Assembly: GCA_017613735.1 (NCBI GenBank)
Contig: JAGADF010000009.1
Span: 124,001-188,000, forward strand
Reading direction: 5' to 3'
Source of the DNA: Clostridia bacterium
Lineage (GTDB): Bacteria > Bacillota > Clostridia > Oscillospirales > Acutalibacteraceae
DNA length: 64,000 nt
Under the pieces are notes generated by a model. The model did no database searches. It was not told where the DNA came from and saw nothing but the letters and a program-made list of their open reading frames with translations. Below are positions 1 through 64,000 of the stretch, one piece after another (the first letter of the stretch is position 1; every line of letters starts with the position of its first letter). A program made the translations under genes and the position numbers.

Positions 1-461
1 AGACCGAGCGTTCTGTCGCAGTCGTCGCCGAGAACGAAAATGCCGTCCTCAATGGCATAGGGGAAATCGTGAACGGTAAGGCCGAGCTCGCCTAAAGAAC
101 ACAGCATTCCGTTTGATTCGACGCCGCGAAGCTTGCCCCTTGTTATTTTATGACCGCCGTAAACGGTCGAATTGTGCATGGCAACGGGTACGACGTCTCC
201 CTCTTTAAGGTTCTGCGCGCCGGTAACTATCTGAATGTTTTCGTTTTCGCCTACGTCGACCTGACAAATCCACAGGTGGTCTGAATCGGGGTGCTTTTCG
301 AGAGAAATAATCTTTCCGACGATAACATTTTCAATGCCCGCGCCCTCGTATTCGAAGGACTCGACTTTGGAACCCGTCATTGTAATCGCTTCGGCAAATT
401 CCTTAGGCGAAATATCGCCCAAATCGACATAATCCGAAAGCCATCTGTTAGATAAATCCAT
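1..461 (-). CDS. pheT: Phenylalanine-tRNA ligase beta subunit, N-terminal part (cut by window edge)
   Basis: The first 153 codons of PheT are present; the rest lies beyond base 1. PheT pairs with PheS in the alpha2beta2 enzyme that charges tRNA-Phe in the cytoplasm. The visible part begins MDLSNRWLSDYVDLGDIS and runs into the tRNA-binding OB-fold domain found at the start of bacterial PheT (KHPDSDHLWICQVDVG and ITRGKLRGVESNGMLC segments). The ATG at 461-459 follows a strong GGAGGTG ribosome binding site. The start lies 13 nt after the pheS stop, so the two genes form one operon under the upstream T-box. The identification is firm; only the C-terminal domains cannot be checked. Confidence 0.95.
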   Translation of the reverse strand, partial: MDLSNRWLSDYVDLGDISPKEFAEAITMTGSKVESFEYEGAGIENVIVGKIISLEKHPDSDHLWICQVDVGENENIQIVTGAQNLKEGDVVPVAMHNSTVYGGHKITRGKLRGVESNGMLCSLGELGLTVHDFPYAIEDGIFVLGDDCDRTLG

Positions 462-474
462 TTAAAGCACCTCC

Positions 475-1494
475 TTAAAACTGACCTAAGAAACGCATAT
501 CGTTTTCGTAAAGCAAACGCATATCGTCAATATTGAAACGGAACATTGTAAGTCTTTCAAGACCGACGCCGAAAGCGTAACCCGAATACTTTTCGGGGTC
601 TATGCCGCCGTTTTTGAGAACCTTCGGGTGAACCATGCCGCCGCCGAGTATCTCAACCCAGCCTTCGCCCTTGCACATAGGACAGCCTTTGCCGCCGCAT
701 TTGAAGCAGGTAACGTCCATTTCGCAGCTCGGCTCCGTAAACGGGAAGTGATGGGGGCGAAGTCTTATCTGAGTCTGCTCGCCGTAAAGACGTTTTGCAA
801 ACTGCATAAGATTACCCTTAAGGTCGCCCATTGTTATACCCTCGTCAACAACAAGTCCCTCAATCTGATGGAAGAACGGGGAGTGAGTCGCGTCAACCGC
901 GTCCGAACGGTAAACTCTGCCGGGAGCGATAATGCGAATAGGCGGCTGCTGCTTTTCCATAACCCTTATCTGTACTGGTGACGTCTGCGTGCGCAGCAGC
1001 ATCTTTTCCGTTATATAAAATGTGTCCTGAGTATCTCTTGCGGGATGGTCGGGCGGAAGATTAAGCGCCTCGAAATTATAGTAATCCCATTCGACCTCGG
1101 GACCGGTGGCAATCTGAAAGCCCATTCCGATAAAAATGTCCTTAACCTCGTCAAGAACAATTGAGAGCGGATGCTTATGACCAAGCGGATGCTTTTCGCC
1201 CGGAAGAGTGACGTCAATTGTCTCGTTCGCGAGTCTGAGCTCGCTTTCCTTGGCTTTTAATTCAGCCTGTCTTTCGGCTATTCTGCCTTCAATAAATGCT
1301 CTGACCTCATTGGCTTTCTGGCCCATAATCGGTCTTTCCTCGGGTGAAAGAGAGCCCATCTGTTTTAAAATGGCAGTCAGTTCACCTTTTTTGCCGAGAA
1401 TCTGAACTCTCAGGTCCTCAAGTTCCTGTCTTGAAGTTGTTTCAAGCAATTGTTTTTCCGCAAGCGCGCGAATTGCTTCAAGCTTTTCCTTCAA
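475..1494 (-). CDS. pheS: Phenylalanine-tRNA ligase alpha subunit
   Basis: PheS is the catalytic subunit of phenylalanyl-tRNA synthetase. At 339 aa it has the usual length. It shows an N-terminal coiled-coil arm, the class II motif 2 region ([24 protein letters not shown]), the [10 protein letters not shown] segment and a C-terminal motif 3 [10 protein letters not shown] longer open frame extends to 1608, but that extension is the translated T-box and terminator (it reads [12 protein letters not shown]). I chose the TTG at 1494-1492 because AAAGGA lies 9 nt upstream and the protein then begins [14 protein letters not shown] as in the family. It is cotranscribed with pheT and regulated by phenylalanyl-tRNA charging. 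Confidence 0.95.
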
Positions 1495-1531
1495 AAAAAT
1501 CAATCCTTTCAAAGAATAGTATTCAAGGACG

Positions 1532-1560
1532 AAAAAAGACTCCGTCCCGAAAGGGACGAA
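1532..1560 (-). terminator. T-box-controlled intrinsic terminator
   Basis: On the minus strand TTCGTCCC and GGGACGGA pair around a TTTC loop and are followed by a run of Ts. It lies immediately after the T-box core and before the pheS ribosome binding site, as expected for the terminator alternative of a T-box leader. Confidence 0.88.
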
Positions 1561-1779
1561 GCCGTAAACTCCGCGGTACCACCCTGATTTTTGCATTTGA
1601 GCAAACACTCTTATTCCTTTAACGGGGAAGTCCGTCGCCGCCTACTCGTTACCTTTAAGCGCCGCCGCTCGGAAGTGAACTTCGTTTTTTCATTATGCTG
1701 ACCGTTCTTTCAGCCGATGAAACGGTCTCTCTGAAGCAACCGAAAAAATTACTCTCTTCGTCAAAGCGTTTATTTTTAC
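1532..1779 (-). promoter_or_regulatory. T-box leader (tRNA-Phe-sensing) of pheST
   Basis: The minus strand carries the T-box core GGTGGTACCGCGG (about 1585-1571), which pairs with the acceptor end of uncharged tRNA. Further upstream are the Stem I elements GACGAAGAGAGTA (near 1760-1748) and CAGAGAGACCG. A TTC triplet, matching a Phe specifier, occurs in AACGAAGTTCACTTCC (near 1685-1670). The core is followed directly by an intrinsic terminator. The family mechanism is that uncharged tRNA-Phe stabilises the antiterminator and permits pheST transcription. The exact specifier triplet is inferred from the downstream genes and this local match. Confidence 0.93.
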
Positions 1780-1785
1780 TCGGTT

Positions 1786-1814
1786 ATTCTATCACAACCG
1801 GTTATAAAAATCAA
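1786..1814 (-). promoter_or_regulatory. Sigma-A promoter for pheST
   Basis: Reading the minus strand, TTGATT (1814-1809) and TAGAAT (1791-1786) are separated by 17 nt. The site lies just upstream of the first Stem I bases of the T-box leader. Confidence 0.75.
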
Positions 1815-1828
1815 GCAATATTTAAGTA

Positions 1829-2584
1829 TTAATTACAAACAACTGCATAATTGTTATTCGCAATATAAATCGCAAGTCCGAAAAGCATCTGCGCTATAAA
1901 ATAAGTGCCGAGATTTACTATTCTCATAGGGTAGGTTTCGAACTTTTCCTTGTCGAAAAATCTGAATACAATTGTCGTGTCCGAAATTACAAAGAAGAGG
2001 GGAGCGACGACCATAACGATTTTAAAAAGAAGCCCGCCCGTTGTATTTGTTACGGCTATATTGACCGAAAGCGCGAACATTGAAGTAATCGCAATAGCGT
2101 AAATGAGAATCGGAATAGCAAATTTCCCCATACTGAGTTTCGAGAGAGTGAAAGCAATAAAGGCAATAACGACTATTCCGCCTACAATTCCGAAATAAAG
2201 CGCGGGAATAAATGAATCCGTAATCGAAAGCTCTTTAACAAACGCGACTATGTAAAGCAGGTGACCTATGAAGAAAAGCACTCCGCCGCAGACAACGGCA
2301 ATTGTGTTGTTCTTTTTCTTGTTTTCGCCTTCCTTTATAAACGGCTCAAGAGCTATGACTATATCGCCCAGACAGCCGAATACAAGACCTAAAAGCACCC
2401 ATTTCGCGAAAATGCCGTTGTTGTAAACAAAATAGCCTATAAGTCCGTTGACGACAAACAAGCCCGAAGCAAACATCTTAAAGCAGTAGCTTTTTTTAGT
2501 TACCTTAGGCAATCCGTATTTGATATAAAGAGTCGCAAAAACCATATCCAGCGCGAAAAGAACGCCGAAGACAGCCCACACCAT
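1829..2584 (-). CDS. YhhN/TMEM86-family membrane protein (lysoplasmalogenase-like)
   Basis: This 251-aa integral membrane protein has about eight hydrophobic helices and no signal peptide. It shows the spacing of the YhhN/TMEM86 family: an early KMFASGLFVVNGLIGY helix, LVFGCLGDIVIALEP carrying the conserved Gly-Asp, and FFIGHLLYIVAF with the conserved Gly-His. In animals the family hydrolyses the vinyl ether bond of lysoplasmalogen; in bacteria its role is not settled. Some Clostridia make plasmalogens, so lipid turnover is plausible but inferred. The ATG follows GGAGGGG. It has its own promoter and lies upstream of the T-box promoter without sharing a unit with pheST. Confidence 0.7.
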   Translation of the reverse strand: MVWAVFGVLFALDMVFATLYIKYGLPKVTKKSYCFKMFASGLFVVNGLIGYFVYNNGIFAKWVLLGLVFGCLGDIVIALEPFIKEGENKKKNNTIAVVCGGVLFFIGHLLYIVAFVKELSITDSFIPALYFGIVGGIVVIAFIAFTLSKLSMGKFAIPILIYAIAITSMFALSVNIAVTNTTGGLLFKIVMVVAPLFFVISDTTIVFRFFDKEKFETYPMRIVNLGTYFIAQMLFGLAIYIANNNYAVVCN

Positions 2585-2621
2585 AAAACCCCTCCAAAGC
2601 TTTAACTTTTCTCCTTTGATA

Positions 2622-2651
2622 ATTTTAGCACAAAAATCATTATTTCTTCAA
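2622..2651 (-). promoter_or_regulatory. Putative sigma-A promoter for the YhhN-family gene
   Basis: On the minus strand TTGAAG (2651-2646) and TAAAAT (2627-2622) are 18 nt apart, about 40 nt before the start codon. The -35 match is moderate. Confidence 0.5.
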
Positions 2652-2707
2652 TTAGTAATTCGCATAAAAATACAGGGTAAAATATAAATAACTTTACCAT
2701 AAAAATG

Positions 2708-2736
2708 GTGACAATTATGTTAAATTATGTTATAAT
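2708..2736 (+). promoter_or_regulatory. Sigma-A promoter for the phoH operon
   Basis: GTGACA (2708-2713) and a perfect TATAAT (2731-2736) are separated by 17 nt. It diverges from the minus-strand promoter at 2622-2651 and lies 33 nt before the phoH start. Confidence 0.75.
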
Positions 2737-2769
2737 CATATTAATTATAAGGATTTGGGGGCACTTAAT

Positions 2770-3729
2770 GTGTTTGAACAAATAATAAATGTTGACCGTA
2801 TGGAACAGGCGGTTTCGCTTTTCGGCTCCTTTGACGAGAATATACGTCTTATCGAAAAGGAGTTTTCCGTAAACGTCATTTCACGCGGCTCCGAAATAAA
2901 AATCACGGGCGAAGCGGAAAATGTCGCAAAGGCGTCGAGAGCCATAAACGGTCTTCTGACTCTTGTAAACAAAGGCGAAATCCTTTCGGACCAGAACGTT
3001 AGATACGTTCTCTCGCTCGTAAATGACGGTAATGACGATAAGCTTACCACAATGGTCGGCGACTGTATCTGCATTACCTCAAAGGGACGTCCCGTCAAGG
3101 CAAAAACCCTCGGTCAGAAAAAATATATCGAGGCTATGAAAGAAAATACCATAACCCTTGCCGCCGGTCCCGCGGGTACGGGTAAAACCTACCTTGCGGT
3201 CGCTATGGCCGTTACGGCTTTCAGAGCCAAGGAGGTCAACCGAATCGTCCTGACAAGACCTGCCGTTGAAGCGGGCGAAAAGCTGGGCTTTCTTCCGGGT
3301 GATTTACAGCAGAAGGTTGACCCGTACTTAAGACCCCTCTATGACGCGCTCTTTGATATGCTCGGAGCGGAGAGCTTTCAGAAATATCAGGAGAGAGGCA
3401 GCATTGAGGTCGCGCCTCTTGCCTATATGCGAGGCAGAACGCTTGACGACAGCTTTATAATCCTTGACGAGGCGCAGAATACCACGGGCGAACAGATGAA
3501 AATGTTCCTTACAAGGCTCGGTTTTAACTCAAAAATGGTTGTTACCGGCGACGTTACCCAGATTGACTTGCCCACGGGAAAGAAAAGCGGACTTGTAGAG
3601 GCTATGAAGGTGCTAAAAAACATTGAAGGCATAGGCATAGCGACGTTTAACGAAAAAGACGTTGTAAGACATAAAATAGTTCAGGATATTGTAAAGGCTT
3701 ATGAAAAGAAGGAGAGTGGAAAAAGATGA
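2770..3729 (+). CDS. phoH: PhoH family ATPase
   Basis: PhoH-type ATPase of 319 aa. An N-terminal KH-like region (about 20-70) precedes the PhoH domain with Walker A GPAGTGKT (133-140) and Walker B FIILDEAQNTT. PhoH proteins are predicted RNA-associated ATPases or helicases, and in bacteria phoH commonly sits beside ybeY, as here. I chose GTG at 2770 (MFEQIINVDRMEQ), 8 nt after a GGGGG run. The in-frame TTG at 2755 sits almost on top of the AAGGA and is less likely. The stop overlaps the ybeY ATG by 4 nt, indicating translational coupling. Confidence 0.92.
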   Translation: MFEQIINVDRMEQAVSLFGSFDENIRLIEKEFSVNVISRGSEIKITGEAENVAKASRAINGLLTLVNKGEILSDQNVRYVLSLVNDGNDDKLTTMVGDCICITSKGRPVKAKTLGQKKYIEAMKENTITLAAGPAGTGKTYLAVAMAVTAFRAKEVNRIVLTRPAVEAGEKLGFLPGDLQQKVDPYLRPLYDALFDMLGAESFQKYQERGSIEVAPLAYMRGRTLDDSFIILDEAQNTTGEQMKMFLTRLGFNSKMVVTGDVTQIDLPTGKKSGLVEAMKVLKNIEGIGIATFNEKDVVRHKIVQDIVKAYEKKESGKR

Positions 3730-4235
3730 CCGAAAACAGAGTAAAGGTTAATATTCTCAATCAGCAGAATAAGGTCAAGGTGCCGACGGGGGTCAGAATG
3801 CTCATCCGCCGTTGCTGTCACGCAGTGCTTGAGCTTGAAAAATTTGAAGGCTCTGCCGAGGTCAGCGTCTCTTTTGTCGATAATGAGCAGATTCATGAGT
3901 TGAATAAAGAGTACCGCGATATCGACAAGCCGACGGACGTTCTTTCTTTTCCTCTCGGAGAAAACGGAAAATACGATAAAAACCCCGACACCGACGCCTA
4001 TATGCTCGGCGATATAGTTATTTCCGTTGAAAAAGCCATTGAGCAGGCGGAGGAGTACGGACACACGCTCCAGCGTGAAATCGGCTATCTTACCGTTCAC
4101 TCAATGCTTCATTTAATGGGCTATGACCACGTTGACGGCGGCGTTGAAGCCGTAAGAATGCGTGAAAAAGAGGAAAACGTACTTACAAATCTCGGTTTGA
4201 AGAGAAACGGGAGCTACTATTTTGACGAAGAATAA
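3726..4235 (+). CDS. ybeY: Endoribonuclease YbeY (rRNA maturation)
   Basis: YbeY is a metal-dependent single-strand endoribonuclease involved in 16S rRNA 3'-end maturation and ribosome quality control. The 169-aa product carries the family zinc motif HxxxHxxxxxH as H125, H129 and H135 (HSMLHLMGYDH). It also has the conserved TDVLSFPL strand and the LGDIVIS segment. It overlaps phoH by 4 nt and is overlapped at its 3' end by dgkA. The phoH-ybeY-dgkA-era order is strongly conserved in Firmicutes, which supports the call. Confidence 0.96.
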   Translation: MTENRVKVNILNQQNKVKVPTGVRMLIRRCCHAVLELEKFEGSAEVSVSFVDNEQIHELNKEYRDIDKPTDVLSFPLGENGKYDKNPDTDAYMLGDIVISVEKAIEQAEEYGHTLQREIGYLTVHSMLHLMGYDHVDGGVEAVRMREKEENVLTNLGLKRNGSYYFDEE

Positions 4236-4722
4236 AAACGGTTACAAAAAGCTCTTTATGAGCTTTGTATATGCTTTTAAAGGCATAGGAAGAACAATTA
4301 AAAATGAACAGAATATGAGGGTGCATCTTGTCTGTATGGCTTATATGTACTCTTACCTTTTCCTGTTTGATTTCTTTAAAATAACGAAAGTTGAACTTGC
4401 AATAGTCCTTATCGCAAACGCTCTTGTAATTGCGGCTGAAATAATTAATACCGCGATTGAAACCGCGGTTGACGTCGCCATAGACGAGAGAAACGAAAAA
4501 GCAATGGTCGCAAAAGACGCGGCTGCGGGCGCGGTGCTTGTATTTGCAATTTTTGCCGTGCTTGTCGGCATTGTTATCTTCTGGCAGCCCGATGCGTTTA
4601 AGCAGCTATTCAATTATTACATTGAAAAGCCGATAAGAATAGGCGAGTTCATTTTGAGCGTTGTGGTATTTTCATTATTTATTTTTAAAGGCCTACCGCC
4701 TTATAAAAAGGATAAATCATGA
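4222..4722 (+). CDS. dgkA: Diacylglycerol/undecaprenol kinase (DgkA family)
   Basis: Small membrane kinase that phosphorylates undecaprenol (Gram-positive members) or diacylglycerol, recycling the lipid carrier for cell-wall synthesis. It has the family signature AAEIINTAIETAVD followed by KDAAAGAVL and three membrane helices. At 166 aa it is longer than the usual 120-130 aa because of a C-terminal extension with a fourth hydrophobic helix (EFILSVVVFSLFIF). The start is TTG at 4222, 9 nt after GGGAG and inside the last 14 nt of ybeY. Its stop overlaps the next ATG by 4 nt. Confidence 0.88.
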   Translation: MTKNKNGYKKLFMSFVYAFKGIGRTIKNEQNMRVHLVCMAYMYSYLFLFDFFKITKVELAIVLIANALVIAAEIINTAIETAVDVAIDERNEKAMVAKDAAAGAVLVFAIFAVLVGIVIFWQPDAFKQLFNYYIEKPIRIGEFILSVVVFSLFIFKGLPPYKKDKS

Positions 4723-5834
4723 AAAAGATACTGAAAATAATCGGAAAGATTATCCTTGTAATTCTGATTCTTACAGTTGTTTTCACAGCAGTAACATTTA
4801 TTACTCACAAGGTCAAAACAAAAAAAGAGATTGCGTTACTTAAAGAACAGGGTTATTACAATCCCGTTTCTGTCGGCGATTATTCAATAAATGTTTCCGC
4901 TTTCGGCAACAGTGACGGCAAGCATACAATTGTAGGTATTGCAGGTCTTGGCATGGCTGATTTTCCCGTTGCCGCAAGACAGATGACAAAGGAAATTGAA
5001 AAGGATAATCTCGTTGTTTTTGTCGACCGTGCAGGCTACGGCTTCAGCGGTGACACAAATGACGATATGACAAATGAACATATAGTCAGCGACTACCGCA
5101 CCGCTCTTAAAAATGCGGGCTACAATCCGCCTTATTTTTTGATGGTCCATTCAATAGGCGGAGCTTATGCAAATTATTGGTGCTCAAACTACCCTGAAGA
5201 AATTGAGGGTGTTGTATTCGTTGACGGCAGCCAGCTCTCCGAAGATGCTTTTGAAGACGAACCTGAATCAGACGGCAAAGTCGGTATAATTGACAGAATC
5301 GAAGTGTTCCTCGCAAAGCTCGGTTTCGGCAGGTATGTTATAAGGCAGTTCTTTTATCTTTATCCCGACAATTATTCTGATGAAGAGCAGTATCTCGGCG
5401 ACGCTCTGACGCTTATGGAGTATGAAAAAATCGCCGGTTTTTCCGAATCAAATTTACTTTCGCAAAACGCACAGGAAGCGTTCAATACGCTTGTTACGAC
5501 AGATATCCCGAAACTCTATATCTGCGCTTCCTGGGGTGAGCAGACAATTGAAGATGTGCTTGAAAATGATAAATGGATTAACCGCCAGATTGAGAAAAAT
5601 AAGATGAATATGAAACCTCGACCGGAGGTTTACGAGGGCAACGAGGAAACTGTTGATAAAATGCTTGCACAGACGAAAGAGTTAAGAGAAACCGTTATTG
5701 TGCCCTATGCCGAAAAGATGGGTAACTGTGAAGTTGTCTGTCTTGCAGGCGACCATATGATTTATGAACAAAGGCCCGAAGAATGCGGCAAAATTATTAT
5801 TAATTTTATAGAAAAACTAGATAAAGCAGAATAA
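4719..5834 (+). CDS. Membrane-anchored alpha/beta hydrolase
   Basis: 371 aa. An N-terminal signal anchor (about 5-29) precedes an extracytoplasmic alpha/beta-hydrolase fold. The nucleophile elbow reads VHSIGG, giving Ser145 as the likely nucleophile; the oxyanion region is GIAGLGMADF, a conserved VVFVDRAGYGFSGD lies at 99-112, and the likely catalytic histidine is H346 in AGDHMIYEQRP. The substrate is unknown; lipase, esterase or peptidase activity would all fit. It overlaps dgkA by 4 nt and is followed by era 10 nt later, so it is transcribed with them although it is not normally part of this cluster. Its codon choice looks less biased toward GC-rich third positions than its neighbours, suggesting later insertion (inference). 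Confidence 0.8.
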   Translation: MKKILKIIGKIILVILILTVVFTAVTFITHKVKTKKEIALLKEQGYYNPVSVGDYSINVSAFGNSDGKHTIVGIAGLGMADFPVAARQMTKEIEKDNLVVFVDRAGYGFSGDTNDDMTNEHIVSDYRTALKNAGYNPPYFLMVHSIGGAYANYWCSNYPEEIEGVVFVDGSQLSEDAFEDEPESDGKVGIIDRIEVFLAKLGFGRYVIRQFFYLYPDNYSDEEQYLGDALTLMEYEKIAGFSESNLLSQNAQEAFNTLVTTDIPKLYICASWGEQTIEDVLENDKWINRQIEKNKMNMKPRPEVYEGNEETVDKMLAQTKELRETVIVPYAEKMGNCEVVCLAGDHMIYEQRPEECGKIIINFIEKLDKAE

Positions 5835-5844
5835 AGGAAGAAAT

Positions 5845-6744
5845 ATGTCAACTCAAACAAAAAGCTCATTCATTTCAATAGTCGGTCGGCCTAATGTCGG
5901 CAAAAGCACCATACTCAATTATTTGCTGGGCGTAAAAATAGCTGCTGTTTCCTCTAAGCCGCAGACTACGAGAACAAGAATAATGGGCGTCCTGACCGAA
6001 GGCGAAACGCAGCTTGTTTTTACCGATACGCCCGGCTTTCATAAGCCTAAAAACAAGCTCGGTGAAAAAATGATAACCGCAGTCGGCGAGTCGCTTACGG
6101 GTATGGACGCGATACTTTTCGTAATTGAGCCTACAGTTGAATTAAGGGAAAACGAGCTTGAACTCATAAAACGGTTTAAATTCGCGAAAACGCCCATAAT
6201 ACTTGCGATTAACAAGATTGATACGGTTAAGGAAAAAAGTGAAATCGCGCTTGTTATTGCAAAAATGATTTCTCTTTATGATTTTACTGCAGTTGTTCCA
6301 GTTTGCGCCGCAGACGGCAGAGGAATGGACGAGCTTCTTGACGAGCTTAAAAAGACTGCCGCGCCGAGTATTCACTTTTTCCCCGACGATACTCTTACCG
6401 ACCAGCCTGAAAAGGTGCTTGCGGCTGAAATGATAAGGGAAAAATCGCTTCGGCTTCTTGATAAGGAAATACCTCACGGCATAGCGGTCGGCATTGAAAG
6501 AATGCGTATGCGTGACGACGGCAGCGAAATTATGGATGTCGACGCGACAATTTACTGCGAACGCGAAAGCCATAAGGGCATTATTATCGGTAAAAAAGGC
6601 TCAATGCTTAAAAAAATATCAACCTTCGCCAGGCAGGATATGGAAGCCTTCTTTGACTGCAAGGTTAATCTTCAGTGCTGGGTTAAGGTTAAAGAGGATT
6701 GGCGTAACCGCGAGGGATTAATTCACAATTTTGGATTAGATTGA
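5845..6744 (+). CDS. era: GTPase Era
   Basis: Era is an essential GTPase that binds the 3' end of 16S rRNA during 30S assembly. The 299-aa protein shows G1 GRPNVGKS (14-21), the switch I region with TTRTRIMG, G3 DTPG (61-64) and G4 NKID (123-126). A C-terminal KH domain (about 205-290) includes GIIIGKKGSMLKKI. The start follows AAGGAAG with good spacing. Together with ybeY upstream and recO downstream this is the standard Firmicutes ribosome-maturation cluster. Confidence 0.97.
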   Translation: MSTQTKSSFISIVGRPNVGKSTILNYLLGVKIAAVSSKPQTTRTRIMGVLTEGETQLVFTDTPGFHKPKNKLGEKMITAVGESLTGMDAILFVIEPTVELRENELELIKRFKFAKTPIILAINKIDTVKEKSEIALVIAKMISLYDFTAVVPVCAADGRGMDELLDELKKTAAPSIHFFPDDTLTDQPEKVLAAEMIREKSLRLLDKEIPHGIAVGIERMRMRDDGSEIMDVDATIYCERESHKGIIIGKKGSMLKKISTFARQDMEAFFDCKVNLQCWVKVKEDWRNREGLIHNFGLD

Positions 6745-6768
6745 CAGGTTTAAATAATTAAAAAATAT

Positions 6769-6795
6769 AAACACTCTTTTTAAAGGAGTGTTTTT
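6769..6795 (+). promoter_or_regulatory. Hairpin containing the yqzL ribosome binding site (possible era terminator)
   Basis: AAACACTC (6769-6776) and GAGTGTTT (6786-6793) form a perfect 8-bp stem around a 9-nt loop, followed by Ts. It resembles a weak terminator for era. Its 3' arm also contains most of the AAAGGAG ribosome binding site (6782-6788) of the next gene, so folding would hide that site. Confidence 0.5.
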
Positions 6796-6990
6796 ATGAA
6801 TACAAACGAATTATGGGAAATATTTGCAAGAACAGGCAGCGTCAGCGACTACCTGAACTACAGGGACGCCGTCAATAAAAGAGTGGAAGAAAATGCGCGT
6901 AAATACGGACGGAATTATTTTAAGGGAACAGAATATCGGCGAGAAGGACAGGCTCGTTACGGTGCTCACACGCCGCCTCGGGCTTATTAA
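6796..6990 (+). CDS. YqzL-like small protein
   Basis: 64-aa protein beginning MNTNELWEIFARTGSVSDYLNYRD. This matches the short YqzL family, whose members read LWxxFxxTGxxxxYLxY and sit directly upstream of recO in Bacillus and Clostridia. Function is unknown. The ATG has a good AAAGGAG ribosome binding site. The frame continues 98 nt into recO, so its C-terminal half (about residue 33 on) is read from recO sequence in another frame. This is longer than the family norm of about 45-50 aa. The N-terminal match and genomic position are convincing, while the C-terminal tail may have no function. Confidence 0.7.
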   Translation: MNTNELWEIFARTGSVSDYLNYRDAVNKRVEENARKYGRNYFKGTEYRREGQARYGAHTPPRAY

Positions 6991-7630
6991 AGCCTTTGTC
7001 CGCGGCGCTAAATCACTTAAAGATAAAAAACAGTCCGCCACGGGACTTTTATGCTATTCCGATTTTTCCGTTTACGAGGGCAAGGACAGTTACATAATTG
7101 ATTCTGCTGAGCCCAAGGAAGTCTTTTTTAATCTCAGGAGCGATATTATAAAGCTCTCGCTCGCCCAGTATTTTTGCGAAATAAGCTGTGAGCTTTCCCC
7201 TGACGGCGAAGATGCGGAAGATATGCTTCGCCTGCTTCTCAACTGTCTTTATATGCTCGCGAACGATAAGAAAAATCCCGAACAGCTAAAGGCGATTTTT
7301 GAACTGCGTTCTGTCTGCCTTGCGGGTTATATGCCTAATCTTGTCGCCTGCGATTTCTGCGGCGAGTTTGAGACAAAGAAAATGTATTTCGACATTGAAA
7401 AAGGGCTTCTTTACTGTGAAAACTGCGTTGAATATGCAACTCCGTTTGAGCTTGACCTTGCTATTGTAAGGGCGTTAAGGCATATTGTTTTCGCTCCGCT
7501 TGAACAGCTTTTCAATTTTACTCTCTCGGATGAAAATTACGAAGAGTTGTCCTTTGTAACCGAACGCTATCTCATTTCACATACCGAAAGAAATTACAAG
7601 ACGCTTGAGTTTTATAAGGGCGTCAAATAG
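6893..7630 (+). CDS. recO: DNA repair protein RecO
   Basis: RecO works with RecF and RecR to load RecA onto SSB-coated single-stranded DNA. The 245-aa product begins MRVNTDGIILREQNIGEKDRL, the usual OB-fold start of RecO, ending in the LITVLT-like strand. It carries a four-cysteine zinc site (CDFC near 150, CENC near 175) in its helical C-terminal domain. The ATG at 6893 lies inside the upstream YqzL-like frame, with GGAAG just before it, so translation is probably coupled. mutS2 starts 10 nt after the stop. Confidence 0.94.
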   Translation: MRVNTDGIILREQNIGEKDRLVTVLTRRLGLIKAFVRGAKSLKDKKQSATGLLCYSDFSVYEGKDSYIIDSAEPKEVFFNLRSDIIKLSLAQYFCEISCELSPDGEDAEDMLRLLLNCLYMLANDKKNPEQLKAIFELRSVCLAGYMPNLVACDFCGEFETKKMYFDIEKGLLYCENCVEYATPFELDLAIVRALRHIVFAPLEQLFNFTLSDENYEELSFVTERYLISHTERNYKTLEFYKGVK

Positions 7631-7640
7631 GTGAATACAT

Positions 7641-10025
7641 ATGGAAAATAAACATTTTAATACGCTTGAACTTCCGAAGGTGCTTGAGATGCTGGCCTCT
7701 TTTACCGCGTGTCCCGACGCGGCGCAAAAGGCCTTGTCTCTTACGCCCAATTCGGATTTATATATGGCGAAGCTGCTTATGAGCGAGACTGAAGCGGCTT
7801 ATATTCTTCTTGCAAAATTCGGCGGACCTCCCTTCGGAGGGCTTAAAAATGTAAACAACCCGCTTTTCAGGGCGGCTTCCGGCGGAGTGCTTTCAATGCG
7901 CGATTTGCTCGATATTGCTTCCACTCTTTCGGCTGTAAGAGCCATCCTTTCCTGGCACGAAAAATGCGAAGGCGTAAAGACCGCAATTGACGGTCTGTTT
8001 TCTTCGCTTACCGCCAATAAATATCTTGAAGAAAAGATTACAAATGCGATTATTTCAGACGATGAAATGAGCGATAACGCCTCGCCCGAGCTTAATCAGA
8101 TAAGGCGTAAAATACGAAATCAGACTGCGGGAATCCGCGAAAAGCTCGATAAAATGCTTTCAAGTCAGTATTACCGCAATTTCCTTCAGGAAAATATTGT
8201 CACTCAGCGTAACGGACGCTTTGTCGTGCCCGTTAAGCTTGAACACCGTGCCGACGTTCCCGGTATGGTTCACGATACCTCGTCCTCGGGCGCGACTGTT
8301 TTCATTGAGCCTTCGTCGGTTGTCGAGGCTAATAATGAAATCAAGCTCCTCGAAAAGAAAGAGCGCGACGAAATCGAACGTATATTATATGAATTGTCGG
8401 CAGAGGCGGGCTCTTTTGCCGAAACTATAAAGCAAAGCTATGAAAACGCGGTTGAACTCAATCTCATTTTCTCAAAGGCTTCGCTTGCATATAAGATGAA
8501 AGCTAATGTTCCCGTTATTAACGACGAGGGCATAATTGATCTGAAAAAAGCCCGTCATCCGCTCATTGACGAAAAAAAGGTCGTGCCCATTGACATCCGT
8601 CTCGGCGAGGAATTTGACACGCTTGTTATTACCGGACCGAATACGGGCGGTAAAACCGTTTCGATAAAGACTCTCGGCCTTTTTACTATTATGGCTGAAT
8701 GCGGTCTTATGATTCCCTGCGCCGAAAACAGCAGGATTTCGGTTTTTAAAAACGTTCTTGCCGATATAGGCGACGAACAGAGCATTGAACAGTCGCTTTC
8801 GACCTTTTCGGCTCATATGACAAATATTGTTGACATTATGAAAACGGTTGACGAAAGCTCGCTCGTTCTTATTGACGAATTAGGCGCGGGCACCGACCCC
8901 GTAGAGGGCGCGGCTCTTGCAACAAGCATACTTGAAAATATTCGCCTTAAAGGCGCTAAAACAGCGGCTACAACGCATTATTCGGAGTTAAAGGAATATG
9001 CTTTGAGAACTCCTATGGTTGAAAACGCGTCATGCGAATTTGACGTCAAAACGCTTAAACCGACTTATAAACTGCTTATCGGCATACCCGGAAGAAGTAA
9101 CGCCTTTGCCATTTCGCTCAGATTAGGCATTGACGAAAGCGTTATTGACAGGGCAAAGGAGCTTGTTTCGAGCGAAAACTCCCGCTTTGAAGACGTTGTA
9201 GAAAACCTCACCCGTACAAAGCAGGAAATGGAAAAGGAAAAGGAATCCGCCGAACAGCTTAAGCAGGAGCTTTCAAAGACCAAGGAAAGAACCGACGCAG
9301 TTATGGAGGAAACCAAGAAAAAGGCGAATGAGGAAATTGAAAAGGCGAGGGGCGAGGCGTTAAGAATAGTCGAAAACGCCAAACGCGCGGCAAACAGCCT
9401 TCTTCTTGAGGTCGAACAGCTTAAAAAGGAAGAAAAGAAAACAAAGGACGCTGCCGAACTTGCGAGAAAAGCGAAGGCAGCTATGAAAAAACAGCTCGGT
9501 GAGCTTGAGGATTCTACCGACAGCGATTTCGAGGCGTTTGACGAGGACGACGAAAATTACGTCCTTCCCCGTGAACTCAGAATCGGCGATACCGTCTTTG
9601 TACGTTCGATTTCGGGCAACGCAGAGGTTGTTGCGCTTCCCGATAAAAAAGATATGCTTGAGGTTCAGGTCGGCGTTATGAAAATGAAAACGCCCGTCTC
9701 TGGCGTCCGTCTTGTCAGCGAAAAGAAAAAACCACAGCCTCATAAGGCGAGAACCGTTCCCGAAAGGCGAAACGAAACCCCCGTAAAAACCGAAATTGAT
9801 TTAAGAGGCAAAACCGTTGACGAGGCACTTTTAGACCTTGATTATTTCATTGACGGCGTTCTTCGCATGGGACTTAACGAATTCCGTATAATCCACGGCA
9901 AGGGTACGGGCGCGTTAAGAGCCGCCGTACACGATTATCTTCGTAAGCATTCCCATATCAAATCATTCCGTCTGGGAGTTTACGGCGAGGGCGAAAACGG
10001 AGTTACAATCGCCGAGGTCAAATAA
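7641..10025 (+). CDS. mutS2: MutS2 family endonuclease
   Basis: MutS2 is a MutS-related ATPase with a nuclease tail; in Firmicutes it acts on recombination intermediates and in ribosome collision rescue. The 794-aa length is standard. Core and clamp regions lead to Walker A GPNTGGKT (332-339) and Walker B LVLIDELGAGTDPVEG. A long charged coiled coil (about 510-640) follows, then a C-terminal Smr domain (about 718-794) with DLRGKTVDEA and the HGKGTGALR motif. It lacks the MutS mismatch-recognition domain, as expected. A terminator closes the operon. Confidence 0.96.
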   Translation: MENKHFNTLELPKVLEMLASFTACPDAAQKALSLTPNSDLYMAKLLMSETEAAYILLAKFGGPPFGGLKNVNNPLFRAASGGVLSMRDLLDIASTLSAVRAILSWHEKCEGVKTAIDGLFSSLTANKYLEEKITNAIISDDEMSDNASPELNQIRRKIRNQTAGIREKLDKMLSSQYYRNFLQENIVTQRNGRFVVPVKLEHRADVPGMVHDTSSSGATVFIEPSSVVEANNEIKLLEKKERDEIERILYELSAEAGSFAETIKQSYENAVELNLIFSKASLAYKMKANVPVINDEGIIDLKKARHPLIDEKKVVPIDIRLGEEFDTLVITGPNTGGKTVSIKTLGLFTIMAECGLMIPCAENSRISVFKNVLADIGDEQSIEQSLSTFSAHMTNIVDIMKTVDESSLVLIDELGAGTDPVEGAALATSILENIRLKGAKTAATTHYSELKEYALRTPMVENASCEFDVKTLKPTYKLLIGIPGRSNAFAISLRLGIDESVIDRAKELVSSENSRFEDVVENLTRTKQEMEKEKESAEQLKQELSKTKERTDAVMEETKKKANEEIEKARGEALRIVENAKRAANSLLLEVEQLKKEEKKTKDAAELARKAKAAMKKQLGELEDSTDSDFEAFDEDDENYVLPRELRIGDTVFVRSISGNAEVVALPDKKDMLEVQVGVMKMKTPVSGVRLVSEKKKPQPHKARTVPERRNETPVKTEIDLRGKTVDEALLDLDYFIDGVLRMGLNEFRIIHGKGTGALRAAVHDYLRKHSHIKSFRLGVYGEGENGVTIAEVK

Positions 10026-10040
10026 ATTATTAAAAAGCGC

Positions 10041-10070
10041 AGCCGGCTTCATTTTGAAGTCGGCTTTTTT
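10041..10070 (+). terminator. Intrinsic terminator after mutS2
   Basis: AGCCGGCTTC and GAAGTCGGCT pair over 10 bp (one G-T) around ATTTT and are followed by six Ts. Confidence 0.9.
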
Positions 10071-10130
10071 GATTATTTGAGAACAATTTACCAATACTAA
10101 AATAATAAAAATTTTATGAGGTGAATTATT

Positions 10131-12401
10131 TTGAAAGCAGTTATTCTTGCAGGCGGAAGGGGAACAAGACTTTCTCCGTTGACGTTGACGGTGCCCAAAC
10201 CTCTTGTCGTTTTAGGCGACAGACCGATTCTGTTTCATTTGCTTGAAAGGCTTGAAAGTCAGGGTATTGACGAGGTTATTATTACCCTCGGGTATCTCGG
10301 TGAAAAAATAGAAGAAGCGGTAAGAGATTATAAAACGGATATAAAAATATCTTTTTCCTATGAGAAAGAGCCTCTCGGTACGGCGGGGGCAGTCAAAAAC
10401 GCGGTAAAAAATATAAACGAGGATTTTCTTGTACTGAGCGCAGACGCTTATTGCGAATTTGATTTTAAAAGCATTTATTCCTTTCATAAACTGAAAAAAT
10501 CCCCTGCGACTATTGTTACGACAAAGGTTAACGACCCGCGCGAATACGGGCTTGTTTTAAGTAACGAAAACTCTCTTATAACAAGATTTCTTGAAAAACC
10601 GGGCTGGTCGCAGGCGATAACCGATATGGCGAATACGGGCGTGTACGTTCTCTCTGAAAAGGCTCTCGAATACGTTCCCGAGCAAACGGAATTTGACTTT
10701 TCAAAAAATCTTTTTCCGCTTCTTATAAAAAACGGTGTTCCCGTTTACAGCTATGAGGAAAAAGGCTACTGGTGCGACGTCGGAGATATAAAATCCTATC
10801 TTGACTGTAATTCGTATGTGCTTTCAAAAATAAAGAAAACCGATTCTGTTCCGAGAGGGGATTTCAAGGTTTCAAACTTCGTTTATACGGGAAATAATGT
10901 TACAGTCGGTAACAATTCGGAAATAGGTAAAAATACGGTTATCTGCGACAATGCGGTTATAGGAAAAAACACGCTTATTAAAGGCTCGATTATATACGGG
11001 AACTGCGAAATCGGCGACAACTGCATAATTGAAAATTCGGTTGTCAGCGCCGATGCAAAAATCGGCGACAGAACGAGAATTTACCCTCTCTGCTGTATTG
11101 GCGAAAAGGTAAAAATCGGTAACGGTTCATCCGTTTTTTCGTCCGTTAGAATTAAAAACGGAGTTGAGGTGTGCGAATGCTCGTCGATTTCAAGAAGCGT
11201 TGAAAAGAGTGTTAAAACCGATTATGTTTCCTCTGTTTCAAATTCGTTTATACCGGACGTCGATTGTTTCTTTTCGCTCGAACTCGGCTGTGCGACGGGC
11301 TCGGCTTTCGCCAACTCAAAAATAGCCGTTGCGACCGACGGAAGTCCCAAGGCGAAATCAATGCTTTATTCCTTTGTTTCAGGCGTCGGACAGAGCACGG
11401 CGCAGAGCTGGCTTTTCGGTGATTCATTCTGGTCGCAGATGTTTTTTTACACTTATTTCTGTTCTTTGCCTTTAGGAGTTTTCTTCTACGGTGACGGCGA
11501 TACGGTCAATGTAAAGCTCTGCTCGACAGGCGGTCTGCCGCTGACAAGAGAAGCCGAAAGAAATATAACGAGGTTTCTTAAATCAAAGGACTATATCTTT
11601 TCCGAAGGCGATAAAATCAAGCATCCGGTTGAAATGAATTCCGTCGTTTCAATGTACAGCTCGGTTTTATTCAGGCAGAGTGAAAGCTCGCTTTCAAAAA
11701 TGAAGGTAAAAACCGACACCGAAAACGAAAGAATACTGTTTTTGCTCGAGGACTGTATAAGACGTCTTGAGGGTGAAACGGGCGACGGAATAATCCTTCA
11801 TATCAGCAACGACGGAACAAACATTTCCGTTACGGAAAATAACATTGACTATTCGCCTGAGGACATTCTTTCCGTCCTTCTGTATTATGAGACGAAAAGC
11901 GGCAGGGATGTTTCGCTTGAATTCTTTTCCCCTCAGGTTTATTCTTCCGTAGCGTCGCTTCATAACAGACAGGTATACAGATACCTCTCTTCATCTGCCG
12001 ACTCAAGCGATTCCGAGGCGAGGGAAAGAGCCGTCAGTCAGCTCTGGACAAGGGACGCGCTCTTTACCGCAATACGCCTTCTATCCTTGATGCACGAAGA
12101 AAACAAGTCTTTTTCGCAGCTCAAACGCGACGTTCCCGACTTTTATCTTTCAAAGGGCGAGACGGGCATTGATTATTCGCCGACAAAGCTTTTTGATATT
12201 TTTTCCGACTCCGATAATCTTCACGTCGAAAAAGAGGGGATTTCCTTTATTAAACATGGCGCAAAAGCGATTGTCGTGCCCGATACGGACGGCAGAAAAA
12301 TTAAGGTTCTGACCGAAAGTTTCGACACCGAAACCGCAAAGGAGCTTTGCGACGAGCTTATAGACAAAATAAGGTCATTTTCGGACGGCTCTTCCACTTG
12401 A
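10131..12401 (+). CDS. Sugar-1-phosphate nucleotidyltransferase fused to a degenerate phosphohexomutase-like domain
   Basis: 756-aa fusion. Residues 1-235 form a nucleotidyltransferase with the GGRGTRL signature (8-14), the PKPLV lysine and the WCDVGD segment. Residues 245-350 are left-handed beta-helix hexapeptide repeats (IGKNTVICDNAVIGKN and similar). Residues 380-756 follow the outline of an alpha-D-phosphohexomutase: KIAVATDGSPKAKSM, GVFFYGDGDTVNVKL, GGLPLTREAE, and a last domain at 714-756. However, the catalytic TASHNP loop reads YGDGDTVN (453-460) and the phosphate-binding RPSGTEP loop reads PDTDGRK (717-723). The mutase part therefore looks inactive. The TTG start has GAGGTG 8 nt upstream. 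Probable role: making a nucleotide sugar for cell-surface glycans; the sugar and nucleotide are not known. Confidence 0.82.
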   Translation: MKAVILAGGRGTRLSPLTLTVPKPLVVLGDRPILFHLLERLESQGIDEVIITLGYLGEKIEEAVRDYKTDIKISFSYEKEPLGTAGAVKNAVKNINEDFLVLSADAYCEFDFKSIYSFHKLKKSPATIVTTKVNDPREYGLVLSNENSLITRFLEKPGWSQAITDMANTGVYVLSEKALEYVPEQTEFDFSKNLFPLLIKNGVPVYSYEEKGYWCDVGDIKSYLDCNSYVLSKIKKTDSVPRGDFKVSNFVYTGNNVTVGNNSEIGKNTVICDNAVIGKNTLIKGSIIYGNCEIGDNCIIENSVVSADAKIGDRTRIYPLCCIGEKVKIGNGSSVFSSVRIKNGVEVCECSSISRSVEKSVKTDYVSSVSNSFIPDVDCFFSLELGCATGSAFANSKIAVATDGSPKAKSMLYSFVSGVGQSTAQSWLFGDSFWSQMFFYTYFCSLPLGVFFYGDGDTVNVKLCSTGGLPLTREAERNITRFLKSKDYIFSEGDKIKHPVEMNSVVSMYSSVLFRQSESSLSKMKVKTDTENERILFLLEDCIRRLEGETGDGIILHISNDGTNISVTENNIDYSPEDILSVLLYYETKSGRDVSLEFFSPQVYSSVASLHNRQVYRYLSSSADSSDSEARERAVSQLWTRDALFTAIRLLSLMHEENKSFSQLKRDVPDFYLSKGETGIDYSPTKLFDIFSDSDNLHVEKEGISFIKHGAKAIVVPDTDGRKIKVLTESFDTETAKELCDELIDKIRSFSDGSST

Positions 12402-12427
12402 CAATTTTAGGTATTTTATAGTAATAT
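12398..12427 (+). promoter_or_regulatory. Putative sigma-A promoter for rnjA
   Basis: TTGACA (12398-12403), which contains the stop codon of the preceding gene, and TAATAT (12422-12427) are separated by 18 nt. Confidence 0.6.
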
Positions 12428-12465
12428 ATCAAAATAGCGATTTATAATTAATTGCGAAAAAATAT

Positions 12466-12487
12466 ACGGCTCTTTTTCGGGCCGTTT
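12466..12487 (+). terminator. Hairpin in the rnjA leader (weak terminator or stability element)
   Basis: ACGGCTC (12466-12472) and GGGCCGT (12479-12485) form a 7-bp stem with one wobble pair around TTTTTC. Only three Ts follow, so termination would be weak. It lies between the putative promoter and the rnjA start and may act in the leader transcript. Confidence 0.4.
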
Positions 12488-12522
12488 ACATAAAACGATT
12501 CGTATTTTTGAGGAGAAAACAA

Positions 12523-14262
12523 ATGCAGAATAATAGAAGAACTTCTTCCCGTCAGCCGGCCAAGAAAGCCGCAAAGGCGGAAAGAAAACCAAAGAGCGTC
12601 GCTTCGCCCGCTTTACCCGTCAGGATTGCGTTCCTCGGCGGTCTTAACGAGGTCGGTAAGAATATGACGCTTTACGAGTACGGCGACGATATGTTCATTG
12701 TCGATTGCGGACTCGCTTTTCCCGATACCGAAATGCTCGGAGTTGACCTTGTAATTCCCGATTTCACCTATGTCGAGAGAAACAGGGAAAAAATTCGCGG
12801 TATCGTTATAACCCACGGTCACGAGGACCATATAGGCGGCCTTGTGTATCTGCTTAAAACAGTCAATATTCCCGTTTACGCTACAAGGCTTACCGCAGGA
12901 CTTATTGAGGGTAAGCTTGCCGAGCACGGCATTCTCAATGATGTAAGAATAAACTGCATTGAAGCCGGCGATACAATTAAGCTCGGTCAGTTTGAGGTTG
13001 AGGCTATTCACGTCAATCATTCAATTCCCGATTCCGTCGGTCTTGCGATAAAATCCCCCGCGGGAGTTATTATTCAGACGGGCGATTTTAAAATCGATTC
13101 TACTCCCATTGACGGCGAGATTATCGACCTTGCCCGTTTTTCGGAGCTCGGCAAGCAGGGCGTTTTATGCCTGCTGTCCGATTCGACCAATGCGGTAAGA
13201 CCCGGTTATACCGAAAGCGAAAAGAAAGTCGGCGAAACGTTCTCCGACCTTTTTGCAAAGGCGAGGGGAAGAAGAATCATTATCGCGACCTTTGCCTCGA
13301 ATATTCACCGCGTTCAGCAGATAATGAATATCGCAAAGGATATGGGAAGAAAGGTCGCGCTTTCGGGGCGGAGCCTTGAATACGTTGTCGAAAAGGCGGC
13401 GGACCTCGGCTATCTTAACGTACCCGACAACCTTCTTGTGAGCATTGACAGCGTCAATAATTACCCCGCCGATAAAATGGTTATTATCACTACGGGCAGT
13501 CAGGGCGAGCCAATGTCCGCTCTTCACAGAATGGCGTTCAGCGAGCACAGACGCGTTTCTATTATTCCAAACGATTACGTCATTATTTCCGCTACGCCGA
13601 TTCCGGGCAACGAAAAGACAGTCGGCAGAGTTGTCGACGAGCTTCTAAAACTCGGCGCAGAGGTCATTTATGAAAAAATGTATGACGTTCACGTTTCGGG
13701 ACACGCGTGTCAGGAAGAGCTTAAACTGATGCTCGGTATTACAAAGCCGAAATACTTTATTCCCGTTCACGGCGAGCAGAAGCACCTCAGAAGGCATTCC
13801 GCGCTTGCCCAGTCCATGGGAATCCCCAGAAGCAATATAATAATTGCCGACAACGGCAAGCAGGTTGAAATAACCGATAATAAAATCAGCGTCGTAAACG
13901 AGGTGCCCGCGGGCAAGGTCTTTGTCGACGGCTACGGCGTAGGCGACGTCGGTTCAATAGTAATAAGGGACAGAAAACGCCTTTCGGCAGACGGAATTAT
14001 AGTTGTTGCGGTCACTCTTTCCCAGGGACTTATTGTCAACGGCCCCGAGGTTATTACAAGAGGATTTGTCTATGTGCGTGAGAATGAAGAACTGATTGAA
14101 ACTATTTCTTCATCCTGCGAAAAGGTTATAAACGACTGCCTTTATGACGGCATTACTGACCATAACAGCATTAAAAACAGAATCCGCGACGAGGCTTCAA
14201 GGCTTGTCTATGAACGAACAAAACGCAATCCGATGATTCTTCCTATAATTATGGAGGTCTGA
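12523..14262 (+). CDS. rnjA: Ribonuclease J
   Basis: RNase J is a zinc-dependent endo- and 5'-3' exoribonuclease central to Firmicutes mRNA decay. The 579-aa product has a basic, low-complexity N-terminal tail (about 1-30) and the metallo-beta-lactamase motif HGHEDH (98-103). It also has the beta-CASP features LLSDSTNA, TTGSQGEPMSAL and HVSGHA, and a C-terminal RNase J domain ending PMILPIIMEV. I chose ATG 12523, 7 nt after GAGGAG; an in-frame TTG at 12508 overlaps that site. The gdpP start follows the stop by 3 nt. Confidence 0.95.
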   Translation: MQNNRRTSSRQPAKKAAKAERKPKSVASPALPVRIAFLGGLNEVGKNMTLYEYGDDMFIVDCGLAFPDTEMLGVDLVIPDFTYVERNREKIRGIVITHGHEDHIGGLVYLLKTVNIPVYATRLTAGLIEGKLAEHGILNDVRINCIEAGDTIKLGQFEVEAIHVNHSIPDSVGLAIKSPAGVIIQTGDFKIDSTPIDGEIIDLARFSELGKQGVLCLLSDSTNAVRPGYTESEKKVGETFSDLFAKARGRRIIIATFASNIHRVQQIMNIAKDMGRKVALSGRSLEYVVEKAADLGYLNVPDNLLVSIDSVNNYPADKMVIITTGSQGEPMSALHRMAFSEHRRVSIIPNDYVIISATPIPGNEKTVGRVVDELLKLGAEVIYEKMYDVHVSGHACQEELKLMLGITKPKYFIPVHGEQKHLRRHSALAQSMGIPRSNIIIADNGKQVEITDNKISVVNEVPAGKVFVDGYGVGDVGSIVIRDRKRLSADGIIVVAVTLSQGLIVNGPEVITRGFVYVRENEELIETISSSCEKVINDCLYDGITDHNSIKNRIRDEASRLVYERTKRNPMILPIIMEV

Positions 14263-14265
14263 GTT

Positions 14266-16251
14266 TTGAATTTCAGATACATTATCAAAAAGCACTACAC
14301 AATTATTCTGCTTATAGCCCTTGCGCTGGCTCTGAGCGCTCTTACCATGCTCAGGTATCCCACCACGGGACTTGCTTTTCTTATTGCGACGGGCTTGCTT
14401 GCGATTTTAACGGTCATAAAGACAAGACGCGGTTTTCATAAAACCATGTCCGATATCGCGGCGGTCAACGCCTCGCTTGACCCGAGCGGACGCGATTTGC
14501 TTGATAGCTTTCCGCTTCCCGTTCTTGTCAGCGACGAAAACGGCGTCATAGTCTGGTATAACTCCCGCTTTTCCGATGAGGTTATGGGAAAGGACATAGT
14601 AATCGAGGACACTACCATTGACCAGTTTACCTCGGGCATAGGCATTGAAACGATAAAAAAGAACACCCGCCTGAACGTTGAATACAACGGCAAAAAATAT
14701 ACGCTTTTCCAGAATCCCGTCGAAAGGCGTGACGGCGACCTTTACGTGCTCTATTTTGACGAGGACACCGAGCTTAAGAATATTAAAATCGAATATGACC
14801 TCGCTCATCCCGCCGTAATGCTTATCAGTGTCGACAGTATCGACGACCTTTATAATTCATATTCCGACAGTGAGCTTGCCGAAATCACAAGCGGCGTTGA
14901 AAAGCTCATTGAAGCCTGGTTTAAACAGTTTTCGGGCTTCCTTCGCAGAATCGGCAACGGAAGATTTATAGCCGTTATCGAAGAAAGGAATATGAAAAAG
15001 ATTATTGAAGGGCGTTTTGACATTCTTGAACAGGTCAGAAACTATTCGTATAACGACCGTATTGTAGGCGTTACTCTTTCAATAGGCGTCGGCAGGACGG
15101 GAAATATAGAAGAATGCGAAAATGACGCGCGTCAGGCTATAGATATGGCTCTCGGACGCGGCGGTGACCAGGCTGTTATAAGAACGGACACAGGCTTCGA
15201 CTTCTTCGGCGGCGTTTCAAACGGACTCGAAAAACGAACTAAGGTTCGAACAAGGGTAGTCTCAAAGGCGATTGTCGAGCTTGTCAACAACTATAAAAAG
15301 GTTTACATTATGGGACACCGTTTCTCCGACCTTGACGCAATAGGCGCGGCAATCGGTCTTCATAAGATACTTACGTCCCTTGGCGTTGACACTAAAATAG
15401 TTGTCAATAAAAAGACCTCGCTTGCTTCGTCGCTTATCGAAATGGCTTCGCGCAAGGGCTACGAGGACGCCTTTATTGAGCCTTCAAAGGCGGAAAACGA
15501 TATCGACGAACGGTCGGTACTTTTCGTGGTCGATACTCACAGACCGGATTATGTTGAAAGCCCTGAGCTTTATAAGAAAGCGAAAAACGTCGTTGTAATT
15601 GACCACCACCGTAAAACAGTCGATTACATACAGAACGCCGTTATTTTCTATCACGAGCCTCACGCTTCTTCGGCGTGCGAAATGGTTGCCGAGCTCGCAC
15701 AGTACATTTCAAAAAAGCCTGTTATAGGTCAGTTTGAAGCCAACGCGATGCTCAGCGGAATAACGCTCGACACAAAGAATTTTGTTCTCAGAACCGGCGT
15801 AAGAACCTTTGAAGCTGCGGCCTATCTTCGCGGCAGGGGAGCGGACACGGTCGAGGTAAAGCAGTTCTTCTCAAGCTCGATAGAAACGAATAAACAGAAA
15901 AACGAAATAGTCTCCCGCGCTACGACCTATAAATCCTCGGCGATTTCTTACGTTGAGGACAATTCGATTAAAGAGCTTCGTATTGTCGCTTCCCAGGCGG
16001 CGGACGAAATGCTTTATATAAGCGATATAAACGCTTCCTACGTACTTTTCCGTCAGGACGGCCGCATTAATATTTCCGCCCGTTCCATGGGTAAGGTGAA
16101 CGTTCAGCTTGTTATGGAAAAACTCGGCGGCGGCGGTCATCAGACAATGGCGGCGTGCCAGCTTGAATGTGATGATTACGAGCAGGCGGTCGCTCTGCTT
16201 AAGGAAGCTATTGACTACTACGATAATAATTCTAACGGAGGTAATAACTAA
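14266..16251 (+). CDS. gdpP: Cyclic-di-AMP phosphodiesterase GdpP
   Basis: GdpP degrades c-di-AMP at the membrane. Order of domains in 661 aa: two transmembrane helices (about 11-27 and 33-52), a PAS-like domain (about 80-170), a degenerate GGDEF domain (about 180-305, with RIGNGRF where the catalytic motif would be), then DHH (GHRFSDLDAIGAA 350-362; DHH 446-448) and DHHA1 with GGGGHQ (621-626). The metal-binding Asp and His residues of the DHH site are present. The TTG start lies 8 nt after GGAGG. It balances the cyclase CdaA encoded at 43,945. The gdpP-rplI-dnaB order is standard in Firmicutes. Confidence 0.95.
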   Translation: MNFRYIIKKHYTIILLIALALALSALTMLRYPTTGLAFLIATGLLAILTVIKTRRGFHKTMSDIAAVNASLDPSGRDLLDSFPLPVLVSDENGVIVWYNSRFSDEVMGKDIVIEDTTIDQFTSGIGIETIKKNTRLNVEYNGKKYTLFQNPVERRDGDLYVLYFDEDTELKNIKIEYDLAHPAVMLISVDSIDDLYNSYSDSELAEITSGVEKLIEAWFKQFSGFLRRIGNGRFIAVIEERNMKKIIEGRFDILEQVRNYSYNDRIVGVTLSIGVGRTGNIEECENDARQAIDMALGRGGDQAVIRTDTGFDFFGGVSNGLEKRTKVRTRVVSKAIVELVNNYKKVYIMGHRFSDLDAIGAAIGLHKILTSLGVDTKIVVNKKTSLASSLIEMASRKGYEDAFIEPSKAENDIDERSVLFVVDTHRPDYVESPELYKKAKNVVVIDHHRKTVDYIQNAVIFYHEPHASSACEMVAELAQYISKKPVIGQFEANAMLSGITLDTKNFVLRTGVRTFEAAAYLRGRGADTVEVKQFFSSSIETNKQKNEIVSRATTYKSSAISYVEDNSIKELRIVASQAADEMLYISDINASYVLFRQDGRINISARSMGKVNVQLVMEKLGGGGHQTMAACQLECDDYEQAVALLKEAIDYYDNNSNGGNN

Positions 16252-16694
16252 TGGAACTCATTCTCACTCAGGATGTAAAGGGACTCGGTAAAAAAGGCGA
16301 AAAGGTTAAGGCGAGCGACGGCTATGCAAGAAATTTCCTTTTACCAAAAGGACTTGCGGTTGAGGTTAACGCCCAGACTCTTACAGAGCTTAAAAACCGT
16401 GAGGCCTCCAATCAGCATAAAATTGACGTCGATATTGCTAATGCCAATGATATAAAGGCAACCCTTGAAGGAAAGACCGTTAAAGTCAAGGCAAAGGCCG
16501 GCTCTGCTGGAAGACTTTTCGGCTCGGTAACCTCAAAGGACGTTGCGGCGGCGATTAAAGAGCAGTTTTCCATCGACATTGACCGCAGAAAGCTTACCGT
16601 TGAAGATATAAAGCAGTTCGGCTCATATCCCGCGGAAATTAAGCTTTACAGCGGAATTAACTGTAAAATTACCGTAATGGTAGGTGAAGAATAA
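16251..16694 (+). CDS. rplI: 50S ribosomal protein L9
   Basis: L9 binds domain V of 23S rRNA and protrudes from the L1 side of the large subunit. The 147-aa product begins MELILTQDVKGLGKKGE and includes the signature GYARNFLLPKGLA. A long connecting helix joins the N domain to the C-terminal domain, as in all L9 proteins. It overlaps the stop codons of gdpP and the start of dnaB by one nucleotide each, so the three genes are translated together. Confidence 0.97.
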   Translation: MELILTQDVKGLGKKGEKVKASDGYARNFLLPKGLAVEVNAQTLTELKNREASNQHKIDVDIANANDIKATLEGKTVKVKAKAGSAGRLFGSVTSKDVAAAIKEQFSIDIDRRKLTVEDIKQFGSYPAEIKLYSGINCKITVMVGEE

Positions 16695-18064
16695 TGGCAG
16701 ATAATTTTATTATTGACGCTATGGAGCTTCCGTTCAATCTTGATGCGGAGCAGGCTGTTCTCGGCGCTATTCTTATTGACCCGAACTGTCTTAATAACGT
16801 TATGATTACAATAAAACCCGATTCGTTCTATCTCCCTCAGCACAGGGCGATTTATTCGGCGATTCTGTCTCTTGACGCTTCGGGTAGTGCGGTTGACCCG
16901 TTGCTCGTGCTTGAAAAGCTCAAGCAGGACGCTGAATATGACGACGCTTCGGGTAAGGAATATCTTCTTCAGCTTGCGCGCAATTTGCCCTCGGCTTCAA
17001 ACGTTGAGAGCTATTGCCGAATCGTTAATGAGAATTACCGTAAGCGCGCTTTGATTCTCGCCGCGAGAGATATTATTGAATCCGCTTCGGGCGAGGGCGA
17101 CGAATCCGATAAAATACTCGATAAAGCCGAACAGTCGATTTATGATATCCGTCAGGGCAAGCTTTCAAGCGGACCTGTCAGAATCGGCGAAATAATCACA
17201 GGCGAGGTTTACGATTCCCTTCAGAAGCTCGCTTCACCCGATAAGGAACAGTATATGGGCATTCCCACGGGCTTTACCGACCTTGACAGAATGATTGTCG
17301 GTCTTAATAAGAGCGACCTTGTTCTTGTCGGCGCGCGCCCTGCGATGGGTAAAACGAGCTTTATTCTCAATATTGCGAGAAATGTTGCCGTGAAGAGTCG
17401 TAAAAAGGTTGTTTTCTTCTCGCTGGAAATGTCGAACGAGCAGATTGCAAAGCGTGTTTTCTCCACCGAAGCGCGTGTAAACAGCAAGAAAATGCGTAAC
17501 GGCGAAATCACCTCGACCGAATGGCAGAGACTTGCTCAGGCCGCTACCGACCTTAATGACTGCGAGCTTTATTTTGACGACAGCGCGGTTACGTCCGTAA
17601 GCGAAATGAAGGCGAAAATCCGCCGTCTTAAAAATGTCGACTGCGTATTTATTGACTATTTACAGCTTATGACGGGCGACAGAAGACGCTCCGATTCAAG
17701 AACAAACGAGGTCAGCGATATCACCCGTGCGCTTAAGATTATGGCTAAGGAATTACATATTCCCGTTGTCGTATGCTCACAGCTTTCGCGTAATACCGAG
17801 GTCAGAGGTCAGAAGCATAAGCCTCAGCTTGCCGACCTTCGTGAATCGGGTTCAATCGAGCAGGACGCCGATATCGTTCTTATGCTTTACAGAGAGGATT
17901 ATTACGATAAGGACGAACCCGTTGACGCCGAAAATGTTGAGGTTAACGAGGCTGAAGTGCTTGTTCGTAAAAACCGTCACGGCGACGTCGGCGAGGTCAA
18001 GCTTAACTGGGACCCCGATTACACTCTTTTCAGCAATAAGGAGAAGGTAAGAAATGACAGCTAA
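16694..18064 (+). CDS. dnaB: Replicative DNA helicase (DnaB family)
   Basis: Hexameric replicative helicase (called DnaC in Bacillus subtilis). The 456-aa product has the N-terminal collar domain with FNLDAEQAVLGAILID, a linker, and the RecA-like motor: Walker A ARPAMGKT, the VVFFSLEMS segment, Walker B VDCVFIDYLQLM, and the SQLSRNTEVR and DLRESGSIEQDAD motifs. No intein is present. tilS starts within its last 11 nt. Confidence 0.96.
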   Translation: MADNFIIDAMELPFNLDAEQAVLGAILIDPNCLNNVMITIKPDSFYLPQHRAIYSAILSLDASGSAVDPLLVLEKLKQDAEYDDASGKEYLLQLARNLPSASNVESYCRIVNENYRKRALILAARDIIESASGEGDESDKILDKAEQSIYDIRQGKLSSGPVRIGEIITGEVYDSLQKLASPDKEQYMGIPTGFTDLDRMIVGLNKSDLVLVGARPAMGKTSFILNIARNVAVKSRKKVVFFSLEMSNEQIAKRVFSTEARVNSKKMRNGEITSTEWQRLAQAATDLNDCELYFDDSAVTSVSEMKAKIRRLKNVDCVFIDYLQLMTGDRRRSDSRTNEVSDITRALKIMAKELHIPVVVCSQLSRNTEVRGQKHKPQLADLRESGSIEQDADIVLMLYREDYYDKDEPVDAENVEVNEAEVLVRKNRHGDVGEVKLNWDPDYTLFSNKEKVRNDS

Positions 18065-19397
18065 GGTCACTTCTGCTATTGAAAAATACAATATGCTTGA
18101 AAACGGGCAGACTGTTATTGTCGGTCTGTCGGGCGGCGCGGATTCAATTGCGCTGACGCATATTCTTCTTTCGTTAAGGGAAAAAATGTCGCTTAACCTT
18201 ATTGCCGCGCACGTCAATCACTGTATCAGGGGCGAAGAAGCCGACAGGGACGAACGCTTTGTCAGGGACTTTTGCGAAAAGAACTCTGTTACGTTAAAAA
18301 CGCTTCGCTTTGACGTGCCCGCCGAAGCCGAAAAAACAGGTGAAAGCGAGGAAGAATGCGGAAGAAGAATCCGATATGAATTTTTCGATTCGCTTTCAGA
18401 CGGTAATTCGGTTATCGCAACCGCTCACAATTTCAACGACGCGGTTGAAACTTTTTTCATTAATCTTACAAGAGGCACGGGTTTAAAGGGGCTTTGTTCA
18501 ATTCCCGCCAAAAGGGGAAATATTATCCGTCCGCTTATTGAATGCACAAGAGACGAAATCGAAGAGTACTGCGAAAAAAACGGACTTTCCTTTGTAACCG
18601 ACAGCACGAACGAATCGACCGATTACACAAGAAATAAAATAAGACACGGCGTCATTGAAGAAATGAAGAGCATTAACCCGTCGTTCTTTTCGCTTATGCA
18701 AAGGACGTTTGAAAATCTTCAGTGTGACGAAAAATACCTTTCGTCGCTCGCTTCGGGATTTATGACTCTTTATCTTGAGGACGGAAAAATCCCTGCCGAT
18801 TTGCTTTTCGCCGAGCCCGAAAGCGTTCGCAACAGGGTTATCGTAAAAATGTGCTCCGACGCTTTTTCGCCCTTGCCCGATAAAAAGCATATCGATTTGA
18901 TAACCGAAATGCTTGATAATAAAAAAGGCGGCGCGGTTCAGCTCAGCGGCGAGTATTTCGCGGTATCAAAGAACGGCGAGTTCTTTATTGAAAAGAAAAC
19001 CGAAACCGCTTCTCCGTGGGAAACGGAAATAACTGATTTCACGAAAGAAATAAAAACTCCCGCGGGCGTTTACGGATTTGAAATTCTTTCCGAAAAAGAT
19101 TTACATACTGTTCAAAAAAACGTATTGGAAAATGCGTTTGATTGTGATAAAATTAACGGTAAAGTTTTCATACGTTCAAGAAAGGACGGCGACAGCATAC
19201 GTCCCGAAAACAGGGGAGTTACAAAAACTCTCAAGAAGCTTTTCCTTGAGGAAAGGATTCCCGTTGAGGACCGTAATAATATCGCCGTATTAAGTGATGA
19301 AAACGGAGTTTTTCTTGTTGAAAATATCTGTGTCGACGAAAGAGTAAAAATTACCGACGGCACAAAAAATATAATTAAGCTTTCAAAAGGGGAATGA
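18054..19397 (+). CDS. tilS: tRNA(Ile)-lysidine synthetase
   Basis: TilS converts C34 of the CAU-anticodon tRNA-Ile to lysidine so that it reads AUA. The 447-aa protein has the PP-loop ATP motif SGGADS (26-31) and the HVNHCIRGEEADRDE segment. Also present are TAHNFNDAVETFFINLTRGTGLKGL and the C-terminal domain with IRPENRGVTKTLKKLF. It overlaps dnaB by 11 nt and is followed by hpt, a pairing seen widely in Firmicutes (tilS-hpt-ftsH). Confidence 0.95.
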   Translation: MTAKVTSAIEKYNMLENGQTVIVGLSGGADSIALTHILLSLREKMSLNLIAAHVNHCIRGEEADRDERFVRDFCEKNSVTLKTLRFDVPAEAEKTGESEEECGRRIRYEFFDSLSDGNSVIATAHNFNDAVETFFINLTRGTGLKGLCSIPAKRGNIIRPLIECTRDEIEEYCEKNGLSFVTDSTNESTDYTRNKIRHGVIEEMKSINPSFFSLMQRTFENLQCDEKYLSSLASGFMTLYLEDGKIPADLLFAEPESVRNRVIVKMCSDAFSPLPDKKHIDLITEMLDNKKGGAVQLSGEYFAVSKNGEFFIEKKTETASPWETEITDFTKEIKTPAGVYGFEILSEKDLHTVQKNVLENAFDCDKINGKVFIRSRKDGDSIRPENRGVTKTLKKLFLEERIPVEDRNNIAVLSDENGVFLVENICVDERVKITDGTKNIIKLSKGE

Positions 19398-19399
19398 TT

Positions 19400-19936
19400 A
19401 TGAAAGAGGACATTCAGGAAATTTTACTTTCCGAGGAACAGATTAAAGAAACCGTTGAAAAATTAGGCAGACAGATTTCCGAGGATTACAGGGACAAAAA
19501 TCTTGTGCTTGTTAGCGTTCTCAAAGGCTCGGTCGTTTTTATGGCGGACCTTATGAGAAATGTAACCATTCCCTGCGAAATAGATTTTATGGCCGTTTCA
19601 AGCTACGGCAAGGGCACTAAAACGAGCGGCAACGTCAAGATTATCAAAGACCTTGACAGAAGCGTCGAAGGTATGGATTTGCTTATTGTCGAGGACATTC
19701 TCGACAGCGGAAGAACGTTGAGCTATTTAAGAGAAATGCTTAAACAGAGAAACGCCAACAGCATTAAAATCTGTACTCTTCTCGATAAGCCCGAAAGGCG
19801 CGAGGCAGATATCAAAGCCGACTATTTCGGCGCCGTTATTCCCGACGCATTCGCCGTCGGCTACGGTCTTGACTACGCCGAAAAATACAGAAATCTTCCC
19901 TACATCGGCATTTTAAAGCCGAGTGTGTACGAATAA
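19400..19936 (+). CDS. hpt: Hypoxanthine phosphoribosyltransferase
   Basis: Salvages hypoxanthine and guanine to IMP and GMP using PRPP. The 178-aa product has the PRPP-binding motif LLIVEDILDSGRTL and the VSVLKGSVVFMADLMR segment, with the base-binding ADYFGAVIPDAFAVGYGLDY near its end. I prefer ATG 19400 because the AGGGGA site ends immediately before the alternative ATG at 19394. It lies between tilS and ftsH as in Bacillus. Confidence 0.95.
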   Translation: MKEDIQEILLSEEQIKETVEKLGRQISEDYRDKNLVLVSVLKGSVVFMADLMRNVTIPCEIDFMAVSSYGKGTKTSGNVKIIKDLDRSVEGMDLLIVEDILDSGRTLSYLREMLKQRNANSIKICTLLDKPERREADIKADYFGAVIPDAFAVGYGLDYAEKYRNLPYIGILKPSVYE

Positions 19937-19960
19937 ACGAGACAGGAGTGAGAAAGAATC

Positions 19961-21946
19961 TTGAATAATAAAAAGTTCAATTATAAGGCAATAATTCCTT
20001 ATATTGTAATACCCGTTCTTTTTATCTGCTGCATTATGTTCTTCACGAACCAGCAGTTTAAGGCTAAGACCGAGTATTACGAAATAGTCAAGCTGTTTGA
20101 CCAGAACAAGGTTACCGAATATGACCTTGACCTTTCGAGCGGCAGACTCCGTTATAAGCTCAAGGGTGAAGACGATAAGATATACGAATACACCGTACCG
20201 AACGTCAGCCTGTTTATTGACGACGTTCATACGTCCGTAATGAAGTATAACCGTCAGAATCCGAATAATCAGATTAAGGCGAATTATATCTCCGGCTCGT
20301 CAAATTCGTGGTGGGTTTCAATGATTCCCTACGCAATTCTTATACTGATGAGCGTTGTAATAGTCTATTTTATGTTCAGGCGTATGAATCAGACCATTTC
20401 GTCCGAAAACAACCGCGCACTGAGCTTTTCAAAGGCGAAAGCGAAACTCAATTCCGAAGATAATAAAACGACCTTTGACGACGTTGCGGGCGCGGATGAA
20501 GAAAAGGAAGAGCTTGCCGAGCTTGTTGATTTCCTTAAAAATCCGCTTGCATTTAACGACCTTGGTGCAAGAATTCCCAAGGGCGTGCTTCTTGTAGGCC
20601 CTCCCGGTACGGGTAAAACCTTGCTTGCGAGAGCCGTTGCGGGCGAAGCTGGCGTTCCGTTCTTCTCGATTTCGGGTTCCGATTTCGTTGAAATGTATGT
20701 CGGCGTAGGCGCGTCAAGAGTTCGCGACCTTTTTGAACAGGCGAAGAAGAATTCTCCCGCTATCGTATTTATAGATGAAATTGACGCAGTAGGCCGCCAC
20801 AGAGGCGCCGGTATGGGCGGCGGACACGATGAACGCGAGCAGACTCTTAATCAGCTGCTTGTTGAAATGGACGGCTTCGGAAAGAATCAGGGTGTTATTA
20901 TTATCGCCGCGACTAACCGTCCCGACATCCTTGACCCCGCGCTTCTTCGTCCCGGACGTTTTGACCGTCAGGTAACCGTCGGCATTCCCGACGTAAAGGG
21001 CAGAGAAGATATTCTTAAGGTTCACGCCAAGGGCAAACCCTTTGCTCCCGACGTTGACCTCAATAAGGTCGCTCATTCAACAGTCGGATTTACCGGCGCG
21101 GACCTTGAAAACCTGCTTAACGAAAGCGCTCTTCTCGCCGCGAGACGTAAGAAGAAAGCGATTACAATGAATGAAATCGACGAGGCAACCATCAAGGTAA
21201 TGGTCGGTACCGAAAAGAAGAGCCATAAGATGACTCCCGAAGACAAGCGCATAACCGCTTATCACGAGGCGGGCCACGCGATTGTTACCTATTATCTCGA
21301 AGGTCAGGACCCCGTTCAGCAGATTTCGATTATACCGCGCGGTATGGCGGCGGGCTTTACGCTTTCCCGACCCGAAAACGACAATACCCATATTTCAAGA
21401 ACTCATATGCTTGACGAAATCGTTGTTCTTCTCGGCGGTCGTGTCGCAGAGGCAGTCGCTATCGGCGATATTTGCACCGGCGCGTCAAATGACATTGAAA
21501 GAGCGACAAATATCGCAAGAAATATGATTACAAGATACGGTATGAGCGAAAAGCTCGGTCCGATTAACTACGGTAAGGACAATGACGAAATCTTCCTCGG
21601 CAGGGATTATACCCATATGCGCGATTACTCCGAGGCTGTTTCGGCGGCTATCGACGCCGAGGTTAACGAGATTATCACTAACGCCTATAAGCGCGCCGAA
21701 GATATAATCCGCGGCCATTTCGACAAGCTTGATATTGTTGCAAAAGAGCTTATTGAGGTCGAAAAGATTGAGGGAGACAGATTTAAAGTTCTTATGTCCG
21801 AGGATTATGTTCCCGAAACAAAGGAAGAAAAGCCTGAGGATGAAGAGTCGGTCGAGAATACCGAAATCGTTTCTTCTTCAGATAACGGGTCGGACGTTAT
21901 TGACGCTCCCGACACAAACGGGCAGGACGCTCCGCCTTCGGAATAA
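19961..21946 (+). CDS. ftsH: ATP-dependent zinc metalloprotease FtsH
   Basis: Membrane-anchored AAA+ protease that degrades misfolded membrane proteins and short-lived regulators. The 661 aa comprise TM1 (about 11-29), an extracytoplasmic domain (30-117), TM2 (about 120-139), and Walker A GPPGTGKT (213-220). The Walker [10 protein letters not shown], the second region of homology ([18 protein letters not shown]) and the zinc site HEAGH (435-439) follow, with an acidic C-terminal tail. The start is TTG 19961; AGGAG lies somewhat far upstream (about 13 nt). A strong terminator follows. Confidence 0.96.
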
Positions 21947-21961
21947 TCCGAATTAATAAAA

Positions 21962-21999
21962 ATGCAGTTGACTGTTACGGTCAACTGCATTTCTTTTTT
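21962..21999 (+). terminator. Intrinsic terminator after ftsH
   Basis: A perfect 11-bp stem, ATGCAGTTGAC with GTCAACTGCAT, closes a TGTTACG loop and is followed by TTCTTTTTTT. It ends the rnjA-to-ftsH transcription unit. Confidence 0.95.
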
Positions 22000-22062
22000 T
22001 GAATAAAAACGGTCAGTATGTAAAAACTATTCCTGAATAACATTTTAAAAGGGAAGTGCTTT

Positions 22063-22602
22063 ATGAAAGCGACAGGAATTGTCCGAAGGATTGACGACCT
22101 CGGGCGTGTGGTAATACCGAAAGAAATAAGAAGAACATTAAGAATACGCGAAGGCGACCCGCTTGAAATTTTCACAGCAAGCGACGGCGAGGTTATTTTT
22201 AAAAAGTATTCGCCCATAGGTGAAATGAACGAATTTGCGGTTCAGTATGCCGAAGTGCTCGCAAGGGCGACTAATCAGCCGATTATTATCTGCGACCGTG
22301 ACCACGTAATATCGGCTTCGGGTTTGCCGAAACGCGAGGTGCTCGAAAAAAGAATAAGCGAATCGGTTGAAATTCTTATGGAAAGCCGTTCAAGCTTTAT
22401 CGCGTCGCCGAGCGCAAATGAAATATATCCAATTGACGGAGTTGACAGACAGGCGAGCGTCGTTTTCCCGATTATCGGCAGCGGCGATTTGTCGGGCGCG
22501 GTAATAATGCTTTTCAGCGAAAAAGAGAATTACCCGACTCAGACTGATATAAAGCTCGTTCAGGTCGCCGCGACATTTTTAGGAAAACAGACGGAGGAAT
22601 AA
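22063..22602 (+). CDS. spoVT: Stage V sporulation protein T (transcriptional regulator)
   Basis: SpoVT is an AbrB-type regulator that modulates sigma-G-dependent genes in the forespore. The 179-aa product has an N-terminal swapped-hairpin AbrB domain (MKATGIVRRIDDLGRVVIPKEIRR; about 1-50) and a C-terminal GAF-like domain (about 55-178). This is the length and architecture of SpoVT and distinguishes it from the shorter AbrB and Abh proteins. The ATG follows AAAGGGAAG. Its position just upstream of sigG on the same strand fits a forespore role. The segment 21,991-22,062 shows no convincing promoter. Confidence 0.93.
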   Translation: MKATGIVRRIDDLGRVVIPKEIRRTLRIREGDPLEIFTASDGEVIFKKYSPIGEMNEFAVQYAEVLARATNQPIIICDRDHVISASGLPKREVLEKRISESVEILMESRSSFIASPSANEIYPIDGVDRQASVVFPIIGSGDLSGAVIMLFSEKENYPTQTDIKLVQVAATFLGKQTEE

Positions 22603-22606
22603 TATC

Positions 22607-22658
22607 AAACGGTTTACTGAACCGTTTTCTTAACGAAAAAATCCTAAAGGTTCAAGTC
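22607..22658 (+). repeat. Intergenic repeat copy 1 (hairpin plus conserved 34-nt arm)
   Basis: Hairpin AAACGGTT-TACTG-AACCGTTT (22607-22627) leads into a 34-nt arm (22625-22658) that recurs exactly at 22803-22836. The spacing between hairpin loop and arm is the same in both copies (offset 178 nt). Lying just after spoVT, the hairpin with its following Ts may also terminate that gene. Confidence 0.8.
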
Positions 22659-22686
22659 GTCCTCAACAACCGTCATATAATCTTCG

Positions 22687-22762
22687 GCACGGACTTGACA
22701 AAGAATTTTTAAAAAAATTCTTTGCGTGCTCGGCGACTATAACCCTGCGGGTTACAGTAACC
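22687..22762. repeat. Hairpin-rich spacer between the two repeat copies
   Basis: A long interrupted hairpin occupies 22687-22729: GCACG pairs with CGTGC, and after a 7-nt bulge CAAAGAATTTTT pairs with AAAAATTCTTTG. At 22741-22762 two mutually exclusive hairpins share the same bases: AACCC with GGGTT, or GGTTA with TAACC. No open frame, start codon with ribosome binding site, or known RNA family is recognisable here. Confidence 0.55.
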
Positions 22763-22784
22763 GCTCTCGCACATTTTTTTCTAA

Positions 22785-22836
22785 AAATGCTTCACTGAAG
22801 CATTTTCTTAACGAAAAAATCCTAAAGGTTCAAGTC
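22785..22836 (+). repeat. Intergenic repeat copy 2 (hairpin plus conserved 34-nt arm)
   Basis: The hairpin is AAATGCTT-CACTG-AAGCATTT, followed by the same 34-nt arm (22803-22836). Relative to copy 1, two base pairs of the stem have changed on both sides (C-G to T-A and G-C to C-G), so pairing is kept. The arm ends in GGTTCAAGTC, which resembles a tRNA T-arm, but no tRNA can be folded here. Confidence 0.8.
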
Positions 22837-22852
22837 CGTAATATAAAATAAT

Positions 22853-22891
22853 AAAAGCAAAGAGCAGGTCAACGACCTGCTCTTTGCTTTT
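22853..22891 (-). terminator. Terminator of tRNA-Val (probably bidirectional)
   Basis: An 18-bp perfect palindromic stem (AAAAGCAAAGAGCAGGTC and its complement) surrounds a 3-nt AAC spacer. T-rich sequence follows on the minus strand directly after the tRNA; the A-rich left flank means it could also work for plus-strand transcripts. Confidence 0.9.
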
Positions 22892-22892
22892 A

Positions 22893-22965
22893 TGGACGTT
22901 AACGGACTTGAACCGCTGACCCTTCGCACGTCAAGCGAATGCTCTACCAACTGAGCTAAACGTCC
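22893..22965 (-). tRNA. tRNA-Val (anticodon GAC)
   Basis: On the minus strand a full cloverleaf folds: acceptor GGACGTT/AACGTCC, D-arm GCTC-AGTTGGTA-GAGC, anticodon stem TTCGC/GCGAA with loop TTGACGT giving anticodon GAC (valine, GUC), and a T-arm containing GGTTCAAGTCC. The discriminator is A and the CCA end is not encoded. It is a single tRNA gene, transcribed against its neighbours, with its own promoter and terminator. Confidence 0.95.
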
Positions 22966-22976
22966 GAGCAAAAGTC

Positions 22977-23005
22977 ATTATACAGTAATCCTTTTGAAAA
23001 ATCAA
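22977..23005 (-). promoter_or_regulatory. Sigma-A promoter for tRNA-Val
   Basis: On the minus strand TTGATT (23005-23000) and a perfect TATAAT (22982-22977) are 17 nt apart, ending 11 nt before the 5' end of the tRNA. Confidence 0.8.
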
Positions 23006-23108
23006 GAAAAATTTTTTCTTTTGACAATACGAAATAAAATGTAATATTCAGCCAATAATATAAACGGTCCTTTTTTCGTCACATATTCTATAAAAAGGAT
23101 TGATTTTT

Positions 23109-23879
23109 TTGCAGTTCAACAAGGTCGAAATATGCGGCGTAAACACCAATAATCTTTCTGTTCTTAAGGAGAGCGAGAAGATATCGCTTCTCAGAAAATA
23201 CCGCGAGAATAATGACTCGGACGCGCGTGAAAAGCTTATCTGCGGCAATCTGCGCCTCGTATTGAGCGTAATTCAGCGTTTCTCAAACCGAGGCGAGGAA
23301 ATGGACGATTTGTTTCAGGTCGGGTGTATCGGACTTATGAAAGCTATTGACAATTTTGACCTTAACCAGAACGTCCGTTTTTCAACCTACGCCGTTCCTA
23401 TGATTATAGGCGAGGTCAGGCGTTACCTTCGTGATAATAATTCTCTGCGTGTGAGCCGTTCACTTCGAGATACTGCGTACAAGGCAATGCAGGTTAAAGA
23501 ACAGCTCCAGAACGAATTGAACCGCGAGCCGTCAATTGATGAAATTGCAAAAAAGCTCGGCGTAAGCGTTAGTCAGGCGGTTATGGCGCTTGAAGCCATT
23601 GTTGAGCCGGTTTCGTTGTACGAGCCCGTCTATTCCGAGGGCGGGGATACAATTTATGTTCTTGACCAGGTCGCTTCAAACGAATCCGACTCGGACTGGC
23701 TTGACGAAATTACAATAAAACAGGGGATTGAAAACCTTTCAAAGCGCGAAAGACAAATACTCACGCTTCGTTTTATGCAGGGCAAAACACAGACCGAGGT
23801 TGCCGATGAAATCGGAATAAGTCAGGCGCAGGTTTCACGTCTTGAAAAAAATGCAATAAAATCAATCAGGAACGGGTAA
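23109..23879 (+). CDS. sigG: RNA polymerase sporulation sigma factor SigG
   Basis: Late forespore sigma factor. The 256-aa protein carries the diagnostic N-terminal segment NKVEICGVNT found in SigG. Region 2 includes NLRLVLSVIQRF, DDLFQVGCIGLMKAIDNFD and RFSTYAVPMIIGEVRRYLRDN; region 3 and region 4 (TQTEVADEIGISQAQVSRLEK) follow. I chose TTG 23109, 9 nt after AAGGA. The in-frame TTG at 23100 sits directly on the ribosome binding site. It stands alone here, without the spoIIGA-sigE genes that usually precede it. Its stop codon lies inside a terminator stem. Confidence 0.95.
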   Translation: MQFNKVEICGVNTNNLSVLKESEKISLLRKYRENNDSDAREKLICGNLRLVLSVIQRFSNRGEEMDDLFQVGCIGLMKAIDNFDLNQNVRFSTYAVPMIIGEVRRYLRDNNSLRVSRSLRDTAYKAMQVKEQLQNELNREPSIDEIAKKLGVSVSQAVMALEAIVEPVSLYEPVYSEGGDTIYVLDQVASNESDSDWLDEITIKQGIENLSKRERQILTLRFMQGKTQTEVADEIGISQAQVSRLEKNAIKSIRNG

Positions 23880-23896
23880 AAATTACCCGTTTTTTC
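23871..23896 (+). terminator. Intrinsic terminator overlapping the sigG stop codon
   Basis: AACGGGTAA (containing the TAA stop) pairs with TTACCCGTT across AAA and is followed by Ts. The 9-bp stem uses the last codons of sigG. Confidence 0.88.
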
Positions 23897-23925
23897 TTGA
23901 CTTGAAATTTATAATTATGTAAAAT
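23897..23925 (+). promoter_or_regulatory. Sigma-A promoter for the ABC exporter operon
   Basis: TTGACT (23897-23902) and TAAAAT (23920-23925) are 17 nt apart, starting directly after the sigG terminator. Confidence 0.72.
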
Positions 23926-23956
23926 ATAAACCAATATATTTTATGAGGGGGATAAT

Positions 23957-25699
23957 ATGTTCAGCCTGTTCAGATATGCCAAAAACTACAAATGGCAGGC
24001 TATCGCGTGCCCTTTTCTTATGATAGGCGAGGTATGGCTTGAGCTTTTAATCCCCAGGCTTATGGGCGACCTTGTCGATAAGGGAATCGCAAACAGCGAT
24101 ATGAGATATATTTACATAACCGGCGCGAAAATGCTTGTTATGGCTTTCGGCTCGCTTATATGCGGCGCGCTCGCCGCCCGTCTTGCCGCAGTTGCCGGTA
24201 TGGGCTTCGGTACGGAGCTTCGCCGCGTAATGTATCAGAATATTCAGAATTTTTCGTTCTCGAATATCGACAAGTTCAGCACCGCATCCCTTGTTACAAG
24301 GCTTACGACCGATATAACGATGGTACAGAACACTTTTCAGATGTGTCTGCGTATGCTGTTCAGGGCTCCCGTTCAGTTCGTATTTGCTCTGGTTATGTGC
24401 TTCCGCATCAATACGAAGGTTTCGTCCGTATTTCTTATAGTAATTCCGCTTATAGTTGTCGGAATTGCGGTTCTCGGTCCTATTGCGCTTAAGAGATTCA
24501 AAAGAATGTTTAAAATGTTTGACGGCTTTAACGGCTCGATACAGGAAAATCTTATCGCCATAAGAGTCGTTAAATCCTTTGTACGCGAGGATTATGAGAA
24601 AAAGAAATTCAAGACTGCGAACGACAACCTCAAGGACGCCGCGATTTTTGCAGAAAAGATTATGATTTCCGCGACTCCGCTTATGAGCCTTGTTATGTTC
24701 TCGACGTTTATTACGGTTTACTGGCTTGGCTCAAAGCTTATAATAGGCGAACAGCTTGAGGTCGGCGCATTTTCTTCTATCGTAACGTACGTTTCGACAA
24801 TTCTTATTTCAATGATTTTCATTACCGTTTTTATTATTCAGTTTGTTATGGCGCAGGCTTCCGTAATAAGAATTAAAGAAATCATTAACGAAAAGAGCGA
24901 TATCAACGATAACGAAGCCGACGAAAGCCTTAAGGTCGAAAGCGGTGACATCGAATTTGTAAATGTTTCTTTCAAGTATGACAAGGACGGCGAGAAAAAC
25001 GTCGTAGACAACGCCAATCTTAAAATCAGCTCCGGTGAAACCGTAGGTATTATCGGCGGTACGGGCAGCGCGAAAACAACTCTCGTTTCGCTTATTCCGC
25101 GCCTTTATGACGTAACCGAGGGCGAGGTTAAGGTCGGCGGCAGAAACGTCAGGGACTATACAATTTTTGAACTGCGCGAAGCCGTCAGTATGGTTTTACA
25201 GAAAAACGTGCTTTTCTCAGGCTCGATTATCGATAATCTTCGCTGGGGTGATAAAAACGCGTCCGAAGAAGAGATAATCGAGGTATGTAAGGCTTGTCAG
25301 GCTCACGACTTTATTATGAGCTTTCCCGACGGCTACAATGCCGACCTCGGTCAGGGCGGCGTCAATGTTTCGGGCGGTCAGAAGCAGAGGCTCTGTATCG
25401 CAAGAGCGCTTTTAAAAAAGCCTAAAATCCTTATTCTTGACGACAGCACGAGCGCGGTCGATACATATACCGACTCAAAAATCCGCGAGGCATTCGCAAA
25501 CAGCATTCCGAATACAACAAAGATAATTATTGCCCAGCGTATTTCAAGCGTTGAGAACGCCGATAAAATTGTCGTTCTTGACGACGGAAGGATTAACGCT
25601 ATAGGCACTCATGAGGAATTGCTCGAAAATAACGAAATATACAGAGAGGTTTATATTTCTCAGCAGCAGGGCGCTGTCAGCGAAGGGGGTGCTCTTTAA
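23957..25699 (+). CDS. ABC exporter half-transporter, subunit A (degenerate ATP site)
   Basis: 580 aa: an exporter-type transmembrane domain with six helices (about 1-310) followed by a nucleotide-binding domain. The NBD has Walker A GGTGSAKTT, with Ala where the canonical motif has Gly before the Lys. Its signature is NVSGGQKQR, and Walker B ILILDDSTSAVDT has Asp in place of the catalytic Glu. Such changes mark the non-catalytic half of heterodimeric multidrug-type exporters. The partner follows with a one-base overlap. The substrate is unknown. The start follows GAGGGGG, and the promoter lies directly upstream. Confidence 0.9.
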   Translation: MFSLFRYAKNYKWQAIACPFLMIGEVWLELLIPRLMGDLVDKGIANSDMRYIYITGAKMLVMAFGSLICGALAARLAAVAGMGFGTELRRVMYQNIQNFSFSNIDKFSTASLVTRLTTDITMVQNTFQMCLRMLFRAPVQFVFALVMCFRINTKVSSVFLIVIPLIVVGIAVLGPIALKRFKRMFKMFDGFNGSIQENLIAIRVVKSFVREDYEKKKFKTANDNLKDAAIFAEKIMISATPLMSLVMFSTFITVYWLGSKLIIGEQLEVGAFSSIVTYVSTILISMIFITVFIIQFVMAQASVIRIKEIINEKSDINDNEADESLKVESGDIEFVNVSFKYDKDGEKNVVDNANLKISSGETVGIIGGTGSAKTTLVSLIPRLYDVTEGEVKVGGRNVRDYTIFELREAVSMVLQKNVLFSGSIIDNLRWGDKNASEEEIIEVCKACQAHDFIMSFPDGYNADLGQGGVNVSGGQKQRLCIARALLKKPKILILDDSTSAVDTYTDSKIREAFANSIPNTTKIIIAQRISSVENADKIVVLDDGRINAIGTHEELLENNEIYREVYISQQQGAVSEGGAL

Positions 25700-27588
25700 T
25701 GCCGGGACCTAATAAGAATAAATTCCAGAAACCCAAAAACGTAAAGGGCACTTTGACAAGACTTCTTTCCTATCTCGCGAAAAGAAAGGCTACTCTTGCG
25801 CTTGTCGTGCTGCTTATTTTCCTTTCGTCTATCGGAACGGTTGCCTCTTCGTTTTTTGTCAAGCCTCTGATAGATAACTATGTTGTTCCGCTCATAGGTC
25901 AAAGTCCTACAACCGAAAATATGATGCCGATTATCAAGGCGCTTTTGTTTATGGGCGGGCTGTTCCTTGTAAGCATTATTTCCTCTTATACGTATCAGAG
26001 GATTATGCTTTATATTTCGCAGGGTACAGTAAACGCCATAAGACGCGATTTGTTTGACGCGCTTCAGGATTTGCCGATAAGCTTTTTCGACTCTCATACT
26101 CACGGCGAACTGATGAGCCGTTTTACAAACGACGTTGAAACAGTCAGAAACTTTTTGAGCCAGACGATAGTTCAGACGATTCAGTCAATGTTTACGGTTG
26201 TGGCAACCTTTATCGCGATGCTTATACTCAGCCGGTGGATGACGTTGTGGATTGTTGTTTTCGTCGTATTTATGATAATAATCATCAAAAAGCTCGGCGG
26301 TAAAAGCTCGACCTATTTCAGAAAACAGCAAAAGGATTTAGGTATAGCGAACGGCTATATTGAAGAAACGATTGAAGGGCAGAAGGTTATAAAGGTCTTT
26401 AATCATGAGGGCGAAACCGTTGACAGATTCAACGAGCTTAACGGTAATCTCCGTCGCTCGGCTACAAGCGCGAATACGTTTGCGAGTATTCTTATGCCGA
26501 TTATGGGCAATCTGTCTTATATCAATTACGCCGTTTTGTGCGTATTCGGCGGCTTCCTTGTAATTATAGGCAATATAACGGTTGGTACAATCAGCTCGTT
26601 CCTGCTTTATTCAAGACAGTTTACACGTCCTATAACCGACCTTTCACAGCAGTTCAATAATATTCTTTCGGCTCTTGCGGGCGCGGAAAGAATCTTTGAC
26701 ATAATCGACGCCGAAAAGGAAGAGGATAACGGTTATGTAGTTCTCGTCAATGCAGTAATTGACGAAAACGGCGAGATTAAAGAAACCGAAAAACGCACCA
26801 ATATCTGGGCGTGGAAGCACACTCACGGCGACGGTATGGTAACTTACAGACGTCTTGAGGGCAAGGTCGAGTTTGAAAACGTAGTATTCAGCTATGACGG
26901 CAAGAAGACCGTTCTTAACGACATTAGTCTTTACGCAAAGCCCGGTCAGAAAATCGCTTTTGTCGGTTCAACGGGCGCGGGTAAAACTACGATAACAAAC
27001 CTTATAAACCGCTTTTATGAAATTCAGCAGGGTAAAATCCGCTATGACGGAATAAATATTCAGAAGATTAAAAAAGCCGATTTGCGCCGTTCTCTGGGCA
27101 TGGTTCTTCAGGACACGCATTTGTTCACGGGCACGGTTAAAGACAATATACGTTACGGTAAGCTTGACGCGACGGATGAAGAGGTCATCAGGGCGGCAAA
27201 GATAGCCAACGCGCATTCGTTTATTACGAGGCTTCCTCACGGTTACGACACTCTGCTCACCGGCGACGGCTCGAATTTAAGTCAGGGCCAGCGGCAGTTG
27301 CTTTCGATTGCCCGCGCCGCGGTTGCCGACCCGCCCGTGCTTATTCTCGATGAAGCTACAAGCTCCATTGACACAAGAACCGAGCGTTTAATCGAAAAGG
27401 GAATGGACGCCCTGATGGAGGGCAGAACCGTTTTCGTTATCGCTCACAGGCTTTCTACGGTGCGTAATTCAAACGCGATTATGGTGCTTGAAAACGGCGA
27501 AATTATCGAACGCGGCGACCACGACGACCTGCTTAAACAAAAGGGTAAGTATTACCAGTTATACACCGGTCAGTTTGAATTAAGTTAA
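25699..27588 (+). CDS. ABC exporter half-transporter, subunit B
   Basis: 629 aa, the second half of the heterodimer. It has six transmembrane helices in about 25-330 and a 55-60 residue charged insertion before the NBD (about 345-400, including NIWAWKHTHGDG) that is typical of this clostridial subfamily. The NBD has Walker A GSTGAGKTT, signature NLSQGQRQL and a canonical Walker B ILDEATSSIDT with the catalytic Glu. It should therefore supply the active Walker B of the pair. The ATG overlaps the upstream stop codon by one base. The substrate is unknown; drug, lipid or peptide export are all possible. Confidence 0.9.
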   Translation: MPGPNKNKFQKPKNVKGTLTRLLSYLAKRKATLALVVLLIFLSSIGTVASSFFVKPLIDNYVVPLIGQSPTTENMMPIIKALLFMGGLFLVSIISSYTYQRIMLYISQGTVNAIRRDLFDALQDLPISFFDSHTHGELMSRFTNDVETVRNFLSQTIVQTIQSMFTVVATFIAMLILSRWMTLWIVVFVVFMIIIIKKLGGKSSTYFRKQQKDLGIANGYIEETIEGQKVIKVFNHEGETVDRFNELNGNLRRSATSANTFASILMPIMGNLSYINYAVLCVFGGFLVIIGNITVGTISSFLLYSRQFTRPITDLSQQFNNILSALAGAERIFDIIDAEKEEDNGYVVLVNAVIDENGEIKETEKRTNIWAWKHTHGDGMVTYRRLEGKVEFENVVFSYDGKKTVLNDISLYAKPGQKIAFVGSTGAGKTTITNLINRFYEIQQGKIRYDGINIQKIKKADLRRSLGMVLQDTHLFTGTVKDNIRYGKLDATDEEVIRAAKIANAHSFITRLPHGYDTLLTGDGSNLSQGQRQLLSIARAAVADPPVLILDEATSSIDTRTERLIEKGMDALMEGRTVFVIAHRLSTVRNSNAIMVLENGEIIERGDHDDLLKQKGKYYQLYTGQFELS

Positions 27589-27602
27589 TTTTAAAAAAAT
27601 AC

Positions 27603-27631
27603 TTGCATTTTTAAATTCTTTATGTTAATAT
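27603..27631 (+). promoter_or_regulatory. Sigma-A promoter for rpmE
   Basis: TTGCAT (27603-27608) and TAATAT (27626-27631) are separated by 17 nt, 33 nt before the rpmE start. Confidence 0.7.
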
Positions 27632-27664
27632 ATACGGCGTTGTACAACGAAAGAGGTGACAGTT

Positions 27665-27868
27665 ATGAAAGATGGAATTCATCCGAATTACCAGCCTACG
27701 GTAATCAGATGCGCTTGCGGCGCAACATATGAAACGGGTTCTACTAAGCAGGACTTACGTGTTGACGTCTGCGCAAATTGCCATCCGTTCTTTACCGGTA
27801 AGCAGAAGCTCGTTGATACAGGCGGACGCGTCGACAGATTCAACAAGCGCTTCAATTTGGGTAAATAA
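27665..27868 (+). CDS. rpmE: 50S ribosomal protein L31 (zinc-binding type)
   Basis: 67 aa. This is the zinc-containing form of L31, recognised by the cysteines in CACG and CANCHPF, and by the closing [14 protein letters not shown]31 bridges the ribosomal subunits; the zinc form is usually replaced by a zinc-free paralogue during zinc starvation. ATG 27665 is preferred, with AGAGGTG upstream; the GTG in that site is not the start. It is a single-gene unit with its own promoter and terminator. Confidence 0.95.
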
Positions 27869-27880
27869 GCAAAAGCATTT

Positions 27881-27911
27881 AAGACGATACGTTTTTTGTA
27901 TCGTCTTTTTT
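27881..27911 (+). terminator. Intrinsic terminator after rpmE
   Basis: A perfect 10-bp stem AAGACGATAC/GTATCGTCTT around GTTTTTT, followed by Ts. Confidence 0.9.
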
Positions 27912-27931
27912 GTTCTTTATGAGGATGTAAT

Positions 27932-28552
27932 ATGAACTCATATTTTACGGTTGAAAAGGAAACAAATGCAGAATACGAAATTAAACGCTCCCGCTTCATC
28001 GGGTATATAAAGCCCGTTAAAACAAAGGAAGAGGCGGAGAGCTTTGTCGTGTCAATAAAGCAGAAGCATTATGACGCAAGGCATAACGTATTTGCATATA
28101 AAATACGCGAGGACAATTTCAAACGGTATTCCGATGACGGCGAGCCTCAGGGTACGGCGGGAGTGCCGGTTCTTGACGTTATCGAGAAAAATGACCTTAC
28201 GGATGTCTGTATTGTTGTCACGCGTTATTTCGGCGGCATTCTTCTCGGCGGCGGCGGTCTTGTCAGGGCTTATTCGCATACCGCGTCTCTTGCGGTCGAG
28301 GCGGGCGTTAAAATCGAAATGTCGCTTTGCATAAGGTTTTCGCTCGAGTGCGATTATTCATTTTTCGGCAAGGTCAATTCTCTCGTCGAAGAAAACGGCG
28401 GCGTAATTGAAAACACCGAATATCTTGATAACGTAATCGTATCGGGCTATATTCCCGAAGAGCTGTTTATGAAGCTTGACTCAAAAGTCGTCGAAGCCTC
28501 CGCGGGAGCTTATAAACTAACCGAAAAAGACAAATTGTTCGCTGAAATATAA
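27932..28552 (+). CDS. yvyE: YigZ/IMPACT family protein
   Basis: 206-aa member of the UPF0029/IMPACT family. The N-terminal domain has SRFIGYIKPV, HYDARHNVFAYKI, SDDGEPQGTAGVPVL and RYFGGILLGGGGLVRAYS; the C-terminal ferredoxin-like half is less conserved. Eukaryotic IMPACT proteins regulate translation through GCN1/GCN2, while the bacterial function is unclear. The gene follows the rpmE terminator; its ATG has AGGAT a short distance upstream. The symbol follows the Bacillus name and is based on family similarity. Confidence 0.85.
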   Translation: MNSYFTVEKETNAEYEIKRSRFIGYIKPVKTKEEAESFVVSIKQKHYDARHNVFAYKIREDNFKRYSDDGEPQGTAGVPVLDVIEKNDLTDVCIVVTRYFGGILLGGGGLVRAYSHTASLAVEAGVKIEMSLCIRFSLECDYSFFGKVNSLVEENGGVIENTEYLDNVIVSGYIPEELFMKLDSKVVEASAGAYKLTEKDKLFAEI

Positions 28553-28628
28553 ATTTTTTTGATTTAATAAAGGAATTTTATTACTTTTTTGGTATATATA
28601 ATCGAAATCGTTTTTCAGGGGTGAAAAA

Positions 28629-29642
28629 ATGTCAGACGAAATCCGTCAGAGAACGCTCTTAATTGAAAAAAACACGCTTTCACAGTATGCGCAGTTATGC
28701 GAGAATACCAAAGGGCGCAAAAGGTATGAAGACGAAGACCCGGTCAGAACCGCTTATCAGCGCGACAGGGACAGAATCATTCATTCTTCGTCATTCAGAA
28801 GGTTAAAGCATAAAACTCAGGTTTTCCTCTCTCCCGAGGGAGATCATTACAGAACACGTCTGACTCATACTCTTGAGGTTTCTCAGATTGCAAGAACGAT
28901 TGCGCGCGCTCTTGCTTTAAATGAAGATTTAATCGAAGCCGTTTCACTCGGTCACGATTTGGGACATACTCCCTTCGGTCACGCGGGCGAAAGGGCTCTT
29001 GATTCCGTATATGAAGGCGGATTCCGTCATTTTGAACAGAGCCTGAGAGTCGTCGACAGGCTTGAAAAAAACGGCGAAGGGCTTAACCTCACTTATGAGG
29101 TTCGCGACGGCATCCTCTGCCATACGACGGGCAAGGAAGCCGATACGCTGGAGGGCAGGCTCGTTAAAACAGCTGATAAGATTGCGTATATCAACCACGA
29201 TATCGATGACGCCATAAGAGCAAGGGTAATCTGTAACGAAGATATCCCGCTTGAAATCAGAAAGGTTCTCGGCCAGACAAAGTCGAACAGAATCAATTCT
29301 CTTGTAACGTCCGTTATAAACAATACGGTTTCCGACGTCGGTATGGACAGCGAGGTCAAAGCGGCGTTTAAAGAGCTGACCGACTTTATGTTTAAAAACG
29401 TATATACAAATCCCGTCTGTAAGGGTGAGGAGAAAAAAGCCGAAAGCCTTATAATCGAGCTGTATAATTATTTCTGCTCGCATCCCGACGAGCTTCCCGA
29501 TTTATATAAACCTATCGCCGAAAACGAGGGCGCTCACAGGGCTTCGTGCGATTTCGTCGCAAGTATGTCCGATATTTACGTTTTAAGAGTTTATAATAAA
29601 CTTTTCATTCCCAGCGGATGGAATGAGTCTCTTGATTTTTAA
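28629..29642 (+). CDS. dgt: Deoxyguanosinetriphosphate triphosphohydrolase-like HD protein
   Basis: 337-aa HD-domain hydrolase of the Dgt/YfbR-related family that removes triphosphate from dNTPs. Visible metal ligands and motifs are HSSSFRRLKHKTQVF, YRTRLTHTLEVSQIARTIAR and GHDLGHTPFGHAGE (the HD pair), plus the later YINHDIDDA. The ATG follows AGGGGTG. It precedes dnaG and rpoD, an association common in Clostridia (dgt-dnaG-rpoD). The specific nucleotide preference cannot be read from sequence. Confidence 0.9.
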   Translation: MSDEIRQRTLLIEKNTLSQYAQLCENTKGRKRYEDEDPVRTAYQRDRDRIIHSSSFRRLKHKTQVFLSPEGDHYRTRLTHTLEVSQIARTIARALALNEDLIEAVSLGHDLGHTPFGHAGERALDSVYEGGFRHFEQSLRVVDRLEKNGEGLNLTYEVRDGILCHTTGKEADTLEGRLVKTADKIAYINHDIDDAIRARVICNEDIPLEIRKVLGQTKSNRINSLVTSVINNTVSDVGMDSEVKAAFKELTDFMFKNVYTNPVCKGEEKKAESLIIELYNYFCSHPDELPDLYKPIAENEGAHRASCDFVASMSDIYVLRVYNKLFIPSGWNESLDF

Positions 29643-29697
29643 TGGTGCGAATATGACGCATTGAATATTATATGATTCTGTCGAAAGGAGGGGTAAT

Positions 29698-31449
29698 ATG
29701 GCAATAAGCGACGCTTATCTTGAAGAATTGAGAAGCAAAAACGATATTGAAACAGTCGTTTCGTCATACGTTACCCTCAGAAGAAGAGGCAGAATTTTAA
29801 CGGGACTTTGTCCGTTTCACAATGAAAAAACGCCGTCATTCACCGTTTATCCCGAAACGCAGTCTTATTACTGTTTCGGTTGCGGTCAGGGCGGAGACGT
29901 AATCACTTTTATGAAAAATATCAATAATCTTGATTATGTCGAGGCTGTAAAGCAGCTTGCCGATATGGTGGGCATGGCTCCGCCGGAAACGAATTTTGAC
30001 GATTCATTTACAAAGCAGCGGCTTCGTATGTTCGAAATAAACCGCGAGTCTGCAAAATTCTTTTATAATTCGCTTTATTCTCCGCTCGGCAGGCATTGTC
30101 TTGATTATTACCATAAACGAGGGCTTACCGACGCCACAATCAAGCATTTCGGCTTGGGCTTTGCTCCCGAAAATTATAACGACGGGCTTTATAAGCACCT
30201 TAAATCGCTCGGCTATAACGACCTTGAACTTTTTCAGGCGAACGTCATAAGAAAAGGCGAAAAGAGTTATTACGACGCTTTTAAAAACCGCGCGATGTTC
30301 CCGATTATTGATATACGCGGTAATGTCATAGCTTTCAGCGGTAGGCGTCTTAACGAGGATGACCCGAGAAAGTATGTCAATACAAGCGATACTCTTGTAT
30401 TTAAAAAGGGCAGTAATCTTTTCGCGCTGAATTTCGCCAAGAGCTCAAAATGCGAGGGACTTATTCTCTGCGAGGGAAATATGGACGTAATTTCCCTTCA
30501 CCAGGCTGGCTTTGACAATGCAATAGCAGGTCTTGGCACCGCCCTTACCGAAGAGCAGGCTTCGATAATAACACGGTACGCCGATACGGTTTATCTTTGT
30601 TACGATAACGACGAGGCGGGGCAGAAGGCAGTTGATAAGGCGCTTCGTATTTTTTCAAAAACAGGCATCAAAATCAAAGTGCTTCATCTTCAGGGCGGCA
30701 AAGACCCCGATGAAATCATTAAAAACTGCGGCGCGGATTACTTCCGCTCGATTATTGAGGGCGCGGCGAACGATATTGAGTTTAAGTTGCTTAACGCTCA
30801 GCACAATTTCGATATAACAACCTCGGACGGCAAGCTCAATTATCTTAACGCCGCCGTTGATATTCTTGCGTCGCTTGACAATTCGCTCGAAAGAGATATT
30901 TATGCCACAAGACTGAGTGAATTAGGCGTAAGTAAAATCGCGATTGACGAACAGATTGCAAGAAAACGCGCTTCAAACGCGCGTAAGCAGAAAAAGCTTG
31001 ATTTTCAGAATATAGTCCGTTCGACTGTCGCTCCGAAAGATGTAATTAATCCCGAAAGGACAAGGCATCCCGCAGTTGTCAAGGCTGAAGAGCATCTGCT
31101 TGCAAACTATATTTTCAGCCCGGACTGTTATAAGGCGTTGAAGGGTAAAATAACGCCCGATGATTTTATTTCGGTAGTCAATTCACATATTTTCAAGGTT
31201 GTTTCCGAAAGAATTGAAAATGAACAGTCGCTTGATTTAACGGTTCTTTCGCAATTTCTTACCGATGAAGAAACCGCCGTGTATTCAAGACTGCTTACTA
31301 TGTCGGATACTGTCGGTAAAACGGTAAAAGAGTGCGAGGACTGCATAAAAACAATACTTTCAGAGAAACATAAAAGCGAACAGAAAGCCGTTAAGGATAT
31401 GTCAAACGACGAATTTATGGACGCATTTAAAAAATTAGGCAATAAATAA
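29698..31449 (+). CDS. dnaG: DNA primase
   Basis: DnaG synthesises RNA primers at the replication fork. The 583-aa product has the CHC2 zinc-binding domain (C38, H41, C59, C62), a catalytic core with the SGRRL segment, and the TOPRIM motif GLILCEGNMDVISLHQAGFDNAIAGLGTALTEEQ region with YDNDEAGQKA. A C-terminal helicase-interaction domain follows. The ATG follows AAAGGAGGGG, one of the strongest ribosome binding sites in the window. rpoD starts 27 nt after its stop, forming the classic macromolecular-synthesis operon pairing. Confidence 0.97.
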   Translation: MAISDAYLEELRSKNDIETVVSSYVTLRRRGRILTGLCPFHNEKTPSFTVYPETQSYYCFGCGQGGDVITFMKNINNLDYVEAVKQLADMVGMAPPETNFDDSFTKQRLRMFEINRESAKFFYNSLYSPLGRHCLDYYHKRGLTDATIKHFGLGFAPENYNDGLYKHLKSLGYNDLELFQANVIRKGEKSYYDAFKNRAMFPIIDIRGNVIAFSGRRLNEDDPRKYVNTSDTLVFKKGSNLFALNFAKSSKCEGLILCEGNMDVISLHQAGFDNAIAGLGTALTEEQASIITRYADTVYLCYDNDEAGQKAVDKALRIFSKTGIKIKVLHLQGGKDPDEIIKNCGADYFRSIIEGAANDIEFKLLNAQHNFDITTSDGKLNYLNAAVDILASLDNSLERDIYATRLSELGVSKIAIDEQIARKRASNARKQKKLDFQNIVRSTVAPKDVINPERTRHPAVVKAEEHLLANYIFSPDCYKALKGKITPDDFISVVNSHIFKVVSERIENEQSLDLTVLSQFLTDEETAVYSRLLTMSDTVGKTVKECEDCIKTILSEKHKSEQKAVKDMSNDEFMDAFKKLGNK

Positions 31450-31476
31450 ATTTACATAAAGGGGTAGGGAAGTTAA

Positions 31477-32565
31477 ATGGAACAGACAGGAAAAAATATG
31501 CTTGACGCATTACTTAAAAAAGGTAAGGCAACGGGCAAGCTGACCACGCACGAAATCGACGATGTTATAGTCGAAATGGACCTTGACATTGAAGAGTGGG
31601 ACAAGATTTACGATACAATTGAGGCGCAGAATATTCAGATTATTGACGACCTCGGCGACGCTGCTCTTGCGGACATCTCGTTTGAGGTTGAAAGCGAAAA
31701 AGCGTCTGATTCAGGGTCTCCCGATTCAAAGAACGAGGGCATTGAAGACCCCGTAAAGGCTTATCTTAAGGAAATCGGACGCGTTCCTCTTCTTACGAGT
31801 GAAGAGGAAATCGAACTTGCTACAAGAATTGCAGACGACGACGAGCAGGCTAAAAAACGCCTTGCCGAAGCTAACCTTCGTCTTGTTGTCAGTATCGCCA
31901 AAAGATATGTCGGCAGGGGAATGCAGTTCCTTGATCTGATTCAGGAGGGCAACCTCGGACTTCTTAAAGCGGTTGACAAGTTCGATTATACAAAGGGCTT
32001 TAAATTCTCAACCTATGCAACCTGGTGGATAAGACAGGCTATTACAAGAGCTATTGCCGACCAGGCGAGAACAATCCGTATTCCCGTTCACATGGTTGAA
32101 ACGATAAACAAGGTTAAAAAGACAATAACTCTTCTTCTCCACGAAAACGGCAGAGACCCGACCGCCGAAGAGGTTTCGGAATATCTCAATATGCCCGTTG
32201 ATAAGGTACGCGAGATTATGCGCGTAGCTCAGGAGCCTGTTTCGCTTGAAACGCCTATCGGTGAGGAGGAGGACAGCCACCTCGGCGATTTCATTCCCGA
32301 CGACGACGCGCTTGCTCCCGAAGAAGCCGCTTCAATGATGCTTCTTAAGGAACAGCTTGACGACGTTCTCAGTACGCTTACGCCCCGTGAAAAGAAGGTT
32401 ATTCAGCTTCGTTTCGGGCTTGAGGACGGCAGACAGCGCACTCTTGAAGAGGTCGGCGAGGAATTCGGCGTTACGAGAGAGCGTATTCGTCAGATTGAAG
32501 CCAAGGCTCTTCGTAAGCTTCGCCATCCGAGCAGAAGTAAAAAGCTTAAGGACTTTTTAGGTTAA
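31477..32565 (+). CDS. rpoD: Primary sigma factor RpoD (SigA)
   Basis: Housekeeping sigma factor of 362 aa. A compact region 1.1 (about 1-60) is followed by region 1.2 ([18 protein letters not shown]). Region 2 ([29 protein letters not shown], then [13 protein letters not shown]), region 3 and region 4.2 ([26 protein letters not shown]) follow. The short form without the large non-conserved insert is typical of Firmicutes SigA. This sigma factor should recognise the TTGACA/TATAAT promoters listed in this window. Confidence 0.97.
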
Positions 32566-32571
32566 TAAGAT

Positions 32572-32602
32572 AAAGGGAGATGAGAAATCATCTCCCTTTT
32601 TA
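32572..32602 (+). terminator. Intrinsic terminator after rpoD
   Basis: A perfect 12-bp stem AAAGGGAGATGA/TCATCTCCCTTT is capped by a GAAA tetraloop and followed by Ts. It ends the dgt-dnaG-rpoD unit one base before the next promoter. Confidence 0.93.
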
Positions 32603-32631
32603 TTGACATTTTTTTTACACGTTGCTATAAT
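32603..32631 (+). promoter_or_regulatory. Consensus sigma-A promoter for the cobalamin operon
   Basis: Perfect TTGACA (32603-32608) and perfect TATAAT (32626-32631) separated by exactly 17 nt. It is the best promoter match in the window, so strong transcription can be expected when the riboswitch permits. Confidence 0.9.
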
Positions 32632-32649
32632 GAATTTGCAAATTAAATA

Positions 32650-32775
32650 TTCGCACTGCGGTCTTTTTACTTAATCGTAAAATGTAATAGGGAATCTCGG
32701 TGAAAATCCGTCGCAACAGCCATTACCGTAATTTGAGTTTAAGCTCATTAAGTCGGAATACTTCCCGCAGGCGCG
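32650..32775 (+). promoter_or_regulatory. Cobalamin riboswitch (aptamer)
   Basis: The conserved cobalamin aptamer elements appear in order. First comes AATAGGGAATCTCGGTGAAAATCC (32685-32709), matching the AATAGGGAA...GGTGnAAnTCC core. Then come CAACAGCC and ACCGTAA, the variant of the CAGCCCCCGC-ACTGTAA arm. Last is AAGTCGGAATACTTCCCGC, matching AAGCCAGGAGACCTGCC. CTGCG (32656-32660) can pair with CGCAG (32766-32770) as P1. The usual behaviour is repression of downstream genes when a cobalamin is bound. The B12 form recognised cannot be told by eye. Confidence 0.85.
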
Positions 32776-32822
32776 GTTTTTAGCATTTGCTATGCCTTGG
32801 GCACTTGAAGGCGTAACCGGTT

Positions 32823-32846
32823 AAAGCCATTTGTCAATGGCTTTTT
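32823..32846 (+). terminator. Riboswitch expression-platform terminator
   Basis: AAAGCCATT and AATGGCTTT form a 9-bp stem around TGTC, followed by a short T run. It lies between the aptamer and the first gene, so ligand-dependent premature termination is the likely control step. The alternative antiterminator pairing is not obvious by eye. Confidence 0.75.
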
Positions 32847-32907
32847 GGTGTTGCGTTTTTGTGTTAACAAAAACGCTTATTTTATTTATGAAAGGTTGGT
32901 ATTAACA

Positions 32908-35061
32908 ATGAAAAACAAAAAAGTGCTTAGATTATTATCGCTGGTTACTTTAATCTTTATTCTGGCGAACACGTTTGCCGTTGTCGGATTTGCTTCAGGC
33001 GATAACGCTGATGTTTACGTAACAATTGCCAACAACGGCGCTCCCGTTGTTTACAATGCACCTGTCAGCGTTTCTGACGTAGACGGCGACGACGCAGTGA
33101 CAATCAATGACGCATTGATTATCGCTCACGCTCAGTATTATTCTGGGGGAGAAAGCGGCTATGAAACTGCCGTTTCTCAATATGGGCTTGGCATTACCAA
33201 GCTCTGGGGTAATACAAATAACGGAAGCTTTGGTTACTATGTAAACGACGCATCTGCCTGGAGTCTTACCGACCTGCTTAATGACGGTGACAATCTTTAT
33301 GCTTTCTGCTATAAGGATGCTGAAGGCTATTCGGACAAATATGCCTATTTCAATATCAAGTCATTATCCGACGTCGTTGAGGGTGAATCGTTTGATGTTA
33401 CTCTTAAAATGCAGGGCTATGACGAAAGCTGGAATCCTGTCGAAATTCCCGTTGCAAATGCAATTATTACAATCGACGGCGTTGATACCGATTTCGTAAC
33501 TGACGAAAACGGTGTTGCTTCGGTTACAATTGAGGATTCCTTGAAGCATATTATCAGCGCAAGACCTTCAGAAGATTCAATGATTATTACTCCTGCCGTA
33601 ATTGAAGTTAAGGGCAATGAAACAGACCTTGTTTGTGATTTCGGCGGAAACACTTATTATTACTGCAATAATTCTGCTCAGAGCGGTTGGGTAGTATTTG
33701 ACGGTATCAACTATTGCTTTGGCTCTGACGGCGCATTGACAAAAAAAACAGTTGATACATTTGTTACAATTGCAAATAACGGAGCTCCCGTTGTATACAA
33801 TGCGCCCGTATCGGTAACCGACGTTGACAACGACGGCATGTTTACGATTAACGACGCTCTTATTGTAACTCACACTTTGTACTATTCAGACGGTGCGAGC
33901 GGATATGAAACGGCAACTACTCAGTACGGACTTGGCATTACAAAGCTCTGGGGCAATACAAATAAGGGCTCATTCGGATATTATGTAAATAATGTATCTG
34001 CCTGGAGCCTTTCTGATTCACTTGTAAACGGAGATTATCTTTATGCTTTCTGCTATAAGGATGCTGAAGGCTATTCGGATAAATATTCCTATTTTAATGT
34101 AACCGAGCTTAATGAAGTTAATGTCGGTGAATCATTCAACGTAACTCTGAAGATGCAGGGCTATGACGAAAGCTGGAATCCTGTTGAACTTCCCGTTGTA
34201 AATGCAATTATTACAATCGACGGCGTTGATACCGATTTCGCAACTGATGAAAACGGCGTAGCTGCAATCAGAATTGATGATTATGACAAACATATAATCA
34301 GTGCAAGAACAACAACTGAGGGCCTTATTATAACCCCCGCTGTTATTGACGTTATCGGTGAGAATAGGGAAATCGTATGCGATTTTGGCGGCAATACTTA
34401 TTACTATATTGACAATGCTGTTCAGTCAGGCTTTGCTGCTGTTGACGGAAAGACATGCTACTTCGGCGCAGATGGCTCCATGGTTAAAAAGCAGCTTGTT
34501 ATAATTGATGGCAAAAAGTATTATTTCGGTGCTGACGGCGCTATGTACACAAAGAGATTAATCTCTGTCAGCGGCAAAAAGTATTACATGGGCGCTGACG
34601 GTGCGGCATATACAAAGAGACTTATTTCCGTAAACGGCAAAAAGTATTATATGGGCGCTGACGGCGTCGCTTATACAAAGAGACTTATCTCCGTAAACGG
34701 TAAGAAGTATTACATGGGCAAGGACGGCGTCGCTTATACAAAGAAACTTATTTCCGTAGACGGCAAGAAGTATTATATGGGCTCCGACGGAGTTGCATAT
34801 ACAAAGAGACTTATTTCCATTGACGGCAAGAAATACTATATGGGCTCCGACGGAGTTGCATATAAGTCAAGACTCATCTCCTTAAGCGGTAAGAAATATT
34901 ATCTCGGTAAGGACTGCATTGCCTATAAGTCGAAGTTCGCTTCACTTGACGGCAAAAAGTATTACTTCGGTTCCGACTGCGTAATGTATAAGAGCAAGAC
35001 GTTCAGCGTAAACGGCGTTAAATACATAGCCGATTCAAACGGCGTCTGCAAAAAGAAATAA
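32908..35061 (+). CDS. Secreted wall-bound protein with two tandem DUF4430/transcobalamin-like domains (putative cobalamin capture protein)
   Basis: 717 aa. A signal peptide spans about 1-30. Two tandem units (about 35-283 and 284-505, period 249 aa) follow. Each has a DUF4430/transcobalamin C-terminal-like beta domain (TINDALI...YGLGITKLWGNT...GSFGYYVN...GDxLYAFCY) with an EF-hand-like DxDxD loop (DVDGDDAVTINDA; DVDNDGMFTINDA). A beta-sandwich segment with NAIITIDGVDTDF closes each unit. Residues 511-717 are about ten 20-residue cell-wall-binding-type repeats (GKKYYMGADGVAYTKRLIS). I start at ATG 32908, with AAAGG 12 nt upstream; the longer frame from 32845 would add residues before the signal peptide. 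B12 binding is inferred from the fold match and riboswitch control. Confidence 0.78.
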   Translation: MKNKKVLRLLSLVTLIFILANTFAVVGFASGDNADVYVTIANNGAPVVYNAPVSVSDVDGDDAVTINDALIIAHAQYYSGGESGYETAVSQYGLGITKLWGNTNNGSFGYYVNDASAWSLTDLLNDGDNLYAFCYKDAEGYSDKYAYFNIKSLSDVVEGESFDVTLKMQGYDESWNPVEIPVANAIITIDGVDTDFVTDENGVASVTIEDSLKHIISARPSEDSMIITPAVIEVKGNETDLVCDFGGNTYYYCNNSAQSGWVVFDGINYCFGSDGALTKKTVDTFVTIANNGAPVVYNAPVSVTDVDNDGMFTINDALIVTHTLYYSDGASGYETATTQYGLGITKLWGNTNKGSFGYYVNNVSAWSLSDSLVNGDYLYAFCYKDAEGYSDKYSYFNVTELNEVNVGESFNVTLKMQGYDESWNPVELPVVNAIITIDGVDTDFATDENGVAAIRIDDYDKHIISARTTTEGLIITPAVIDVIGENREIVCDFGGNTYYYIDNAVQSGFAAVDGKTCYFGADGSMVKKQLVIIDGKKYYFGADGAMYTKRLISVSGKKYYMGADGAAYTKRLISVNGKKYYMGADGVAYTKRLISVNGKKYYMGKDGVAYTKKLISVDGKKYYMGSDGVAYTKRLISIDGKKYYMGSDGVAYKSRLISLSGKKYYLGKDCIAYKSKFASLDGKKYYFGSDCVMYKSKTFSVNGVKYIADSNGVCKKK
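33010..34422 (+). repeat. Internal tandem duplication (two 249-codon units)
   Basis: Units 33010-33756 and 33757-34422 encode the duplicated domain pair. Patches are nearly identical at the DNA level, for example around 33300-33350 and 34047-34097 (the AFCYKDAEGYSDKY codons) and around 33405-33440 and 34152-34187 (the KMQGYDESWNPVE codons). Other parts have diverged freely. Confidence 0.85.
34438..35055 (+). repeat. 60-bp tandem repeats encoding wall-binding modules
   Basis: About ten 20-codon units of the GKKYYxGxDGxxYxKxxIS type, the central ones nearly identical in DNA. They are in frame within the surface protein and have no spacers. Confidence 0.85.
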
Positions 35062-35087
35062 ATATTTTACGGGGTTTTATTAATTAA

Positions 35088-36926
35088 ATGAAATCTAAAA
35101 TTTGCAAAAGCATAATATGTACTCTGCTGATTATTTCTTCATTAATCGGCTCTGTGCATTGCTTTGCAAAAAGCTATGCCGCCGATGAGGTCAATACCCT
35201 TGTCGGCGGTATTGTCGCTTATCGCGCCGCGTCATATAATACTAAAAACGAGCAGGGCATTATTGATTATTACGCTTCTCACGAAATGACTCTCGGCGGC
35301 GAATGGTATGTTCTTGCTTTTATTCAGAACGGGCTTGAACTGGATTATTCCTCGTATGAAAAGAACCTTATAAAATATCTTAAAAACAATGAGGTCTATT
35401 CCGCGACCTCAAGAGAAAAGTTTGCCCTGACTCTTCTCGCTTTAAAATCCGCGGATTCATTTTCAAGGCAGTATATTAAAGACGTAACGAACGAAGCAAT
35501 TGGCAAGCAGGGCATAATGAGCCTGATTTTCGGACTGCATCTTCTGAATAACGGATGTAAAAGCAGTGAATATACGCCCTTAAAGCTTGCCGATAAAATT
35601 ATATCTCTTCAGAATCCCGACGGCGGATGGGCAAATTCAGGCGATAAAAGCGACGTAGACGTAACCGCTATGACGCTTGAATCGCTTTACCCTTACCGCA
35701 ATTCATATTCTTCCCAGATTAATAAGGCCGTTGATTTGCTTTCTTCAAAACAGAGCGAAAACGGCGATTACCAGAGCTACGGCGCATATAATGCCGAAAG
35801 CACGGCTCAGGTTATTATTGCTTTGTCCTCGCTGGGCATTAACTGCTCGACGGACAACAGATTTATTAAAAACGGAAATACGGTCCTTGACGGACTTAAC
35901 AGATACAGAAACAATGACGGCAGTTTTTCGCATAAATACGGCGAGGACGCCAATAACAGCGCGGTTTTTCAGGCGTTGAACGCCCTTGTCGCGTATTCAA
36001 GATTTTTAAAAGGGAACGGGGCGTTTTACAGTTTTGACGTCACTGACGAAAAAACAACCCGCGCAAGCGTTCCCGATACTGCTTCCTCTTCAAGCGAAAA
36101 AGAAAAAACAACAAAGCACGATTCTTCCGCTGACGAAATAACCTCGGCGGGCGCTGTTTACAATGAAGAAACCGCTTCACAGGATAACGGTTTGACAAAT
36201 CCTTCTTCCGACGGTAATACCGATTCGCTTATTCAGAATAATGACGGCGAGACTTTGGGTATTGATGAAACAGTATCGGAAAACGGGAACACGAATACTG
36301 TTTCTCCGCTTAACGGAATCCCCGGCGGAACCAATATTTCATTTGCAGACGGTATATCTTTATCAAAGGAATTAAAGATAAAAATTGCCGTCTCGATAAT
36401 CATCCTTTCCGCTGCGGTTTTATGTTCGATTATTCTTTATATTCTTAAAAAGCGTAATAAGAAAAACTTTATTGTTATAGCCGCGGCGGCGATTATTCTT
36501 ATTGCCGGCGTATTTTTCATAAGGATTCAGCGCGCGGACGATTACTATAATTCTACCGTCGTTAAGGACAAAACGGCAGGCGTTGTAACGCTGAGCGTAA
36601 GGTGCGACACTATTATCGGAAAGGAAGGCGCGCCCGATAATCCGGTTATTCTTGAAAAGAGCGAATACCCCATAAAAGACGGCGATACGGTTTATAATAT
36701 TCTTGCCGAGGCCCTTCAGGAAAACGGAATTTTATTCGAACACAATTCCTCTTACTATATTAGCGGCATAAACAATCTTTATGAGTTTCAGTTTGGTGAT
36801 TTATCGGGCTGGATGTATCGCGTAAACGGCGAAACTCCGTCAGTCGGGTGCGGTGAATACTTCCTTAAGGACGGCGACGAAATAGAGTGGCTTTACACCT
36901 GCGAAATAGGGAACGATTTGAACTGA
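35088..36926 (+). CDS. Membrane-anchored transcobalamin/intrinsic-factor-like protein (putative cobalamin receptor)
   Basis: 612 aa. A signal peptide (about 1-31) is followed by an alpha/alpha-barrel domain (about 35-310) of the prenyltransferase/terpenoid-cyclase type with SLQNPDGGWANSG (173-185) and YRNNDGSFSHKYG (273-285) turns. A Ser/Thr-rich linker (318-428), TM1 (431-453), a basic KKRNKKN loop and TM2 (461-480) come next. Last is a DUF4430 domain (496-607) with SGWMYRVNGETPSVGCGEYFLKDGDEIEW features. The helical hairpin puts both folds outside the cell. An alpha-barrel plus this beta domain is the architecture of vertebrate intrinsic factor and transcobalamin. It sits between the wall protein and EcfT in the cobalamin operon. 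The role as receptor is inferred; DUF4430 proteins may have other ligands. Confidence 0.8.
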   Translation: MKSKICKSIICTLLIISSLIGSVHCFAKSYAADEVNTLVGGIVAYRAASYNTKNEQGIIDYYASHEMTLGGEWYVLAFIQNGLELDYSSYEKNLIKYLKNNEVYSATSREKFALTLLALKSADSFSRQYIKDVTNEAIGKQGIMSLIFGLHLLNNGCKSSEYTPLKLADKIISLQNPDGGWANSGDKSDVDVTAMTLESLYPYRNSYSSQINKAVDLLSSKQSENGDYQSYGAYNAESTAQVIIALSSLGINCSTDNRFIKNGNTVLDGLNRYRNNDGSFSHKYGEDANNSAVFQALNALVAYSRFLKGNGAFYSFDVTDEKTTRASVPDTASSSSEKEKTTKHDSSADEITSAGAVYNEETASQDNGLTNPSSDGNTDSLIQNNDGETLGIDETVSENGNTNTVSPLNGIPGGTNISFADGISLSKELKIKIAVSIIILSAAVLCSIILYILKKRNKKNFIVIAAAAIILIAGVFFIRIQRADDYYNSTVVKDKTAGVVTLSVRCDTIIGKEGAPDNPVILEKSEYPIKDGDTVYNILAEALQENGILFEHNSSYYISGINNLYEFQFGDLSGWMYRVNGETPSVGCGEYFLKDGDEIEWLYTCEIGNDLN

Positions 36927-36927
36927 T

Positions 36928-37806
36928 ATGAGAAAAATTGAAAGACAAAATCCAATATCGGTTTTTCTGTACTTTTTGCTGTCGGCATTTCTGACGGCAT
37001 TCGGTACGGATATTGTAATTTCGTTCATTTCGCTTCTCGGCTTCGGTCTTTTGTATATATTAAAGGACGAAAACAGAGGGAAGAAAAGGCATATTTTTAT
37101 TCTTATACTTTTTCTCGTTTCAGCATTCATCAATCCCGTTACCAATCATCGCGGAGTGACGGCTCTCTTTGTTGTCAACGATAATCCCATAACGCTTGAA
37201 GCCTTTCTTTACGGCGTGTGTATGGCAGGCACGATTTGTTCCGTTATATACTTATTTTCGTCATTCAGCCTTATAATGACAAGCGACAAGCTCATTTATG
37301 TTTTCGGCATTATTTCGCCTAAAATCGCTTTGCTGCTGTCAATGGCATTAAGATATATACCGTTGTTTATAAGGCAGTATAAAAGAGTTAAAATGTCGCA
37401 GAAGGCTATGGGGCTTTTTAAGGACGGCAACATCGTCGACCGTTTCAGAGGTAACGTCCGCGTGTTTTCGATTATGGTTACCTGGGCGCTTGAAAACGGA
37501 ATTATAACTGCTGACAGTATGGCGGCGCGCGGTTACAGTGAAAAAAGGCGGACTCCGTTTTCATTTTACCGATTTACGAAAAGCGATTTTGTCTTTCTTT
37601 CGGTATCGCTTGTTTTGTTCGGTATCGTTTCCGCAGGAAAAATCGCGGGGATTATAGGAACGGCATTTTACCCCGAATTCGTACCTGCCGGGTTAAATAT
37701 TAAATCAATAATGGTTTATATATGTTTTTCGGTTATGGCGTTTATGCCGAGCATTATTGAAGCAAAGGAGGAATTGAAATGGAAATACTTAACGTCGAAA
37801 ATCTGA
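36928..37806 (+). CDS. ecfT: ECF transporter transmembrane component EcfT (CbiQ family)
   Basis: The 292-aa EcfT/CbiQ-family scaffold couples ATP hydrolysis to substrate release by the S component. It has four to six hydrophobic helices, with the first pair near residues 8-55. The conserved coupling-helix motif reads MAARGYSEKRRTPF (the Ala-Arg-Gly signature); a second A-R-G-like region is RYIPLFIRQYKRVKMSQKAMG. It starts 2 nt after the preceding stop and overlaps ecfA by 28 nt. Being encoded with its own ATPase and S component suggests a dedicated (group I) transporter. Confidence 0.9.
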   Translation: MRKIERQNPISVFLYFLLSAFLTAFGTDIVISFISLLGFGLLYILKDENRGKKRHIFILILFLVSAFINPVTNHRGVTALFVVNDNPITLEAFLYGVCMAGTICSVIYLFSSFSLIMTSDKLIYVFGIISPKIALLLSMALRYIPLFIRQYKRVKMSQKAMGLFKDGNIVDRFRGNVRVFSIMVTWALENGIITADSMAARGYSEKRRTPFSFYRFTKSDFVFLSVSLVLFGIVSAGKIAGIIGTAFYPEFVPAGLNIKSIMVYICFSVMAFMPSIIEAKEELKWKYLTSKI

Positions 37807-39404
37807 CTTTCAGTTACCCGTTAAATGAACATAATACGCTTTCTTCCGTTTCTTTTTCTCTTGAAAAAGGCGATTTTGCCGTGCTTTGCGGTCAGACGGG
37901 AAGCGGTAAAACAACCCTTTTAAGAATGCTGAAGCCGTCTCTTTGTCCGAGGGGAGAGAGAAGCGGAAAAGTAAGCTTTTACGGAACCGACTTATACGAA
38001 AATAAAACAAATGAAAAGAAAATAGGTTTCGTAATGCAGAATCCCGAGCAGCAGATTGTTACCGATAAGGTCTATCATGAGCTTGCGTTTGCGCTTGAAA
38101 ACCAGAACCTGCCCAATAACGAAATAAGCAGGCGTATTGCGGAAGCGGCGCAGTTTTTCGGTATTTGTGATATTTTTGAAGAGAATACCGATATTCTTTC
38201 CGGCGGTCAGAAGCAGCTTCTTAATCTAGCGTCGGTATCGGTTATGCAGCCCGATTTACTTATACTTGACGAGCCCACGGCTCAGCTTGACCCCGTGGCT
38301 GCGGCGGAATTTATGACCGTTCTTAAAAAGCTGAATACCGAAATGGGAATAACAGTTCTTATCTCCGAGCACAGACTGGATGATTTGCTCAGCCTCTGTA
38401 ATAAGCTTATTGTCATTGATTCGGGCGAGATTACAGTTTGTGACGAAACGTCAAACGCCATAAGAAACATTAATAAGGACGATAAAATAATCGAATATAT
38501 GCCCGCTACCGTAAGGCTCTATAAATCGGTTAAAACCGATTCGGACTGTCCGCTTACGGTTAATGACGGAAGGCGTTTTCTTGAAAGAAATTTCAGTAAC
38601 GGTATAAGGGAATACAAAACGGATGAAACAGTTCCCGTCGGCAATAAAGCAGTTGAGATAAACGATTTGTATTTCAGGTATTCTAAGGATGAAAGCGACG
38701 TTCTTTCGGGACTTAATCTTACGGTGTATGAAAACGAGATTTTTTCAATTCTCGGCGCGAACGGAAGCGGTAAAACCACCGCGCTTTCCTGTATTGCGGG
38801 TTTGATAAAACCTTACAGCGGCAAGGTTAAGGTGTTCGGCAAAAAGGTAAGCGAATACAAAAATAATTCGCTTTACATTAACTGCGTAACGTTGCTTCCT
38901 CAGGATATAGGTACGGTCTTTCTTAAAAATACGGTTAAGGAAGAGCTTGAAGAGGTTAAAGCGAATCTTGACGGCTTTCCGTTTGATTTGTCGGGTTTAC
39001 TGGACAGACATCCGTATGACCTGAGCGGCGGTGAGCAGCAGCTTGTCGCGCTTGCAAAGGTGCTTGCCTCAAAACCGAAAATTCTTATTCTTGACGAGCC
39101 TACAAAGGGACTTGACAATTGCTTTAAAAAGATATACGCGTCGGTTTTAAAACAACTGAAAAATGACGGCGTTACAATTATCGCCGTAACTCACGACGTT
39201 GAATTTGCCGCGATGATTTCCGACAGATGCGCTTTTCTTTTCAGGGGAAGAGCCGTATCGGTCGATAATACGCATTCGTTCTTTACGAAAAACAGCTTTT
39301 ACACAACCTGCGCCGACAGAATGGCCCGCGGTTTTTACGACGGCGTTGTCAGCGTTGAGGAAATAGTTGAAATGATAGGACTTAACGGCGGTGAAATACT
39401 TTGA
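37779..39404 (+). CDS. ecfA: ECF transporter ATPase, two fused ATP-binding domains
   Basis: 541 aa containing both EcfA and EcfA' as one chain. NBD1 has Walker A GQTGSGKTT, the Q-loop region FVMQNPEQQIVTD, signature LSGGQKQLL and Walker B LLILDEPTAQLDP. NBD2 has Walker A GANGSGKTT, signature LSGGEQQLV and Walker B ILILDEPTKGLDN. Both halves look catalytically intact. ATG 37779 follows a strong AAAGGAGGAATT site inside the end of ecfT. The S component starts within its last codons, so expression is coupled. Confidence 0.93.
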   Translation: MEILNVENLTFSYPLNEHNTLSSVSFSLEKGDFAVLCGQTGSGKTTLLRMLKPSLCPRGERSGKVSFYGTDLYENKTNEKKIGFVMQNPEQQIVTDKVYHELAFALENQNLPNNEISRRIAEAAQFFGICDIFEENTDILSGGQKQLLNLASVSVMQPDLLILDEPTAQLDPVAAAEFMTVLKKLNTEMGITVLISEHRLDDLLSLCNKLIVIDSGEITVCDETSNAIRNINKDDKIIEYMPATVRLYKSVKTDSDCPLTVNDGRRFLERNFSNGIREYKTDETVPVGNKAVEINDLYFRYSKDESDVLSGLNLTVYENEIFSILGANGSGKTTALSCIAGLIKPYSGKVKVFGKKVSEYKNNSLYINCVTLLPQDIGTVFLKNTVKEELEEVKANLDGFPFDLSGLLDRHPYDLSGGEQQLVALAKVLASKPKILILDEPTKGLDNCFKKIYASVLKQLKNDGVTIIAVTHDVEFAAMISDRCAFLFRGRAVSVDNTHSFFTKNSFYTTCADRMARGFYDGVVSVEEIVEMIGLNGGEIL

Positions 39405-40087
39405 GCCTGACTAAAAACGAAAAACTTAAAAGAGTATTCAGCTTCCTTCTTCCCTGCGTATTTATGCCCGTAGTTATTATTATCGGCTCTCTTTACGCGG
39501 GCGGGCAGGGGTATGCTTTGCTGAGCCTTATTGTGGCTCTTTTATCGCTCGTTCTTTTTATCTGCGGATTTGAGAGCAAAAGCACCGGCACAAGGCGGCT
39601 TGTAATAGTTTCGATTATGGTTGCGCTCAGCGCGGTAGGCCGTCTTATACCCGTATTTAAGCCCGTAACCTTTATTGTTGTTATTACGGGCGTTACCTTA
39701 GGCCCTCAGGCGGGATTTCTTACAGGCGCGTTTTCAGCGGTTATTTCAAACATTACCTTCGGTCAGGGGCCGTGGACTCCGTTTCAGATGTTCGCCTGGG
39801 GTATGATAGGCTTTGTGGCGGGACTGCTTTCAAAGCCTCTGACAAAAAGCAGAATATCGCTTATTGTCTATCTCGTTATTTCCGGTGTGCTTTATTCGCT
39901 TATTATGGACGTATGGACGGTTCTGTGGTATGAGCAGGGCTTTGTTGCCGAGCTTTATAAAGCCGCTGTTATATCGGCAATTCCCGTTACCGCGGTATAT
40001 TCAGTTTCAAACGTCATATTTGCATTGCTGCTTGCGAAACCTATGTGCGACAAGCTTAACCGGGTAAAAATAAAATACGGTGTTTAA
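39401..40087 (+). CDS. ECF transporter S component, cobalamin type (CbrT-like)
   Basis: 228-aa substrate-binding membrane subunit with about six to seven helices. It contains VKPVTFIVVITGVTLGPQ and GAFSAVISNITFGQGPWTPFQMFAWG in two adjacent blocks. The SNxxFGQGPWTPxQM pattern is, to my knowledge, typical of predicted cobalamin S components (CbrT-like). Start TTG 39401 overlaps the ecfA stop by 4 nt. The cobalamin riboswitch at the head of the operon independently supports B12 or a cobalamin precursor as substrate. Confidence 0.83.
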   Translation: MSLTKNEKLKRVFSFLLPCVFMPVVIIIGSLYAGGQGYALLSLIVALLSLVLFICGFESKSTGTRRLVIVSIMVALSAVGRLIPVFKPVTFIVVITGVTLGPQAGFLTGAFSAVISNITFGQGPWTPFQMFAWGMIGFVAGLLSKPLTKSRISLIVYLVISGVLYSLIMDVWTVLWYEQGFVAELYKAAVISAIPVTAVYSVSNVIFALLLAKPMCDKLNRVKIKYGV

Positions 40088-40113
40088 CGGCTTAAAAATA
40101 AGCCGTTTTTTTA
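40086..40113 (+). terminator. Terminator of the cobalamin operon
   Basis: AACGGCTTA and TAAGCCGTT form a 9-bp stem across AAAA, followed by seven Ts. The left arm begins with the last two bases of the S-component stop codon. Confidence 0.92.
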
Positions 40114-40123
40114 TTGAAAAAAC

Positions 40124-40152
40124 TTGCATTAGTCCTTATATAGTTGTATAAT
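40124..40152 (+). promoter_or_regulatory. Sigma-A promoter for bipA
   Basis: TTGCAT (40124-40129) and a perfect TATAAT (40147-40152) are 17 nt apart, 37 nt before the bipA start. Confidence 0.8.
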
Positions 40153-40189
40153 GTCTTGAATTTTAAAATGATACTTATCGGGTGAGAAA

Positions 40190-42010
40190 ATGAAAAGAAG
40201 AGAAGATGTAAGAAATATCGCTATCATTGCCCACGTTGACCACGGCAAGACAACGCTTGTTGACCAGATGCTTCGCCAGAGCGGTACCTTCCGTGAGAAC
40301 GAGCAGGTTCAGGAAAGGGTAATGGATTCAAATGACCTTGAAAGGGAAAGAGGCATTACAATCCTTTCCAAGAATACGTCCGTTCATTACAAGGGCGTTA
40401 AAATCAATATTGTCGACACTCCCGGTCACGCTGATTTCGGCGGCGAGGTCGAAAGAATAATGCAGATGGTAGACGGCGTTCTTCTGCTTGTTGACGCGTT
40501 TGAGGGCTGTATGCCGCAAACACGTTTCGTGCTTAAAAAAGCTCTTAATTTAAGAAAGACGGTTCTTGTTGTCATTAATAAAATCGACCGCCCCGGCGCG
40601 CGTCCTGCCGAGGTTATTGACGAAGTGCTCGATTTATTCATTGAGCTCGGCGCGGATGAGGACCAGCTTGAATTTCCCGTCGTTTACGCGTCGGCAAAGG
40701 ACGGCTATTCTTCACTTGACCCTGAGGACAGAGACGGAGATATGAGACCTCTTCTCGACTCGATTCTTGAGAATATTAATCCTCCCGAAGGCGTAGTTGA
40801 AGCTCCCGTACAGATTCTTATTTCATCTCTCGGTTATGACGATTATGTCGGAAGAATCGGAATCGGCAGAGTTGAACGCGGCGTCATTAAAAGAAATGAG
40901 CAGGTCGTTTTATGTAAAACAGACGGCTCTCAGGAAAATGTCAAGATTTCAAAACTCTATCAGTTTGAAGGACTTAAAAGGCAGGAGGTTGAAGAGGCTG
41001 CGGCAGGCGATTTAATCGCAATTTCGGGCATTTCCGACCTTAATATAGGCGAAACAATATGCGACAGCGAATGTGTTGAACCTCTTCCGTTCGTTAAAAT
41101 TGACGAGCCGACTCTTTCGATGAATTTTATAGTAAACGACAGTCCGTTTGCCGGAAGAGAGGGTAAATTCGTAACCTCGCGAAATTTACGCGACAGACTT
41201 TTCAAAGAGGTTGAAACGAACGTCAGTATGAGAGTCGAGGAGACCGAAAGCACAGATACCTTTAAGGTCTCGGGCAGGGGAGAGCTTCATCTTTCAATAC
41301 TTATTGAAACAATGCGCCGTCAGGGTTATGAATTTCAGGTTTCAAGACCTAAGGTTATTATGAAGCAGGAAAACGGCAAAACCCTCGAACCGATGGAATT
41401 GCTCATAGTTGAGGTTCTTGAGCAGTATGTCGGCGCGGTAATGGAAAAAATCGGTTCCCGAAAGGGCGAGCTTGAGAATATGGGCGCCCGTCAGGGCGGA
41501 GCTACGCACCTTGAGTTTAAAATCCCCGCGAGAGGGCTTATAGGCTACCGTTCCGAGTTTATGACCGATACCAACGGCAACGGAATTATGAATAACCTTT
41601 TTGCAGGTTATGAGGAATATAAGGGCGATATACAGACCCGTGAAAGAGGCTCAATTGTTGTTCACGAAACGGGTACTACAACGGGTTACGGACTTTTCAA
41701 TACTCAGGACAGAGGACGCCTTTTCGTAGGCCCCGGCGTTGACGTTTATGAGGGGATGATTGTCGGCGAATGCGCTAAAAATGAGGATATTACCTGTAAC
41801 GTTTGTAAGTCAAAGCATCTTACGAATACGCGAGCTTCGGGCTCTGACGATGCGTTGAGACTTGTTCCTCCGAGCAACCTGAGTCTTGAACAGTGTATGG
41901 AGTTTATTAAGGACGACGAGCTTCTTGAGGTTACGCCGAAGTCGTTGAGATTAAGGAAAAAGATACTCGCAAAGGACTTAAGATTAAAAGAACAGTTCAG
42001 AAATAAGTGA
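40190..42010 (+). CDS. typA: Translational GTPase BipA/TypA
   Basis: Ribosome-associated GTPase needed for 50S assembly and stress growth. The 606-aa protein has G1 AHVDHGKT (14-21), the switch I segment RERGITI, G3 DTPGH and G4 NKID. EF-G-like domains II, III and V follow, and the BipA-specific C-terminal domain contains [18 protein letters not shown]. Length and domain order are standard. The ATG follows GGGTGAG. The downstream thioesterase starts 8 nt after the stop. Confidence 0.96.
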
Positions 42011-42018
42011 GGTATAAT

Positions 42019-42414
42019 ATGGATTACACTCAGTGGGCGAGAGATACTTTTAAAAACGATATTTACGCTACCGAAGTTACGGGAATTGTAATTGAAAAGG
42101 CCGCCGACGGTCAGGCTGTGTGCAGCTTCGAGATTACCGACAAACATCTTAACGCCGACGGACACGTTATGGGCGGAGCTATTTTTACGCTTGCCGATCT
42201 TGCGAGCGCGATTGCCGCAAACGAAGGCGAGCTTACGACTGTTTCGATTAACAGCTCCATAAGTTATCTCGGCGTCGCAAAGGGTAAAAAGCTCATAGCT
42301 GAGGGAAAAACGATTAAAAAAGGCAAGAGTATCACAACCGTTTCGGTTGATATAAGCGACGAACTCGGTACAATGGTCGCTCATGCCGTTTTTACCGGAA
42401 TGAAGATAAGATAA
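42019..42414 (+). CDS. PaaI-family hotdog thioesterase
   Basis: 131-aa single hotdog domain. Visible features are HLNADGHVMGGAIFTLADLASAIAAN (the conserved His/Gly-Gly helix of PaaI-type acyl-CoA thioesterases) in its first half and SISYLGVAKGKKLIAEGKTIKKG strands in its second. It probably hydrolyses a small or aromatic acyl-CoA; the substrate is unknown. I prefer ATG 42019, with GAGGT upstream, over the in-frame GTG at 42007. It is cotranscribed with bipA and closed by a hairpin. Confidence 0.85.
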   Translation: MDYTQWARDTFKNDIYATEVTGIVIEKAADGQAVCSFEITDKHLNADGHVMGGAIFTLADLASAIAANEGELTTVSINSSISYLGVAKGKKLIAEGKTIKKGKSITTVSVDISDELGTMVAHAVFTGMKIR

Positions 42415-42428
42415 TCAGACGGTTAATT

Positions 42429-42458
42429 AAAGCCTCGCTTCTTACGAAGCGGGGCTTT
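42429..42458 (+). terminator. Hairpin terminator after the thioesterase
   Basis: A 13-bp stem AAAGCCTCGCTTC/GAAGCGGGGCTTT (one G-T) around TTAC. The T tract after it is short, so efficiency is uncertain. Confidence 0.7.
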
Positions 42459-42503
42459 CACTTTAATTAATAATTAAACATATTATTAATTGAGGTGATT
42501 AAA

Positions 42504-42713
42504 ATGTATTCACTTGCCGTAGGCAGCGTTACGAATGCTTTAAGAGGTAAGGAAATTCTTGAAAAGAACGGTATGAACGCGAAAATCAACCGATATTCGG
42601 GCAATAAAAAGCTCGGCTGCGGCTACGTTATTATTGTGTCGGGCGAAGCCGAAAGGTGTAAATCGCTTTTGAATTCCGCGGGAATCAAGGTTCTGGATGT
42701 GATTAAAAAGTGA
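42504..42713 (+). CDS. DUF3343 protein (putative sulfur/selenium carrier-like)
   Basis: 69-aa protein of the DUF3343 family: MYSLAVGSVTNALRGKEILEKNGM start, KLGCGYVIIV centre with the conserved Gly-Cys-Gly, and a second Cys in ERCKS. The family has been annotated as a putative Se/S carrier-like fold. The start ATG 42504 follows GAGGTG at 8 nt. Its last codons overlap the GTG of the cysteine desulfurase by 4 nt, so the two are translated together and the small protein may accept sulfur (inference). Confidence 0.8.
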   Translation: MYSLAVGSVTNALRGKEILEKNGMNAKINRYSGNKKLGCGYVIIVSGEAERCKSLLNSAGIKVLDVIKK

Positions 42714-43852
42714 TTTATCTTGACAATGCGGCTACAACTTATCCTAAACCGAAATGCGTTATCGATTCGGTTAAAAAATCAATGATAAATTACGGCGCGA
42801 ATCCCGGCAGGTCGGGCTATAAAATGGCTCTTGAAACCGCCGAAAAAGTATATGAATCAAGGGAAGCTTTATGCAGTTTATTTAACATTGAAAATCCTGA
42901 AAACATCGTGTTTACGCTTAACTGCACAGCCGCTCTTAATATGTGTATAAAGTCGCTTGCAAAAAGGGGAAAACGCTTTGTGTGTTCGTCGCTTGAACAC
43001 AATGCCGTTGCAAGACCTCTTGAAAAGCTTAAAAAAGACGGCGTATGCGATTATAAAACGGCTGAGGTTGACCTGAAAAATGATGATATTACTGTTAAAA
43101 ATTTTGACAGTCTTATTGACAAAGATACAGCCGCGGTTATAGTCAGCGCGGCTTCAAACGTTACCGGAACGGTTTTGCCCGTTAAAAGAATCTCGGCTCT
43201 TTGTAAAAAGAAAAACGTTCCTCTCATTGTTGACGCAGCGCAGGCGGCGGGCATAATACCGCTTGACTGCCGGAAACTCGGAATAGATTATCTTTGCGTC
43301 GCCGCTCACAAAGGCTTATACGCGCCTGACGGAACGGGCGTTCTTGTAATTAATACCGACTCTGTTCCCGATACGATAATCGAAGGCGGCACAGGCAGTA
43401 ATTCTCTTTCTTTAATTCAGCCCGATTTTCTTCCCGACAGACTTGAAAGCGGTACGATTAATACGTCGGGAGTAATCTCAATAAAACCCGCAGTCGATTT
43501 CATACTGAAAAACGGAATCGGGAATATTTATTCTCACGAATATTCGCTTATGAAATATCTTGAAAGCGAATTGAAAAATATGAAAAATGTCAAGGTTTAT
43601 TCGGCGTTTACCGAAAACAGGGCTCTTGCACCCGTTCTGTCCTTTAATATCAAGGGATTGCGTTCTGAAGAGGTATCGTCTTTTCTTGCAGAAAAAAACG
43701 TATGCGTCAGGGCGGGTTATCACTGCTCTTTTTTAGCTCACAGAACGCTCGGAACACTTGAAACAGGTACAGTCAGAATATCTCCGTCTTTATTTACGAA
43801 AAAAAGAGATATTAATTTTACTATAAATTGCATTTATAAATTGCAAAATTAA
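42710..43852 (+). CDS. Cysteine desulfurase-family aminotransferase (class V)
   Basis: PLP enzyme of 380 aa with the NifS/SufS-like outline: N-terminal YLDNAATTYPKP, SSLEHNAV with the PLP-stacking histidine, IVDAAQAAG, PLP-lysine K201 (AAHKGLYAPDGTG) and active cysteine C339 (RAGYHCSFLAHRTLGT). It resembles the EF2568-type subfamily often next to a DUF3343 gene. Likely role: sulfur (or selenium) mobilisation for a specialised cofactor rather than bulk Fe-S assembly, since no SufU or IscU is adjacent. GTG start 42710 overlaps the upstream stop. Confidence 0.87.
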   Translation: MIYLDNAATTYPKPKCVIDSVKKSMINYGANPGRSGYKMALETAEKVYESREALCSLFNIENPENIVFTLNCTAALNMCIKSLAKRGKRFVCSSLEHNAVARPLEKLKKDGVCDYKTAEVDLKNDDITVKNFDSLIDKDTAAVIVSAASNVTGTVLPVKRISALCKKKNVPLIVDAAQAAGIIPLDCRKLGIDYLCVAAHKGLYAPDGTGVLVINTDSVPDTIIEGGTGSNSLSLIQPDFLPDRLESGTINTSGVISIKPAVDFILKNGIGNIYSHEYSLMKYLESELKNMKNVKVYSAFTENRALAPVLSFNIKGLRSEEVSSFLAEKNVCVRAGYHCSFLAHRTLGTLETGTVRISPSLFTKKRDINFTINCIYKLQN

Positions 43853-43869
43853 TAATTATATGTTATAAT
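43841..43869 (+). promoter_or_regulatory. Sigma-A promoter for the cdaA operon
   Basis: TTGCAA (43841-43846) and a perfect TATAAT (43864-43869) are 17 nt apart; the -35 lies inside the last codons of the cysteine desulfurase gene. Confidence 0.75.
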
Positions 43870-43944
43870 AATCCGTAATGTGCGGCAGTGTTGTCATTTT
43901 TGCCGTACAAAGCGGTTTTATTTTTTCGTAAGGTTGGTGAAAAA

Positions 43945-44829
43945 ATGCTTATTAATCTGACGATTAACGATCTTCTTACGGAGATGTGGGGAGTCCTTAA
44001 AGGCATTAACTGGATTACGGATATCCTTGATATAGCTCTTGTTGCCGTTATTCTTTACGGCGCTATTAAGCTCATCCGCGACAGCAAGGCGATGCAGCTT
44101 GTCAAGGGCATACTCTTCCTCGCTGTTCTGTTTGCATTGGTCACTGTTCTTAAAATGCAGGCAAGCTCTTATCTGTTCAGTATGCTTTTCGGCAATCTTC
44201 TTTTAATCCTCGTTATCGTATTTACTCCCGAAATCAGAAACGCTCTCGAAAGCGTGGGAAGAACCTCAGTTTTCAATATAGGCAATCTTTTACAGATAGG
44301 CAAGGACGACTCCAGAATTCAGGAGCAGATGACCTTTACAATCAACGCCGTCTGCAAAGAGGTGTCGGAGCTTTCCGACTCAAAGACCGGCGCGCTTATA
44401 GTTTTTGAAAAAGATACCAACCTCGGTGAAATAATTAAAACCGGCACTCTTATCGACGCTTCGGTAACCCCCGAACTTCTCGGCAATATCTTTTATCCCA
44501 AGGCTCCTCTTCATGACGGAGCGGTTATAATCAGAAATTCAAGAGTTGCCGCTGCGGGCTGTATTTTACCGCTGACCTTTAATTCGAATATAAGCCGTGA
44601 ACTCGGCACGAGACACCGCGCCGCAATCGGCATGAGCGAGGAAAGCGATGCAATTATAGTCGTCGTTTCCGAAGAAACGGGCGCTATTTCATTTGCCTAT
44701 AAGGGCAGATTGAAGCACGGGATTTCCGAAAGCGAACTTCGTGAAATTCTTACAAATCAGTTCCTTTCCGCCGAAAAAGTTGAAAAGGATTCAAGACGTT
44801 CAAGAAAAAAGAATAAGGAGGAGAAATAA
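43945..44829 (+). CDS. cdaA: Diadenylate cyclase CdaA
   Basis: Membrane-bound c-di-AMP synthase, 294 aa. Three N-terminal helices (roughly residues 21-105) precede the DAC domain with the catalytic DGA (191-193, LHDGAVII) and RHR (223-225, GTRHRAAIG) motifs. The ATG at 43945 follows AAGGTTGGTG; a longer frame from 43888 would begin before any ribosome binding site. It overlaps cdaR by one base. Together with gdpP at 14,266 it sets c-di-AMP levels, which control osmolyte and potassium transport in Firmicutes. Confidence 0.96.
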   Translation: MLINLTINDLLTEMWGVLKGINWITDILDIALVAVILYGAIKLIRDSKAMQLVKGILFLAVLFALVTVLKMQASSYLFSMLFGNLLLILVIVFTPEIRNALESVGRTSVFNIGNLLQIGKDDSRIQEQMTFTINAVCKEVSELSDSKTGALIVFEKDTNLGEIIKTGTLIDASVTPELLGNIFYPKAPLHDGAVIIRNSRVAAAGCILPLTFNSNISRELGTRHRAAIGMSEESDAIIVVVSEETGAISFAYKGRLKHGISESELREILTNQFLSAEKVEKDSRRSRKKNKEEK

Positions 44830-46094
44830 TGTTTGCAAAAAATGGTAAGCTCTCCGCTCTTATTATGAACAATAAATTTATTGCCGTTATTTCGGTTATT
44901 CTTGCCATTGTTATCTGGATGTGGATTGCCATTGACAAGAGCCCCATTGAATCAACCGTTATAAAGGATGTTCCCGTAACAATTGACCTTGAGAAATCAG
45001 TTCCCTCAAAGCTTGGACTTGAGATTTTCGGTAACAAGGATTACAAGGTTGACATTACCGTTTCGGGTAAAAAATTCGTTATTCAGACGCTTGACGCGAG
45101 CAAGTTCACCGTTACGGCGCAGATGAACTATGTCGATTCCGCCGGTAAGAAATCGCTTCTGCTGAAGGCGTCGACAAGCGCGGACTGCGATATAATAAAT
45201 CTTTCGACCGATTATATCGAGGTTTACTTTGACACTCTTTCGACAAAAGAGTTCACCATCGAGCCGATTGTTAATACCGAGCTCGAAAACCTTGTCTCCG
45301 ACGACCTTATGCTCGGTTCCTACGTTCTTTCTCAGAACAGCGTTACCGTATCGGGTCCCGCGTCCGAGGTCAACAGTATTTCGGGCGTTCAGGCTGTCGT
45401 TGACATAAACGAGATTTTAACTACGACCTCGACATTTGACCCCGAAATAATATTCAAGGGCGCAAAGAGCACGGATTATCTTACGACCGATATCGACGAA
45501 AAAGATATAACCCTTACGGTTCCCGTACTGAAGGTTGTCACGCTTGATACGACGGTTACTTTCAAGAATACGCCGTCCGCTTTCATTAACGAACCGCTTG
45601 ATTATTCGGTTTCCCCGTCGACGCTTACTGTTGCGCTGCCGGTTGAAACTGCCGACGAAATCAAAAATGTCAGCGTTGCCACAATTGATTTTTCAACAAT
45701 CAGTTCAGGTCACAATACCTATACGTTCAGCACTACCGAAATATCCGACTACAGCGTCTTAAGCGATGTTCAGGAGGTAAGGGTAGTGGTTGACGCATAC
45801 GGCTTTACCGTAACAAATTATTCCGTTCCCGCAAAGAATATCACTTTGAAGAATATTCCCGACGGTTTTGAATGCTCGACTGACGGCAAGCAGATTGATT
45901 CCGTAAAAATAATCGGTACTCAGGAAGAACTCTCGAAGCTTACCAGTGCCGACATTTACGCTGAGGTTAACCTTTCGGGCGTTAAGCTCAAGGAAGGCGA
46001 GAACACAGTTGAGGCTACCGTCCGTGTAAAGGGCAGTGATTCGTGCTGGGGCTACGGCAATTACGAAATTGTTATTAATGCAAAAGCAGATTAA
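44829..46094 (+). CDS. cdaR: CdaA regulatory protein CdaR (YbbR domains)
   Basis: 421 aa with one N-terminal transmembrane helix (about 14-32) and an extracytoplasmic part made of several YbbR repeats (near 45-125, 135-220, 230-310, 325-415). Each begins with a basic-hydrophobic strand and contains patterns such as YVLSQNSVTVSGPASEVN. CdaR binds and modulates CdaA at the membrane. In many Firmicutes glmM follows as the third gene; here it is absent and a DUF1385 gene comes next. The ATG overlaps the cdaA stop. Confidence 0.92.
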   Translation: MFAKNGKLSALIMNNKFIAVISVILAIVIWMWIAIDKSPIESTVIKDVPVTIDLEKSVPSKLGLEIFGNKDYKVDITVSGKKFVIQTLDASKFTVTAQMNYVDSAGKKSLLLKASTSADCDIINLSTDYIEVYFDTLSTKEFTIEPIVNTELENLVSDDLMLGSYVLSQNSVTVSGPASEVNSISGVQAVVDINEILTTTSTFDPEIIFKGAKSTDYLTTDIDEKDITLTVPVLKVVTLDTTVTFKNTPSAFINEPLDYSVSPSTLTVALPVETADEIKNVSVATIDFSTISSGHNTYTFSTTEISDYSVLSDVQEVRVVVDAYGFTVTNYSVPAKNITLKNIPDGFECSTDGKQIDSVKIIGTQEELSKLTSADIYAEVNLSGVKLKEGENTVEATVRVKGSDSCWGYGNYEIVINAKAD

Positions 46095-46110
46095 TTATCC
46101 GGAGAAATAA

Positions 46111-47100
46111 ATGTCAAAAAAAGAATGTAAGTATTCCTCGGTCGGCGGTCAGGCGCTGATTGAGGGGATTGTGATGAAAGGCCCTAAGGGCAAGGCTCTT
46201 TGCGTAAGGCTTCCCGACGGCTCGATTCACAGGGAATTAAACAGTAAAAAATACCTGAAAGACAAATACGCGATTGCAAGGATTCCGCTTATAAGGGGGG
46301 TAATTACCTTTGTCGAAACCCTTATCGACAGTTATTCCGACCTTATGCGCTCGGCTGAACTGTCGGGCTTTTCCGAGGTCGAGAACGGAGAAAATGAGTC
46401 CAAACTTGACAAATGGATTTCAGACCATTTCGGCAAAGCGATGATGGCGGTCATATCTTTTATTTCCGTTATTTTAAGCGTTTGTCTTTCCGTAGGCATT
46501 TTCATTTACCTTCCGGCGCTTCTTGTTGATTTATTTGATAAATACGTTACCCATGATACTCTTTCCAGGCTTCATCCGTTATTTGAGGGCATACTGAGAA
46601 TTATCATTTTCGTCCTTTATATGTGGATTGTTTCGCTTCAGAAAGACATCAAAAGGGTATTTATGTATCACGGCGCGGAGCACAAGTCTATATTCTGTTT
46701 TGAAAACGGTCTTGAGCTCACCATCGAAAACGTCAGAAAACAGATCAGATTTCACCCGAGATGCGGTACAAGCTTTATATTCGTAATGCTCATTTTAAGT
46801 ATTGCCGTTTCATCCTGTCTTGTGCTTATATTCCCGACTCTTGCAACCGTCAGCAGACCGTTGTGGATTCTCGTAAAGCTGCTTGTTCTTCCGTTTGTAA
46901 TGGGACTCGGCTACGAGTTTATTAAATACGCCGCCAAGCACGATAATATCTTTGTTTCGATTCTTGCCGCGCCGGGACTGTGGATGCAGAGAATCACGAC
47001 GAAGGAACCGACCGACGATATTATCGAGGTAGGTATTGCTTCGCTTAAGGTTGCTCTTTACGGCTTGCCCGAAGAAAATGAAGAAAATGAAAATATCTGA
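46111..47100 (+). CDS. DUF1385 membrane protein (YqhQ-like)
   Basis: 329-aa membrane protein of the DUF1385 family: YSSVGGQALIEGIVMKGP near the start, then several transmembrane helices. The conserved cytoplasmic MYHGAEHKSIFCFENG and RFHPRCGTSFIF motifs carry conserved His, Glu and Cys residues. The function is not established. In Clostridia the gene commonly precedes prmC and prfA; prmC follows here with a short overlap. Confidence 0.85.
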   Translation: MSKKECKYSSVGGQALIEGIVMKGPKGKALCVRLPDGSIHRELNSKKYLKDKYAIARIPLIRGVITFVETLIDSYSDLMRSAELSGFSEVENGENESKLDKWISDHFGKAMMAVISFISVILSVCLSVGIFIYLPALLVDLFDKYVTHDTLSRLHPLFEGILRIIIFVLYMWIVSLQKDIKRVFMYHGAEHKSIFCFENGLELTIENVRKQIRFHPRCGTSFIFVMLILSIAVSSCLVLIFPTLATVSRPLWILVKLLVLPFVMGLGYEFIKYAAKHDNIFVSILAAPGLWMQRITTKEPTDDIIEVGIASLKVALYGLPEENEENENI

Positions 47101-47911
47101 CGCGTATAAAAAGGCTGTTGATATTCTTTCTTCAAACGGGTTTGAAGATTCCGTATTTGAGGCGGACTGCATTTTTGAACACATTTATTCTTTTGACAGA
47201 ATAAAAAGAATTAACCGCCCGTATTCCGAAATTGACTTTTCACCCGTAAAAGTCGTTCTTGAAAAAAGGGTTAAAGGCGTACCGCTTCAGTATATTCTCG
47301 GCAAATGGGATTTCTACGGATTCACTTATTCGGTAGGCGAAGGGGTGTTGATACCCCGTCCCGAAACCGAACTGCTTGTTGAAAAGGCGAATGAGCTTTT
47401 AAAAGGGGAAAACAATCCCGTTATATACGACTTGTGCGCGGGTACGGGCTGTATCGGTTTAACTCTTGCCCGCCTTATGCCCGAAAGCGAGGTTTACCTT
47501 TTCGAAAAAAGCGAAAAGGCATTCGGTTACCTTAAAAAGAATTCGAAGGAAATAAAAAACGCCTTTATCGTCAATGCGGATATTTTTACCATTGATTGCG
47601 AAGAATATAAAAGGCCGGATTTCATTGTTTCAAATCCTCCGTATATTAAAACGGATGAAATTCCGTCGCTGCAGAAAGAGGTTCTTTTTGAACCCTCAAT
47701 GGCTCTTGACGGCGGGAAGGACGGACTTGATTTTTATTATCTTATTGCCGAAAAATGGCTGCCCGTTCTTAACAAAGGCGGTTTCGTTGCCGTTGAATGC
47801 GGCGAGGAACAGGCAGATAAAATAATCGGTTTGTTTTCCTCACAGTGTAAAATGACACGTGCCGTAAAAGATTATTCGGGCACGGAAAGAATAGTTATCG
47901 GAGAGAAATAG
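47087..47911 (+). CDS. prmC: Peptide chain release factor N5-glutamine methyltransferase
   Basis: PrmC methylates the GGQ glutamine of release factors RF1 and RF2. The 274-aa protein has the N-terminal helical domain, GVPLQYILGKWDFYG and VLIPRPETELLVE segments. The SAM-binding motif reads YDLCAGTGCIGL, and the catalytic NPPY motif is in FIVSNPPYI. I chose ATG 47087 (MKISDAYKKAVD); ATG 47078 is nine nucleotides earlier and equally open. The start lies within the end of the DUF1385 gene. No release-factor gene is adjacent, unlike in many relatives. Confidence 0.92.
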   Translation: MKISDAYKKAVDILSSNGFEDSVFEADCIFEHIYSFDRIKRINRPYSEIDFSPVKVVLEKRVKGVPLQYILGKWDFYGFTYSVGEGVLIPRPETELLVEKANELLKGENNPVIYDLCAGTGCIGLTLARLMPESEVYLFEKSEKAFGYLKKNSKEIKNAFIVNADIFTIDCEEYKRPDFIVSNPPYIKTDEIPSLQKEVLFEPSMALDGGKDGLDFYYLIAEKWLPVLNKGGFVAVECGEEQADKIIGLFSSQCKMTRAVKDYSGTERIVIGEK

Positions 47912-47913
47912 TT

Positions 47914-48591
47914 ATGCTTTTTCAGTTAATAAGAGGCGCTGACGCGGCTGATATAATTGCATATATCTTTGCTATGGCGTTTGTTGTTTTTTGTACGCTG
48001 CCGATTCACGAGTACGCCCACGCTCTTGTCGCATACAAGCTCGGCGACCCGACTGCAAAGAATATGGGCAGGCTTACAATAAGCCCCATGGCTCATATTG
48101 ACTGGATAGGCGCGCTTATGATTTTTCTTGTCGGTTTCGGCTACGCAAAGCCCGTTCCCGTAAATGCAAGGAATTTTAAAAAGCCTAAGCTCGGCATGGC
48201 TCTTTCGGCTATTGCGGGACCGTTGTCAAATATCATAATGGCATTTATTTTTCTTGTCGGTACTCAGATGGTACTGCATTTTGTAAAGAATTATACCGTT
48301 TTATGGAGCGCTGTTTACAGCTTTCTGTATTTTGCCGCGCTTGTAAATATCAGTCTTGCGGTGTTTAACCTCATTCCCATACCGCCGCTTGACGGCTCGA
48401 GAGTGCTCAGCGCAGTACTTCCCGACAAATATTACTTTAAGCTTATGCAGTATGAAAGATATATCGTTATCGTTGTTTTCATTCTGCTTATCACCGGCGT
48501 TTTGTCTACGCCTCTTTCGTGGCTTTCGGGCTACGTTTTCAAAGCGTTGAATTATATTGCGGCTCTGCCGTTTGGAGGATTGCTCAAATAA
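47914..48591 (+). CDS. Site-2 protease family (M50) membrane metalloprotease
   Basis: 225-aa membrane protein with the zinc-binding HEYAH motif (32-36) in the first long helix and the second M50 motif NLIPIPPLDGSRV near residue 155. It resembles short FtsH-independent M50B proteases (YwhC-type) rather than RseP or SpoIVFB, lacking PDZ and CBS domains. The substrate is unknown. scpA overlaps its stop by one base, a neighbourhood (M50-scpA-scpB) common in Clostridia. Confidence 0.88.
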   Translation: MLFQLIRGADAADIIAYIFAMAFVVFCTLPIHEYAHALVAYKLGDPTAKNMGRLTISPMAHIDWIGALMIFLVGFGYAKPVPVNARNFKKPKLGMALSAIAGPLSNIIMAFIFLVGTQMVLHFVKNYTVLWSAVYSFLYFAALVNISLAVFNLIPIPPLDGSRVLSAVLPDKYYFKLMQYERYIVIVVFILLITGVLSTPLSWLSGYVFKALNYIAALPFGGLLK

Positions 48592-49328
48592 TGGAGCAGA
48601 TAAACTACAAGCTTGAGGTTTTTGAAGGCCCTCTGGACCTGCTGTTAAGCCTCATCTCAAAACACAAACTGAATATTAACGATATTCCGATTGTTGAGCT
48701 TGTTGATCAGTATGTTGCTTACGTCAACTCAATGCAGGAAGCGGATATGTACGTTGCCAGCGAATTTATTGAGATGGCGGCGCGTCTTATTTACATAAAA
48801 ACCGTTTCGCTTCTTCCAAAGTACGAAGAAGGCGAACAGCTTAAGGAAGAGCTTCAGGGCGAATTAATCGCATATAAGACCTGTAAAGAGGTAGCTAAAA
48901 AATTAAGCGAAAATACAGACGGCTTCAATCATTTTGTCAGGGATATGGAAAAGGTTGAGCCGGACAGGACATACACGAGGTTCCACGAGGCTAACGAGCT
49001 TATTTCGGCTTATATTTCGGCTGCGGGAAGAAGACTTCGTATGCTCCCGCCGAGCATTGACGCTTTTTCGGGTATTGTCGCAAAGAAGATTGTTTCGGTC
49101 AGTTCAAAATTCCGTTCAATTTATTCTAAGTTGCGCAAAGGCAAAAAGACGAAGTTCAATTCTCTTTTTGAGGACGCCGAAACGCGTTCCGATTTGGTCG
49201 CTACGTTTTTGGCGGTTCTTGAAATGACAAAATTAAAAAAGATTATGATTCTCGGCGACGGCAGTTCGGCTGAAATTGAGCTGCTTGACGAGGATATGGA
49301 ATTAACAGACAGTGAGGAATGGACGTGA
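48591..49328 (+). CDS. scpA: Segregation and condensation protein A
   Basis: ScpA is the kleisin subunit that bridges the Smc dimer in chromosome compaction and segregation. The 245-aa product begins MEQINYKLEVFEGPLDLLLSLI, the family signature, and has a variable middle. Its C-terminal winged helix (about 165-235) includes LVATFLAVLEMTKLKKI. ATG 48591 overlaps the upstream stop and is preceded by GGAGG at a long spacing. scpB overlaps its end. Confidence 0.95.
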   Translation: MEQINYKLEVFEGPLDLLLSLISKHKLNINDIPIVELVDQYVAYVNSMQEADMYVASEFIEMAARLIYIKTVSLLPKYEEGEQLKEELQGELIAYKTCKEVAKKLSENTDGFNHFVRDMEKVEPDRTYTRFHEANELISAYISAAGRRLRMLPPSIDAFSGIVAKKIVSVSSKFRSIYSKLRKGKKTKFNSLFEDAETRSDLVATFLAVLEMTKLKKIMILGDGSSAEIELLDEDMELTDSEEWT

Positions 49329-49915
49329 ACGCAAATAAACTTACAGCCGCTTGTGAGGCAATACTTTTTGCATACGGCGAGCCGATGGAGCTTTCAAGGC
49401 TTTCCGAAGCGCTCGGCATAGAGGACGAGCTTACCGAGCAGCTTCTTTTAAATCTTGAAGCGGGACTTCAGGAAAGGGGAAGCGGACTCAGGCTTTTAAA
49501 GCTTGATGATAAATACCAGCTCTCTACCGATACCGAATATGCGGACTTAATTCGCTCCGTGCTTGAAATAAAACGTAATACCCCGCTGTCGCAGGCAGCG
49601 TTTGAGGTTCTCGCTATTGTCGCGTACAATCAGCCGATTACCAAATCGTACATAGAGCAGGTCAGAGGCGTCGACTGTTCGGGAGTTATTGCCTCGCTTT
49701 GTCAGAAAAAGCTTATTGAGGAAAAGGGCAGACTCGATTTGCCCGGCCGTCCGCTTGTTTACGGAACTACTCCCGAGTTTTTAAGATGCTTTTCGCTTTC
49801 TTCGCTTGAAGAGCTGCCCGAGCTTCCCGAAAATGAAGCGAATAAGGGCATCGAAAACGAAGCGAAGGATGCCGGACTGATTGAGGAAACAAAAGAAACA
49901 GAAGATGAAGAATAA
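49319..49915 (+). CDS. scpB: Segregation and condensation protein B
   Basis: ScpB dimerises and binds ScpA within the Smc complex. The 198-aa protein has two winged-helix domains: ACEAILFAYGEPMELSRLSEAL, and QAAFEVLAIVAYNQPITKSYIEQVRGVDCSG with the family core AYNQPIT. An acidic low-complexity tail (about 165-198) follows and is usual in length. It overlaps scpA by 10 nt. Confidence 0.95.
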   Translation: MDVNANKLTAACEAILFAYGEPMELSRLSEALGIEDELTEQLLLNLEAGLQERGSGLRLLKLDDKYQLSTDTEYADLIRSVLEIKRNTPLSQAAFEVLAIVAYNQPITKSYIEQVRGVDCSGVIASLCQKKLIEEKGRLDLPGRPLVYGTTPEFLRCFSLSSLEELPELPENEANKGIENEAKDAGLIEETKETEDEE

Positions 49916-49930
49916 ACTGGAGGTGAGGAT

Positions 49931-50647
49931 TTGCCGGTACTTTATACCATTCTCGGAATTATCGCTTTCTTTGTACTGATTTTCAGTATTAAAATTCAGG
50001 TTAATGCGGAATATCTTGATGAGTTCACCGCGGAAGTCAAGTGGCTTTTTGTCAGAGTGCCGCTCTATCCTACGCCTGAAAAGAAAAAGAAACCGAAGAA
50101 AGAAAAAGCGAAAAAAGAGAAAAAGCCCAAAGAAGAAAAGCCTAAGGAAGAAACCGAAAAAGGCGAAAATAAAATTCTCACAATGTTTAAGAACTTTTAT
50201 GAGAATCAGGGATTTGACGGCGTTATGAAGCTTCTTGAAGATACCGTCAATTCAGCCGAAAAGATGGGACATTCGTTTAAAAAGCATTTCGTTTTCCAGC
50301 GGCTGTATCTCTGGATGAGCGTTTCCAAGAATCAGGACGCCGCTCAGACCGCTCTTGCATACGGCAAGCTTTGTCAGAAGGTCTTTCCGCTTTTCGGGTA
50401 CATATGCTCAAATTTCCCCGTAAGGAAATATGACTGCGTAATCGAGCCGGATTTTCTCGGCAATTCAAATATGGCGCGCTTTGCGGTTTCGTTTTCCGTG
50501 CGCCCGATATTTTTCACGAATGCGTTAGTTGCGTTTGCATTCAGAATGTTGTTCAAAGTAGCTTTAAAGTTTTATTTCAAATCAAAACCGAAAGCTATTG
50601 AAAATAAAAATCAAAACAATATTAAACAAGGTGGTGCTTCAATATGA
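49931..50647 (+). CDS. DUF2953 membrane-associated protein (YtfI-like)
   Basis: 238 aa: one N-terminal transmembrane helix (about 3-21), a highly charged Lys/Glu-rich segment (about 48-80, composed of KKEKKPKEE-type blocks), and a conserved C-terminal DUF2953 region (about 110-225) with YDCVIEPDFLG. In Bacillus the YtfI protein pairs with ytfJ and acts in sporulation. The same pairing and a 4-nt overlap with ytfJ here support a spore role. The start is TTG 49931 after AGGTGAGG. Confidence 0.78.
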   Translation: MPVLYTILGIIAFFVLIFSIKIQVNAEYLDEFTAEVKWLFVRVPLYPTPEKKKKPKKEKAKKEKKPKEEKPKEETEKGENKILTMFKNFYENQGFDGVMKLLEDTVNSAEKMGHSFKKHFVFQRLYLWMSVSKNQDAAQTALAYGKLCQKVFPLFGYICSNFPVRKYDCVIEPDFLGNSNMARFAVSFSVRPIFFTNALVAFAFRMLFKVALKFYFKSKPKAIENKNQNNIKQGGASI

Positions 50648-51075
50648 AGGAACAATCAGCAGCAGGAATTCTCGAAACAACAATCGAGAAGGTAAGAGAT
50701 TTAGTTAATGTCAGCACGATTATCGGCGAGCCGATGAACATTGACGGCGATATCACTATTATCCCCGTATCAAAGGTTACTTACGGCTTTGCTTCGGGCG
50801 GCAGTGATTTCCCCTCAAAGGCTTCCAAGGAGATTTTCGGCGGCGGCGGAGGCGCAGGCGTCACAATTACCCCCGTTGCATTTCTCGTTGTAAGCGACGG
50901 CGAGGTTACAATCAAGAATATCACCGCGTTTGACAATGCGGCTGAAAGAGTTGTAAATCTCGTTCCCGAAATGTTTGACAAGGTAAACAGCGTTGTCAAC
51001 AAGGCTAAAAAAGAAATGGAAGCCAAGCAGAATGCGGATATGGTTTCCGTTACAGACGAAGCAGCTGCCGAATAA
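50644..51075 (+). CDS. ytfJ: Sporulation protein YtfJ (GerW family)
   Basis: 143-aa protein of the GerW/YtfJ family. It begins with an amphipathic TIEKVRDLVNVSTIIGEPM segment and has ITIIPVSKVTYGFASGGSDF, a glycine-rich GGGGGAGVTITPVAFLVV loop and a C-terminal helical tail. In Bacillus it is a forespore-expressed protein needed for normal germination. The ATG follows AAGGTGGTG and overlaps the DUF2953 gene by 4 nt. Confidence 0.9.
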   Translation: MKEQSAAGILETTIEKVRDLVNVSTIIGEPMNIDGDITIIPVSKVTYGFASGGSDFPSKASKEIFGGGGGAGVTITPVAFLVVSDGEVTIKNITAFDNAAERVVNLVPEMFDKVNSVVNKAKKEMEAKQNADMVSVTDEAAAE

Positions 51076-51090
51076 TTAATACAGAATTAA

Positions 51091-51131
51091 CCGTTTTGCC
51101 GCCTCATATTATTTACGGGGCGGCTGAACGG
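51091..51131. terminator. Hairpin between ytfJ and rluB
   Basis: CCGTT and GCCGCCTC pair with GGGGCGGC and AACGG across a 10-nt AT-rich loop, with a small TT/TG internal loop. No long T tract follows, so it is a structure of uncertain role, possibly a weak terminator. Confidence 0.4.
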
Positions 51132-51182
51132 AGATGTAGTTGATTATTTGACGGTTTTTCCTCAGTGATTTCAGGAGTTATT

Positions 51183-51932
51183 ATGGCGCAGGAATTAGTC
51201 AGACTTCAAAAGTTCATGGCGGATAACGGGGTGGCTTCACGGCGAAAGAGCGAGGAGCTTATCGCCGCGGGTAAGGTGAAGGTTAACGGCGCTGTTGCGT
51301 CCATAGGCGACAAGGTTAATCCGAAAAAGGATAAAATTACCGTTTCCGGTAAAAGGATTACGGTTGACAATGAGCTTGTCTATATTATGCTTCATAAGCC
51401 GCGCGGCTTCATTACCACAATGAACGACGAGCGCGACAGGAACTGCGTCGCTCAGCTTGTCAGCGACGTCGGCAAGCGCGTTTATCCTATAGGACGGCTT
51501 GACAGGGAAAGCGAAGGTCTTTTGCTTCTTACAAATGACGGTGAGCTTGCGAATGCAATTACTCATCCGAAAAAGCACGTTGCCAAAACCTACCGCGTCA
51601 CAGTACGCCCGTCGGTCACCGAGGACCAGATTACCGCTCTGTCAACGGGAATTGAAATCGACGGCAGAATGACTGCGCCAAGCGAGGTTCACATTCTCGA
51701 AAAACAGGAGGGCAGGGTGGTTTTAAGCATAACCATCTATGAGGGCAGAAACAGACAGATACGAAAAATGTGCGAGTCCCTCGGCCTTGAGGTAGCGCGT
51801 CTTAAAAGGCTTCAGATTGGTCCCGTAAAGCTTGGTATGCTCCCGCAGGGCAAATACCGTTTCCTTACGGAAGATGAAATCAGAAAGCTTAGAATAGCCG
51901 CAGGAATTGACAATAAATCTAAACGGAGTTAA
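51183..51932 (+). CDS. rluB: rRNA pseudouridine synthase (RluB/RsuA family)
   Basis: 249 aa with an N-terminal S4 RNA-binding domain (about 1-60: VRLQKFMADNGVASRRKSEELI) and the RsuA-type catalytic domain. The catalytic aspartate lies in PIGRLDRESEGLLLLTNDG. It modifies 23S rRNA uridines near the peptidyl transferase centre; scpB-linked members are usually RluB. ATG 51183 follows AGGAG at 5 nt; the in-frame GTG at 51165 lacks a ribosome binding site. yicC starts 2 nt after its stop. Confidence 0.92.
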   Translation: MAQELVRLQKFMADNGVASRRKSEELIAAGKVKVNGAVASIGDKVNPKKDKITVSGKRITVDNELVYIMLHKPRGFITTMNDERDRNCVAQLVSDVGKRVYPIGRLDRESEGLLLLTNDGELANAITHPKKHVAKTYRVTVRPSVTEDQITALSTGIEIDGRMTAPSEVHILEKQEGRVVLSITIYEGRNRQIRKMCESLGLEVARLKRLQIGPVKLGMLPQGKYRFLTEDEIRKLRIAAGIDNKSKRS

Positions 51933-51934
51933 AT

Positions 51935-52813
51935 ATGGTCAGAAGTATGACCGGTTACGGCAGAAGTCAGCAGATTGTTGACAATATGAACGTAACCGTA
52001 GAAATAAAAAGTGTAAATCATAAGTATTTCGAGTTCAACGCAAGGGTTCCGAGAACCTTCGGCTTTCTTGAAGAAAAGCTCAAATCCTTCACTCAGTCAT
52101 ATATTTCAAGAGGCAAGACGGAGTGCTATGTCTCGATTGAAATGCCCGAGGATGAAAACGTTGAGGTTTCGGTTAACTATTCGCTTGCACAGGGCTATAT
52201 AAATGCCCTCAAAGAGCTTTCGGAAAAGTATTCCTTAAAGGATGACGTTTCCGTTACGTCCGTTTCGCGTTATCCCGACGTGCTTACCGTTCATAAGCTT
52301 CCCGAGGATGAAGATAAAATCTGGAACGCTGTCAAAACCGTTGCGGCGGACGCCGTTTCAAGCTTTATTTCAATGCGTGAAAAAGAGGGCGAGAAGCTTT
52401 CCGAGGACATACTTTCAAGAACCGAAACTATAATCGACTGTGTTTCGTTCATTGAAGAAAGAAGTCCGAAAACCGTTTCCGAGTACAACGAAAAGCTTAA
52501 AGCGAGAATACGCGAGCTTATCGGCGACGTCTCCGTCGACGAGCAGAGGCTTTTGCAGGAAGCGGCTGTTTATGCGGATAAGATTGCAGTCGCGGAGGAG
52601 ACCGTTAGGCTCAGAAGTCATATTTCCCAGTTAAGAGAAATGTTTTCTTCTGATGAAGCCATCGGAAGAAAGATGGATTTTCTCGTTCAGGAAATCAACC
52701 GTGAAGCCAATACAATAGGTTCGAAGGCTCAGGATGTTGAAATTACCAGAAGAGTTCTTACCATTAAGGGCGAGGTTGAAAAAATCCGCGAGCAGGTACA
52801 GAACATAGAATAG
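51935..52813 (+). CDS. yicC: YicC/YloC family endoribonuclease
   Basis: 292 aa. It begins [10 protein letters not shown], the family hallmark, includes [12 protein letters not shown], and ends with the conserved DUF1732 C-terminal domain [22 protein letters not shown]. The family has recently been characterised as an endoribonuclease in bacteria. It is the first gene of the Firmicutes order yicC-remA-gmk-rpoZ. A short AGGCAA/TTGCCT hairpin lies just after the stop, before the remA ribosome binding site. Confidence 0.94.
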
Positions 52814-52845
52814 GCAAGCGTTTGCCTGACCAAGAGGTGAAAACA

Positions 52846-53106
52846 ATGAAACTTGTTAATATAGGTTTCGGAAATGCGGTTAACGCTTCAAGGCTTATTT
52901 CCGTTATGTCGCCCGATTCTGCGCCCGTAAAAAGGCTCATCAGCGAGGCGAAGGCGAATAATATGCTCATTGACGCGACTCAGGGCAGAAGAACAAGGGC
53001 TGTTCTTGTTATGGACAGCGACCACATTGTCCTTTCGTATTTACAGAGTGAAACAATTACCGCAAGATTTAATATGGAACAGGCGGAGGATGAAACAGAT
53101 GAGTAA
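52846..53106 (+). CDS. remA: RemA-like regulatory protein (DUF370)
   Basis: 86-aa DUF370 protein ([22 protein letters not shown]; then [16 protein letters not shown]). In Bacillus RemA is a DNA-binding activator of biofilm matrix and osmoprotection genes. Its location between yicC and gmk is strictly conserved. ATG 52846 follows AAGAGGTG. The gmk start codon lies within its last codons. Confidence 0.92.
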
Positions 53107-53707
53107 AGGTATTTTAATTGTTTTTTCAGGTCCGTCGGGCGCCGGCAAGGACACGATTCTCTATGATGTTCTTGAGAGGGACAAAACTCTTCAGAAGTCC
53201 GTTTCCCTTACCACCAGGGAAAAACGCGAGGACGAAACCGAAGGCGTCGATTACTATTTCACCTCTCTGAAGGAATTTAAGGACAAGCTCGATAACGGCG
53301 AGATACTTGAATACGCCCAGTATGGTCAGAATTTTTACGGAACACCCAAGGCGCCGGTTGATAAATGGCTCAACGAGGGTAAAACCGTAATTCTTAAAAT
53401 TGAGGTTCAGGGCGCGGCGAATATTAAGGAGCTTTACCCCGAAAGCGTAAGCATATTCCTTCTTCCGCCGTCAATTGAGGAGCTTGAAAACCGTCTTCGC
53501 GCAAGAGAGACCGACAGTCAGGAAGATATTTTGCGTCGGATGACAATAGCCGAGGACGAATTCAGAAGAAGCGTAAATTATGACTACATTGTCATTAATA
53601 ATAAGGTCGATGAGGCCGTCAACGACGTTCTGTCCATAATCAGGGCGGAACAGCTTAAATCATCAAGAATGAAAAACTATATAAGTGAGGTAACTAAAAA
53701 TGTTTAA
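53099..53707 (+). CDS. gmk: Guanylate kinase
   Basis: Phosphorylates GMP to GDP. The 202-aa protein begins [19 protein letters not shown] with the P-loop at 11-17 and has the GMP-binding [19 protein letters not shown] segment and the LID region [14 protein letters not shown] chose ATG 53099, 9 nt after GGAGG; an upstream ATG at 53090 touches the ribosome binding site. It overlaps remA by 8 nt and rpoZ by 8 nt. Confidence 0.96.
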
Positions 53708-53909
53708 TCCCGATTTATCACCCGTACTTAAAGACCATCTTAGCCGTTATTCGCTTGTAACTGCAACTGCGAAGAGGGCAAGAGAAATCTCAAAAGAGGC
53801 TGAAGACAGAGGTGAAATTCTTATAGAAAAGCCCGTTAGCCTTGCTCTTGACGATTTCCTTGAGGGCAGATATGAAATCGTAGAGCCCGAGGAAATCAGA
53901 AATCTCTAA
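53700..53909 (+). CDS. rpoZ: DNA-directed RNA polymerase omega subunit
   Basis: 69 aa. Omega helps fold and assemble the beta' subunit of RNA polymerase. The family pattern is present: [21 protein letters not shown], then [18 protein letters not shown] with the conserved Lys-Pro-Val and the Ala-Leu-Asp-Glu-like segment. It overlaps gmk by 8 nt and is followed by priA 31 nt later, the standard gmk-rpoZ-priA order. Confidence 0.94.
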
Positions 53910-53940
53910 TTAATTAAAAAACTGTTCCGGAGGTGAAAAA

Positions 53941-56400
53941 ATGTCTGTTTCTGTTGCAAAGGTCGCTGTCGAAGCGGCTTCTTACAGCTTTGACAAGGCG
54001 TTTGATTACCTTATTCCGGATGAGCTTTTAAGTGACGTTAAAGTCGGTTGCAGGGTTATTGTACCCTTCGGCAACGGCAACAGAAAAACTCAGGGCTTTG
54101 TTTTTGCAATTACGCCCCTGACCGAAGAAAAGAAGCTTAAAAGAATAGCGGCGGTGCCCGACAAGGCGCCGCTTCTAAATTGTGAAATGCTTCAGCTTGC
54201 CGTTTTTCTCAAGCAACGCACCTTCTGCACGCTTTACGAAGCCGCTAAAGCCTGCCTGCCTTCGGGCATAGGTCTTAATCTCGTATCGTTATATACGGCA
54301 AACGGCGAATTAAATGAAGATATTCTGAACGGATTAAATGAAACCCAGTTGTCCGTATTCAATTATCTTAAAAATGCCGGCAAATTCGTTAAGAGCGATA
54401 AGATTCTCAAAGACCTTGACATTGACAGGGACAGTAAAATCCTTGAAGATATGGCTAAAAAAGGCGTTATTATACGAAATGTCGACGCCGTCAGAAAGGT
54501 CGGCGACCTGACTGTTAAAATGGCGCGGCTTACAAGGGAGTGCGAGGAGGGCGAAATACCGTTTAAGCTCACTGTCAAGCAGCAGTCTGTTGTCAGTCTT
54601 CTTCGTGATATCGGCTCGGGCGACGTTAAGGAAATCTGCTATTTCACAGGCGTTACGCCGGCGGTTGTTTCCACTCTTGTTAAACGAAATGTTGTTGAGC
54701 TTTTTGACAACGAGGCTTACAGAAGTCCGAAGAGAGACTGCATAGAACAGAAAAATGAAAAAATCGTTCTTTCCGATGAACAGGAAAAGGCGTATAAAAA
54801 CCTTTTTAAAGAGTATAAGGACGGCGAAAGACACGTTTCGCTTCTTTACGGAGTTACCGGAAGCGGTAAAACAAAGGTTTTTCTTAAGCTTATCGACGAT
54901 GTCGTAAATGACGGCAGGGGAGTTATTATGATGGTCCCCGAAATATCGCTTACGCCCCAGATGCTTGAGCTTTTTTATACGCGTTACGGTGATAAGGTTG
55001 CGGTATTTCATTCGGCTTTGTCAATGGGCGAACGCCTTGACGAATGGAAAAGAGTTAAAAACGGCGAAGCTAAAATAGCTCTCGGCACAAGAAGCGCCGT
55101 TTTTGCTCCGTTTGAGGATGTCGGACTGATTATTATGGATGAGGAGCAGGAACACACCTATAAGTCCGAAATGTCGCCGCGTTTTCACGCGCGTGATGTA
55201 GCAAAATTCAGAATCGGATTTCATAAATCCCTTTTGCTTCTCGCTTCCGCAACTCCGTCGGTCGAAACCTATACCTACGCTATGCAGGGCAGGTATTCGT
55301 TTAATGAATTGACCGAGCGTTACGGCAACGCGGTCTTGCCCGAGGTCGAAACTATTGATACGGCAATCGGCGAGAATGCGCTTGCCGAGGGTAATCTGAC
55401 GGTTCAGCTTGCAAACGCACTTATTGAGAATTATAAGAATAAAAAGCAGTCTATTCTGCTTCTTAACAGACGCGGTTATAATACGTTTGCGTCCTGCACG
55501 GACTGTAAAACGGTTATGACTTGCCCGAATTGCAGTATTTCGCTTAATTATCATACAAGAAACGGACGCCTTATGTGCCATTACTGCGGCTACAGTACGC
55601 CTTTTACGGATGTCTGTCCTTCCTGCGGGGAAAAAAGCGTTAGATTTTCGGGCACGGGCACGCAGAAAATTGAAGAGGAACTGCACGACATTCTTCCGGA
55701 CGCGAAAATACTCAGGCTTGATACCGATACCTCATCAAGCCGTTACGCATTTGAAAACAGCCTTAAAGCCTTTGCTGACGGTGAATACGATATTATAATC
55801 GGTACTCAGATGGTTGCGAAAGGACTTGACTTTCCGTCGGTAACTCTTGTAGGCGTTATAAGCGTTGACCAGATGCTTTTTAACGACGACTATAAAAGCG
55901 CGGAGAGAACCTTTTCTCTTCTTACTCAGGTTGTCGGAAGAAGCGGACGCGGCGACGAAAAGGGGAAAGCGATTATTCAGACGTCATTTCCCGATAATGA
56001 GATTATAAGATTCAGCGTTAAACAGGACTATGACGCCTTTTACAATACGGAGATAAAAATACGAAAGGCTATGGTTTACCCGCCGTACTGCGATATATGC
56101 ACAATCGGATTTATCGGCGCGGACGAAGTTAAAACCTCCGCGGCCTCAAAGTATTTTTTTAATAAAATAAGGGAGCTTAATAAGGGACTGTTCAGCGACG
56201 TCGAAATCCTTGTTTTAGGACCTATTGCTCCTCACGTCGCGCGTATAGGCGGCAAATACAGATTCAGAATAATAATTAAGTGCCGTAATAACAAAAGGAC
56301 GAGAGAAATGATTTCGGTTTTACTTAAGGATTTTGCTTCGAATTCTTCTTTTAACGGTATTACGGCAGTTGCGGATATGAATCCGGATGTAATTTTTTAA
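53941..56400 (+). CDS. priA: Primosomal protein N' (PriA helicase)
   Basis: PriA restarts stalled replication forks by recognising forked DNA and loading the helicase. The 819 aa include the N-terminal 3'-DNA-binding domain (VAKVAVEAASYSFDKAFDYLIP), Walker A GVTGSGKT, and a DEEQEH motif II (most PriA proteins have DEEHE). Eight cysteines in four CxxC pairs bind zinc (from CTDC through CPSCGE). The helicase C region has IIGTQMVAKGLDFPSVTLVG and QVVGRSGRG. Strong GGAGGTG ribosome binding site. Confidence 0.96.
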   Translation: MSVSVAKVAVEAASYSFDKAFDYLIPDELLSDVKVGCRVIVPFGNGNRKTQGFVFAITPLTEEKKLKRIAAVPDKAPLLNCEMLQLAVFLKQRTFCTLYEAAKACLPSGIGLNLVSLYTANGELNEDILNGLNETQLSVFNYLKNAGKFVKSDKILKDLDIDRDSKILEDMAKKGVIIRNVDAVRKVGDLTVKMARLTRECEEGEIPFKLTVKQQSVVSLLRDIGSGDVKEICYFTGVTPAVVSTLVKRNVVELFDNEAYRSPKRDCIEQKNEKIVLSDEQEKAYKNLFKEYKDGERHVSLLYGVTGSGKTKVFLKLIDDVVNDGRGVIMMVPEISLTPQMLELFYTRYGDKVAVFHSALSMGERLDEWKRVKNGEAKIALGTRSAVFAPFEDVGLIIMDEEQEHTYKSEMSPRFHARDVAKFRIGFHKSLLLLASATPSVETYTYAMQGRYSFNELTERYGNAVLPEVETIDTAIGENALAEGNLTVQLANALIENYKNKKQSILLLNRRGYNTFASCTDCKTVMTCPNCSISLNYHTRNGRLMCHYCGYSTPFTDVCPSCGEKSVRFSGTGTQKIEEELHDILPDAKILRLDTDTSSSRYAFENSLKAFADGEYDIIIGTQMVAKGLDFPSVTLVGVISVDQMLFNDDYKSAERTFSLLTQVVGRSGRGDEKGKAIIQTSFPDNEIIRFSVKQDYDAFYNTEIKIRKAMVYPPYCDICTIGFIGADEVKTSAASKYFFNKIRELNKGLFSDVEILVLGPIAPHVARIGGKYRFRIIIKCRNNKRTREMISVLLKDFASNSSFNGITAVADMNPDVIF

Positions 56401-56412
56401 CGGAGGACGGAT

Positions 56413-56898
56413 ATGGGAATCAGAAATATCAGAAAAGACGACGACCCGATACTCAGAAAGAAAAGCCGCGTTGTCGATAAATTTGACGAAAGGCTTTTCA
56501 CGTTACTTGACGATATGGCGGAAACTATGTATCTCGCCGACGGCGTCGGGCTTGCGGCTGTTCAGGTCGGGGCTTTGAGACGTGTCGTCGTTATTGACGT
56601 CGGCGACGGCATTATGGAGCTTATTAATCCCGAAATAGTCGAATCCGACGGCGCCCAGTGCGAGGAGGAGGGATGCCTTTCTCTTCCGGGCAGGAATAAT
56701 ATAACGTACAGACCGATGAATGTTACCGTCAGAGCGCAGAACCGTGAGGGCAAATGGTGTCTTTATAAGGGCGACGGACTTAAGGCAAGGGCTTTTTGCC
56801 ATGAACTTGACCACCTTGACGGAGTTCTTTTTATTGACAGACTTGCGACTGAGGAACAGATTAAGGAAAACCCTTCAAAAGAAGAGGAAAGAGAATGA
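56413..56898 (+). CDS. def: Peptide deformylase
   Basis: Removes the N-formyl group from nascent proteins. The 161-aa metalloenzyme shows all three motifs: GVGLAAVQ (44-51), EGCLS (86-90, metal Cys) and HELDH (130-134, two metal His). The C-terminal tail is short. It starts 12 nt after priA and overlaps fmt by 4 nt, pairing the enzymes that remove and add the formyl group. Confidence 0.96.
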   Translation: MGIRNIRKDDDPILRKKSRVVDKFDERLFTLLDDMAETMYLADGVGLAAVQVGALRRVVVIDVGDGIMELINPEIVESDGAQCEEEGCLSLPGRNNITYRPMNVTVRAQNREGKWCLYKGDGLKARAFCHELDHLDGVLFIDRLATEEQIKENPSKEEERE

Positions 56899-57821
56899 GA
56901 ATTGTCTTTATGGGTACGCCTGATTTTGCCGTGCCCTGTCTTGAAAAACTGATTGATACCGGCGAGGATGTTGTCGGCGTTTTTACTCAGACGGACAAAC
57001 CCGTCGGCAGAAAACAGATTTTAACCCCGTCTGAGGTTAAGGTCTGCGCCGTTGAGAATAGCATTCCCGTTTTTCAGCCTAAAACCTTGCGAAACGGCGA
57101 GGCGCTTGAAATTCTTAAGGATTTAAAGCCCGAACTTATTGTTGTTACCGCTTACGGGAAGATTCTTCCCGAGGAAATTATTAATTTCCCGAAATACGGC
57201 TGTATTAATATTCACGCGTCTCTTTTGCCGAAATACAGGGGAGCCGCGCCGATTCAGTGGAGCGTTATTAACGGCGATAAAATCACGGGAGTAACGTCTA
57301 TGTATATGGACGTTGGCCTTGATACGGGCGATATAATTCTTCAGAGTCAGACCAAAATCGGTGAAAACGAGACTGCGGGCGAGCTTTTTGACAGACTTAA
57401 GCTCATAGGCGCGGACGTCCTTGAAAAAACTGTTGAATTAATTAAAAACGACGGTTTAAAGAGGATTAAACAGGATGAAACAAAGGCGTCATACGTCACC
57501 CAGCTTGACAAGTCCTTTTCTCCCGTCGATTTTAATAAAACTGCAACCGAAATTCATAACAAGGTAAGGGGACTTAATCCCTGGCCTGTCGCTTCGTTTA
57601 AAATCGGCGACACCCGTTTTAAGCTCTGGGAAACAAGAATTACGGGTAAAACCGATAAAAAAGCGGGCGCGGTTGTTGAAAGCTCGGATAAGCTCGTAAT
57701 TGCCTGCGGCGATAATACGTCAATCGAACTTGTTGTTATTCAGCCGGAGGGTAAAAATAAAATGTCGGCTTCCGATTATCTCAGAGGCCATAAAATACCC
57801 GTAGATACGGTATTGGAGTGA
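56895..57821 (+). CDS. fmt: Methionyl-tRNA formyltransferase
   Basis: Formylates initiator methionyl-tRNA using 10-formyltetrahydrofolate. The 308-aa protein begins MRIVFMGTPDFAVPCLEKL and has the catalytic region INIHASLLPKYRGAAPIQW (Asn, His) and SMYMDVGLDTGDI with the catalytic Asp nearby. A C-terminal OB-like tRNA-binding domain (about 205-305) contains RGLNPWPVA. It overlaps def by 4 nt. Confidence 0.97.
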   Translation: MRIVFMGTPDFAVPCLEKLIDTGEDVVGVFTQTDKPVGRKQILTPSEVKVCAVENSIPVFQPKTLRNGEALEILKDLKPELIVVTAYGKILPEEIINFPKYGCINIHASLLPKYRGAAPIQWSVINGDKITGVTSMYMDVGLDTGDIILQSQTKIGENETAGELFDRLKLIGADVLEKTVELIKNDGLKRIKQDETKASYVTQLDKSFSPVDFNKTATEIHNKVRGLNPWPVASFKIGDTRFKLWETRITGKTDKKAGAVVESSDKLVIACGDNTSIELVVIQPEGKNKMSASDYLRGHKIPVDTVLE

Positions 57822-57825
57822 GAAA

Positions 57826-58533
57826 ATGAACTGGAGTACATTCGGCAATATGCTATATCTCGATTGGTACTATATTGTACTGGTCGTTCCGATGATTATA
57901 ATTTCCTTTATCGCTCAGGCATCGGTTAAATCGAATTACCGTAAGTTTTCTAGAATAGCCAATTCAAGGGGACTTACCGGCGCTATGGCCGCCGAAAAGC
58001 TTTTAAGCCATTACGGCGTAAATAATGTTAGAATCGAGCCCGTTGCCGGCGTGCTTTCGGACCATTATGACCCGAGAAGTAACGTCATAAGGCTTTCGGA
58101 GGGCGTATATAACGCGCAGTCTGTTTCGGCTGTCTGCATAGCCTGCCACGAAGCAGGACACGCTACGCAGCACGCGGAGGGCTACACGCCGATTAAAATA
58201 CGGGATTCGATAATTCCCGTATGCAATATCGGCTCAAGATTCGGTATTCCGCTTGCTCTGCTCGGTTACGTATTCGGAATTGAACCGCTTATTACTATAG
58301 GTATTGTCCTTTATTCGCTTGTCTTTTTCTTTCAGCTTATCACTCTGCCCGTTGAGTTTAACGCCTCTTCAAGAGCTCTGAGCTTTATTTCCGAAACGGG
58401 ACTGCTTTCTGAGGATGAGCATAAAGGCGCGAAAAAGGTTTTAAAAGCCGCCGCTATGACCTATGTTGCCGCCGCGGCTACAACGCTTGCAAATATCTTA
58501 AGACTTATTTTAAGGATGAGAAGACGGAGTTAA
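57826..58533 (+). CDS. yugP: YugP-type membrane zinc metallopeptidase
   Basis: 235-aa membrane protein with an N-terminal helix (about 14-31), the zinc motif HEAGH (108-112) in ACHEAGHATQHAEGY, and two to three further helices after it. It matches the neutral zinc metallopeptidase family of YugP. The substrate is unknown. Its position between fmt and rsmB is widely conserved in Clostridia and suggests co-expression with translation genes rather than a shared function. Confidence 0.88.
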   Translation: MNWSTFGNMLYLDWYYIVLVVPMIIISFIAQASVKSNYRKFSRIANSRGLTGAMAAEKLLSHYGVNNVRIEPVAGVLSDHYDPRSNVIRLSEGVYNAQSVSAVCIACHEAGHATQHAEGYTPIKIRDSIIPVCNIGSRFGIPLALLGYVFGIEPLITIGIVLYSLVFFFQLITLPVEFNASSRALSFISETGLLSEDEHKGAKKVLKAAAMTYVAAAATTLANILRLILRMRRRS

Positions 58534-58536
58534 AAA

Positions 58537-59802
58537 ATGAACGAAAGAGCGTCCGCCTACAAGGTTTTGCTTAAAATTATAAAGAATAATTCCTATTCGA
58601 ACATTGCCCTTGACAGCGAGCTTGGTGACTTTTCGGCTTCAAAGGACGGTGCTCTTGTCACTAACCTTGTTTACGGAACACTCGAAAGGCAAGTCACAAT
58701 TGACTACGTTTTGTCCTTATATTTAAAACAACCTGTTGAAAAAACAAAGCCTGAAATACTTGTTGTGCTTAGGCTCGGCGTTTATCAGTTGCTTTTTACC
58801 GATAAGATTCCGCCTTTTGCTGCGGTCAACGAAAGCGTTAATATTATAAAAAAATCAAAGTTTTCCTATGCTTCGGGACTTGTAAATTCTGTTCTCAGGC
58901 GAATAGCCGAAAACGGATTTGAATATCCCGAAACCGACGATAGGATTTTTGATTTAAGCATACGCTATTCCTGCCCGGAAACTCTTGTAAAGCATTTTTC
59001 GGACAATTACGGACTTGAAAAAACAGTCGGTATTCTTTCGTCATCAATCGGCGCCGCACCGATTACCTTAAGGGTAAACTCGCTTAAAACAGATGCGGAT
59101 TCTTTGATTGAATTACTTAAAAATGAGGGAATTGAAGCGCAGAAAAAGGATGAGAATACCGTTTCAATTTCAGGCGTCTCGGTTGAGAGCTTAAAGGAAT
59201 TTAACGACGGCTTGTTTCACGTTCAGGATTATTCAAGTCAGCTTTGCTGCGAAAAGCTCGGCGCAAGGGAGGGCGAGACCGTTATTGACGTCTGCGCTTC
59301 TCCGGGCGGAAAGAGCTTTACCTTAGCCGAAATGATGAATAATAACGGCAGGGTTATCGCCTGTGACCTTTACGAGCAAAGAGTAGGTCTTATCAAGGAC
59401 GGCGCGAAAAGGCTCGGCTTAGATATAATTGAAGCTTTTAAAAATGACGCTTCTGTTTTAAACGGCGATTTACCGTCGGCTGACAGGGTGCTTTGCGACG
59501 TTCCGTGTTCGGGTCTCGGTGTCATCCGCCGCAAGAAAGAAATACGTTTTAAGAACCCTGCTGAATTTGACAATCTATGCGATATGCAGTACAATATACT
59601 GACCGTTTCTTCATCGTATGTAAGAAGCGGCGGAACGCTTGTTTATTCAACCTGTACGCTCAATCCGAAAGAAAATGAGAATAACTGCGACAGGTTTCTG
59701 AAGGACCATCCCGATTTTTCCGCCGACGGCGAATACATAAACATTTTTCCCGATATGTATAATTCCGACGGCTTTTTTATAGCGAGGTTTATTCGTGAGT
59801 AA
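58537..59802 (+). CDS. rsmB: 16S rRNA (cytosine-967 C5)-methyltransferase
   Basis: RsmB, 421 aa: an N-terminal NusB-like domain (about 1-130) and a SAM-dependent m5C methyltransferase domain. The SAM site is DVCASPGGKSFTLAE; the two catalytic cysteines lie in the DVPCSGLGVIRRKKEIR and STCTLNPKENE motifs. The ATG is 3 nt after yugP. Its last codons overlap the rlmN start by 8 nt. Confidence 0.94.
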   Translation: MNERASAYKVLLKIIKNNSYSNIALDSELGDFSASKDGALVTNLVYGTLERQVTIDYVLSLYLKQPVEKTKPEILVVLRLGVYQLLFTDKIPPFAAVNESVNIIKKSKFSYASGLVNSVLRRIAENGFEYPETDDRIFDLSIRYSCPETLVKHFSDNYGLEKTVGILSSSIGAAPITLRVNSLKTDADSLIELLKNEGIEAQKKDENTVSISGVSVESLKEFNDGLFHVQDYSSQLCCEKLGAREGETVIDVCASPGGKSFTLAEMMNNNGRVIACDLYEQRVGLIKDGAKRLGLDIIEAFKNDASVLNGDLPSADRVLCDVPCSGLGVIRRKKEIRFKNPAEFDNLCDMQYNILTVSSSYVRSGGTLVYSTCTLNPKENENNCDRFLKDHPDFSADGEYINIFPDMYNSDGFFIARFIRE

Positions 59803-60856
59803 GATTGACATAAGGTCTCTTTCGCTTGAACAAATTGAGAATGAATTTAATAAAATCGGTCTGCCGCGTTTTCGCGCTTCTCAGGTTTTTGACTGGCTTC
59901 AGAACAAGGGCGTTATGTCCTTTGACGAAATGACAAATCTTTCAAAGCAGTTGAGAAGTCAGCTTGACGAGAGCTTTGAAATCAAAACCTGCATTATTAA
60001 AAGAAAACTTGTTTCTTCCATCGACGGAACGGTTAAATATCTTTTTGAGTTTAAAGATAAAAGCACGGTTGAAAGCGTGGTTATGAAATACAAGTACGGC
60101 TATTCCATCTGTATTTCAACTCAGGTCGGCTGTAAAATGGGCTGTTCCTTCTGCGCTTCGGCAATAGGCGGTTTTTGCAGAAATCTCACTCCTTCCGAAA
60201 TGCTTTGCGAGGTGCTTGCCGCGCAGAGAGATTTGAATATAAAGGTTTCGCATATAGTTTTAATGGGAACCGGCGAGCCGCTCGACAATTATGATAATGT
60301 TTTATCTTTTTTAAGACTTGTTACCGACGAAAAAGGTCAGAATCTTTCAATGAGGCATATTTCGCTTTCCACCTGCGGACTTGTTGAAAGGATTTATGAA
60401 CTGGCGGATGAGAATTTGCAGCTGACTTTATCTGTTTCTCTTCACGCGCCGAATGACGAAATAAGACAAAGGACAATGCCCGTAGCTAAAAAATACGGTA
60501 TTGACGAGGTGTTAAAGGCGTGTAAGTATTACGCCGATAAAACCAAGAGGCGTATTTCGTTTGAATACGCTATGATTAAAGGAATTAATGACAGTGAAGA
60601 AAATGCAAACGAGCTTTGCAGAAGGCTTAAGGGCATTTTGTGTCACATTAATTTAATCCCTGTTAACGAAATTAAAGAGAGGGATTATAAAAAAAGCGAT
60701 GCCGACTCACTTAAGAGGTTTGTGTCTGTCTGCGAGAAAAACGGTTTTGCGGTAACCGTAAGACGTACTCTCGGAAGCGATATCAACGCCTCCTGCGGTC
60801 AGTTAAGGCAGAGCGCATCCGAAAATGGGGTGAAAAATCGTGAAAATTGTTGCTAA
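59795..60856 (+). CDS. rlmN: Dual-specificity 23S rRNA/tRNA (adenine-C2) methyltransferase RlmN
   Basis: Radical SAM enzyme that methylates C2 of A2503 in 23S rRNA and A37 in some tRNAs. The 353 aa include the CxxxCxxC cluster motif (C113, C117, C120), the GEPLDNYDNV region, and the C-terminal mechanistic cysteine C334 in DINASCGQLR. The GTG start at 59795 overlaps rsmB. The stp start lies 17 nt before its stop. Confidence 0.95.
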   Translation: MSKIDIRSLSLEQIENEFNKIGLPRFRASQVFDWLQNKGVMSFDEMTNLSKQLRSQLDESFEIKTCIIKRKLVSSIDGTVKYLFEFKDKSTVESVVMKYKYGYSICISTQVGCKMGCSFCASAIGGFCRNLTPSEMLCEVLAAQRDLNIKVSHIVLMGTGEPLDNYDNVLSFLRLVTDEKGQNLSMRHISLSTCGLVERIYELADENLQLTLSVSLHAPNDEIRQRTMPVAKKYGIDEVLKACKYYADKTKRRISFEYAMIKGINDSEENANELCRRLKGILCHINLIPVNEIKERDYKKSDADSLKRFVSVCEKNGFAVTVRRTLGSDINASCGQLRQSASENGVKNRENCC

Positions 60857-61568
60857 AACCGATACGGGTAAGGTCCGTGCTTCCAACCAGGACGCTTATG
60901 CGGCAGGCGAATTGCCTAACGGAGTCGCGTGGGCAGTCGTCTGCGACGGAATGGGCGGAGCTGCAGGCGGTAACGTCGCATCGACTACCGCTGTTAAAAT
61001 CATATCCGAACAGATTTCTTCAAAGTATCGCGAGAATATGAGCAGCAGGTCGATTAAGAATATGCTTTTTTCCGCTATTATCGCGGCGAACGTAAGCGTC
61101 TATGAAATAAGCTGTTCCAATGAAGAGCTTCGCGGTATGGGCACTACGGTAGTCGCCTGTATTCTTGCGGGGAATGAGGCTTATATCGCTCACGCGGGCG
61201 ACAGCAGAGCTTATATTCTTCACGAGAACGACCTGACTCAGCTTACCCGCGACCATTCAATGGTTCAGGACCTCGTTGAAATCGGTAAAATCACTCAGGA
61301 TGAAGCCAAACACCATCCGAGAAAGAATATAATTACCCGCGCTGTAGGCGTTGACCAGAATATAGATATTGACTTCTGCGTCGAGGAGTTAAAGGACGAG
61401 GACACTCTTCTTATCTGCACCGACGGACTTACTAATTATGTCGATATCGACGAAATCAGAGAAATTACAGCCGAGAACAGCTTTTACGGTTATGCCGAAA
61501 GTCTTGTAAGACGCGCCAATGAAAACGGCGGCGGCGATAATATTACCGTAGTTGCTTTAGCTTATTGA
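60840..61568 (+). CDS. prpC: PP2C-family serine/threonine phosphatase (Stp/PrpC)
   Basis: 242-aa metal-dependent phosphatase that reverses PrkC phosphorylation. It shows the PP2C motifs: TGKVRASNQDAY, CDGMGGAAGGNVAS (metal Asp-Gly), GTTVVACIL, AHAGDSRAYIL, TRAVGVD, LLICTDGLTNYVD and GGGDNITVVAL. The GTG start has GGGGTG 7-8 nt upstream and lies inside the end of rlmN. It is followed 16 nt later by the kinase gene, the usual phosphatase-kinase pair. Confidence 0.95.
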   Translation: MKIVAKTDTGKVRASNQDAYAAGELPNGVAWAVVCDGMGGAAGGNVASTTAVKIISEQISSKYRENMSSRSIKNMLFSAIIAANVSVYEISCSNEELRGMGTTVVACILAGNEAYIAHAGDSRAYILHENDLTQLTRDHSMVQDLVEIGKITQDEAKHHPRKNIITRAVGVDQNIDIDFCVEELKDEDTLLICTDGLTNYVDIDEIREITAENSFYGYAESLVRRANENGGGDNITVVALAY

Positions 61569-61584
61569 TAAAGGAGTTTTTATT

Positions 61585-63753
61585 GTGGATAATTATTGCG
61601 GAAAAAGACTTGACGGTCGTTACGAAATAAAAGAGATTATCGGCGTCGGCGGTATGGCAGTCGTCTATAAGGCTTATGATAATATTGATGACAGAATTGT
61701 TGCGATTAAGATTTTAAAGCAGGAGCTTCTTGAAAATGAGGAGTTCCGCCGCAGATTCAAGAACGAAAGCAAGGCTATTGCGGTTCTTTCTCATCCGAAT
61801 ATCGTAAAGGTCTATGACGTAAGCTTCGGCGACAGACTTCAGTATATCGTAATGGAATATATTGAGGGCATTACTCTTAAGGAGTATATTGAACAGCAGG
61901 GCTATATTAACTGGAAAGACGCCGTTCATTTTCTTACCCAGATACTTCGCGCGCTTCAGCACGCTCACGATAAGGGCATAATTCACCGCGACATCAAACC
62001 GCAAAATATTATGCTTTTACAGGACGGTACCATTAAAGTTACCGATTTCGGTATTGCCCGTTTTTCAAGAGGAGACACGAAAACGCTTACCGAAAGCGCA
62101 ATCGGTTCTGTACATTATATCAGTCCCGAGCAGGCGAGGGGCGAGGTAACCGATGATAAGGCTGATATCTATTCTGTAGGCGTTGTTCTCTATGAAATGC
62201 TCACGGGTCAGCTTCCGTTCCAGTCGGACAGCGCGGTTTCCGTTGCGATAATGCAGCTTCAGCAGGAGGCAAAGCGTCCGCGTGAAATTAATCCTGAAAT
62301 ACCGATAGGGCTTGAACAGATTACACTTCGCGCTATGCAGAAAAATACGCGCGACAGATATCATTCAGCGGCGGAAATGCTTATGGATATCGACCAGTTC
62401 AAGAAAAACCCCGCAATTAAGTTCGATTATTCATATTTTGTTGATAAAGAGCCTACGAAGTATGTCGGCGCGCAGCGCGGCAATAACGTTCCGATTTCAA
62501 AGCCCGTTGCAGAAGAAACCGAAGAGGATGAGTATGACGGCAGGAAGAAGGCTATCGCCATTGTCGGCGGAATAGCGGCAGGTCTTGCTGTGCTTGCTCT
62601 TATCATTGTTCTTTTCGTTTCGCTCGGTCAGAAGGTTGAACTTCCGAAATTTGTCGGTATGAACTATAACGACGAGATATTTGAAAATGAAAAATATAAG
62701 GATTTCGTTTTCGTTACCCAGAATGTAAACGACGAAACAAAGGAACTCGGCACGGTTATTGAGCAGAGTCCAAATGAAGGCACTAAAGTCAGAAAGAAAT
62801 CAAAGGTTATTCTCAAAATTGCCTTTAACGACGAAAATGTTCTCGTAGATAACGTTGTCGGCAAGACAGCGGATGAAGCCAAGAAGATTCTTGAAGAAAA
62901 AGGCTTTGTAGTAAGTATTGTCGAGGTTTATGACAAGCTTTCTACTGCAGGTCTTGTATTCAAGACTTTCCCGTCTGAAAATACCTATGCCGAAAGAGGC
63001 TCGACCGTTACTGTTTACGTTGCTACCGATGAAAGCGAAAATGCCGTAAAGGTACCCGCGGTAGTCGGCGACAGCGCGGATATAGCAAAAGAGCTTATCG
63101 AAAAGGTAGGACTTGTATGTAAGGTTGAGGAAGTTAATAACGCCGAAAATAAGGGTATGGTCATTTTCCAGAGCCCCGACGGAGATACGTCCGTTGAAGT
63201 CGGCTCAACCGTTACAATCAAGGTTTCAAACGGTATTCCCGAATCCTCGAATGCTACTGTAAGCTTCACTCTTCCCAAGGGCGTCGGAGATTCAGGCACT
63301 ATCAAATATTACCTCAATGATAACCTTTATAAGACCGAAAAGGACATTCTTTTCAGCGGTAAGTCAAAGAGCATTGAGGTTAAGGGCTCGGGCGACGACA
63401 ATACGTTTGTCGTTACCGCAAACGATAAGAAGATTTATGAATGCAAAATTGACTTTACTAAGGTACCTGGCGTAGTTTCGGACGGTAAGGACTTTGCATA
63501 CACCGACGATATTACTCTTCCCAACGACCTTGTTGAAAAGCTTAAGGCCGAAGCCGAAAGCGAGCTTAAAGCTGCGGGCTTTACGAATATCGTATTCAAG
63601 ACTGTTGCCGACGATACGATTGAAGAAGGCAGAGTAATTAAGACCGACCCCGCGGGCGGCTCAAAATACCCTGCGGACAAGAAAATAACCGTTTATATAA
63701 GCTCAGGTCCCGAAGCTGAAGAACCCGATACCGACGAGGGCTCCGGCGATTAA
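61585..63753 (+). CDS. prkC: Membrane serine/threonine protein kinase with PASTA domains
   Basis: 722 aa. The cytoplasmic kinase domain (about 13-275) has GVGGMAVVYKA, the ATP lysine K42, HRDIKPQNIM (134-143) and DFG (154-156). A juxtamembrane acidic region and one transmembrane helix (about 328-352) follow. Outside the cell are three PASTA domains (starting near VELPKFVGM, VLVDNVVGK and VKVPAVVGD), a beta-rich spacer (about 550-640) and a last PASTA-like domain (about 645-712). PASTA domains bind muropeptides or lipid II, so the kinase links wall state to growth and spore germination. GTG start after AAGGAG. Confidence 0.95.
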   Translation: MDNYCGKRLDGRYEIKEIIGVGGMAVVYKAYDNIDDRIVAIKILKQELLENEEFRRRFKNESKAIAVLSHPNIVKVYDVSFGDRLQYIVMEYIEGITLKEYIEQQGYINWKDAVHFLTQILRALQHAHDKGIIHRDIKPQNIMLLQDGTIKVTDFGIARFSRGDTKTLTESAIGSVHYISPEQARGEVTDDKADIYSVGVVLYEMLTGQLPFQSDSAVSVAIMQLQQEAKRPREINPEIPIGLEQITLRAMQKNTRDRYHSAAEMLMDIDQFKKNPAIKFDYSYFVDKEPTKYVGAQRGNNVPISKPVAEETEEDEYDGRKKAIAIVGGIAAGLAVLALIIVLFVSLGQKVELPKFVGMNYNDEIFENEKYKDFVFVTQNVNDETKELGTVIEQSPNEGTKVRKKSKVILKIAFNDENVLVDNVVGKTADEAKKILEEKGFVVSIVEVYDKLSTAGLVFKTFPSENTYAERGSTVTVYVATDESENAVKVPAVVGDSADIAKELIEKVGLVCKVEEVNNAENKGMVIFQSPDGDTSVEVGSTVTIKVSNGIPESSNATVSFTLPKGVGDSGTIKYYLNDNLYKTEKDILFSGKSKSIEVKGSGDDNTFVVTANDKKIYECKIDFTKVPGVVSDGKDFAYTDDITLPNDLVEKLKAEAESELKAAGFTNIVFKTVADDTIEEGRVIKTDPAGGSKYPADKKITVYISSGPEAEEPDTDEGSGD

Positions 63754-63754
63754 T

Positions 63755-64000
63755 ATGAGCGAAAAGTATAACGGATTAATTTTAAAAGGAATAGGCGGTT
63801 TCTACTATGTGGAAACCGCCATTGGCATTTTTGAATGTAAAGCGAGAGGCATATTCAGAAAACATAGAATAACCCCTCTTGCGGGCGATAAAGTAGTCAT
63901 TTCGGTAAACGAGAAAACCGAAAACACAATAGATGAAATCGGCGAAAGAAAGAACTTTCTTTTAAGACCGCCCGTTGCTAACATTGACGTTCTTGCCATT
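63755..64000 (+). CDS. rsgA: Ribosome small subunit-dependent GTPase RsgA, N-terminal part (cut by window edge)
   Basis: The first 82 codons are visible. They form the N-terminal OB-fold (MSEKYNGLILKGIGGFYYVE, then RGIFRKHRITPLAGDKV) and the beginning of the NFLLRPPVANIDVL strand leading to the circularly permuted GTPase domain. RsgA checks the decoding centre during late 30S maturation. The ATG lies 2 nt after the prkC stop, and stp-prkC-rsgA is the usual order, which supports the call despite truncation. Confidence 0.93.
   Translation, partial: MSEKYNGLILKGIGGFYYVETAIGIFECKARGIFRKHRITPLAGDKVVISVNEKTENTIDEIGERKNFLLRPPVANIDVLAI

What the first reader, a model, noticed from the sequence alone, without database searches (positions are those of the whole stretch)
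32603..40087. Predicted vitamin B12 capture-and-import system pairing transcobalamin-like surface proteins with a dedicated ECF transporter
Seen: one promoter, a cobalamin aptamer and a terminator precede five co-directional genes ending in a terminator. The first two products carry DUF4430/transcobalamin C-terminal-like domains, one on a wall-binding tail and one on a membrane hairpin; the last three form a complete ECF transporter with a CbrT-like S component. Known: cobalamin riboswitches control B12 uptake or synthesis, and ECF transporters with CbrT-type S components import cobalamin. Inferred: the wall protein captures B12, the membrane protein passes it on, and the S component imports it. 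This would be a Gram-positive parallel to the BtuG-BtuB relay of Bacteroidetes.
Basis: partly seen in the sequence, partly recalled or inferred. Interest (0 to 1): 0.88.

Follow-up and report, generated by a model that had tools for sequence, protein, structure and literature searches.

The report
B12 scavenging operon with transcobalamin-like proteins
A gut bacterium that appears unable to make vitamin B12 carries a B12-sensing RNA switch followed by five genes for two surface proteins, one built like the animal B12 carriers, and a matching B12 importer; the idea was predicted in 2007, several details here look new, and I found no report of a test.

Summary
A 12/12 sigma-70 promoter, a cobalamin aptamer, terminator-like hairpins and five co-directional genes lie between sigA and typA. 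Gene 1 carries two DUF4430-like domains too diverged for Pfam; two proteins from the same operon slot elsewhere link them. Genes 3-5 encode EcfT, fused EcfA-EcfA' and an S component whose best solved relative is cobalamin-specific CbrT. All five gene types occur in 56 of 80 related loci, and 56 of 80 have a correctly placed cobalamin aptamer. The host genome has MetH and a single cobalamin riboswitch match, and shows neither a BtuC-type permease above cut-off nor CbiC. B12/cobamide uptake is the likely job. Burroughs et al. 2007 already predicted B12 scavenging by such proteins beside CbiO/CbiQ. Apparently new: the riboswitch link, CbrT-type S component, membrane-split architecture, an invariant toroid His, an EF-hand-like loop with invariant His in gene 1, and wall-repeat anchoring in this genus.

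The parts
32603..32631 (+). sigma-70-type promoter (extended -10)
   Evidence: 12 of 12 consensus positions, 17-nt spacer
32643..32783 (+). cobalamin riboswitch aptamer (short form)
   Evidence: RF00174 30.3 bits, E 5.2e-6, below gathering score 31.5; conserved in relatives
32823..32876 (+). two consecutive terminator-like hairpins between aptamer and gene 1 (expression platform)
   Evidence: both form in the predicted fold of the leader; switching mechanism inferred
32908..35061 (+). gene 1: secreted wall protein with two DUF4430-like domains, Ig-like domains and choline-binding-type repeats
   Evidence: Pfam PF19127 5.7e-18, PF01473 1.5e-17; two copies of the N-terminal unit at about 32911-33627 and 33745-34368
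33076..33111 (+). EF-hand/dockerin-type loop (D-x-D/N-x-D spacing, D/E at position 12) in first domain of gene 1; invariant His follows at 33127-33129
   Evidence: D30, D34 and H47 of the aligned fragment kept in 54 of 54 rows, D32 in 50, D41 in 49
34399..35040 (+). wall-binding repeat tail of gene 1
   Evidence: among 69 homologues only the genus sibling L032 has it
35088..36926 (+). gene 2: membrane-anchored transcobalamin-like protein (toroid + TM hairpin + DUF4430)
35190..36023 (+). alpha/alpha toroid domain of gene 2; invariant His282 at 35931-35933
   Evidence: Prenyltrans 1.3e-7; His in 59 of 59 rows
36390..36527 (+). transmembrane hairpin of gene 2, short positive loop inside
   Evidence: two hydropathy-called TM segments past residue 60 in 59 of 59 rows, loop more positive than flanks in 59 of 59
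36681..36899 (+). DUF4430 (transcobalamin C-terminal-like, SLBB beta-grasp) domain of gene 2
   Evidence: PF14478 6.7e-20, 71.8 bits (cut-off 23.8)
36928..37806 (+). gene 3: EcfT (CbiQ family)
   Evidence: PF02361 4.9e-10
37779..39404 (+). gene 4: EcfA-EcfA' fused double ATPase
   Evidence: two ABC_tran stretches, ECF_ATPase_1 317.2 bits (cut-off 315)
39401..40087 (+). gene 5: ECF S component, CbrT-like
   Evidence: PF07155 2.5e-12, PF12822 7.8e-11; 6fnp_A 1.7e-6 alone, 2e-16 by profile
40086..40107 (+). terminator-like hairpin

Best explanation
The operon is a cobamide (vitamin B12) scavenging system repressed by B12 through the leader aptamer. When B12 is scarce, the terminators are bypassed and five proteins are made. 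Gene 1, held in the cell wall, concentrates cobamides outside the membrane with two DUF4430-like domains. Gene 2, tethered by a transmembrane hairpin, closes its outward-facing toroid and its outward-facing beta-grasp domain around one cobamide, as transcobalamin does. It then delivers the cobamide to the CbrT-like S component, which the EcfT-EcfAA' module drives inward; the B12 serves methionine synthase. Shown here: gene content, topology pattern, conservation, co-location with aptamers, S-component affinity to CbrT, and a genome with MetH and without a detected BtuC-type permease over cut-off or CbiC. Inferred: cobamide binding by genes 1 and 2, the order of transfer, the fold of genes 1 and 2, and the direction of the switch.
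For: Aptamer, the only RF00174 match at E <= 0.001 in its genome. In 80 named relatives, all five gene types in 56 (the same 56 under a stricter adjacency rule) and a correctly placed aptamer in 56 (RF00174 in 46 loci, 41 of them placed so, plus 15 more from a clade model). In 100 family genomes drawn without regard to these genes (the window's own included), 23 of 71 RF00174 matches have a gene-2-like hit downstream within 8 kb on the same strand. S component: only two solved sequences match its profile at E <= 1, 6fnp_A (2e-16) and 4hzu_S (8.3e-4); 6fnp is the ECF-CbrT structure, whose cobalamin transport is experimental (PMC5997447, passages). That chain A is the CbrT subunit is inferred from its match to an S component; the table names it only 'Membrane protein'. 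Toroid + DUF4430 is the transcobalamin plan (PMC1796856). TM hairpin with positive inner loop in 59 of 59. EcfA-S fusions in two loci point to a dedicated pairing. MetH present; FecCD only one match below cut-off (20.6 of 26.5 bits); no CbiC. No family recurs in more than 5 of the 116 neighbours scanned.
Against: No sequence match to solved transcobalamin or intrinsic factor. Gene 1's domain is not recognised by Pfam, and a comparison of the gene-1 alignment with a broader DUF4430 alignment gave only 2.5% probability. 24 of 80 loci lack a correctly placed aptamer: 19 have none found, 5 have one elsewhere (3 of the 19 hold under 300 bases upstream). Presence of a gene-2-like protein and of an aptamer across the 100 family genomes is not associated (30/15/31/24, p = 0.31), and 15 of 45 genomes with such a protein show no aptamer (strict filters). 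The genome is a 91%-complete MAG, so absences are provisional; CbiC alone stands for the corrin pathway, and the sub-cut-off FecCD match was not followed up.
Confidence: 0.72

Rival explanations
1. Same machinery, but the physiological ligand is an incomplete or different corrinoid (cobinamide, pseudocobalamin or other gut cobamides) rather than B12 itself.
For: CbrT also carries cobinamide (PMC5997447, passages); the rumen and gut hold many cobamides (recalled). Not tested here.
Against: The genome's single cobalamin aptamer match and MetH point to complete cobamides; salvage genes were not searched.
Confidence: 0.13
2. Genes 1 and 2 are wall/adhesion or scaffold proteins co-regulated with a B12 ECF transporter that works alone, as ECF-CbrT does in liposomes.
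For: Purified, reconstituted ECF-CbrT transports without a capture protein (PMC5997447, passages). Five loci of 80 show gene 2 next to S without EcfT/EcfA in the locus, so module composition is loose.
Against: Invariant His and other residues in the toroid and DUF4430, frequent pairing of gene 1 with gene 2 (69 of 80), and the transcobalamin-like domain pair.
Confidence: 0.1
3. The ECF transporter imports a different vitamin or cobalt, and the aptamer regulates it for other reasons.
For: Pfam names the S component riboflavin-type and NCBIfam weakly folate-type, below cut-off; EcfT is in the CbiQ family.
Against: The only solved sequences matched are 6fnp_A of ECF-CbrT (2e-16) and 4hzu_S (8.3e-4); aptamer co-location.
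Confidence: 0.05

Closest known systems
Transcobalamin-like SLBB clade in low-GC Gram-positives, predicted B12 scavengers (Burroughs et al. 2007, PMC1796856)
   Same: Secreted or surface DUF4430-type domain, toroid fusion, second paralogous SLBB protein in the operon, CbiO and CbiQ neighbours, B12 scavenging proposed (passages)
   Different: The words riboswitch, choline and dockerin do not occur in its main text (figures not held); the passages read describe no CbrT-type S component, no TM hairpin between toroid and beta-grasp, and no EF-hand-like loop
ECF-CbrT of Lactobacillus delbrueckii (PMC5997447, PDB 6fnp)
   Same: CbrT-like S component with EcfT and two ATPases
   Different: There CbrT shares a group II module and sits in nrdJ-cbrS-cbrT-pduO; here the module is dedicated, the ATPases are fused and two surface proteins are co-encoded
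Annotation 'Additional lipoprotein component of putative cobalamin ECF transporter' and a DUF4430 gene beside rtpR in Lacticaseibacillus rhamnosus (PMC9963975, passages)
   Same: The idea of an extra surface component for a cobalamin ECF transporter is already in annotation; a DUF4430 gene lies near rtpR (that RtpR uses B12 is recalled)
   Different: Annotation names in a proteome table; whether the two genes are the same kind was not checked, and the passages show no functional test
Animal transcobalamin, intrinsic factor, haptocorrin
   Same: Toroid followed by DUF4430-type beta-grasp domain
   Different: Soluble, no TM hairpin, endocytic delivery (recalled); no direct sequence match found
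BtuG2-BtuB and BtuH2 of Bacteroides (PMC6977713, passages; PMC8941943, passages and one section)
   Same: Surface B12 capture feeding a transporter; riboswitch-controlled loci; a BtuH homologue in Eubacterium siraeum lies near an ECF-like cobamide transporter
   Different: BtuG is a beta-propeller; no BtuH match among the solved structures listed for gene 1; an outer membrane is involved

Membership tests
Cobalamin riboswitch (RF00174) | score at or above the curated gathering score | tested here: not met
   30.3 against 31.5 bits
Cobalamin riboswitch (RF00174) | conserved aptamer at this place in relatives, with kept pairs | tested here: met
   46 of 80 loci by RF00174, 15 more by a model built from 22 leaders; 56 of 80 correctly placed; 5 of 9 consensus pairs show changes on both sides
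Cobalamin riboswitch (RF00174) | binds a cobalamin and changes expression | not testable with these tools
   needs in-line probing or a reporter
ECF transporter | EcfT, two ATPases, S component | tested here: met
CbrT-type S component | closest to CbrT among solved S components | tested here: met
   6fnp_A 2e-16 against 8.3e-4 for the next; identity of chain A as CbrT inferred
CbrT-type S component | transports cobalamin | not testable with these tools
   needs uptake assay
Transcobalamin/intrinsic-factor-like protein (gene 2) | alpha/alpha toroid followed by DUF4430/SLBB domain, secreted | tested here: met
   PF00432 and PF14478 in order; at E <= 0.001 PF14478 in 59 of 59 rows, PF13243 in 38 and PF00432 in 29 of 59; N-terminal hydrophobic segment
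Transcobalamin/intrinsic-factor-like protein (gene 2) | direct sequence match to solved TC/IF/haptocorrin | tested here: not met
   none listed
Transcobalamin/intrinsic-factor-like protein (gene 2) | fold and cobalamin binding | not tested
   structure prediction switched off; binding needs the bench
DUF4430/SLBB domain (gene 1) | PF14478 match | tested here: not met
   window protein none at E <= 1; 0 of 54 members at E <= 0.0005 (the E <= 1 list shows 25 of 104 families, so weaker matches are not excluded)
DUF4430/SLBB domain (gene 1) | remote homology | tested here: inconclusive
   profile-profile score 25.9 against shuffled mean 13.2, max 22.9 (0 of 150), but probability only 24.6%, 15.1% with a merged DUF4430 set and 2.5% for A8 against A3; same-slot proteins in L005 and L086 hit PF14478 (35.5, 41.4 bits) and the gene-1 profile end to end, though not its SLBB part alone
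BtuG | beta-propeller | tested here: not met
   no such domain in Pfam results
BtuH | sequence match to the solved BtuH B12-binding domain | tested here: inconclusive
   no such match for gene 1; the presence of BtuH in the PDB copy was not checked

The most novel reading that the evidence does not exclude
Gene 2 is a transcobalamin split across the membrane surface: toroid and beta-grasp domain hang on a TM hairpin and shut over a cobamide directly above the S component, with invariant His282 near the cobalt. Gene 1 is a calcium-dependent wall relay with its own invariant His. The pair would be a living bacterial form of the ancestor from which animal intrinsic factor and transcobalamin were taken, and the first Gram-positive wall-to-membrane B12 relay.
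Probability: 0.33. Interest if true: 0.82.

Novelty: new variant of a known kind. Interest (0 to 1): 0.56.

Why it matters
[quoted passage not shown] This cassette gives a compact, riboswitch-marked, five-gene system in which surface capture, hand-over and import can be tested in one operon. It also bears on where animal B12 carriers came from: Burroughs et al. 2007 proposed transfer from low-GC Gram-positives, and nothing in the listings of my ten paper searches shows a test of a bacterial transcobalamin-like protein.

Tried and rejected
Default Rfam scan: aptamer missed by 1.2 bits; recovered with the E-value threshold. Direct profile comparison of whole gene 1 and gene 2 aligned only signal peptides and was replaced by domain-wise comparison; a broader DUF4430 alignment against gene 1 gave 2.5% with the same register. 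PDB searches for transcobalamin relatives by sequence found squalene cyclases for the toroid and nothing meaningful for the C-terminal domain. Presence/absence association of gene-2-like proteins with aptamers was not significant. Rows other than Cobalamin are all below their families' gathering scores and were taken as chance. Neighbour census found nothing recurrent beyond 5 of 116. Single-sequence fold of the leader was uninformative (z -1.89). BtuG membership rejected, BtuH not supported (table).

Counts and what was left out: the 80 loci are the best of 555 and may omit the window's own genome and very near ones, as that call says. Gene-2 alignment A2 used the window plus 58 of the 79 homologues that passed my length and stop filter; one of them, L108, in fact runs off its contig. 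A3 used a window fragment plus 53 of 68 filtered gene-1 homologues; A4 the window plus 35 of 62 filtered S components. EcfA counts come from a profile that also matches other ABC ATPases; a recount demanding an EcfA start within 1.5 kb of the EcfT end gave the same 67 and 56 of 80. The sortase-like count rests on a loose pattern. The neighbour census scanned 116 of 229 candidate ORFs. The phylum tally used 25 aptamer rows picked by eye from the cut list plus the own-genome row; 22 of these 26 precede a listed DUF4430 match, in 19 genomes, which is a lower bound and not a rate.


Full report
WHAT IS THERE. Between a sigA-like gene (31477-32565) and a typA/bipA-like gene (40190-42010) the + strand carries one self-contained unit (these two gene names are my reading of the ORFs, not a call). 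A perfect extended sigma-70 promoter lies at 32603. A short-form cobalamin aptamer lies at 32643-32783 (RF00174, 30.3 bits, E 5.2e-6; gathering score 31.5). Two terminator-like hairpins follow (32823-32876), then five genes to 40087 and a closing hairpin at 40086-40107. By eye, GGTTTT at 32775-32780, at the 3' side of the aptamer, can pair with AAAGCC at 32823-32828, the 5' arm of the first terminator. This is a plausible antiterminator, so B12 would favour termination; that is inference.

IS THE APTAMER REAL. It is the only RF00174 match at E 0.001 in its genome, and the genus sibling has one in the same place (23.7 bits). In 80 named relatives found by gene 2 alone (best 80 of 555), RF00174 matches lie inside 46 loci. 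A covariance model from 22 leaders, window included, finds 15 more at E below 0.001 in the 34 loci without one. In all, 56 of 80 loci have an aptamer on the + strand whose end lies from 250 bases inside to 1.5 kb before the start of gene 1, gene 2 or EcfT; 5 have one elsewhere and 19 have none found. Five loci have two well-placed aptamers, one before gene 1 and one before EcfT. In 100 family genomes drawn without regard to these genes, own genome included, 23 of 71 aptamers are followed on the same strand within 8 kb by a gene-2-like match. Against this, mere presence of the two is not associated across those genomes (p = 0.31), and 15 of 45 genomes with such a protein show no aptamer. At phylum level PF14478 occurs in 91 of 299 genomes and RF00174 in 280 of 299; at least 19 genomes, own included, show the two together among 26 rows that I picked from cut lists.

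GENE 2. N-terminal hydrophobic signal, toroid (PF00432 1.3e-7; at E 0.001 PF13243 in 38 and PF00432 in 29 of 59 rows), low-complexity linker, TM hairpin, DUF4430 (71.8 bits; 59 of 59). Two TM segments after residue 60 are called by hydropathy in 59 of 59, and the short loop between them is more positively charged than the flanks in 59 of 59, which places both globular domains outside. Toroid then DUF4430-type domain is the transcobalamin/intrinsic factor plan; in transcobalamin the two sandwich B12 (PMC1796856). His282 in the toroid and Trp575 in DUF4430 are invariant, 59 of 59. That human transcobalamin uses a toroid His as a cobalt ligand is recalled, so the analogy is only a lead.

GENE 1. 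Signal-like N-terminus, two copies of a unit (DUF4430-like domain plus Ig-like domain), then choline-binding-type repeats. The repeats resemble those of several clostridial toxins and glucan-binding proteins in the PDB, which is a shared wall/carbohydrate-binding module and no sign of toxicity. Of 69 homologues, 42 end in a sortase-like motif (loose pattern) with a TM segment, 13 in a TM segment without that motif, 13 in neither, and 1 (the genus sibling) in wall repeats, so the repeat tail is a variant of this genus. Pfam sees no DUF4430 in the window protein at E 1 or in 54 members at E 0.0005. Support for homology: profile-profile score 25.9 against 150 shuffles (mean 13.2, max 22.9), 16.9 for the reversed profile and at most 14.5 for 13 segments of genes 3-5, though the program's own probability is only 24.6%; the earlier controls against toroid, S component and Ig part gave 0.1 to 2.3%. 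A broader DUF4430 alignment gave the same register but only 2.5%. Proteins in the same operon slot in L005 and L086, with the same order of signal, domain, Ig and anchor, hit PF14478 over its cut-off and the gene-1 profile end to end; the SLBB part of that profile alone does not hit them, so that match rests largely on the other regions. The gene-1 family has an EF-hand/dockerin-like acidic loop and an invariant His (54 of 54) that L005 and L086 lack (sequences printed).

GENES 3-5. EcfT (CbiQ), fused double ATPase, S component. The S profile (36 rows) matches only two distinct solved sequences at E 1: 6fnp_A (2e-16) and 4hzu_S (8.3e-4). 6fnp is the ECF-CbrT structure, a proven cobalamin transporter; that chain A is its CbrT subunit is my inference, since the table names it only 'Membrane protein'. 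In two loci the ATPase and S genes are one ORF, so the pairing looks dedicated. The genome has a second EcfT elsewhere.

CONSERVATION. In the 80 loci gene 1 is found in 69, EcfT in 70, EcfA in 67, S in 65, all five in 56 (and the same under a stricter rule); some misses are contig ends. Gene order is mostly 1-2-T-A-S or T-A-S-1-2. Around the cassette no family recurs in more than 5 of 116 neighbours scanned (of 229 candidates), so it behaves as a unit.

HOST NEED. The window's genome (1.65 Mb, 90.9% complete) has a MetH-type methionine synthase (S-methyl_trans, pterin, B12-binding and B12-binding_2 domains) and two radical SAM proteins with marginal B12-binding domains. Its only FecCD (BtuC-type permease) match is below the Pfam cut-off (20.6 of 26.5 bits), and CbiC is not found. 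It therefore looks like a B12 user that must import it, with this operon the evident route; incompleteness leaves room for error.

LITERATURE. Burroughs et al. 2007 (PMC1796856; passages) predicted most of the concept. Putnam et al. 2022 (PMC8941943; one section and passages; author name recalled) note a BtuH homologue near an ECF-like cobamide transporter in Eubacterium siraeum. A Lacticaseibacillus proteome paper (PMC9963975; passages) carries the annotation 'Additional lipoprotein component of putative cobalamin ECF transporter' and a DUF4430 gene near rtpR. Ten searches of the open library gave no title or abstract start that reports an experimental test of a bacterial transcobalamin-like protein; most listed papers were not opened, and subscription journals are mostly absent.

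VERDICT. B12/cobamide uptake: very likely. Capture and relay by genes 1 and 2: likely, unproven. It is a new variant of a predicted kind rather than a new kind.

Noticed in passing
L073:13077-15722 and L075:13143-15752: ECF ATPase and S component fused in one reading frame (881 and 869 aa), an arrangement that I had not met for an ECF transporter
   Followed up: partly
L037, L038, L040, L044, L064: Gene 2 followed directly by the S component with no EcfT/EcfA found in the locus, suggesting use of a shared module
   Followed up: no
L054:7024-8319, L092:7349-8644, L094:7372-8664, L099:7301-8596: An amidohydrolase resembling 5'-deoxyadenosine/SAH deaminases (all below the models' cut-offs) lies just upstream of the aptamer in these four loci
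   Followed up: partly
G015 contig 5, 74225-74863: A second gene-1-type domain inside a 1671-aa open frame, about 31 kb from the operon copy
   Followed up: no
window 1549-1773, - strand: T-box leader (124 bits) before what reads as pheS-pheT; ordinary
   Followed up: yes
L090, L101, L103, L104, L105: Five loci with T-A-S-1-2 order and no aptamer found by either model; perhaps another regulator
   Followed up: no
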